Below are positions 1 to 36,673 of a stretch of DNA of 36,673 bases, piece by piece. The stretch lies in assembly GCA_012837925.1 (NCBI GenBank), contig DUQE01000123.1, forward strand, positions 1-36,673. The letters are read 5' to 3'. The stretch is from Bacillota bacterium (GTDB lineage: Bacteria; Bacillota; Limnochordia; Darwinibacteriales; Darwinibacteriaceae). The notes under the pieces are model-generated. The model made no database searches. It had not been told where the DNA came from and saw only the letters and a list, made by a program, of their open reading frames with translations. Each line of letters starts with the position of its first letter. Positions within the stretch are counted from its first letter, which is position 1. Made by a program: the position numbers and the translations under genes.

Positions 1-1161
1 GGGCAAGACCGCGACATCCCAGGGTTTGATACCTCCTCCCAGCCAAATCGTAACCAGACAGCACTGTTACTGGCACGTTTGTTACAGCACTTAGGCGGTG
101 AGGACCACATGCAATCTCGCCGGTTTGGTGTCAGTCAAAATGTGTACTTGGACAGCATGATATTCAGTTACAACCAAAGGGTCGCCCCCGAGAAGGCTCT
201 AACGGCCAGCCAAGTTGAACTCTTGTATCGATTGGTCTTAGAGTTCAGTGAGGAGCTAGAAATCTTGGGTTATGCGATCCAGGACTTTCAGCTGCTCCAC
301 GCCCAGAGTCTCTCTGCACCGCAAGGTGGTTTATTCACAGAGCGTAAACTCTTATACTCTGAGCAGGTTCTCGCGGCGGCGCGCCGTAATGCCGAACAAG
401 ACGCTCTAGATGCTGAACTGTTTGAACCTGTCACTCCACCACAAACCGTTGTGGCTGAAATCGTCCCAGAGCCTATCAGTCCTCGTAATCTCTGGACTGG
501 GCAGTATTCATCGACACGTTTCTTACCGCCTGCTTCGAGTTTTCGCGCCGATGAGTCGGTGGCCGAAACGTCTCTTCCGATCCAGATTGGCGGAGTTGAA
601 GTGAGTGGAGCCTTGCGCCCAGGAACGACGAACCCTGTATCTGTTCTCGATCGTTCGGATCCTGACGAAGAGACAGTCGAAGGTACAGCTGGCTACGGAG
701 TCTCCATGCGACTGGGAGACGTATCGTTACAGACAGCTGTTGATCTTGGAGTCGACCGTGATTCCTTGGTGCCCAGAACGGCCAGTACATCCGTGGATCT
801 GACGTGGGACTGGTCCGATCTGTTTACATTGAGTGCAGGCTATCGCCAAGGTGTGAAGCTTGGAGAGAATCTGCAGCTCGAAGACCCAGCTGCACCCCTT
901 GTTACCTCAGTCGGAGTCGTCGTTCCCATCAACAGAGGACAAGTACATTTGGGGATGACGCAGGAGTGGAGGAATTCTCTCAAACTAGAAGGAAATTCAT
1001 TGCCTGATGAGGAATTAGCTATGAGTGCTAGTGCGGCTGAACTTGGTCTTAGTTATGACTTTAAAAACGACAGTTCTTTGCGCCTAAACTACAGGTTCAT
1101 TGACTTCACCAACATGGAATCTGGAACCGAAGCGGAAGCGGCCTTTTCGATAAAGTTCTAA
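1..1161 (+). CDS. Outer-membrane beta-barrel protein, 5'-truncated by the window edge; possibly an SLH-type porin of diderm Firmicutes
   Basis: Frame 1 is open from base 1 (GQDRDIPGFDTSSQPNRNQTALLLARLLQHLGG...), so the tracked TTG at 79 is probably not the true start. The C-terminal half has alternating beta-strand patterns and ends in Phe (...EAEAAFSIKF), as in outer-membrane barrels. The N-terminal ALLLARLL resembles the end of an SLH motif. Confidence 0.6.
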   Translation, partial: GQDRDIPGFDTSSQPNRNQTALLLARLLQHLGGEDHMQSRRFGVSQNVYLDSMIFSYNQRVAPEKALTASQVELLYRLVLEFSEELEILGYAIQDFQLLHAQSLSAPQGGLFTERKLLYSEQVLAAARRNAEQDALDAELFEPVTPPQTVVAEIVPEPISPRNLWTGQYSSTRFLPPASSFRADESVAETSLPIQIGGVEVSGALRPGTTNPVSVLDRSDPDEETVEGTAGYGVSMRLGDVSLQTAVDLGVDRDSLVPRTASTSVDLTWDWSDLFTLSAGYRQGVKLGENLQLEDPAAPLVTSVGVVVPINRGQVHLGMTQEWRNSLKLEGNSLPDEELAMSASAAELGLSYDFKNDSSLRLNYRFIDFTNMESGTEAEAAFSIKF

Positions 1162-1178
1162 CTTTGGAGGGATGAATA

Positions 1179-2117
1179 ATGAGAAAAAGAATTGCTCTAG
1201 TTTTAGCCTTAACGTTGGTACTATCCCTTATCCCCCCTGTGGTCTCACCTTCGGTTTTCGCGAACGTGACGCCTCTGGGTTCTTTGGTCATAGTAGAAGA
1301 AATGCTTTATGGTCAAGCCCAGGAAGGTTCGCTCTTGGAGCGCATTGAAAAGGTGGAAATGGATATCTATGGCACGGTCCAGGAAGGCGCAGTTCTCATG
1401 CGCATCGATCGTGTTCTCACCTTCCTTCAAGACTCTGATGGTGATGGCGGATTGCAGCTCTTGCTGAATTTAGCCGAATGGGGATTCTCAGCCACCCTGA
1501 GTGGAGAGAAACCCATGATTGAGCGGTTGGACAATCTTGAACTCGTATTATATGGTACAGGTCAACCTGGAAACATCTCCAAGCGTGCGGAGCGACTTAT
1601 GCTTGACGTGTGGGGAACCACCAAACTGGATGTGCAGCAGGTGTCCTTGCCGGCACAGACTCTTGTGAAGGTAGCACTGACCAGCACGGTGAACTCCGGT
1701 CAGGCCCAGGTTGGGGATACTGTAGTCTATAAGGTGGTAGAGGACGTCATGATCGGAGGTCGCGTCGTGATACCTGTAGGTACCACTGGAGTGGCCACGG
1801 TGACAGAGGTTACTGCTGCTGCTCGTCTAGGCAAAGACGGAAGAGTGGTGTTGGACTTCGGCAGGGTGTCGTCACTCGACGGTACACAGATACCGCTTAA
1901 GGTCGACGAAACGGCCACCGAGCGAAACAGGTCTTTAGAACTTGCTGCAGGGGCTAGTATGGCCGGCATTATCCTGCTCGGTCCGGTGGGTCTTGTCGGC
2001 GGTTACTTTGTCCGGGGCAAAGACGTACAGATCGAAGCCAATACCCAGTTTTATGTTGAGACGACAAGGGCAATGCCGGTGTTAGGCTTCTACTTTAGAC
2101 CCGCACTTGGCAACTAG
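1179..2117 (+). CDS. Exported protein with repeated [YW]G-x(2)-Q-x-G-type motifs, function unknown
   Basis: ATG with GGAGG upstream; signal peptide MRKRIALVLALTLVLSLIPPVVSPSVFA; repeats LYGQAQEGSLLERIEKVE / IYGTVQEGAVLMRIDRV / LYGTGQPGNISKRAERL. Confidence 0.65.
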   Translation: MRKRIALVLALTLVLSLIPPVVSPSVFANVTPLGSLVIVEEMLYGQAQEGSLLERIEKVEMDIYGTVQEGAVLMRIDRVLTFLQDSDGDGGLQLLLNLAEWGFSATLSGEKPMIERLDNLELVLYGTGQPGNISKRAERLMLDVWGTTKLDVQQVSLPAQTLVKVALTSTVNSGQAQVGDTVVYKVVEDVMIGGRVVIPVGTTGVATVTEVTAAARLGKDGRVVLDFGRVSSLDGTQIPLKVDETATERNRSLELAAGASMAGIILLGPVGLVGGYFVRGKDVQIEANTQFYVETTRAMPVLGFYFRPALGN

Positions 2118-2227
2118 AGTTCGAAATAAGGTGAGTTTGAGAACCGCGGTCCGTAAGGTTCCACGGTTCTTCTTATGTGTAGACTGGTGAAATGCTATCA
2201 TTTATTGATCTGAGGTGTCGAAGTAGG

Positions 2228-4915
2228 ATGAAAAGGTTATGGACAGGCATAGTGGTAAGCATGCTATTCGTCGCAATTCTCATGGGAAGTGTCCCAGTGG
2301 GTGCAAGTGAGTACCTGCTTGGCGTAGGTGACGTTTTGCGAATTTCTGTCTGGGGTCACTCCGATCTCACGACAGAAGTGGCCGTTCGCCCAGATGGCTA
2401 TATTACCTTCCCCTTAGTAGGCGATCACTGGGCTGTTGACAAAACGCCACGCCAACTGACCGCGGAACTGCAGGAGATCTTGACGGACTTCGTTGTTGAA
2501 CCGCAGGTTACGATCATTGTTAGTCAGTTTCGTACACTTCAGGTACAGGTGCTCGGTGAAGTTCGCTCCACCGGATACTATCAACTGAGAGCAGGCTCCA
2601 GGCTTATGGATGTTCTAGCTTTGGCCGGAGGTCCGAACCGTACGGCCGATTTGAGTCGTGTCACTATCACTCGTTATGTGCACGATGAACTCGGACGAGA
2701 AGAGACTGAAGTCATGCAGGTCGCCCTGAATCAGTTTGTTGAAGCAGGAAGCTTGGCTGATAATCCTTTGATCTCAAGTGGTGACTTGATTTTTGTCCCC
2801 GCTTCAGGTCGAGCAACCATTTTCGGCGATGTTCGTGTTCCAACCAGTTATGATTTGGGCAGTGGCCTTGATATCTTAGATTTGCTCGCCTTAGCTGGAG
2901 GTGCTTTGGACTCTGCAGATCTGGAACGTGTCGTGATCACTAGCCAAACAGACGGTGATCCGGTTGAACAGGTGGTCAATGTACAGGACTTCATGGCCGG
3001 TCGCAGCAAACCTGTCACGATTCGGCCAAATGACGTGGTCTTTGTACCGAAGAAACAGCAGGTTATGGTCCTGGGTGCAGTTCGTAGCCCTGGCATTTAT
3101 ACTCTACATAGTGAAGCACATTTGATTGATATTTTGGCTAGAGCGGGAGGAGTTTTGCCCTCCGGTGATGCTTCCACGGTGGCCATCACTCGCAGGGGAG
3201 ATTCTGAACAAGAGATCATGGTCGTGAATGCAGAACCAGGTTTAAAAGGACAACCAGGGGGCGATAACCCTCGTTTGGTCGCCGACGATCTCATTTTTGT
3301 GCCTGACGGCTACCAAAACGCCCTGGTGCTTGGATATGTTCGCGCTCCAGGTTCGTATGCGGTCCGTGAACACACAAGGCTGCTTGACCTTTTGGCACAG
3401 GCCGGCGGAGCTACAGAACGTGCAGATGAGCAGTTTACTTTAACCCGCCATGGTGAAGTTAAGACGATTGACTTAGGCGCCTTGGAACGTCTGGGTTTAC
3501 AGAATGAAAAGGTGGAACCAGGCGATGTAATCTATGTGCCTGAAGGCAAGAGACAGATCTTGGTTCTTGGTGAGGTGCGTAGTCCAGGCTATCACCAGTT
3601 CCGACCTGGCGATCGCATTTTAGATGCCATCGGACTAGCAGGTGGACTCACAGCTAACGCTCTCCAGGAAGAGGTATCCTTGAGCCGTCAAACGCCTGAG
3701 GGAACGGAGATCAGCGTCATTGATTTTAGTGAACTGATGGACAACCGTTACTTGTCGGAGAATCTTCCTCTGCAGGGTGGAGATGTGATCATCGTTCCAA
3801 CAGCTGATCGCGGTGTCATAGTCCTAGGTGAGGTTCAGCGCCCCGGTTACTATCAATTCCGATCGGGCGATGGTCTACTCGATGCCATAATGTTGGCTGG
3901 CGGCTTTACCGCCAGTGCGGATGAGGAAAACGTGTCTCTAACGAGACAAATGGAAACGGGTCCAGAGATTGAGGTTATTGATTTTAGTCTGTTGATGGAA
4001 GACCGATTCCTGGCTCAGGAAAGAACGCTTAAGGGCGGCGATATTATTATGGTGCCCCGAAGCGATAGAAGTGTTCTAGTCATGGGTGAGGTACGTAGTC
4101 CCGGATACTATGTCTTCACAAAGGGTCAAACGTACATGGATATCATCGGTCGTGCCGGTGGCTTTACGGCTAATGCAGAGCCAACCAAAGTCGCCGTCAC
4201 TCGCAATACGGATGATGGAGTGATTACAGAGACTCTCAACATGGACCTGAGGACAGGTATGCAGGATAACAAACCCCTTGTTGGTGGAGAAATCATCTCG
4301 GTTCCACCGGCTTACCGCATGGTCTTAGTGTTTGGTAATGTGGTACGTAGTGGTGCTTACAACCTGCCTTCAGACGGGCGTCTGCTGGACATCCTGGCTT
4401 TGGCCGGTGGAGTTCAGTCGGTGCACGGCGATGAACGAATTGTGGTGACGCGCCAACAAGCGGAAGGAGAACAGGTATGGGAGTTTACGTACTCAGACCT
4501 TCTCACAGACCAAAGCGAGAACAATCTGCCCTTGGCGGGCGGCGACGTGATCTACGTGCCAGCTGCTAAGAACCAAATTTTGGTCCTCGGAATGGTGGCA
4601 CGTCCCGGTGTATACAGTCTTCCTCCAGGAGGACGGGTCCTGGATGCCTTAGCCATGGCAGGCGGACCCCTGGAACGGGCGGCCTTGGAGAGCGTAGGTA
4701 TTTATCGTGACGAGTCTCTCGAAGGATCAGAAATTGTGGCGATGGGTAAAGACAAGATGCTCTTCACTGGTGATGCTAGCGAGAATCCCCTCCTACGTGC
4801 TGGTGACATTGTCTATGTGCCTGAGACCCGCAAACCTGATTGGACAAAGATCTTCGGGTTCGTTGGGACGATTAGCACATTTAAGAATGCCTTATTGAAC
4901 ATTATCAGTTGGTAG
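2228..4915 (+). CDS. Wza-like polysaccharide export protein with nine SLBB repeats
   Basis: Start placed at ATG 2228 (MKRLWTGIVVSMLF signal peptide) rather than 2192. Poly_export domain YLLGVGDVLRISVWGHSDLTTEVAVRPDGYITFPLVG, then nine units of the type ILVLGEVRSPGYYQFRxGDRLLDxIxLAGG. Confidence 0.9.
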   Translation: MKRLWTGIVVSMLFVAILMGSVPVGASEYLLGVGDVLRISVWGHSDLTTEVAVRPDGYITFPLVGDHWAVDKTPRQLTAELQEILTDFVVEPQVTIIVSQFRTLQVQVLGEVRSTGYYQLRAGSRLMDVLALAGGPNRTADLSRVTITRYVHDELGREETEVMQVALNQFVEAGSLADNPLISSGDLIFVPASGRATIFGDVRVPTSYDLGSGLDILDLLALAGGALDSADLERVVITSQTDGDPVEQVVNVQDFMAGRSKPVTIRPNDVVFVPKKQQVMVLGAVRSPGIYTLHSEAHLIDILARAGGVLPSGDASTVAITRRGDSEQEIMVVNAEPGLKGQPGGDNPRLVADDLIFVPDGYQNALVLGYVRAPGSYAVREHTRLLDLLAQAGGATERADEQFTLTRHGEVKTIDLGALERLGLQNEKVEPGDVIYVPEGKRQILVLGEVRSPGYHQFRPGDRILDAIGLAGGLTANALQEEVSLSRQTPEGTEISVIDFSELMDNRYLSENLPLQGGDVIIVPTADRGVIVLGEVQRPGYYQFRSGDGLLDAIMLAGGFTASADEENVSLTRQMETGPEIEVIDFSLLMEDRFLAQERTLKGGDIIMVPRSDRSVLVMGEVRSPGYYVFTKGQTYMDIIGRAGGFTANAEPTKVAVTRNTDDGVITETLNMDLRTGMQDNKPLVGGEIISVPPAYRMVLVFGNVVRSGAYNLPSDGRLLDILALAGGVQSVHGDERIVVTRQQAEGEQVWEFTYSDLLTDQSENNLPLAGGDVIYVPAAKNQILVLGMVARPGVYSLPPGGRVLDALAMAGGPLERAALESVGIYRDESLEGSEIVAMGKDKMLFTGDASENPLLRAGDIVYVPETRKPDWTKIFGFVGTISTFKNALLNIISW

Positions 4916-4927
4916 GAGGTGACGACC

Positions 4928-6382
4928 TTGGAAATGGAAGAAATGGATCTGCGAGAGTATTGGGAGATCATTGTTAAGAAGAAATCACTTGTGGCCATCG
5001 TGTTCATCGTAACCGTCCTTGCTGTCACCATCTACAGCTTTGTAGCCACCCCCATTTATGAGGCCTTCACTACGGTGATGGTTAGGGAATCAGGGTCATC
5101 TATGCAATCAATGTTCTTTGAGGGTCTTGCTGACGGTGCTGGCGGAGGTGGGAATACGGCGCAGAACTATATACAGATCATGAAGAGTAGAACGGTCTTG
5201 GAACGCGTCGTCGAGCAGGTCGGGTCCGAGGAGATCACGGCCAAGAGCTTAGAGAAACTGATTACGATTCAACCTGTCCAGGGTAGTGACGTGCTCAAGA
5301 TCTCCATGGAGTCGCCGGATCCGGAACTTGCACAGATTACCGTAAATACTCTTACGAGCGTGTTCATGGATTGGAACAGAAGGTATCAACAGGAAGATCG
5401 CAGAACGGCGCGCGTGTTTATTGAGGCCCAGTTAGCCGCGGCCCAAGAGAACTTGACGCGGGCTGAGGAGAGGCTCAAAGAGTACAAAGAGCAGGAACGA
5501 GTCTTTTCCTTAGCTGAAGAAACCGTTGCCAAGATTGAGCAAATGGGGCTGATGGACGCTCTCTTAACGGAGATTAGGATAACTAAAGAGGAAATGGCCG
5601 AACGGATGATTAAGGTGAGGGAGAATTTGGCCAAAGAGGACGAGACGCTGATTTCGTCGACCTCCATTGGGCAGAACACCTTTGTCACCGAGTATAAGAG
5701 ACGTTTGGCGGATATAGAGATTCGTCTGTCGAGTGCAAGAGAGAAGTATACAGATCGACATCCAACGATTGTATCGTTGCTTGCTGAAAAAGAGGATATC
5801 ACCAACAAGCTTGCTGAAGAGGTTGAACGCGTAATAGGTACAGAGACAATGTCCCTCAACCCGGTTCACAGGCAATTGTACGCCACGTTAATTGACCTCG
5901 AGGTTGAAACCATGGGACTCGGTGCTCGAGAGGCAGCGTTGGTTCAGCTCATAGAAGCACAGGAGAGAGAACTTGACTTTCTACCTGCGCGCGAGTTAGA
6001 ACTGGCCAGGCTGATCCGTGATGCCAAGGTAACGGAAGAGCTGTATATACTACTTCGGACCAGGTATGAGGAAGCTCGAATTTCGGAAGCGATGCAGACC
6101 GCTGATGTGCACGTCATTGATGACGCTATCTTGCCGGAATCTCCTGTTAAGCCGCGTAAGATGTTGAATATCGCCATCGGCGTTGTTTTAGGAACCTTCT
6201 TAGGTGTAGGCATTGCCTTCCTTGCTGAGTTCGTAGATAACACATTGAAGACAAAGGACGATGTGGAGCGCTTATTAGGGATCCCTGTCCTTGGTCAGAT
6301 TCCAGACTTTGACCTAGTTGATAGTAATGGTGGTCAGAAAAAACTATTCCAGAGGAACAAGGGCGGTGGGTTTAGTGCGTAG
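4928..6382 (+). CDS. Polysaccharide co-polymerase / chain-length determinant (Wzz/CapA-like)
   Basis: AGGAGG 8 nt before TTG 4928. N- and C-terminal TM segments around coiled coil, with a typical C-terminal segment PESPVKPRKMLNIAIGVVLGTFLGVGIAFLAEFVDNTLKTKDDVERLLGIPVLGQIP. Confidence 0.88.
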   Translation: MEMEEMDLREYWEIIVKKKSLVAIVFIVTVLAVTIYSFVATPIYEAFTTVMVRESGSSMQSMFFEGLADGAGGGGNTAQNYIQIMKSRTVLERVVEQVGSEEITAKSLEKLITIQPVQGSDVLKISMESPDPELAQITVNTLTSVFMDWNRRYQQEDRRTARVFIEAQLAAAQENLTRAEERLKEYKEQERVFSLAEETVAKIEQMGLMDALLTEIRITKEEMAERMIKVRENLAKEDETLISSTSIGQNTFVTEYKRRLADIEIRLSSAREKYTDRHPTIVSLLAEKEDITNKLAEEVERVIGTETMSLNPVHRQLYATLIDLEVETMGLGAREAALVQLIEAQERELDFLPARELELARLIRDAKVTEELYILLRTRYEEARISEAMQTADVHVIDDAILPESPVKPRKMLNIAIGVVLGTFLGVGIAFLAEFVDNTLKTKDDVERLLGIPVLGQIPDFDLVDSNGGQKKLFQRNKGGGFSA

Positions 6383-7094
6383 GTTTAGGAAGAAAAGTCA
6401 GAAGAAAGAACGCCCACTCATCGTCCACGGTGACCCAAAGGCAGTTGGCAGTGAAGCGTTTCGGACTTTGCGTACGAATCTTCAATTTACCAGTCCGGAC
6501 AAGGAACTTAAGAGCATTCTGCTCACAAGTGTAGGTCCTGGCGATGGAAAGTCGACTGTGTCGTCTAATCTCGCCGTGGCCTGGGCTCAATCGGGCCAAC
6601 GAGTGGCGTTGGTCGGTTGCGATCTGAGAAAACCTGTGTTGCACAGAATCTTCTCGATTCCTAACTCTCCAGGTTTGACAGGACACCTTACCGGTATGGC
6701 CTCTCTGGAGGAGGTAGTAATCCCCATTAAGCAGGTGCCTAATTTAGACGTAATCCCATCAGGTCCAGTTCCGCCCAACCCAGCCGAGCTTCTTCAGTCC
6801 AAGGCTATGAATAGCGTTGTTGAAGAACTTGAGGCGAAGTATGACATGGTCATTTTTGACGGAGCACCGGTCATTGCGGTGACAGACGCGGCTGTGATGG
6901 GGAACAAGGTTGACGGCACGGTGCTCGTGATTCGGGCCCATGAAGTGCCTAGGGACGTAGCCCTCCATGCCAAGACTCTCCTCGATCAAGCTAACGCAAG
7001 AATACTGGGAGTTGTTCTTAATGGAGTGCGTCCTCAGGACCAGAGAAACTATCAATATTACTATTATTATGATGATGCGGAGCGAGCTGAATGA
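6375..7094 (+). CDS. CpsD/CapB-family tyrosine-protein kinase (BY-kinase)
   Basis: Walker A-like SVGPGDGKSTVSSNLA, Walker A' VALVGCDLRKP, Walker B MVIFDGAPV, and C-terminal tyrosine cluster RNYQYYYYYDDAERAE. Probable GTG start at 6375. Confidence 0.88.
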   Translation: MRRFRKKSQKKERPLIVHGDPKAVGSEAFRTLRTNLQFTSPDKELKSILLTSVGPGDGKSTVSSNLAVAWAQSGQRVALVGCDLRKPVLHRIFSIPNSPGLTGHLTGMASLEEVVIPIKQVPNLDVIPSGPVPPNPAELLQSKAMNSVVEELEAKYDMVIFDGAPVIAVTDAAVMGNKVDGTVLVIRAHEVPRDVALHAKTLLDQANARILGVVLNGVRPQDQRNYQYYYYYDDAERAE

Positions 7095-7858
7095 TTGATT
7101 TACACACCCATATTCTCCCTGGTGTTGATGATGGAGCAACGGACCTTGAGATGGCGCTGGCTATGGGCCGTTTTGCTTCTGAGGGGGGTATTACTACTAT
7201 CGCTGCGACTCCACACTTTTATGAGATCCCCACGTGGTCTTTGGTGAAGCAGAAAGTCGAAGAGTTACAGAACGAGTTTCGTAACGCTCAGATCCCTGTG
7301 GATATTGTACCAGGAGCAGAACTCTTGATGGATATGGGTATCATGGATATGGAGGCAAGGGACATTCCCACCTATGGTGATCAAGGGAAGTTTTGTCTGA
7401 TCGAGTTTCCTCTCCAGCAAGTTCCCATGTATGCAGAACAGGTTCTCTTTAATCTGCAGACCAAGGGGATTACCCCCATTATTGCACACCCAGAACGCTA
7501 TGGATCCGTTGTGGAAAATCCCAATTTGGCTCTGGGATGGCTACGCCAAGGATGCCTCGTCCAGATGAACTCCGGCAGTATCTTGGGACGTTTTGGATCC
7601 GCTGTTAAGGAGACTGCAAAGATCATGCTGACCTCGAATATGGTGCAGCTGGTGGCGAGCGATGGCCACGGCAGCGATCGGAGGAGGTTGAACCTGCCAG
7701 AGGCCTTTGATGCCTTGGTGGAGATCGTGGGGGCGTCTAGGGCGAGGGAGTTGGTGGAGACCAATCCACGAAGCATTTTGAACGGAGACTTCCAGCTCAA
7801 GGTGGAGCCAGTAGAATATCGAAAACGAAGACGTTCCTTCTTTTCCCGCTTTGCATAG
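7091..7858 (+). CDS. CpsB/CapC-type (YwqE-like) tyrosine-protein phosphatase, PHP family
   Basis: MIDLHTHILPGVDDGA metal-binding start, PIIAHPERY, ASDGHG; ATGA overlap with the kinase gene. Confidence 0.9.
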   Translation: MIDLHTHILPGVDDGATDLEMALAMGRFASEGGITTIAATPHFYEIPTWSLVKQKVEELQNEFRNAQIPVDIVPGAELLMDMGIMDMEARDIPTYGDQGKFCLIEFPLQQVPMYAEQVLFNLQTKGITPIIAHPERYGSVVENPNLALGWLRQGCLVQMNSGSILGRFGSAVKETAKIMLTSNMVQLVASDGHGSDRRRLNLPEAFDALVEIVGASRARELVETNPRSILNGDFQLKVEPVEYRKRRRSFFSRFA

Positions 7859-8348
7859 AAGTATTACAGGTTGGCACCCTATTGGAAGGGGAATTACAAT
7901 ATTGATCCAATGGGCTATTGTTGGTGTTTATGTTCTAGCCATGTTTTTGTTTGCGGGTCAGGATGCGTCTAGTGCAGGCTACACCAGTAGTCTACTGGCA
8001 CGGTGGCTTCCGCACCTAAGTGCTGCTGAACTCAGGCAGCTTGTTTTTCTGGCTCGTAAGGCTGTGCATGTTGTCGCATATGCAGTCTTGACACTGATTG
8101 TGTATCTTGCAGCACGCCGGACGAAGGGACTGCGTCGTGTTGCTCTTCCTTTTGCGGGAGGCTTTGCCTTCATTGTTGCTATGGCTGATGAGAAGTATCA
8201 GAGTCGATTGCTTCATCGCACCGGGACTGTAAACGACGTCCTCATTGATGCCCTCGGTATTGGTGTAACGGTGCTCGGTTTATGGGTTATGATAAGGATT
8301 AAGAGACAAAACAAGGAGGTCGTTGAAGATGTTGAGGACAAACGTTGA
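7851..8348 (+). CDS. VanZ-like family membrane protein
   Basis: Hydrophobic segments with LFAGQDAS, KAVHVVAYAVLTL and DEKYQS...RTGTVNDVLIDALGI. Exact start uncertain (TTG 7851 or an internal codon). Confidence 0.75.
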   Translation: MHRSITGWHPIGRGITILIQWAIVGVYVLAMFLFAGQDASSAGYTSSLLARWLPHLSAAELRQLVFLARKAVHVVAYAVLTLIVYLAARRTKGLRRVALPFAGGFAFIVAMADEKYQSRLLHRTGTVNDVLIDALGIGVTVLGLWVMIRIKRQNKEVVEDVEDKR

Positions 8349-9210
8349 AAAACTCGTTAAACTCTCGGTGCAGGGACAGATTACACCTCCCTTACAAAGA
8401 GGAGCCTACAGGGTAGATCGCGAAGGGGTCCCCTTTGTACTGCCTGGTACTGGAGGAATCACTTACAATGTGAAAGTAGGTCACTCCGCGTTCGGTTGGG
8501 CTGGAGACCATGTAGAACCTTGCGTTTCGACCGCGGCTACCATAGACGAACGTGCTAGCCTAAAGAACCAGGCTTATAATACACTAGCCTGTGTCGGTAA
8601 TGAGGCGGTTGTCATCTCGGGCGATGCTAAAGGAGCAAAAGGCGTTGTGACGGGAACCCATGGCGGGATTGAACACGTCATTATCGACTTTGCCGATGAC
8701 GATCTGGAGAAAATGGTAATCGAGGACAAAGTACTCGTGAAGTCGTTTGGACAAGGACTACAACTCTTAGACTATCCGGGCATCACCGTTCGCAACCTCG
8801 ATCCTAATCTTTTGGGTAAACTGGAGATTAAAGAAGAAAGCGGTAAGCTTGTGGTTCCGGTTGCAGCAAAGATTCCAGCAAGGCTAATGGGATCTGGACT
8901 CGGTAGCCCGTCTACTGCTTCAGGTGACTATGATATTACGACAACGGACCAAGAAGAAATCAAAGCCCTGGGGATTGACCAATTAAAATTTGGTGATCTG
9001 GTGGCTCTGGAGGATTCCGACAATCGCTTCGGACGGAGCTATCGTCGTGGAGCTATTTCAGTAGGCGTCATCGTTCATTCCGATTGTTTGTTGGCTGGTC
9101 ACGGACCTGGAGTTACGACTCTGCTTACAGCTATTGATGGAAGCCTCGATGTAATCGTCGACCCTGAGGCCAATATCGGTCGGATTCTCGGTATCGGTTG
9201 TTATCGTTAA
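8329..9210 (+). CDS. DUF4438 domain-containing protein
   Basis: ATG 8329 with AAGGAGGT upstream. Family-like GTGGITYNVKVGHSAFGWAGDHVEPCVS and C-terminal HSDCLLAGHGPGVTTLLT. Confidence 0.75.
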   Translation: MLRTNVEKLVKLSVQGQITPPLQRGAYRVDREGVPFVLPGTGGITYNVKVGHSAFGWAGDHVEPCVSTAATIDERASLKNQAYNTLACVGNEAVVISGDAKGAKGVVTGTHGGIEHVIIDFADDDLEKMVIEDKVLVKSFGQGLQLLDYPGITVRNLDPNLLGKLEIKEESGKLVVPVAAKIPARLMGSGLGSPSTASGDYDITTTDQEEIKALGIDQLKFGDLVALEDSDNRFGRSYRRGAISVGVIVHSDCLLAGHGPGVTTLLTAIDGSLDVIVDPEANIGRILGIGCYR

Positions 9211-9227
9211 GCATCTCAAAAAACAGC

Positions 9228-9251
9228 AAAGGCCCCTTTAAAGGGGCCTTT
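9228..9251. terminator. Intrinsic terminator-like hairpin between convergent genes
   Basis: AAAGGCCCCTTTAAAGGGGCCTTT, a near-perfect palindrome directly after the DUF4438 stop and next to the 3' end of the minus-strand small ORF. Confidence 0.8.
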
Positions 9252-9254
9252 AGC

Positions 9255-9428
9255 CTATACGGTCTTCCGTAGTAACGCTTGTCGTTCATCGTGCGTTACT
9301 TGGGGTTGCTGCGAATTTGGCGCAGGGGACACCTGAATGCCCGCAGCTCTGCGTAAAATCGCATTTTCCAGCCTGAGGCGCTCAATTTCTGCTAGCAACG
9401 TCTCCAAGTCGGGGGTAGTCTTGTGCAT
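9255..9428 (-). CDS. Small (57 aa) coiled-coil protein, not in the supplied ORF track
   Basis: Minus-strand ATG 9428 to TAG 9255: MHKTTPDLETLLAEIERLRLENAILRRAAGIQVSPAPNSQQPQVTHDERQALLRKTV. AGGAG lies about 9 nt upstream of the ATG; heptad-like Leu/Ile spacing. Confidence 0.6.
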   Translation of the reverse strand: MHKTTPDLETLLAEIERLRLENAILRRAAGIQVSPAPNSQQPQVTHDERQALLRKTV

Positions 9429-9514
9429 GTATGACCGCTCCTACTTTTGAGTTTATGTCTCATTCGTCAATAGAATTAGTTTTCCTGCAAAAAGGTAGAA
9501 AAATTGAGGGAATT

Positions 9515-10678
9515 TTAAGCTTTTAGTTGCACAAGTTCGGTTTTTGCTATGGCTTCAGATACCAATCCTTCCACATCGAGTTCTCTTTCGGCCTCTAAGA
9601 CTTGATCCAAACGAGGTCTTGTGGCTGGATTCTTGGGAACGAATACCGTACAGCAATCGTCATACGGTTGAATGGACGTCTCATAGGTTCCTATCTTATA
9701 GGCAACGTCAATGATCTCTTGTTTATCCATACCAATAAGAGGTCGAAAGACTGGCGTAGTTGTTACTGCATTAATGACATGGATGCTCTCCATGGTCTGG
9801 CTCGCCACTTGTCCTAGACTGTCACCGGTAATCAGCGCTAATGCCTGTTCACGCTCGGCCAACTGTGTGGCGATGCGCAGCATGAAACGCCGCATAAGGG
9901 TAATGGAAAGCGTTGGATACGAAGTCTTCTGCAGGGCCTTTTGGATCTCGGTAAAGTAAGCTATCCAAAGCTTAAAGGAACCCTTGGCATTGTAGGCCGC
10001 CAGGCGTGTGGCTAGATCCACAACCTTAGCCTTGGAGCGTTCTGATGTAAATGGGTACGAGTAAAAGTGTAGACCTTCGATCGTAACGCCCCGCTTCATT
10101 GACAAAAACCCAGCTACAGGACTATCGATGCCACCTGACAAAAGCAAGAGTCCTTTTCCCGAAGAGCCAGCTGGTAATCCTCCCAAACAAGGAATGACTT
10201 GCGAGTACAAGAAGGCTCCTTCTTGGCGAATTTCCACATTGAGCACGAAATCGGGATTGTGAACATCCACCTTTAGGTGGGGGAAGTTCCTCAAGAGATG
10301 ACCGCCCAGAGCGTTACAGAGTTCTGGTGAGGTCAGAGGAAAGGCCTTATTCGGTCGTCTTGCCTCTACTTTGAACGTCTGTCCCGGTGTATCTTGGATG
10401 ACGAGCGCTGCACCTTCCTTGATTTGGTCCAGATCCAACTCTCGTTTCAAGACAGGAGACACCGAGACAATTCCGAACACTCCCTGAAGTCTTTGGGCGA
10501 GAGCGGCCCAATTTCCCTTGGTTTCTAGGTAAATACGCCCAAATGTTTTTGTGATACGCCCGTGAGGGAGATCAGCGAGTCTAGAGCGCATATTGGTCAA
10601 AAGTAAATCCTCGAAGGTTTTGCGATTCCGCCCCTTAAGGCTGAGTTCGCCGTAACGTACTTAGAGCAAAGGATACAT
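9515..10678 (-). pseudogene. thiI: tRNA 4-thiouridine synthase ThiI, with an in-frame TAA at codon 6 (10661..10663)
   Basis: THUMP plus PP-loop (LLLLSGGIDSPVAGFLSMKRG). The tracked ORF starts at TTG 10600, but in-frame upstream codons read MYPLL*VRYGELSLKGRNRKTFEDLL, with an SD (AAGGAG) 6 nt before ATG 10678. Either a disrupted gene, a sequence error, or a gene using the internal TTG. Confidence 0.75.
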
Positions 10679-10688
10679 AGGCATCTCC

Positions 10689-11858
10689 TTAAACATAAAT
10701 GTTGCGAATTTCTTCCACTGTTTCCTTAAGACTATAAACTACGTATTGAATCTGGTCAAGGGTGATGGTCGGTGCCAGACTGAAGCGTATGGCCGACATG
10801 AGTTCGTCTTGCAGCAGACCGATAGATTCCAAGACGTGGGACACCCCCTTTTTCTTCGATGAACAGGCCGCCCCCATAGCTACAAATATACGCTTTTGCT
10901 CGAGGAAGTGCACAAGCACTTCACCTCGAACGCCGGGAAAGCTTGCGTTTAGCAGGTGCGGTGCGCCTTCTTGGGGACTATTGATCCGGGAGTTGGGAAT
11001 GGTGTTGATTCCGTCTATGAGCGCCTGCCTTAGATTCTGAAGCTGTCTTAGATTCTCTTCTAGGTTTTCTGTAACGAGTTGGACGGCCTTTGTTAACCCA
11101 ACGATGGCGGGAAGGTTTTCCGTCCCGGGTCTCAGGCCACTCTCTTGGTCACCGCCAAAGAGGATTGGTCGCAGCGGAACCTGTCGATCCACATACAGTA
11201 GGCCGATTCCCTTGGGTCCAAAGATCTTGTGGCCACTAAAGCTGCACAGGTGAACCTTAAGCTCAGGTATTCTCAGGGGCAAATGGCCTAGGGCTTGCAC
11301 CGCATCAACGTGAAACACAATTTTGTGTTGTCTCTCTCGGTTCTCTTGCTCGATGATTCGACCAATTTCCTGCACTGGGGCTATGCTGCCTAGTTCGTTG
11401 TTGACAAGCATGACACTGACGATCTTGGTATCGGGCTTAAGGAGCGTAGCCAACTGGTTTGCGTCTACTTGCCCGAACTCATTGACTTTCAGATAACTAA
11501 CAGACCAGCCTCGCTCTTCTAGGTGGTTGATGACCTTAAGCACCGATGGATGCTCGATCGGTGTTGTGATGATATGACCTGGGTTGCGCAGAAAGTAAGG
11601 GATGTTCGCCACACCCTGTAGAGCCAAATTATTGGCTTCGGTACCACTGGCTGTAAAGTATAGGGAGGACGGGTCTACCTGAAGGAATGCGCCAATTTGC
11701 TTTCGGCATGCGTTTAGAGTATTCTCTGCGGCTACACCCCGAAGATGCGGTGAAGAGGGATTGCCGTATTGGATCGTCCAATAAGGTTCCATAGCCTGCA
11801 CGACCTCTTCAGCAACTGGAGTGGTGGCGCTGTTGTCTAGGTATATTTCATTACGCAT
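10689..11858 (-). CDS. Cysteine desulfurase (NifS/IscS family), paired with thiI
   Basis: MRNEIYLDNSATTPVAEEV, PLP-Lys motif CSFSGHKIFGPKGIGLLYV, catalytic Cys AMGAACSSKKKG; AAGGAGGT before ATG 11858. Confidence 0.93.
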   Translation of the reverse strand: MRNEIYLDNSATTPVAEEVVQAMEPYWTIQYGNPSSPHLRGVAAENTLNACRKQIGAFLQVDPSSLYFTASGTEANNLALQGVANIPYFLRNPGHIITTPIEHPSVLKVINHLEERGWSVSYLKVNEFGQVDANQLATLLKPDTKIVSVMLVNNELGSIAPVQEIGRIIEQENRERQHKIVFHVDAVQALGHLPLRIPELKVHLCSFSGHKIFGPKGIGLLYVDRQVPLRPILFGGDQESGLRPGTENLPAIVGLTKAVQLVTENLEENLRQLQNLRQALIDGINTIPNSRINSPQEGAPHLLNASFPGVRGEVLVHFLEQKRIFVAMGAACSSKKKGVSHVLESIGLLQDELMSAIRFSLAPTITLDQIQYVVYSLKETVEEIRNIYV

Positions 11859-12079
11859 GTGCGTACCTCCTTGCGCCACGTTAAAACGCTGGCCCTGCTT
11901 ATTTCTAGTATTCCCACCTTATTTCCTCTTTTCTACACCATCATTTAGGTGGCGTTATGATGGCAAGGGTTTTTCTGAGAATCTTTTAGCATAAATGGCT
12001 TGAATTGGTAGGGGAATCATTTTCACTGGCGAAATAAAATAGAGTAGAATCACAACCATCCGTGAAACGGGGGAAGGAA

Positions 12080-12784
12080 ATGAAACGCAAATTAGGGTTA
12101 TTGGTACTCGTAGCATTGCTTCTTGTTGGATGTTCCAGCTATGAGAGGGTGCAGATACCCCCCAAGGTCAGTGTTGGAGGCAGTAATACGGTAGCAGTGT
12201 TGTTCTTGGACAACTTTACTGACGACTATGCGATTCCACACGAGTTGGAGCAGCAAATCATACGTAATCTTTCCGCATACTACAGAGTGATTAGCCCAGA
12301 AGAAGCGGAATGGGCCTTGGTTCGTCTAGGCCTGCTCAGGGGGCAATCACCTAATCGGGATGAAGCTATACGACTTGGTCAAATGCTCGGAGTGGACGCC
12401 TTGGTTATGGGCGAGGTATCGGCCTACTACGCCCCCATTACGCAAATGCAGCCTTACATGGCGAAGGAACGAGAAGAAAAGGGTGTCAAAGGCTATGAGT
12501 GGGGTATTGACCAGAACACTAGAGTGATGGTGACACTGAACGGCCGCGTGATGGATACTCGTTCTGGAAATGTCATTCATAGACTCAGGGCAGAAGGAGA
12601 AAGCTCAACGACGACGAAAAAGACTATTGGGTGGTATCGCGTTGGCGATAGACCCGGTTTCTGGGATACGCCGGCTCCACATAAGAACGACATCTCTTAC
12701 GTAAGAGAGTCAGCCGTCCGGCAGGCTGCGAGCCAGTTCACCCAAGATTTGATGCCCACGTATAAATGGGTAAAGGTTGAGTAG
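12080..12784 (+). CDS. Lipoprotein with a periplasmic TolB-N/CsgG-like domain
   Basis: Signal peptide with lipobox LLLVGC|SS; body NTVAVLFLDNFTDDYAIPHELEQQIIRNLSAYYRVISPEEAEWALV. Start ATG 12080 or GTG 12062. Confidence 0.6.
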   Translation: MKRKLGLLVLVALLLVGCSSYERVQIPPKVSVGGSNTVAVLFLDNFTDDYAIPHELEQQIIRNLSAYYRVISPEEAEWALVRLGLLRGQSPNRDEAIRLGQMLGVDALVMGEVSAYYAPITQMQPYMAKEREEKGVKGYEWGIDQNTRVMVTLNGRVMDTRSGNVIHRLRAEGESSTTTKKTIGWYRVGDRPGFWDTPAPHKNDISYVRESAVRQAASQFTQDLMPTYKWVKVE

Positions 12785-12826
12785 GTGAACGTCTAGGATA
12801 ATTTTCTCAAAACAAGATATGGGAAC

Positions 12827-12944
12827 ACTCATCCAGAGTGGCGGAGGGACTGGCCCTATGAAGCCCGGCAACCGGTGAACTTGTTTGTTCACAAGGTGCT
12901 AATTCCAGCAAGACTGCAAGTAGTGCAGACTTGAGAGATGAGAG
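12827..12944 (+). ncRNA. SAM-I (S-box) riboswitch upstream of metK
   Basis: Conserved core AGAGTGGCGGAGGGACTGGCCCTATGAAGCCCGGCAACC, later GGTGCTAATTCCAGCAAG, closed by P1 CTCATC/GATGAG. Confidence 0.95.
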
Positions 12945-12962
12945 ATGGTTGATTCGTTTTCG

Positions 12963-12995
12963 AATCCTCTCTCGTCAGAGAGAGGATTTATTTTT
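12963..12995 (+). terminator. Riboswitch expression-platform terminator
   Basis: AATCCTCTCTCGTCAGAGAGAGGATT followed by a T-rich tract. CTCTCTC could alternatively pair with the upstream GAGAG at the P1 3' side. Confidence 0.85.
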
Positions 12996-13010
12996 GAAAG
13001 GGTGGTAGAA

Positions 13011-14192
13011 ATGGAAAAAAGGAAGTACTTATTCACATCAGAGTCTGTGACAGAGGGACATCCTGACAAGGTGTGTGACCAAATCTCTGATGCGATCGTT
13101 GATGCAATCCTAGAACAAGATCCGCAAGCTCGCGTAGCGTGTGAAACCGCGATTTCGACTGGGCTCGTGTTAATACTAGGGGAGATCAGCACCAAGTGTT
13201 ATGTGGAAATCCCCACTATTGTCCGTGAGGTGGTACGTGATATTGGTTATGATCGTGCCAAATATGGCTTTGACGCGGACACATGTGCTGTATTGACGTC
13301 CATTCAGGAGCAATCACCAGACATAGCGCTCGGCGTAAACGAGGCAGTAGAACGTCGCTCCGGCGACGCTGATGAGGCCTCGTCCATGGGAGCAGGAGAT
13401 CAAGGGATCATGTTTGGGTATGCGACGGATGAGACGCCAGAATATATGCCTATGCCCATCGCCTTGGCTCACAGGTTAGCCAAGCGCTTGGCCGATGTGC
13501 GTAAGAGCGGTTTGATTCCTTACTTGAGACCCGACGGTAAGACACAGGTTTCCATCATCTATGATGAAGATGACCGGCCTCTATCCTTAGACAATGTCGT
13601 AGTCTCGGCGCAGCACCATCCTGAGGTTGATCAGGAGACGATTTACGCAGATATCCGCAAGAACGTCATTGAGCCCATCGTTCCATCTGAGCTGTGGACG
13701 GAACAGACCAAGGTGTTGGTCAATCCCACGGGTCGTTTTGTCGTCGGAGGCCCTTTGGGTGATGCCGGACTTACCGGCCGCAAGATTATTGTGGACAGCT
13801 ATGGTGGCTTTGGCAGACATGGTGGCGGAGCCTTTTCGGGTAAGGACCCCTCGAAAGTTGACCGTTCCGCTTCGTATGCAGCTCGTTATGTCGCCAAGAA
13901 TGTGGTCGCAGCGGGTCTAGCTAGAAGGCTGGAGTTGCAGGTAGCCTATGCCATTGGCGTGGCCAAGCCTTTGTCACTGTTTGTGGACACATTTGGGACA
14001 GGAGTCATTTCTGATGCAGAAATCGAAGAACTGATCCGCCAGAACTTTGACCTCAGGCCCCAGGCAATCATCCGACACTTGGATTTGCAGAGACCGATTT
14101 ATAGGCAGGTAGCATCCTACGGTCACTTCGGGCGACTTGATCTTGATCTGCCGTGGGAACGTCTCGATAAGGTCGAAGCACTTCGGAAATAG
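13011..14192 (+). CDS. metK: S-adenosylmethionine synthetase
   Basis: [76 protein letters not shown]. True start is ATG 13011. Confidence 0.98.
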
Positions 14193-14200
14193 CCAAGAAT

Positions 14201-14227
14201 GCAGGGTGAAGGCACCCTGCTTTTTTT
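14201..14227 (+). terminator. Intrinsic terminator of metK
   Basis: GCAGGGTGAAGGCACCCTGC followed by TTTTTTT. Confidence 0.9.
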
Positions 14228-14253
14228 CTAGCAAAAACTCAGAAAACATATAA

Positions 14254-14282
14254 TTGACAGAAAAGTTTGCGCATTATATAAT
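14254..14282 (+). promoter_or_regulatory. Sigma-A-type promoter with perfect consensus hexamers
   Basis: TTGACA (14254-14259), 17-nt spacer, TATAAT (14277-14282); 35 nt upstream of ATG 14317. Confidence 0.9.
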
Positions 14283-14316
14283 CTACTCAGGGTCTATCCT
14301 CCGAAGGAGGAAATCA

Positions 14317-14775
14317 ATGGTCAGAAATCATTTCTTCGTAGGAGTTCTCTGTGTAACGGTGCTGCTTGCTTTGACAACCATAGCCCAAGCATCTGGTACG
14401 GTAACGTTTCAAATTGAAGTCTTGCCGGGCTTAAGCGTATCCAGCCCGGATCTTCTGGTGTTTGATCCTGTTGCACCCGGTCAGTCGGATCATCAGGATC
14501 TCAACATCACTGTGTGGTCAAACGTAACCTGGGAGCTTTCAGTACAAGCGGTAGGCTATGATGTGGAGGGCGGACTTCAGGGAACTATTGACGTCGCTAC
14601 TCCTGGAGGCTGGGTGGAGCTTACGAACGAGAGCAGTGTCATTCGCGAGAATCAATCTCCAACTGGGCCCACAGGTGTTACGTTGCTGACGCCGTTCCGG
14701 TTCATAGGGAGCTACGAAGACGTTCCTGGTACATATTCCTTCCAGGTCGAGTTCACAGTGGTGGCTGCGTTATGA
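14317..14775 (+). CDS. Small exported beta-rich protein, candidate subunit of the cassette
   Basis: AAGGAGG before ATG 14317; signal peptide MVRNHFFVGVLCVTVLLALTTIAQA; mature part GTVTFQIEVLPGLSVSSPDLLVFDPVAPG... dominated by beta-type alternation. Confidence 0.6.
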   Translation: MVRNHFFVGVLCVTVLLALTTIAQASGTVTFQIEVLPGLSVSSPDLLVFDPVAPGQSDHQDLNITVWSNVTWELSVQAVGYDVEGGLQGTIDVATPGGWVELTNESSVIRENQSPTGPTGVTLLTPFRFIGSYEDVPGTYSFQVEFTVVAAL

Positions 14776-15467
14776 TAGGGGCGTTGAAATGGATCGGCAT
14801 CGTCATGGTCGTACTCTTCTTGCCTTGGGGCAATGCTCAGGCCATGGTGTCTGTCTCGCCAGTGATTGTTGAAGCTGTAGGAGTGGCGGAGGGCCAAACC
14901 TTTGAAGTCCTCTGCCAGAATTGGGGGGATCAGCCCATTGAGATGCAGCTATCCCTTGCTCTCTTTGATCAGAGCGAGACAGGAGGGGTAGTCTTTCTCG
15001 AAGACCCAGAAGCAGTACATAGAGCCTCGGGTTTTCTGACGTTGCATACAGACGCACTCTCTCTGGATCCGAATGGGGAAGACGTAGTCCGAGTGGAGCT
15101 GACCGATAATAGTTTTGACAATCTTTACGCCGTTCTTTTTGTAAAACCAAGGCAGGTGGGAGTCCAAACGCGTTTCGCGGTATTGTTCTTGCTCTCCACT
15201 TCGGTCAACAAACTAGCGAACATGACAGTTTCTTCATGGGTGCAGCAAGAAGACGCTTTGACGCTGACAGTGGAGAACCACGGACTCAGGCATGGATTGT
15301 GGGAAGGCGAAGTCCACCTTTATGACGCATCTGACCAAGTTGGTGAGAAACGTCAGATCACAAGCGGTGTAGTTCTGGCTGGCCGCAGTCGGGGTGTGCA
15401 GGTCCCCCTGCCATCATGGGTGCGACGTGTAGAAGTCTTTTCTGACTTGTCAGGGCAACAACGATGA
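14772..15467 (+). CDS. Exported Ig-like protein resembling PapD-type pilus chaperones or DUF916-like proteins
   Basis: ATGA overlap with the upstream gene; signal peptide ending NAQA; VSVSPVIVEAVGVAEGQTFEVLCQNWGDQPIEMQLSL ... LSLDPNGEDVVRVELTD ... LYAVLFVKPR. Confidence 0.5.
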   Translation: MIGALKWIGIVMVVLFLPWGNAQAMVSVSPVIVEAVGVAEGQTFEVLCQNWGDQPIEMQLSLALFDQSETGGVVFLEDPEAVHRASGFLTLHTDALSLDPNGEDVVRVELTDNSFDNLYAVLFVKPRQVGVQTRFAVLFLLSTSVNKLANMTVSSWVQQEDALTLTVENHGLRHGLWEGEVHLYDASDQVGEKRQITSGVVLAGRSRGVQVPLPSWVRRVEVFSDLSGQQR

Positions 15468-17554
15468 AAGCGTCTCTGTTGGTCACCGGATTAGTCCTAT
15501 TGCTCAGCTGCCATTGCATGGCGGAGCAGCCGGTTATTCGGCATGTGGTGGATGAGCCGAGCGCAAAATCGATCATATACCAATCTTTCGATCTGTGGAT
15601 CGACGCCATTGGATCATGGTGTTTGCGAGGGCAGAATTCAAGTGGGTTGGCATTTCTGGACCGCGATGGGAGTATCGTTGAAGAGGGAAAACTCATCTGC
15701 GGCGATGGTTCGCAGGACTTGTCCCATACGATGGAAGTACATGTGGAGCCGGTGACATTGGGTCCAGGTACACATAGACTGGACATGGAACTCGTACTAG
15801 AGGGGGCCCAAGGTATCTTGGGCCTTCCGCTTGCCTCTGGTACCTGGATTTTGCCCTTAAACAGCGAACATGTTTCGGTACAGACGAGCGATGATGAAAG
15901 GACATTTCTTTCGTCTGGACAGTGGTTTCTTCTGCAATCGGAAGACCGAATCTTCTACGATGGTCAGGAGATATGGAGTCACTCTCCACCTGTGGAGGCC
16001 GCGGGGATACTCGACGTACAATCGCAAAGTGAATTGTGGTGGGACGAAGAACCACTTGGCTTGGAAACTGGTGAACGGCGAACCTTTCGAATTTATCTGA
16101 CAGGCCCCAGCTTTGGCGGCGAACTTGTCCTCCGGTCGAATGACTATCTCCATATTGATGGAGCCGCTTGGTTCCTGGAGGGGCGGCAACTAACAAGTAC
16201 GGTGACGCCCGACGGTACAGTTACACTTCGCATTCCAGTCTTACCCCCAGGTGTTCACAAGCTGCATGGAACCTTGCAGGCCCTTCTGCCCCCTCCGTCA
16301 GGTCAAGGAGAGCTTTGGGCGCTATGGCAAGGTACAATAGCCCATCGCATAGTGCGCATTGACAGAAGCTGGTTTGACCACGGAGGTATCCAGAGGATTC
16401 AAGTGGATACGACTTCTCCCTTAATCATGCCCAGCGGGCAGATCCGCAGTATGCATGGCAGAGGAGAGGTGTCTGCCAAGGAGGGAAGACTAAACGCAGT
16501 AGTCCCGGTGAGCAATCCCGGACAACCGATTTGGACCGGTCTTCCTCTGAGCGACAGTATAGTATGGGCCCCCGAAATCGAGTCGAGTGACCCTGAGGAT
16601 TTATTCTTGCCTGTCCTTTTGTGGGATGACGGATTGTCTTGGCGTTTGATCACGAGTTCGGGTCCTTATTTCTGCGATATTACAGCGGAGCGACAGCTGG
16701 CGTCCCTTAGGGGGAGACATGGATCCGTACGCCTAGAGGCCTCGATGCGAAACGAGAAAGTCGTCATTACACATGGTTGGAATGGCGCCTGGAGTGCAGA
16801 CGGATGGCGTTGGTGGGAGAGTGCTGAGGTTGTCAAAGGGGCCTACGGGCAAGGAAACTGGCTCTGGACCATTGGTGTACCTCGAGGGTCCGGCAACTTG
16901 CCGAGCCTCAAATTGCGCTATGAAAGAGACGGCGTTCTTCTACAGATGTCTAAGGATGACGTACGGTTGAAGCTTTCCTCTAAGATGCTGTCCTGGGGAA
17001 TAGGTCTACAGTCGCAGACTTTATGGATGGAGCGGCTTGAACCCCACCTGCGTCTTGAAATACGTCCCAGGCACCTCAAGTTTGACTATTGCTTAACGGA
17101 TGTGGGCGATGTGAGGTTACAGTGGAACATGGGGCGGAGCATTCAAGTCGACGTAACGGCCGATCCCTGGGATGCATACCTCCGCTTCGAGTCAAACCAA
17201 GTTCCCGAATGGGGATTGCGCTACCAAAAGTCTTCTTCCCAGGGTCGCTTCCTCTCTGCAACCAAAGGGGCCTTGCAGGTGAAGAACCATACCGTTATGG
17301 TTGAAGCCCGTGGCGAAATGGGTTATGTTTTGTCTCCCTGGTGCACACCTTATGTTGAGACGGGTCTTGTTGCCAGTATCTATGGGCCAGGAGGCCAGGT
17401 CCTCACTCACTGGACCTATGGGGGAGGATTGATTCTCAAACCCTTGCCTCAGATTGTGGCAGCGGTGGGGTGGAACAGTGATCAGAAGTGGCATGTAAAA
17501 GCCGGTGTCGTTGTACCTTTTGTGGGCAGGAAAACGCAAGTACGTTCCGAATAG
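15464..17554 (+). CDS. Large exported protein (696 aa) with beta-rich domains and a probable C-terminal outer-membrane barrel
   Basis: ATGA-type overlap with the upstream gene; signal peptide MKASLLVTGLVLLLSCHCMA; C-terminal 200 aa alternates polar/hydrophobic residues with aromatic girdles (VRLQWNMGRSIQVDVTADPWDAYLRFESN...GWNSDQKWHVKAGVVVPF). Confidence 0.5.
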   Translation: MKASLLVTGLVLLLSCHCMAEQPVIRHVVDEPSAKSIIYQSFDLWIDAIGSWCLRGQNSSGLAFLDRDGSIVEEGKLICGDGSQDLSHTMEVHVEPVTLGPGTHRLDMELVLEGAQGILGLPLASGTWILPLNSEHVSVQTSDDERTFLSSGQWFLLQSEDRIFYDGQEIWSHSPPVEAAGILDVQSQSELWWDEEPLGLETGERRTFRIYLTGPSFGGELVLRSNDYLHIDGAAWFLEGRQLTSTVTPDGTVTLRIPVLPPGVHKLHGTLQALLPPPSGQGELWALWQGTIAHRIVRIDRSWFDHGGIQRIQVDTTSPLIMPSGQIRSMHGRGEVSAKEGRLNAVVPVSNPGQPIWTGLPLSDSIVWAPEIESSDPEDLFLPVLLWDDGLSWRLITSSGPYFCDITAERQLASLRGRHGSVRLEASMRNEKVVITHGWNGAWSADGWRWWESAEVVKGAYGQGNWLWTIGVPRGSGNLPSLKLRYERDGVLLQMSKDDVRLKLSSKMLSWGIGLQSQTLWMERLEPHLRLEIRPRHLKFDYCLTDVGDVRLQWNMGRSIQVDVTADPWDAYLRFESNQVPEWGLRYQKSSSQGRFLSATKGALQVKNHTVMVEARGEMGYVLSPWCTPYVETGLVASIYGPGGQVLTHWTYGGGLILKPLPQIVAAVGWNSDQKWHVKAGVVVPFVGRKTQVRSE

Positions 17555-17597
17555 GAAAAGTGTGCTAACGTTTGCAATAGAGAGGGAGTGGAATTGC

Positions 17598-19328
17598 ATG
17601 CTCAGGGAAGCAGTGCATCATATAGCCCACGGAAACTACGCCTACCCAGTGTCAGAAGACACGTTGCGAGTCATGCTCCGCACGGCGAAGGGCGATATGA
17701 AGAGAGTCAGTGTGCTCTACCAAGACCGCTACGGAGGTTCGGAACCCTTTGTGGCCACCATGGAGGTTGTGGCGGAGGATGAGTTATTTTCCTTCTATCA
17801 GGTAGATCTCAAGCTTGATACTAAACGTTTCGGTTATGTCTTCTTGCTCGATGATGGGAAGAATCAGGTTTTTTATACCGAGAAGGGTTTCTTCGACGAT
17901 GTTCCGCCCAACACCCAGTTTCACTACCCCTACATAGCAATTCGGGATCTATGGGAGCCACCAAAATGGGCGCAGGGCGCAGTCGTCTATCAGATCTTTC
18001 CTGAACGCTTTGCCAACGGTGATCCGACCAACGATCCGTCAAACGTGGAGCCTTGGGATGCGCAGCCAACCGTGACGAGTCAAAAGGGCGGCGATCTCCA
18101 GGGAGTGATTGATCGTTTTGGACATCTTGTCGATCTGGGAGTTGATGTGATTTACTTCACTCCGATTTTTGAGGCGCCAAGCAATCACAAGTATGATACG
18201 GTAGACTATTACCGGATTGATCCGCATTTTGGCGATGAGGACACAGTACGAAAGCTCATCGAACTCGCCCATGAAAATGGCATCAAGGTAGTCTTTGACG
18301 CCGTATTTAACCACAGCGGTTATGGTTTCTTTGCATTCCAAGACGTACTTGAACATGGCGAAGACTCGCCCTATGCGCATTGGTTTAACATTGACAGCTT
18401 CCCGGTACAAACGGAACCGCCGAACTACGAGACATTTGCCAACCAGATCGCGACTATGCCCAAACTCATGACCTGTCACGATGATGTCAAAGAGTATTTC
18501 CTAGAAGTGGGCCGGTACTGGGTGAGGGAGTTTGGTATCGATGGCTGGCGTCTCGACGTCGCCAATGAGATCGATCACCACTTCTGGCGCGAGTTTAGAG
18601 AGGCGGTCAAGTCAGAGAATCCTGATGCGCTAATTGTGGGCGAACTATGGCATGAAGCCAGCGAGTGGGTACGAGGAGACCAGTTTGATTCTGTAATGAA
18701 CTATTCCTTCCAGTATGCATGCCTTGACTTTTTTGCCAAGAACACGATTCGTGCACGTGCTTTCGCTAATCGCCTGGCCAAGGTTCAGGTCAACCACACG
18801 CAAGCCGTAAACCTAAGCATGTTCAATCTCCTGGACTCCCATGATACCGAGAGATTCTTGACTACCTGTGGGGGTAATGTACAGAAAATGGCTTTGGCAG
18901 TAGCCTTCCAACTAACCTATGAAGGTGCGCCCATGATCTACTACGGCGACGAGGTAGGCATGGAAGGGTTCAACGATCCCGATTGTCGGCGTGGTATGAT
19001 TTGGGATCCTAACGAGCAAAACGAAGATCTATTAGCCTGGTATCGCAGACTCATAGCCTTGCGGAGAGAACATCCCGTATTGCGCTTAGGGCACTGTAAG
19101 ACAGTGTGGGCTGATAGTGCGACTAACATCTACGGGTTCGTGCGTTTCAACGAGGGAGAACAGGTTCTTGTCCTCCTAAATAATCAAGCCAAACCACAAA
19201 GCGTTGACTTGACAGTGGTTGCCTGGCCTGTGGCTGTGCCGAAACAGGTCCGAGATTTACTAACAGACGAGAAGTTTGCCTTGGGTGAGGTTCTACTTGA
19301 ACCCTACGGCGCAAGAATTCTAAGCTAG
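17598..19328 (+). CDS. GH13 alpha-glycosidase (neopullulanase / cyclomaltodextrinase type), no signal peptide seen
   Basis: Regions VVFDAVFNHSG, DGWRLDVANEID, VGELWHEA and LLDSHDTERF; preceded by a beta-rich N-terminal domain. Confidence 0.92.
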   Translation: MLREAVHHIAHGNYAYPVSEDTLRVMLRTAKGDMKRVSVLYQDRYGGSEPFVATMEVVAEDELFSFYQVDLKLDTKRFGYVFLLDDGKNQVFYTEKGFFDDVPPNTQFHYPYIAIRDLWEPPKWAQGAVVYQIFPERFANGDPTNDPSNVEPWDAQPTVTSQKGGDLQGVIDRFGHLVDLGVDVIYFTPIFEAPSNHKYDTVDYYRIDPHFGDEDTVRKLIELAHENGIKVVFDAVFNHSGYGFFAFQDVLEHGEDSPYAHWFNIDSFPVQTEPPNYETFANQIATMPKLMTCHDDVKEYFLEVGRYWVREFGIDGWRLDVANEIDHHFWREFREAVKSENPDALIVGELWHEASEWVRGDQFDSVMNYSFQYACLDFFAKNTIRARAFANRLAKVQVNHTQAVNLSMFNLLDSHDTERFLTTCGGNVQKMALAVAFQLTYEGAPMIYYGDEVGMEGFNDPDCRRGMIWDPNEQNEDLLAWYRRLIALRREHPVLRLGHCKTVWADSATNIYGFVRFNEGEQVLVLLNNQAKPQSVDLTVVAWPVAVPKQVRDLLTDEKFALGEVLLEPYGARILS

Positions 19329-19331
19329 ATG

Positions 19332-19358
19332 GAGGGGCCTTGAGGCCCCTCGTTTTTT
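19332..19358 (+). terminator. Intrinsic terminator of the glycosidase gene
   Basis: GAGGGGCCTTGAGGCCCCTC followed by GTTTTTT. Confidence 0.9.
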
Positions 19359-19361
19359 GCA

Positions 19362-20147
19362 CTAGAACACGGGTACAATGGAACCATCGTACGTTTCTAT
19401 GATAAAGTCTCGTACGTCAACACTGATCAAGGCCTCGGCTAGCTTGAGAAGAAGGGGGTTATCCTTGTCGTCAGCGCGTACGGCGAGGATGTTGACATAC
19501 GGTGACTCCGCCCCTTCGAGAAAGAGAGCATCGGTAGCGGGATTGAGGTTGGCTTGTAGTGCGTAGTTGCCGTTAATGATGGCAGCATCAACATCTGGAA
19601 GGCTCCTTGTCAACTGAGCAGCCTCAAGCTCTACAAAGCGGATCTGCCCTTTGTTCTCTCGAATGTCGAAGACTGTTGGGGTACTTCCCGCTTCTGGGTG
19701 CAGTGCAATCAATCCTGCTGCTTGTAGTAAGAGCAACGCACGGCCCCCGTTTGTCACGTCGTTAGGTATGGCAATTGTTGCTTTAGTGGGTAGAGCTTCC
19801 AGAGAAGTATACCGATGGGAGTATATGCCTAGAGGTTCAACGTGCACACCGACCAAAGCCACCAGATCGGCTCCGGAATCTTCGTTGAAGGATTCTAAGT
19901 AGGGAATGTGCTGGAAGAAGTTGGCGTCCAGTTCGCCTTCCTGCAGCGCCAGATTGGGGGTTAGATAATCGGTGAACTCCACGATGTCCAACCCGATTCC
20001 GGCGTCCGCTAGGATCGGGACGACAACGTTCAGAATTTCGGCATGGGGAATCGGTGTTGCTCCCACCCTAAGCGTGGCTGCGAAACTAGCACTGGAGCCC
20101 AGCAGAGTCAGTATCAATACAGTTGCGATTACGAATGTCTTTTTCAT
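19362..20147 (-). CDS. metQ: Methionine ABC transporter substrate-binding protein (NlpA/MetQ family)
   Basis: LRVGATPIPHAEILNVVVPILADAGIGLDIVEFTDYLTPNLALQEGELDANFFQHIPYLE. Signal peptide present but without a lipobox cysteine. Confidence 0.92.
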   Translation of the reverse strand: MKKTFVIATVLILTLLGSSASFAATLRVGATPIPHAEILNVVVPILADAGIGLDIVEFTDYLTPNLALQEGELDANFFQHIPYLESFNEDSGADLVALVGVHVEPLGIYSHRYTSLEALPTKATIAIPNDVTNGGRALLLLQAAGLIALHPEAGSTPTVFDIRENKGQIRFVELEAAQLTRSLPDVDAAIINGNYALQANLNPATDALFLEGAESPYVNILAVRADDKDNPLLLKLAEALISVDVRDFIIETYDGSIVPVF

Positions 20148-20159
20148 GGGTCATTCCTC

Positions 20160-20819
20160 CTAATTGCGATGGTAGAATTTTCGGGCGACTGCGTCGCCAA
20201 GCATTTGAATTCCTTGCACTAACAACACAAGGATAATCACCGTCATCAGCATGATATCACCTCGAAAACGTTGGTAGCCGTAGCGGATGGCCAAGTCGCC
20301 CAGACCTCCGCCTCCGATGGAACCAGCCATTGCGGAATATCCTACCAGGTTCACTGCGGTGACCGTGACGGCCAAGACAAGACCAGGTAACGCTTCGGGA
20401 ATCATTACTTTATAGATAATCTGTGGGGGCGTGGCCCCCATACTCTCCGCCGCCTCGATCACTCCTGCATCCACTTCCCTTAAGGCGCCGTCTACGAGCC
20501 GGGCTACGAACGGAGTGGCCGCAACGGTCAGAGGTACGATGGCGGCCGTTGTCCCGATCGAGGTACCTGCAATCAGGCGAGTAAAAGGGATAATCGCCAC
20601 CATCAGAATGATGAAGGGAATGGAGCGACCAAGATTGACTATACCTCCGCAAACGCGGTGGAGAAATGGCTGTTCTAGTATGTGACCAGGTGCGGTCGTG
20701 GTCAAAAGAACACCCACAGGTAACCCAGCTAGGGTCGCCAGGAATGTAGCGATACTGACCATCCTTAATGTATCGAGCGTCCCGTTCCAGAGCATGGACA
20801 AGATGGCTTGGTTGATCAC
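20160..20819 (-). CDS. metI: Methionine ABC transporter permease
   Basis: GTLDTLRMVSIATFLATLAGLPVGVLL, AAESMGATPPQIIYKVMIPEALPGLV, YSAMAGSIGGGGLGDLAIRYGYQRF. Confidence 0.95.
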   Translation of the reverse strand: MINQAILSMLWNGTLDTLRMVSIATFLATLAGLPVGVLLTTTAPGHILEQPFLHRVCGGIVNLGRSIPFIILMVAIIPFTRLIAGTSIGTTAAIVPLTVAATPFVARLVDGALREVDAGVIEAAESMGATPPQIIYKVMIPEALPGLVLAVTVTAVNLVGYSAMAGSIGGGGLGDLAIRYGYQRFRGDIMLMTVIILVLLVQGIQMLGDAVARKFYHRN

Positions 20820-21817
20820 GGGTTAAACACCTCCACTTCTACTTGGTTTTCTTGAAGAAATGCGATCGACTGGGAGCGTTGCTCGTTGGACCCTACAAGC
20901 TCCACAAGCAGGATGCCAAAAGGCGCGGTCTTTAACTGATCGATTCGTCCGTAGAGAATGTTCACGTCCACGCCACAGGTGCGAACCAACTGGGCGATTA
21001 CAGGCTGATGCACCTTCTGATTGGCAAACGTCAATCGCAGAATCGTATTGCCGGTAGACTGGAGTGCAGAGGGAAGCTTAGGATCCCAGAAACCCTGGAG
21101 CATGCTGCGAGCTGCTCTGGACCTGGGACGAGTAAACACGTCCACAACACGCCCTGTTTCTTGCACGGTGCCGTTTTCCATAACAGCAACTTGATCACAG
21201 ATCTCTTGAATGACCTGCATCTCATGCGTGATCACAATGATTGTCAGCTTCAAGCGTTCGTTAATATCCTTCAAAAGGCGTAGCACAGATATTGTGGTAT
21301 CTGGGTCAAGGGCGGAGGTGGCTTCATCACAGAGTAGGAGGCGTGGTTGGGTTGCCAGTGCGCGAGCGATCCCAACCCTTTGCTTCTGACCACCACTGAG
21401 TTGCCCGGGATAGCCCTGAAGCTTGTCAGTAAGTCCAACTAACTCGGCCAAGACTGTAACCCTTTCCACGATGTCTTTCTTAGGATACCGAGCAAGCTCT
21501 AGGGGGAAGGCGATGTTTTGGAAGACTGTACGCGAGTTAAGCAGGTTGAAGTGTTGAAAGACCATGCCGATTCTCTTACGAGACTTGCTCAACTCCTTCG
21601 GAGAGAGACTGTTCATGAGGACTCCATCGACCCATACCTCGCCTGAATCGGGTCGTTCCAGCATGTTAATGCAGCGTACGAGGGTGGACTTCCCTGCGCC
21701 GCTCTGGCCGATAATTCCGAAAATCTCGCCTGATGGAATCGACAAATCAACACCCCTGAGCGCGTGAACAGATGCCCTTCCCTCAAACGTTTTGTGTACA
21801 TTCTTGAACTCAATCAC
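20816..21817 (-). CDS. metN: Methionine ABC transporter ATP-binding protein with C-terminal NIL domain
   Basis: Walker A GQSGAGKSTL, signature LSGGQKQRVGIARAL, Walker B LLLCDEATSALDP, and a C-terminal NIL-like region. Confidence 0.96.
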   Translation of the reverse strand: MIEFKNVHKTFEGRASVHALRGVDLSIPSGEIFGIIGQSGAGKSTLVRCINMLERPDSGEVWVDGVLMNSLSPKELSKSRKRIGMVFQHFNLLNSRTVFQNIAFPLELARYPKKDIVERVTVLAELVGLTDKLQGYPGQLSGGQKQRVGIARALATQPRLLLCDEATSALDPDTTISVLRLLKDINERLKLTIIVITHEMQVIQEICDQVAVMENGTVQETGRVVDVFTRPRSRAARSMLQGFWDPKLPSALQSTGNTILRLTFANQKVHQPVIAQLVRTCGVDVNILYGRIDQLKTAPFGILLVELVGSNEQRSQSIAFLQENQVEVEVFNP

Positions 21818-21834
21818 AAAACTCCCCCTCTACG

Positions 21835-21863
21835 AAAAAAACCTCTTCCCGAAAGAAGAGGTT
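21835..21863 (-). terminator. Riboswitch expression-platform terminator upstream of metN
   Basis: On the minus strand: AAACCTCTTCTTTCGGGAAGAGGTTT followed by a T-run. Confidence 0.88.
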
Positions 21864-21902
21864 TGGTCATTTAGGTGTCTAAATGAATACAAAACGTCTC
21901 TC

Positions 21903-22013
21903 CTCTCATCTCTCTGAACAGAACGTTCAGCTGGAATTGGCACCCTGTGTTCAGAAACTAACACGGGTTGCCGGGCTTCATAGGGCCAGTCCCTCCGCCA
22001 CTCTCGATAAGAG
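21903..22013 (-). ncRNA. SAM-I (S-box) riboswitch upstream of metNIQ
   Basis: Minus strand: CTCTTATCGAGAGTGGCGGAGGGACTGGCCCTATGAAGCCCGGCAACCC ... GGGTGCCAATTCCAGC ... GATGAGAG. Confidence 0.95.
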
Positions 22014-22041
22014 TAGTAAATTGTTGTATGTAATTAGCATA

Positions 22042-22070
22042 ATTATATGGATGATGTACGACCTTGTCAA
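22042..22070 (-). promoter_or_regulatory. Sigma-A-type promoter with perfect consensus hexamers, driving the metNIQ riboswitch
   Basis: Minus strand: TTGACA - 17 nt - TATAAT, just upstream of the riboswitch. Confidence 0.9.
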
Positions 22071-22195
22071 TGGTAAAAAATATTAGTTTATTGTCAAGTC
22101 GCGAACGAACATTCCTAGCTATGTCAGGAAAAACATGTTATAGTAAAAATAGGATTGCCAAGCTCTATGTGTTGGGGTAGCAGGGAGGCACCACT

Positions 22196-23380
22196 ATGAC
22201 GAACAAGCTCTTGTCGACGAAAACCCTCGAAGACATTCTGAATCGCACACGGGGAGCCCTAGAAGATGGGCGTGCACAGATGTATGAGGTGGCCGAAGCG
22301 GCTCGCATTGAATGCCGTCGAACCGAGGCCGTTTTCAAGGACGTACAAGCCGAGATGCGAGAGGCCATCCGTGATGTGGAGCGGTTGACTGCCCGATTTT
22401 CTCGGATAAAACTAGACCTATTTGAGTCCAATAAAAATTTTAGTGAATATAGCGAAGAAGAAAAAAGGTTGATTTATGAGGAAGCCACCCAGGTGCGGGA
22501 AGCACTTACGGCGGCGAAAGAACGTGAGCGGCTCTTACGTGTGCGAAGGGATAACCTAGAGCAAACACTGGCCAAACTACAGGAAATTGCGGCCAAGGCT
22601 GAACGCTTGGTATCGCAGGTTGGTGTGGCTTTAACCTGTCTTTCCAGCAACATCTCGGATGTGAACGAGCAGATAGAAAACTTCCAGGCACGTGAACAAG
22701 CGGGTCAAGAGTTGATCCGAGGTCAAGAGCTTGAGCGAAGACGCATGGCTAGTGCCCTCCACGATGGACCGGTGCAAGATCTTGCCAATGTAATGGTCCA
22801 ACTGGAGATTTGCGAAAGACTCTATGATGCCGGTCAACATGAGGCCGCTTTCGAGAGTTTTGTTCGACTGAAGGGGTTCACCCAGGCAAGCATTGCGCAA
22901 TTACGGAACATTATCTACGATCTTAACCCCATGACACTTGATGATTTGGGTTTGGTTCTGACCATCAAGAATGGCCTCAGCAATTTCTCTAAGCAAACGG
23001 CGATCTCTACTGACTTTGTATTGTTAGGCACGGAAGTCCGCTTGGATAATCAAATAGAAATGGCTGTGTTCAGGATCGTTCAGGAAGCCCTGAATAACTG
23101 CCGGAAACATGCGAATCCAGATCGGGTCCAGGTGACGTTGGAGTACTCGAATCGATACATAAGTGCTGAAATAAAGGATGATGGTGTAGGCTTTGATATG
23201 CCTGATATCCAACATAAGCTTCGAACGGGCAAGCACTATGGGATGCTCAGTATGCAGAACCGTGCCAACGCCCTTAATGGCTCGGTGCAGATCCAAAGTG
23301 AACCCTGTAAAGGAGCAAGAGTATTAGTAAGAATCCCGTTGACCGAGGGCAAAGGAGTGGACAGGGATTGCGTAACATAA
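22196..23380 (+). CDS. degS: DegS-like sensor histidine kinase
   Basis: Long N-terminal coiled coil, HisKA_3 motif ELERRRMASALHDGPVQDLANVMVQLE, HATPase motifs EALNNCRKHANPDRV and DDGVGFD. Confidence 0.92.
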   Translation: MTNKLLSTKTLEDILNRTRGALEDGRAQMYEVAEAARIECRRTEAVFKDVQAEMREAIRDVERLTARFSRIKLDLFESNKNFSEYSEEEKRLIYEEATQVREALTAAKERERLLRVRRDNLEQTLAKLQEIAAKAERLVSQVGVALTCLSSNISDVNEQIENFQAREQAGQELIRGQELERRRMASALHDGPVQDLANVMVQLEICERLYDAGQHEAAFESFVRLKGFTQASIAQLRNIIYDLNPMTLDDLGLVLTIKNGLSNFSKQTAISTDFVLLGTEVRLDNQIEMAVFRIVQEALNNCRKHANPDRVQVTLEYSNRYISAEIKDDGVGFDMPDIQHKLRTGKHYGMLSMQNRANALNGSVQIQSEPCKGARVLVRIPLTEGKGVDRDCVT

Positions 23381-24033
23381 ATGTGCTGATAGTGGACGAC
23401 CATCCCCTCTTGCGACAAGGCCTAAGCAGGCTCTTGGAACTGGAGGGAGGTATCAACGTAGTGGGGCAGGCCAGTAATGGCGTCGAAGCGCTACGCTTAA
23501 TGGACGAGTTGGAGCCAGATGTCTTGTTACTTGATATCAACATGCCTGGTATGAACGGGATTGATGTGGCAAAGACCGTGCGCATGGAACACCCTGACAC
23601 CGAGGTACTCGTCTTGACAATCCATGACAACGAGTCCTATGTGAATGAAATGATTCGTGTAGGCGCAAAGGGTTATCTCTTGAAAGACGCCGAACCTCGC
23701 GAAGTGGTCCAGGCCATCAAGAGGGTGGCTACAGGCGAGACCGTCTATTCGACCCATCTGATGGAACGTGTTATGGAGCGCTACCACCATATGGAGGTGC
23801 AGTATAGTCGCCTGCATAGTGCAGCGGCCATCAACGAGTTAGAGTTGACAGAACGAGAAATGGAGATTCTTCAATACATTGTTGAAGGACTAAGCAACAA
23901 AGAGATTGCCAACACACTCTATATCAGTGAGAAGACGGTGAAGAATCACATCACAAACTTGCTCAGGAAACTTGAGGTGGACGACAGGACGCAAGCTGCA
24001 GTCTTTGCAGTAAGTCACGGTATGTTCACCTAG
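23368..24033 (+). CDS. degU: DegU-like NarL/FixJ response regulator
   Basis: NVLIVDDHPLLRQGLSRLLELEG receiver, DVLLLDINMPGMNGID, C-terminal LuxR HTH LTEREMEILQYIVEGLSNKEIANTLYISEKTVKNHITNLLRKL; overlaps the degS 3' end. Confidence 0.92.
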   Translation: MRNINVLIVDDHPLLRQGLSRLLELEGGINVVGQASNGVEALRLMDELEPDVLLLDINMPGMNGIDVAKTVRMEHPDTEVLVLTIHDNESYVNEMIRVGAKGYLLKDAEPREVVQAIKRVATGETVYSTHLMERVMERYHHMEVQYSRLHSAAAINELELTEREMEILQYIVEGLSNKEIANTLYISEKTVKNHITNLLRKLEVDDRTQAAVFAVSHGMFT

Positions 24034-24710
24034 TAGGCTGTAAGCTGGCCGAGGAATTCCAGATCATTAATCAGCAGTCGGAATCGGCAACCTAGAACAA
24101 TCGAGGCCTCTTTGCACATTTCCATCCGGGTGAGGTAGATTTCGAAGAAATCCATGATTTGGCACACTTCTTGGTCGAAGGCGATTTCCAGCGTAATCAT
24201 CTTTCGCTCTTTATCTACATAGAGTTTGCTGTCAGTGATAGCTAGATTTACTCGATCGTGGATACCCGGGCGTTCCTCACTGTCGATACGGCTGGCCCTA
24301 GTGCGGTGCGCATCACTTTTGTCCGCAAGAATGAGGGCTGAGGCTACCGGACTAACCGCTTTACCGATTTCCTCCTCGTGGTTTCCGATGGCAGTAATGA
24401 TCGTGCAGATTTCTTCCAGGTCCATACCTAGACGTCGAAGTTCATAGTAGACGATGTTTGCTCCCGATATGGAGTGATGTTTACGATTCAAAAGGTTTCC
24501 GATGTCATGAAGATAACCTGCTATCGCTCCGAGCTCAACAGTGCGGTCATCGAACCCCAACTCCGCTAGAAGGTGGGCTGTCATCTTTGATACATAGGAA
24601 ACATGTCTGAGACCATGGTCCGTATATCCACGAGCCCTGAGATAGGCACTGGAATTGTCGATCAGAGTCAAGAACACGGGATCTTCCTGAATATCCTTAA
24701 GGGTTAGCAT
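24030..24710 (-). CDS. HD-domain metal-dependent phosphohydrolase
   Basis: GLRHVSYVSKMTAHLL, GYLHDIGNLLNRKHHSISGANIV, IGNHEEEIG. Confidence 0.85.
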   Translation of the reverse strand: MLTLKDIQEDPVFLTLIDNSSAYLRARGYTDHGLRHVSYVSKMTAHLLAELGFDDRTVELGAIAGYLHDIGNLLNRKHHSISGANIVYYELRRLGMDLEEICTIITAIGNHEEEIGKAVSPVASALILADKSDAHRTRASRIDSEERPGIHDRVNLAITDSKLYVDKERKMITLEIAFDQEVCQIMDFFEIYLTRMEMCKEASIVLGCRFRLLINDLEFLGQLTAY

Positions 24711-24737
24711 TTCTTGGGCCTCCTTTTTGTTTTCTTA

Positions 24738-24766
24738 GTTATATCATAGGGAAGTATCCTTGACAA
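24738..24766 (-). promoter_or_regulatory. Sigma-A-like promoter of the HD-domain gene
   Basis: Minus strand: TTGTCA - 17 nt - TATAAC. Confidence 0.75.
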
Positions 24767-24790
24767 GCAATTAGAATGGCGGTTTTTACC

Positions 24791-24819
24791 CAATGGTCCT
24801 ATAAAAAATAGGACCATTG
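24791..24819. repeat. Perfect 12-bp inverted repeat with 5-nt A loop
   Basis: CAATGGTCCTAT AAAAA ATAGGACCATTG. No following T-run on either strand. Confidence 0.9.
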
Positions 24820-24878
24820 TCCAGTGTTCGGTTTTTAACGAACGTGTTACACTAAGTTCAAGAAAATCATTGAAAAAG

Positions 24879-24919
24879 CAGTGGCCACCCCCAACCCCAA
24901 CCCCCGGCTACTGTTTTTT
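24879..24919 (+). terminator. Terminator-like hairpin with C-rich 19-nt loop (possible sRNA 3' end or leader attenuator)
   Basis: CAGTGGCC - ACCCCCAACCCCAACCCCC - GGCTACTG - TTTTTT. No annotated + strand gene lies between the start of the divergent HD gene and this hairpin. Confidence 0.65.
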
Positions 24920-25006
24920 CTATATGTGCTAGCCTTTTGTGGACATTGTATATGCTGGTGAATACTATATTCAAGAAACTGAATGTAATGGGTGGGAGGG
25001 TGTCCT

Positions 25007-25219
25007 ATGGAAGAAAAAAACCTTTCTCTCCTTACCCCGAGGGAGCGCGAGGTCTTGAAGCTGATAGCTCAGGGTCTTTCTAATGGGGAGATTGCTTCGG
25101 CCTTGTTCATAAGCCAGCATACGGTGAAGAATCATGTAAGTAACATCTATCGCAAGCTGGGTGAGCATGATCGAACAAAGGTGGCGTTATTGGCTGCTAT
25201 GGAAGATGCGAAGGAATAA
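25007..25219 (+). CDS. Stand-alone LuxR-type HTH protein (GerE-like, 70 aa)
   Basis: MEEKNLSLLTPREREVLKLIAQGLSNGEIASALFISQHTVKNHVSNIYRKLGEHDRTKVALLAAMEDAKE with no receiver domain; GGGAGG 7 nt before ATG 25007. Confidence 0.85.
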   Translation: MEEKNLSLLTPREREVLKLIAQGLSNGEIASALFISQHTVKNHVSNIYRKLGEHDRTKVALLAAMEDAKE

Positions 25220-25332
25220 AATAGAGAGGAGAAGGCGGCATTTACGTGGCGGGTGGATGTCGCTTTCTTGCCTGCAGGATTTGCTCCTATAGGCAGAGAA
25301 GAATGTGTTGCCCAGGGTCTAAGGAGGCCCTT

Positions 25333-27021
25333 ATGTTTAAGTTTCAGATTTGTGTGGTCAAATCGCAAGAAGGTTTTCGGGTGGGCTTGTTACGTCATCC
25401 CCGGCACGGGACCGAGCTGCTGGTGGATGGGCAGAAGGGACTCATCGTTTGTGCGCCACTGGTTAGTTCCAAGGCCCATGAGATATTACGCCTTTGGGAA
25501 GGCAGAATGAGAGGTCGATGGCGACACGTATGGTGGTCTGTTCTGTCGAGAAAGCACCAACAATACCAACGCTCAAGCCTATGCGTGGCTGAAAGAGACC
25601 TGTCAGAAGACGAGGTTCTTATTCGTATAAAAGAGATGCTACAAGGACGAATCCTGTCGGAGCAGAGACTGGTAAGCGTCTTAAGGCAAGAAGGGTATTG
25701 GCCTAGCGATATTAGTCGCGCCTTGGATTTGGGCGTACACCGAGCCGAGTTGAATCAAGTCCCCGGGTTTACCACAGGTGCGTGGGGAAGCAAGATTTGC
25801 TCCCGATGCCAAAGTGAAGATGCCAAGACGGCTCCGTGTCTCGTCTGTGGTAACCAGGACTGTTTGCTTTGCATGGCCTGCAAAACCATGGGAGAGAACC
25901 GTTCGTGCAGCACGCTCTTAACTCTGGCTGTGCCAAATGGAAGGAGAAACGATGGAGGGGGAAGTGGAAGTGCTGAACTTAGGCTCGCGTACGAGCTTAC
26001 CACTTCGCAGCGAGACGCCAGTAACGAACTTCTCCGGTTTTGGGAACAGGAAGAGGGCAAAGCTTTGGTGTGGGCTGCTTGCGGAGCTGGGAAGACAGAA
26101 GTGACCTTCGCTCTCATTCAACGGGTTCTGCGTGAAGGAGGCGATGTTCTTTTCGCCATTCCTCGCCAAGATATTGTTCGGGAAATGACAGAGCGATTAC
26201 GATCCGCCTTTCCCGATGTGACGGTGGCTAGCCATTACGGTGGACAGCCATGGCTTGCGCCGGGCACCTTAGTTGTAGCTACAACGCACCAGGTACTCCA
26301 CTTTTATCAGCGATTTGACCTTGCTATTCTCGATGAGGTAGATGCCTTTCCCTACCAAGGTAACGAGATGTTGCAACTCGGACTCCTTCGAGCCCTCCTT
26401 CCCAAAGGGAAATTGGTGGAAATGACGGCTACACCCCATTCGCACCGTGACTATGATCGTGTAATCACGATTCCCGCACGGTATCATGGATTTGCCCTCC
26501 CGGAGCCAAGACTCTTGAAGCTAGAGCTACCTCACTGGAACAAGTTAGAGCCAGCCGATCTTTCTTCTTCCTTGATGGAAATGTTGCAGGATAATCGTCA
26601 TCCCTGGCTGGTCTTTGCTCCAACCATAGCCGCCTGTTCGCGGTTGCAGGAGACTTTGACCAAGGCGCTGGGAAAAACCATCGGAGTATGTCACTCAAAG
26701 GCCCCCGACCGTAGTGAAACCGTGCAGAGCTTCAAGGACGGGAAACTCGATATTGTAGTAACAACCTCTGTACTGGAGCGCGGGGTGAACTTTCCCGGCG
26801 TGGGTGTAATTGTCTTGTATGCAGATCACGCGGTTTTTCCGGTGAGCGCCCTTGTACAGATAGCTGGTAGAGTGGGAAGGACAGCTGAATCACCAAGCGG
26901 TACTGTGATCTTTGCTGGTTCACACATAACCCGACCCATGAAAAAGTCGCTAGAGTTGATTCGGAAGCTCAACCGCCAAGCTAGGGAAAGGGGACTTCTT
27001 TATAATGAGACAACTTGGTGA
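25333..27021 (+). CDS. comFA: ComFA-like competence DNA helicase
   Basis: Zn-finger CSRCQ..CLVCGNQDCLLCMAC, Walker A AACGAGKTEV, Walker B DLAILDEVDAFPY, MTATP, and QIAGRVGRT. AAGGAGG before ATG 25333; an in-frame GTG start at 25246 is possible but less likely. Confidence 0.92.
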   Translation: MFKFQICVVKSQEGFRVGLLRHPRHGTELLVDGQKGLIVCAPLVSSKAHEILRLWEGRMRGRWRHVWWSVLSRKHQQYQRSSLCVAERDLSEDEVLIRIKEMLQGRILSEQRLVSVLRQEGYWPSDISRALDLGVHRAELNQVPGFTTGAWGSKICSRCQSEDAKTAPCLVCGNQDCLLCMACKTMGENRSCSTLLTLAVPNGRRNDGGGSGSAELRLAYELTTSQRDASNELLRFWEQEEGKALVWAACGAGKTEVTFALIQRVLREGGDVLFAIPRQDIVREMTERLRSAFPDVTVASHYGGQPWLAPGTLVVATTHQVLHFYQRFDLAILDEVDAFPYQGNEMLQLGLLRALLPKGKLVEMTATPHSHRDYDRVITIPARYHGFALPEPRLLKLELPHWNKLEPADLSSSLMEMLQDNRHPWLVFAPTIAACSRLQETLTKALGKTIGVCHSKAPDRSETVQSFKDGKLDIVVTTSVLERGVNFPGVGVIVLYADHAVFPVSALVQIAGRVGRTAESPSGTVIFAGSHITRPMKKSLELIRKLNRQARERGLLYNETTW

Positions 27022-27691
27022 CTGGTGGCAGGCGCTAGGACACCTCCTCTTGCCTCCAGTATCCCCCTGTGGATTATGCGGGGAGCATCCGAGTCTACCC
27101 GTGGGGGCTTGCAGAGGATGTCTCGATTCCTTGGCGATTTCGTGGGAACGCAGAGAAGTGCAGGGCTGTTCGTATTTTTCCCTCTTTCCGTACCAGGGAT
27201 TTGGCCGTGACTTGATCCACAAGATGAAGTTTCAAAGCGGCTTTGAGATTGCAGAAACGTTGGGGTTCTTTCTGGGTCTCGCAGCTCGGGAAGAACCAGA
27301 ACTGGCCACGGTTGACCTTCTAGTTCCTGTACCTTTGGCCCAGGGTCGCTTAGAAAAACGCGGATTCAACCAAGCGGAGATCCTTGCCGATACTATAAGG
27401 GAAGTATGGAAACGACCTGTTTGTACGTACGTGATAAGGAAGCGTGAGACGCACAGTCAGAGTGGACTTTCGTCTCGAGCTCGGAGACACAACGTCCGAG
27501 GAGCGTTTGCCATGCTGCCCGGTTGTGATTTTCGGGACAAGCACTGTCTGATTGTTGATGATGTCATCACATCAGGGAGTACGTTTTCCTCCTTAGCTAA
27601 GCTTATTCAGGACTATGGAGGAAAGCCTATGGGAGTCTTTGTAGCGCGTACAGAAATAGTAAGGAGTGACCAAGATGCTCAGGAACTGTGA
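27005..27691 (+). CDS. comFC: ComFC-like phosphoribosyltransferase-family protein
   Basis: N-terminal Cys motif CGLCGEHPSLPVGACRGC, VPVPLAQGRLEKRGFNQAEILAD, and PRPP motif CLIVDDVITSGST. Confidence 0.92.
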   Translation: MRQLGDWWQALGHLLLPPVSPCGLCGEHPSLPVGACRGCLDSLAISWERREVQGCSYFSLFPYQGFGRDLIHKMKFQSGFEIAETLGFFLGLAAREEPELATVDLLVPVPLAQGRLEKRGFNQAEILADTIREVWKRPVCTYVIRKRETHSQSGLSSRARRHNVRGAFAMLPGCDFRDKHCLIVDDVITSGSTFSSLAKLIQDYGGKPMGVFVARTEIVRSDQDAQEL

Positions 27692-28073
27692 AGAGTGTAA
27701 CCGTGTTTTTTCCCATCCTAGTCGAGGTTTGTGCCCGGAGTGTTACGAAAAAGCCCAAAAGGATTTTGATGCTGTAAGGAATTATCTTAAGGAAAACCCT
27801 GGGGCGACAGTTGTAGAAGTGGCACGCGAAACCGAGGTGGACGTTGATTTGATATATGAGTATATTCAGGAAGGCCGTCTGGACGTTGTTCCCAGAGATG
27901 CCAGTCTACAGTGTACGATCTGTGGTGCTTCGATTACCATTGGACGGGTCTGTGCCAGATGTCGCAACGACTTGCGAAACACGATGTCCCAAAAAGCTCA
28001 GGCACCTAAACTAAAGTCCAGGCAAGACGCTAAAGTCTATATGATCGAGCATCTTAAGAGCCGTAACGATTAA
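27675..28073 (+). CDS. Flagellar operon protein of the YvyF/TIGR03826 type
   Basis: MLRNCEECNRVFSHPSRGLCPECYEKAQKDFDAVRNYLKENPGATVVEVARETEVDVDLIYEYIQEGRL; AAGGAG 8 nt before ATG 27675. Confidence 0.85.
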   Translation: MLRNCEECNRVFSHPSRGLCPECYEKAQKDFDAVRNYLKENPGATVVEVARETEVDVDLIYEYIQEGRLDVVPRDASLQCTICGASITIGRVCARCRNDLRNTMSQKAQAPKLKSRQDAKVYMIEHLKSRND

Positions 28074-28098
28074 AGCTTTCTGGTTATGGTGCCGACAA
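28071..28098 (+). promoter_or_regulatory. Sigma-28 (SigD/FliA)-type promoter upstream of flgM
   Basis: TAAAGCTT - 12 nt - GCCGACAA, one mismatch in each element relative to TAAAGTTT / GCCGATAA (consensus spacer 11). Confidence 0.75.
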
Positions 28099-28127
28099 TT
28101 AAAGTAAGGGAGAAAGGGGTTTTAACG

Positions 28128-28412
28128 ATGATTATTTCTAATAAGGCAGCTGTGCAACGCGTGGCCCAGGTCTATAATGAGCAACGCCAGGCAAATCGAG
28201 TGCGAAAGCAAGCTGGAAACCCTTCTTATAACGATGAAGTAACTTTGTCGGCGGAAGGCAAAGAAATGCAGGCTCTGTTGCAGAAGCTTCAGAACGCTCC
28301 TGACATTCGGCCTCGAGCAGAAGAGATCAAGGTAGCTGTGCAAGATGGCACCTACCACGTATCTGCACGGCAGATTGCCCAGGGGATTATCAACGCGCAG
28401 AATCGGAGTTAA
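28128..28412 (+). CDS. flgM: Negative regulator of flagellin synthesis (anti-sigma-28 factor)
   Basis: MIISNKAAVQRVAQVYNEQ... DEVTLSAEGKEMQALLQKL ... RAEEIKVAVQDGTYHVSARQIAQGII. True start at ATG 28128. Confidence 0.92.
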   Translation: MIISNKAAVQRVAQVYNEQRQANRVRKQAGNPSYNDEVTLSAEGKEMQALLQKLQNAPDIRPRAEEIKVAVQDGTYHVSARQIAQGIINAQNRS

Positions 28413-28417
28413 GTGTC

Positions 28418-28876
28418 ATGACTTTGTGGGATGACTTCATAGCCGTTGTGGAGACCGAAAACCGATTGCTGCAAGAGTTGATCGCAATAGGGACTGCCAA
28501 ACAACAACACATCAACGATGCCCAGGAAATCTCACGTTTGGCTGGCGAAGAGCAGAAGTGCTTGACCCGCTTAGAGGAAGTAGATAAAGAAAGAGCGGAG
28601 CTCTATGATGTGCTGGCTGCTGGCAAGAAACTTGAGGACTGGTTGGCTTCCCTCGATACCGAGCAACAAGAGGCCGCCGCTCCTTTACTTCTTGATCTGG
28701 CTGAGAGTTTGGGGAGACTTCAGTCTCTCAATGATCTCAACCAGGAGCTCCTCAGCCAATCCTTGAGTTATGTGCAGTTTTCCTTGAACCTGCTGATGGG
28801 TGATGATACTTCGCCCACGTATGCCCGACCAGGGGGAAATACGGCGGGCAAATCAATTTTCGACCGAAAGGTGTAG
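28418..28876 (+). CDS. flgN: FlgN family flagellar chaperone
   Basis: Helical protein between flgM and flgK, with typical LLQELIAIGTAKQQHI and EEQKCLTRLEEVDKERAEL segments. Confidence 0.82.
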   Translation: MTLWDDFIAVVETENRLLQELIAIGTAKQQHINDAQEISRLAGEEQKCLTRLEEVDKERAELYDVLAAGKKLEDWLASLDTEQQEAAAPLLLDLAESLGRLQSLNDLNQELLSQSLSYVQFSLNLLMGDDTSPTYARPGGNTAGKSIFDRKV

Positions 28877-28882
28877 TTCATT

Positions 28883-30373
28883 ATGAGTATGAGGACGACC
28901 TTTAGCGGGCTTTCCATTGCACTACGTGCTTTGCAGGCCCAGCAAGTCTCATTAGACATAACAGGACATAATGTTGCCAACGCCAACAATCCGAACTATT
29001 CGCGGCAGACGGCGCTTCACTCGGCTACCAAGCCATACCCTGCACCTATGATGGGTTATACACCTTCATCGGGTCAACTTGGTACGGGTGTCGAGATAAG
29101 CCAGATTAATCGAATGCGTGATAGTTTTGTTGATTTGCGTTTGCGCCAACAACTGCACAGCAAGAATTACTGGTCTACCATGGAAGAAGGCCTCAGGCAA
29201 GTGGAACTTTTCTTTAATGAGCCTACCGACAATGGTATCCATTATGCTCTGGATCAGTTTTGGGATTCTTTGCAGGATTTGAGTCGTGAACCGGATTTTG
29301 CCGCGGTGCGCGAAGTTGTTGTGCAACGGGCGCAGGTCTTGGTAGAATCCATCACTGGCACAAGGACACACTTGCAGAGCCTGAGGGAGAATATCAATGG
29401 AAATATACCGCTCAAGATTAGTGAGGTTAACTCTCTAGCAAAGAGGATAGCTGATCTCAACGTCGAGATCGGAAAGATTTCTGCGACAGGCAGCCTTCCT
29501 AACGACCTATTGGATGCCCGAGACGGTTTGATTGAAGAGTTAAGTCACCTGGTGGATATCGAAGTAATCCAGGACCATGCTCATATGGTGGGAGTAACCA
29601 TCGGAGGAGCCAGCCTGGTACACCGGGGAACCTCTTATGGCCTGGTCACATCTGGTCAGACAGTAGAGGGAGAGAACTACAAGCGTAACGAGATCCTGTG
29701 GGCGACCACGGGCAATAAAGTGGAGATCTCCTCTGGTGAGATTGCTGGCCTTATAAGGCTGAGAGATCACGAGATTCAGGACTCCATCAATGCTTTGGAT
29801 GAATGGACTAGAAATTTCGCACGTGAGTTCAATGATATTCATGCCGGAGGTTATGATTTATACGGGCAACCCGATCCAGTTGAAGTAGATCCTGTTGAGG
29901 TACCATTCTTCACTTTTGAAGGAGACGACCCAGCGACACCTTTTGCTGCCTTGAACATTCGTGTGAACCAAGACATAGCCGAAGATGTAGGAAAGATTCG
30001 TGCCAGTACGATACCGTATGCTGAAGGAAATGGAGAGAACGCCATTGCTCTTGCCAGTCTTCGTTTCAAGCCAGTTATCCCTGTGGCTGCTGCCGGAGGA
30101 GATACATTGATCACTATCGGTGATGCCTTTAACTCAATCATTTCGAAACTAGGTGTAGATAGCCAAAAGGCGGGCCGGATGAACGAAAACGACACGAACC
30201 TAGAGCTTCACTTGCGGAATCTCAAGGACTCCATCTCGGGAGTGAGCCTTGATGAAGAAATGGCGAACATGATTCGTTTTCAACATGCCTATAGTGCGGC
30301 CGCTCGGGTGATGACGACAATGGATGAGGCTTTAGATACAATAATCAACCGCTTAGGCATTGTAGGACGATAG
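28883..30373 (+). CDS. flgK: Flagellar hook-associated protein 1
   Basis: FSGLSIALRALQAQQVSLDITGHNVANANNPNYSRQT and C-terminal SGVSLDEEMANMIRFQHAYSAAARVMTTMDEALDTIIN. Confidence 0.96.
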   Translation: MSMRTTFSGLSIALRALQAQQVSLDITGHNVANANNPNYSRQTALHSATKPYPAPMMGYTPSSGQLGTGVEISQINRMRDSFVDLRLRQQLHSKNYWSTMEEGLRQVELFFNEPTDNGIHYALDQFWDSLQDLSREPDFAAVREVVVQRAQVLVESITGTRTHLQSLRENINGNIPLKISEVNSLAKRIADLNVEIGKISATGSLPNDLLDARDGLIEELSHLVDIEVIQDHAHMVGVTIGGASLVHRGTSYGLVTSGQTVEGENYKRNEILWATTGNKVEISSGEIAGLIRLRDHEIQDSINALDEWTRNFAREFNDIHAGGYDLYGQPDPVEVDPVEVPFFTFEGDDPATPFAALNIRVNQDIAEDVGKIRASTIPYAEGNGENAIALASLRFKPVIPVAAAGGDTLITIGDAFNSIISKLGVDSQKAGRMNENDTNLELHLRNLKDSISGVSLDEEMANMIRFQHAYSAAARVMTTMDEALDTIINRLGIVGR

Positions 30374-30379
30374 GAGGGA

Positions 30380-31321
30380 TTGACTGTGCGAATTACCAAT
30401 AGGGTTATGAACAATAATCTACTGTTGAACCTAAATCGCGGGCTAACGCGCCTAGATCGCATCAACAATCAGCTAGGCTCGAAAAAGCAGATCAACGTGC
30501 CCTCTGACGATCCTGTCAAGGCCGGAATCATTCTGCGTACCAGCACTTCGATTCGCGAGGCGGATCAGTACATCCGCAACATCGGTTCTGCTGAATCTTG
30601 GCTTGACGCAGCAGACATTGTAATGAAGGACGTTATCTCCGTAATTCATCGAGCGAAAGAACTAGGCCTATACGGGGCGTCTTCTCATTTGGACGAAACC
30701 GCCAGGAAAGCTTTGGCTGACGAGATTGGGCAGCTCCATGACAATGTGCTTCAACTAGCCAACACTACCCATGGAGGACGGTATATATTTGCAGGTCAGT
30801 ATACTCAACACAAACCGTTTGAAAAGGGAGATCCTTCTGAATCGGGCCTTCCCGACATCGAGTTTCTTTCTAACATGAAAGATGCTGAAGAGGCCCCAAT
30901 TACGGTTAACCCAAACGCCATGTCTCTTAATTTCGAAATCGGCGTTGGTGTAAAGATGTCAGTTAATATGAGAGGGCAGGAGCTGTTTAAACCCATTTTT
31001 GGGGCTCTGCAACAGCTCTACGTTGAGCTCTCCGCTCCAAGTCCCAACCCTAGCTCAACAGTCCTTAGTGAACTAGATGACGCTTTAGACAATGTTCTGC
31101 AACAAGTGTCAGAACTCGGTGGAAAGCAAAATAGGGTGGGGCTGGCCAAGGAGCGTATGCTCGATCTACAGCTCAACCTGACGCAGATTCTCTCGGAAGA
31201 GCAGGACTTGGACTACGCTGAGGCCATTATGGAACTCAAGATGGAGGAGTTTGCCTATCGGACAGCCTTATCGGTTGGCGCACGAATTATCCAGCCTTCG
31301 TTGGTAGACTTCTTGCGCTAA
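30380..31321 (+). CDS. flgL: Flagellar hook-associated protein 3
   Basis: VRITNRVMNNNLLLNLNRGLTRLDRINNQLGSKKQINVPSDDPVKAG, NTTHGGRYIFAGQYT, and a flagellin-like C-terminus. Confidence 0.94.
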   Translation: MTVRITNRVMNNNLLLNLNRGLTRLDRINNQLGSKKQINVPSDDPVKAGIILRTSTSIREADQYIRNIGSAESWLDAADIVMKDVISVIHRAKELGLYGASSHLDETARKALADEIGQLHDNVLQLANTTHGGRYIFAGQYTQHKPFEKGDPSESGLPDIEFLSNMKDAEEAPITVNPNAMSLNFEIGVGVKMSVNMRGQELFKPIFGALQQLYVELSAPSPNPSSTVLSELDDALDNVLQQVSELGGKQNRVGLAKERMLDLQLNLTQILSEEQDLDYAEAIMELKMEEFAYRTALSVGARIIQPSLVDFLR

Positions 31322-31335
31322 GGTAGGGAAGAAAA

Positions 31336-31824
31336 ATGCTACAAATTACCTCAACCTACTCAACCATGGATCTGGAGATTTATTGGCCTCGTGCTGACAT
31401 AGAGCAAAGAGTCTCCCAGGTCCAGATCCGAACGATTGGTCCCGAAATGCAGATTGACCAATTGCAGAGTCGTAACGAGCTAGGGATTGGAGGCTTTGGC
31501 TACTACAGTCGTCAAGTGCGGGACAGTGCGTATCAAAAGACCATTGAAGCCATTGGTAAGATGGCTGCCGCTGGTGACGAAGTGGTGCAGAGAGCTGGTC
31601 ATTTCAGGGAAGAGATGATTCTGGCCGAACAAGCGAGAAGAGCCATGTTGGAGGAAGTTCCCGAGCTCAACATCCGTGCTGCACCAGCAACTAGACCGAA
31701 GATCAGCTTTAATTATAAACAGGAGATTAGCTGGAACCAGGGAGGGGTCAATATTAGGCACCGTATTCGTCCGCCAGAGATTTCCTGGACTCTAGGTGGA
31801 GTCGAGGTGGACGTCCGTGTGTAA
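31336..31824 (+). CDS. DUF6470/YviE-like flagellar-locus protein
   Basis: Located between flgL and fliW; LQITSTYSTMDLEIYWPRADIEQRVSQVQIRT with a C-terminal ISWNQGGVNIRHRIRPPEISWTLGGVEVDVRV pattern. Confidence 0.72.
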   Translation: MLQITSTYSTMDLEIYWPRADIEQRVSQVQIRTIGPEMQIDQLQSRNELGIGGFGYYSRQVRDSAYQKTIEAIGKMAAAGDEVVQRAGHFREEMILAEQARRAMLEEVPELNIRAAPATRPKISFNYKQEISWNQGGVNIRHRIRPPEISWTLGGVEVDVRV

Positions 31825-31826
31825 AG

Positions 31827-32336
31827 ATGGGGTGGGAATTAGTGGAATTACAGACAAGGTTAGGTACTTTAGAGGTGGATGAGGAAAAGATAATTCACTT
31901 TCCCGTGGGAATCCTAGGTTTTTCGGAGTATCATCGTTATGTAGTTGTGGAGCAAGAGGACAGTGCCTTTAGTTTTCTCCAATCGATGGATGATCCAGAA
32001 CTGAGTTTTGTCATCATCATGCCTGAGTTAGTCCGCAGTGACTACTCGGTACAGCTCAACGAAGAAGAGATCGAGCTCTTGCAGATAGAGTCTCCCGAGG
32101 ACTGTAAGGTCTATGGCATCGTGACGATTCCGGAAAATGTAGCGGACATGACAGTGAACCTGCAAGCACCTGTCGTGATTAACGCGAAAACCCTCTTAGG
32201 AGCGCAATTCATCATACCGGGTGATAGATATCATACGAAGCATAATGTAATTGCGGAAATGCATAAGAACGCATACGAAATGCAGAAGCAAAGTAAAGCT
32301 CAAGAGGGCAAGGAGAAGATGCAAGAATCAGTCTAA
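31827..32336 (+). CDS. fliW: Flagellar assembly factor FliW
   Basis: LQTRLGTLEVDEEKIIHFPVGILGFSEYHRYVVVEQEDSAFSFLQSMDDPELSFVII. Confidence 0.95.
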   Translation: MGWELVELQTRLGTLEVDEEKIIHFPVGILGFSEYHRYVVVEQEDSAFSFLQSMDDPELSFVIIMPELVRSDYSVQLNEEEIELLQIESPEDCKVYGIVTIPENVADMTVNLQAPVVINAKTLLGAQFIIPGDRYHTKHNVIAEMHKNAYEMQKQSKAQEGKEKMQESV

Positions 32337-32380
32337 TTCCTGACTAGTTCGGGAAGAATAGAGTCCAGGGAGGGACCTAC

Positions 32381-32626
32381 ATGCTGGTACTGACACGCAA
32401 AGTGGATCAGAGTATTATGATTGGCGATAATATACGCATCGTAGTGGTGGATGTTAGGGGCGATCAAGTCAAGATCGGGATCGATGCTCCACGGGATGTT
32501 ATGGTACATCGCCACGAAGTCTATGAGGATATTCAGGCTGAAAACCAAAGAGCCGCATTAAAACGACAGATTGATCTGGGAGTCTTGGAACGGACGCTCA
32601 GAGAATCGAAACCCCAAAAAGGTTAG
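32381..32626 (+). CDS. csrA: Carbon storage regulator / translational repressor
   Basis: [55 protein letters not shown]. Confidence 0.97.
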
Positions 32627-32637
32627 GAGTGAGGAAT

Positions 32638-33036
32638 ATGAGTCTCAGGGTGCAGTCGGCACCAACGCTAGACCTAACTAGGTCAGATGCTACAAACCAA
32701 ACGTATGCAAGTTCCACGAGCGTGCAGAGGGTTCCGAAAGTTGGGCAAGAGAAGAATGTGGAGAAATTGTGGGTAGACGAGGCGGCGAGAGAAGACCTCA
32801 AGGAAGTATCGGATAAGGCCGAGGTTGAATCCGCGGTAGAGAGCATTAACGATGCGATTGAGCACATTAACCGCGCCTTGAGATTTTCTATTCATGAAGA
32901 CACTCAGCGGATCATGGTGAAAGTCATTAACATCGATACAGATGAAGTAATTAAGGAGCTTCCTCCAGAGGATGTATTAGATACGGTGGCTCGTATTCGA
33001 GAGATGATAGGTCTTCTCATTGATGAACGGGCATAG
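32638..33036 (+). CDS. flaG: FlaG family flagellar protein
   Basis: C-terminal NRALRFSIHEDTQRIMVKVINIDTDEVIKELPPEDVLDTVARIREMIGLLIDERA; ATG 32638. Confidence 0.93.
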   Translation: MSLRVQSAPTLDLTRSDATNQTYASSTSVQRVPKVGQEKNVEKLWVDEAAREDLKEVSDKAEVESAVESINDAIEHINRALRFSIHEDTQRIMVKVINIDTDEVIKELPPEDVLDTVARIREMIGLLIDERA

Positions 33037-33050
33037 GGGGGTATTTTTCG

Positions 33051-33422
33051 GTGAGTGTACAAGCTTATCAAGTATACAGACAGACACAGGTTGCCACAGC
33101 ATCGCAGGGTGAATTACTGATGATGTTGTTTGATGGAGCAATTCGTTTTGCTCGGCAGTCGAAGGATCACATGGGTACTGGCAACCTCGAAGAAGCAAGT
33201 GCTAAGCTAATTCGTACCCAGGATATCATCAACGAACTGATTCTCTCTCTAGATCTCAGCGTTGGTGCAATTGCAGAAAATCTACAACAACTATACGTAT
33301 ATATTCATGACCTCTTAGTCCAGGCCAATGTCAAGAAAGACCCTGCCATTGTTGACAGTGCGTTAGACATGTTAGTCGAGTTAAGAGATACTTGGGAGCA
33401 GGTGGTGGGTCAAGTCAAATGA
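33051..33422 (+). CDS. fliS: Flagellar export chaperone FliS
   Basis: AYQVYRQTQVATASQGELLMMLFDGAIRFARQSKDHMGTGNLEEASAKLIRTQDIINELILSLD. Confidence 0.95.
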   Translation: MSVQAYQVYRQTQVATASQGELLMMLFDGAIRFARQSKDHMGTGNLEEASAKLIRTQDIINELILSLDLSVGAIAENLQQLYVYIHDLLVQANVKKDPAIVDSALDMLVELRDTWEQVVGQVK

Positions 33423-33880
33423 GAGAGATAAGGGACAAACTCTGTGAACTTACCAAGGCCTATGATGAACAGCTTCTGTTGTATAGGCAGATTCAAGAGG
33501 TAGGTTCCGGAGAGCAGGAGTTGATCCGTGATGGTCACCTTGATCGACTCTTAGAAGTTCTAAGGAAAAAGGAAGCTCTCCTGACACAGGCTGGTGAGTT
33601 TGAACAGCGCATTCAGTCGCTGCAAAACCAACTTGTGGTTCATTTTGACTTGTCCACTTTTTCGTTGCCCCAGTTGAGGCTTGTTGCTCCGGTGTATTAT
33701 CAAGAAGAACTTGAGACGCTTGAAGCCGCAGTTTCTAAGTTGCTTCCTGTGTTGGAGGCCCTCGAAAACCAGGAGCGGGACAATGAGGCCTGTTTGAACA
33801 AGTATTTGGTGGCCAGCCAAGGACCCAAGACAAAAAGGGCCCAGATTGGGCTGGCAGGAAGGGCTTACGGTAAGCGGTAG
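33419..33880 (+). CDS. FliT/FlgN-like putative flagellar chaperone
   Basis: ATGA overlap with fliS; all-helical MREIRDKLCELTKAYDEQLLLYRQIQEVGSGEQELI...LLEVLRKKEALLTQAGEFEQRI. Confidence 0.6.
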   Translation: MREIRDKLCELTKAYDEQLLLYRQIQEVGSGEQELIRDGHLDRLLEVLRKKEALLTQAGEFEQRIQSLQNQLVVHFDLSTFSLPQLRLVAPVYYQEELETLEAAVSKLLPVLEALENQERDNEACLNKYLVASQGPKTKRAQIGLAGRAYGKR

Positions 33881-33904
33881 ACATGGGCTTGTCTTTTTCC
33901 AAAC

Positions 33905-33934
33905 CTTGACAATAGCCTGTGTATTATGCTAAAG
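33905..33934 (+). promoter_or_regulatory. Sigma-A-like promoter upstream of the cold-shock gene
   Basis: TTGACA - 18 nt - TAAAGT. Confidence 0.55.
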
Positions 33935-33989
33935 TTAAGTTACCGGAAAGTTGAGACCGGAGTTTCAAGCTTAGGAGGAATGTTTACTA

Positions 33990-34190
33990 ATGTTAGGTAA
34001 GGTAAAGTGGTTCAATGCTGAAAAGGGCTACGGATTTATTGAACGTGATGACGGCGAAGGAGATGTGTTCGTACACTTTTCGGCAATCCAACAAGAGGGC
34101 TTCAAATCTCTCCAAGAAGGCGAAAGTGTTGAGTTCGAGATTGTCTCTGGAGACAGAGGTCCACAAGCTTCGAATGTGGTGAAAATCTGA
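33990..34190 (+). CDS. Cold-shock protein (CspA family)
   Basis: [51 protein letters not shown] with RNP1/RNP2 motifs. Confidence 0.97.
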
Positions 34191-34198
34191 CGAGATGA

Positions 34199-34228
34199 GG
34201 ACTGAGTGCAAACTCAGTCCATTTTTTT
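34199..34228 (+). terminator. Intrinsic terminator of the cold-shock gene
   Basis: GGACTGAGTGCAAACTCAGTCC followed by ATTTTTTT. Confidence 0.92.
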
Positions 34229-34303
34229 CTAGCCGGGAGGATTTTCGATCACCGATGGGAAATATTAGGTATACAAGGCTTATCATTGAAGGAGTGATTA
34301 GGT

Positions 34304-34849
34304 ATGGCCACAATCAGAATCAATATTTCAGGGAAGAACTTGGAGATAACGGAAGCTTTACGAGGCTATGTAGACAAGAAAGTTGCCAAGCTCGAAAAGT
34401 ACCTCAATGATAATCAAACATTTTCGGCTGAAGTGATGCTTAGAACAGAACGTGGCATCCATATTGCTGAGGTCACGATGAACCTATCGGGGATCATTCT
34501 TCGTGGCGAAGGTAAGACGGGAGATATGTATACATCTATCGACGCAGCGGTTGATCGCATTGAGCGTCAGTTTAACAAGTACAAGAGCAAACTTGGCCGT
34601 AGAGTCCATGGACCCAAGCTCGGCGAAATGCCCGCATCGGTACAGGGAGACGGAGTCGACGGTCCAGAACCACGCATTGTTAGAACGAAACGCTTTGCCT
34701 TAAAACCCATGGATGTAGAAGAAGCACTGATGCAGATGGAGCTTCTAGGTCACGATTTCTTCGTTTTTAGAGATGCAGACACGGGAGACGTCAGTGTAGT
34801 GTACAAGCGTCGTGACGGCAATTATGGTTTGATCGAGTCGCAGTTCTAA
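34304..34849 (+). CDS. hpf: Long-form ribosome hibernation promoting factor
   Basis: RINISGKNLEITEALRGYVDKKVAKLEKYLND and C-terminal IVRTKRFALKPMDVEEALMQMELLGHDFFVFRDADTGDVSVVYKRRDGNYGLIE. Confidence 0.95.
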   Translation: MATIRINISGKNLEITEALRGYVDKKVAKLEKYLNDNQTFSAEVMLRTERGIHIAEVTMNLSGIILRGEGKTGDMYTSIDAAVDRIERQFNKYKSKLGRRVHGPKLGEMPASVQGDGVDGPEPRIVRTKRFALKPMDVEEALMQMELLGHDFFVFRDADTGDVSVVYKRRDGNYGLIESQF

Positions 34850-34850
34850 C

Positions 34851-35957
34851 ATGGTACAGTCAGTAAGTTTAGTAGTGTTCGAAGGCGGTCTTGTGCGTAG
34901 TCCGTTAGAGGCACAAATGCAGAGGGTAAGGCAAGGGATGGTTTTGGATCTTGTGGAACGAGCCAAACAAGGCGGCTTGGACCATGTGGTAGTTGTCACG
35001 AGTTATCGAGAACTCGCAGAGCGGCTACAATTCACCGAGGTCGAAGTGGTAGTTGACGAAGAACTCGGAGAGCCTTTCCACTTTGGCAAGCGTTTACAGG
35101 ATGTCGTGCAAGCCTATGGTTTAGAAAAGGTTTTATACATGGGGGGAGCATCGGCTCCCCTGATTTCTTCTGCAGAAATTAAGTATCTCCGTGAACTGTT
35201 AGAACAGAATGAGGGAATATTAGTAGCGAACAATTACTATTCTGCAGACATCGTAGGGTTCACACCTGGGCAAGCTTTAAACTATATAACACTTCCTCCT
35301 ATTGATAACACTCTGGCTCTCGCGCTCTGCAACGAAGCTGGTTTGCGCTGGGTTCCCATTCAACGTACGCTGGGCCTCAATTTTGATGTAGACACCCCCA
35401 CTGATATCATGATCATGTCAGTACACCCCGATGTGGGTGTGCATACGCGCGAAGCTGTACAGGACCTGCACTGGGATTTTCGTCGTTATACGGCCATTAA
35501 GGAACTGCTCGGTGATCCAAATGGAGAGATGGTCATCTATGGTCGCGTCGGTTCTAACCTCTTTCAATACCTTGATGCCAACACCCGCTGCCGCTTACGG
35601 CTCTATTCCGAAGAACGGGGAATGAAAGCCCTTGGCCGAGATGCCCGCGGTGAGGTGAAAGCTCTCATGGGACGGCTCATCGATGGTATGGGTTTTGCGA
35701 ACTTCTTTGACTTCTTAGCTGAAATAGCGCTGGGTGCGGTCTTAGATAGCAGGGTACTGTTCGAACACTTTAAATGGCAACTTACACCGACCGATCGCTT
35801 TGCGTCGGATCTTGGGGAAGTGGACCTCATTTCCCATCCACTATTGCGAGAGTTCACCAGCGCCGCTATGGCCGCGCCGATCCCGGTCTTGCTTGGGGGA
35901 CATTCCCTGGTAACAGGGGGTCTATGGGCGTTAATTGACGCCGGGAGCAAGGGTTAG
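34851..35957 (+). CDS. Putative nucleotidyltransferase-fold protein of unknown function
   Basis: N-terminal GT-A/MobA/CofC-like features ([26 protein letters not shown]) followed by a C-terminal domain of about 150 aa I cannot place. Confidence 0.55.
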
Positions 35958-35982
35958 TACAATAGATGCGGGAGGTATAGAA

Positions 35983-36673
35983 GTGCTCAAGAGTATTAAG
36001 AATTTCTTTGATCCAACAGAACGAGAACTAAAACGGCTGGATTCGGTCGTTCAAACAATCAACTCCATGGAACCGGAGATTCAGGCACTCAGTGATGATG
36101 AGCTGCGTGGCAAGACAGAGTATTTTCAGCAGAAGCTAAAAGACGGTGCCACTCTAGACGATATACTTCCGGAGACCTTCGCAGTGGTTCGTGAGGCATC
36201 GAGGCGGGTTCTCGGAATGCGCCACTATGATGTGCAGCTTATTGGCGGAATCATTCTTCATCAGGGCCGCATTGCGGAGATGAAGACGGGTGAAGGAAAG
36301 ACTTTAGTGGCTACCCTCCCTGTCTATCTCAATGCTTTAACCAATCAAGGGGTCCATGTTGTGACCGTCAACGACTACCTCGCTCGGCGCGACGCCGACT
36401 GGATGGGGAAGGTGTATGAGTTTCTCGGGCTAACGGTGGGCGTAGTTGTCCACGGCTTGAGTTTCGAAGAGCGCCAGCAAGCGTATGGAGCGCATATCAC
36501 CTATGGTACCAACAACGAGTTTGGCTTTGACTATCTGCGGGACAACATGGTTGTCTCACCTAGCCAAATGGTGCAACGTTCACTTCATTACGCCATTGTT
36601 GACGAAGTTGACTCGATTTTGATTGATGAAGCCCGAACGCCTCTTATTATATCCGGTCAGGGAGATAAATCCA
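35983..36673 (+). CDS. secA: Preprotein translocase ATPase SecA, 3'-truncated by the window edge (absent from the ORF track)
   Basis: GGAGGT before GTG 35983; [19 protein letters not shown] ... [67 protein letters not shown] ... [17 protein letters not shown]. Confidence 0.95.

Follow-up and report, generated by a model that had tools for sequence, protein, structure and literature searches.

A three-gene exported cassette beside metK in diderm Bacillota: a candidate strand-donor system for an abundant surface protein

Three exported proteins are encoded in close succession after metK in contig DUQE01000123.1 of a Darwinibacteriaceae genome (Bacillota; Limnochordia; GCA_012837925.1), from which we analysed a stretch of 36,673 nucleotides, here called the window. 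The first protein, A, is small and beta-rich; the second, B, is predicted to consist of two immunoglobulin-like (Ig) domains; and the third, C, is large and seems to end in something like an outer-membrane barrel. The succession raises an obvious question: is this a divergent chaperone-usher pathway, with A as the pilin, B as its chaperone, and C as a reduced usher through whose pore A is threaded, or is it something else? Our best reading is that the cassette works like the WxL clusters of Lactobacillales, and like chaperone-usher systems, yet belongs to neither. We do not present it as a member of either, because in both cases tested features of membership are missing.

An earlier, sequence-only reading had described three head-to-tail genes with start/stop overlaps and a signal peptide on each. 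That description holds: four-base ATGA overlaps join A to B (14772–14775) and B to C (15464–15467), and all three translated regions begin with hydrophobic N-terminal signal sequences (Table 1). Its left edge, 14254, turns out to be the −35 box of a promoter, however; gene A itself starts at the ATG at 14317. The same reading had the cassette isolated between the metK terminator and a GH13 gene. The terminator is real, but none is predicted in the 43-bp gap between C and the GH13 gene, and so the latter, a conserved neighbor of the cassette within the family (16 of the tabulated loci), may be cotranscribed with it. Judged by sequence, the cassette is insulated on its upstream side, then, and not clearly on its downstream side. 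Farther upstream in the window are exopolysaccharide-type genes (2192–9210), among them one for a Wzz/GNVR protein and one for a Poly_export protein of 907 aa that is unusually rich in SLBB stretches, with nine of them. Upstream of metK lies a gene for a CsgG-like lipoprotein (12080–12784; PF03783, E 1.5e-4), whose position is conserved in the family. CsgG is the export pore for curli, and a link between this lipoprotein and the cassette is conceivable.

Table 1. Features of the cassette, its surroundings, and a second locus in the same genome
Feature	Coordinates	Strand	Description	Evidence
metK intrinsic terminator	14201..14220	+	upstream boundary of the cassette	8-pair stem, then T run
Promoter of A	14254..14282	+	TTGACA-N17-TATAAT; −35 hexamer begins at 14254	12/12 match to consensus
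Shine-Dalgarno of A	14304..14310	+	AAGGAGG	sequence; leader kept in relatives
Gene A	14317..14775	+	152-aa exported beta-rich protein; proposed client/subunit	ORF, alignments of relatives
Gene B	14772..15467	+	231-aa two-Ig periplasmic protein; proposed carrier/chaperone of A	AF2, Foldseek, profiles
Gene C	15464..17554	+	696-aa exported multidomain protein; proposed outer-membrane anchor/platform	ORF, AF2
C 22–125	15527..15838	+	A-like domain	hhalign with A profile, 82–88%
C 190–376	16031..16591	+	Ig-like and transthyretin-like domains	hhalign, 97% over C 193–376
C 379–683	16598..17512	+	about 27 consecutive beta strands, outer-membrane-barrel-like	AF2, profile, Foldseek, strand alternation
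GH13 gene	17598..19328	+	possibly cotranscribed	43 bp from C
Second locus, L103 (G000:C94)	3093–8367	−	B-like protein, secretin, small exported proteins	

The promoter itself is informative. Perfect matches to the consensus (12/12) also precede ten A genes, besides that of the window, within the same bacterial order, and matches of 11/12 precede six more; for the most part, promoters in relatives of A lie some 34 nt ahead of the ATG. Perfect promoters number just 13 across 335 kb of A loci, and 12 of these stand directly before A. Conservation of so complete a signal suggests that A is expressed at a very high level, as would be expected of a structural surface protein. Within the window, the one other perfect TTGACA-N16-18-TATAAT is found at 22070 on the minus strand, directed toward the MetN-MetI-MetQ genes. 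Just past the −10 box of the A promoter, near the expected start of transcription, comes a leader motif, CAGGGTCTATC (14285–14300), that is conserved in much of the family and has a possible role in regulation or in mRNA stability.

How widely is the arrangement kept? Profile searches of a class sample of 73 genomes found A in 63, B in 59, and C in 31, the last almost entirely within the order of the window (29/31, the other two matches being marginal). A and B occur together in 59 of the genomes; four have A only, ten have neither, and none has B without A (Fisher p 1.6e-9, a value uncorrected for the shared descent that makes the genomes non-independent). A precedes B wherever a class locus includes upstream sequence (36 of 36): the gene-order table has A no more than two genes upstream of B at 31 of them, and profile searches put A directly upstream of B at the other five (G021, G028, G031, G068, G072). 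metK lies upstream of the cassette at 28 of the 34 loci that have at least two upstream genes, and B is followed by C, or by a larger protein, at 36 of 42. The larger proteins, of about 900–1,500 aa, stand in place of C in other orders. Usually they begin with an A-like domain; their middles match residues 193–376 of C (hhalign, 97%), the Ig-like and transthyretin-like region being common to both; and their C-termini match the barrel of C weakly. One genus (g11, L073–L075) keeps B, with A, at a metK/DegS locus and, apart from G032, has no C that profiles detect; C is evidently not obligatory for A and B, therefore. In a wider sample of the phylum, which takes in members of the class, B-like proteins are encoded by 64 of 399 genomes, and outside the class an A-like gene sits beside B at about half of 20 inspected loci. 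The genes do travel together, then—A and B in the class, and all three in the order—and with their order kept so widely, the arrangement reflects more than chance.

B is the member of the trio for which comparisons are most fruitful. Its AF2 model (pLDDT 92.4) comprises two Ig domains, for which the best PDB match by Foldseek is the chaperone CfaA (4ncd; E 4e-9, TM 0.55–0.60). WxLIP structures from Enterococcus faecium, 9i25 and 9i1y, match at E ~1e-8, and further matches include CsuC, EcpB, FimC, YadV, CupB2 and Caf1M. The model and its matches support a two-Ig fold of the PapD/WxLIP (DUF916) type, the kind of fold that had been proposed for B from its sequence and that a structure search was to look for. 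Profile comparisons point more to one side of this pairing than to the other. The 71-member B family aligns over its full length with WxLIP at 75% (two sequences) or 91% (four sequences) by hhalign, versus 43% with the PapD family of K-12, 40% with EcpB, and at most 6.5% with pilins, ushers, or the domains of A and C. WxLIP rather than PapD is thus the probable closer relative of B. The window's own B belongs to no Pfam or NCBIfam family, and misses the thresholds of both PapD_N and WxLIP_PGBD; just one B relative reaches Pfam WxLIP_PGBD, at 0.011. At one locus, though (G095; L156:2234-3760), an A-like gene is followed by a gene for a 303-aa protein that is matched by the B profile and by Pfam WxLIP_PGBD alike, and which in sequence terms is a bridge between the two families.

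Residues that are invariant or nearly so in B—P30, R134, A136, N169, H174 and R207—are not those that mark chaperones of chaperone-usher pathways. Non-classical chaperones have a proline in domain 1 (Pro59 in CsuC, Pro60 in EcpB), and an arginine at position 89 in both (PMC4654587). In an approximate alignment, the columns for B 90–96, where the invariant chaperone-usher proline would be sought, are proline in at most 7 of 33 sequences; the conserved proline of the family is at B 100 (29/33), later than the chaperone-usher position. Strand F1 of B (117–124) has no conserved basic residue to stand for the F1 arginine, and the conserved arginines, R134 and R207, sit outside this strand. The missing proline and arginine argue against B as the chaperone of a chaperone-usher pathway.

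A is more elusive. In alignments of 19 and 35 relatives, the signal peptide is followed by a beta-prone extension, then by a conserved VxSNxxWxL segment and a PTGxxG loop, and the protein closes with a predicted strand at its C-terminus. Scans of Pfam and NCBIfam assign A to no family, nor B or C, Pfam scans of all members of the A and B alignments are likewise empty, and profiles of A, and of B, find nothing significant among PDB sequences. Two identities that seemed possible for A were discarded. A match of 50% to pilins came with the signal peptides, and mature sequences score 0.2% against K-12 pilins; a match of 18% to WxL domains had the same source, and fell to <1% against the WxL profile. 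A is a putative incomplete Ig domain, and plausibly a fibre subunit.

C appears to be built from several small beta domains followed by about 27 strands (AF2, pLDDT 84.8). The first of its domains resembles A, and the rest of C scores at most 1% against the A profile (hhalign). An A-like domain in C, and in the larger proteins that replace it, is what one would expect if B serves both A and C. For the C-terminal strands, the profile of C finds designed transmembrane barrels at E 2.8e-4 (6x9z) and gives a weak match to OmpX/Ail. Foldseek returns porins, which come first, and ushers, PapC and FimD included, at E 2e-5 and above, with TM-scores of 0.14–0.18 and large rmsd, and strand alternation is strongly amphipathic over residues 481–576. 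C of the window ends in RKTQVRSE; some of its relatives end in F or W. Model, profile and fold matches together support a C-terminal beta sheet of the outer-membrane-barrel kind, much as had been suggested from the sequence; with TM-scores so low, closure of the barrel and the size of any pore are beyond what they can support.

The usher question can be answered more directly. That no FimD/usher signature was visible had been remarked from the start, and we find none either: C scores 0.1–0.4% against K-12 ushers in profile comparisons, and neither Usher (PF00577) nor PapD_N has a match above cut-off in any of the 73 class genomes. PapC and FimD do figure among the Foldseek matches of C, but porins score as well against it as ushers do. 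The order of domains is different, too: in C the small domains precede the barrel, and the A-like domain stands where an usher has its N-terminal domain.

All 73 class genomes encode Omp85/BamA, and so the host, as had been surmised, is a diderm with an outer membrane. A second locus in the same genome (G000:C94; Table 1) resembles the cassette in that a B-like Ig protein is found together with an outer-membrane protein and with small exported ones. It differs in that the B-like protein is 507 aa long and the outer-membrane partner, encoded next, is a 404-aa secretin of the PilQ/GspD type (PF00263). Two small exported proteins are encoded upstream, and the locus also specifies a 398-aa protein that ends in GVSFHF; similar sets are present in relatives (L082, L083, L104, L105). 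Taken together, C and the secretin loci imply that B-like proteins accompany two unrelated kinds of outer-membrane protein, and the second locus is possibly a secretin-based sister system of the cassette.

What might the cassette do? We consider it somewhat more probable than the contrary that it is a strand-donor system, by which an abundant surface protein, A, is mounted on the outer membrane. The strong promoter would supply A in quantity, and signal peptides would bring all three proteins to the periplasm. There, B would bind A and, probably, the A-like domain at the N-terminus of C: it would donate to them one of its edge strands, the likeliest being the conserved G1 strand, RxAVLFLLS, and would keep the bound A soluble. 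The C-terminal barrel would seat C in the outer membrane, and its A-like domain would provide a point of attachment for A, and perhaps a platform for export. A might also polymerise, each subunit handing its N-terminal extension to the next. The binding of A by B, the donation of a strand, the anchoring by C, and the export and polymerisation of A are steps that we infer from several observations. B matches donor-strand chaperones and WxLIP in fold, and profiles tie it to WxLIP and, more weakly, to PapD and EcpB. A is encoded directly upstream of B, and no class genome has B alone. The perfect, conserved promoter suggests that A is a major structural protein, C has a barrel-like C-terminus, and all 73 class genomes possess Omp85. 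Counting against this strand-donor reading are the lack of any profile relationship between A and either pilins or WxL domains, the low TM-scores of C, and the genus that keeps A and B with no C that profiles detect.

The alternative that survives best, although we think it rather unlikely, is a non-polymeric complex, a diderm version of those of WxL clusters, in which A, B and C are fixed together for adhesion or wall-binding, and B stays in the finished structure. Both readings have B binding A; they differ on whether A then leaves B and polymerises. In Lactobacillales, small WxL, large WxL and WxLIP proteins (the last PF06030, DUF916-DUF3324) have been proposed to form a complex, and the commonest make-up of their clusters is a small client, a large protein with a client domain, and a two-Ig partner (PMC10599100). 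The cassette has much the same composition, a B-type protein beside a small client and a larger partner that includes a client-like domain, and B is nearest WxLIP by profile (91% over the full length), matches its solved structures, and is bridged to it by the G095 gene. A W-x-L is conserved in all 18 A proteins of the window's order. A has only this one, however, instead of the dual motif: no second W-x-L occurs in the last 25 residues of A in members of the order, and by profile A does not match WxL domains. Nor does B have the C-terminal membrane helix of WxLIP, or its Pfam match; the highest 19-residue Kyte-Doolittle mean in the last 50 residues is 0.61 for B of the window, the maximum among 33 relatives is 1.51, and the last elements of the AF2 model are a strand and a short tail. 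C ends like a barrel, with its client-like domain at the N-terminus, and the host has an outer membrane. Finally, that the very strong promoter stands ahead of A only also counts against a fixed complex, for it suggests that A is made in excess of B and C.

Improbable, in our estimation, is a role as envelope tether or scaffold, in which A and B would bridge outer-membrane C to the wall or the periplasm and so stabilize the envelope. A single copy conserved beside metK through the whole class, a strong promoter, and genomes that bear Omp85 are all in keeping with such a role. But in scans of Pfam and NCBIfam none of the three proteins shows a domain for binding the wall, whether SLH, OmpA-like or another; the absence of both A and B from ten of the 73 genomes means that they are not indispensable to the envelope; and the fold of B points to the binding of a client, instead. 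Least probable of all, and to our minds very much so, is the divergent chaperone-usher pathway with which we began: the order subunit, chaperone, outer-membrane protein and the fold of B are the parts of the likeness drawn by the sequence-only reading that stand, and the proposed analogy fails on the profiles and domain order of C, on the hallmarks missing from B, and on the genus that retains A and B without C.

Comparison with non-classical chaperone-usher systems (archaic CsuC-CsuD; alternative CfaA and EcpB) tells a similar story. The cassette shares with them the two-Ig fold of B, the gene order, and the alternating hydrophobic G1 strand; it departs from them in having no usher, in a B without the conserved proline and arginine, and in an A unlike pilins. 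Archaic systems have been listed only from proteobacteria, cyanobacteria and Deinococcus-Thermus (PMC4654587). The TasA/TapA fibres of Bacillus subtilis resemble the cassette, as we read it, in that a secreted beta protein of Bacillota is reported to assemble together with an accessory partner through the complementation of strands (PMC9674648, PMC10151520). They are unlike it in that A matches TasA-like proteins at noise level only (E 3.8). We know of no counterparts of B and C in the TasA/TapA system.

A bolder form of the strand-donor reading, which we find possible although doubtful, is that the cassette represents a third branch of donor-strand assembly at the cell surface, distributed across a class of diderm Bacillota. 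In it, B would mount or polymerise A with no usher, and different proteins could serve as the outer-membrane partner: the C barrel here, its relatives of 1,000–1,500 aa in other orders, and a secretin at the paralogous locus. Were this so, the cassette would be an evolutionary link between the WxL complexes of Gram-positive bacteria and the chaperone-usher pili of Gram-negative ones.

Our searches of the open-access literature turned up no account of such a system for this bacterial group. If diderm Bacillota do have a conserved carrier of the PapD/WxLIP type, with a client and an outer-membrane partner of its own, it would join two systems so far treated separately, and the cassette would offer a testable model for strand-donor assembly without an usher. 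For the organisms themselves, digester bacteria known mostly from metagenomes, it points to A as a probable major protein of the cell surface.
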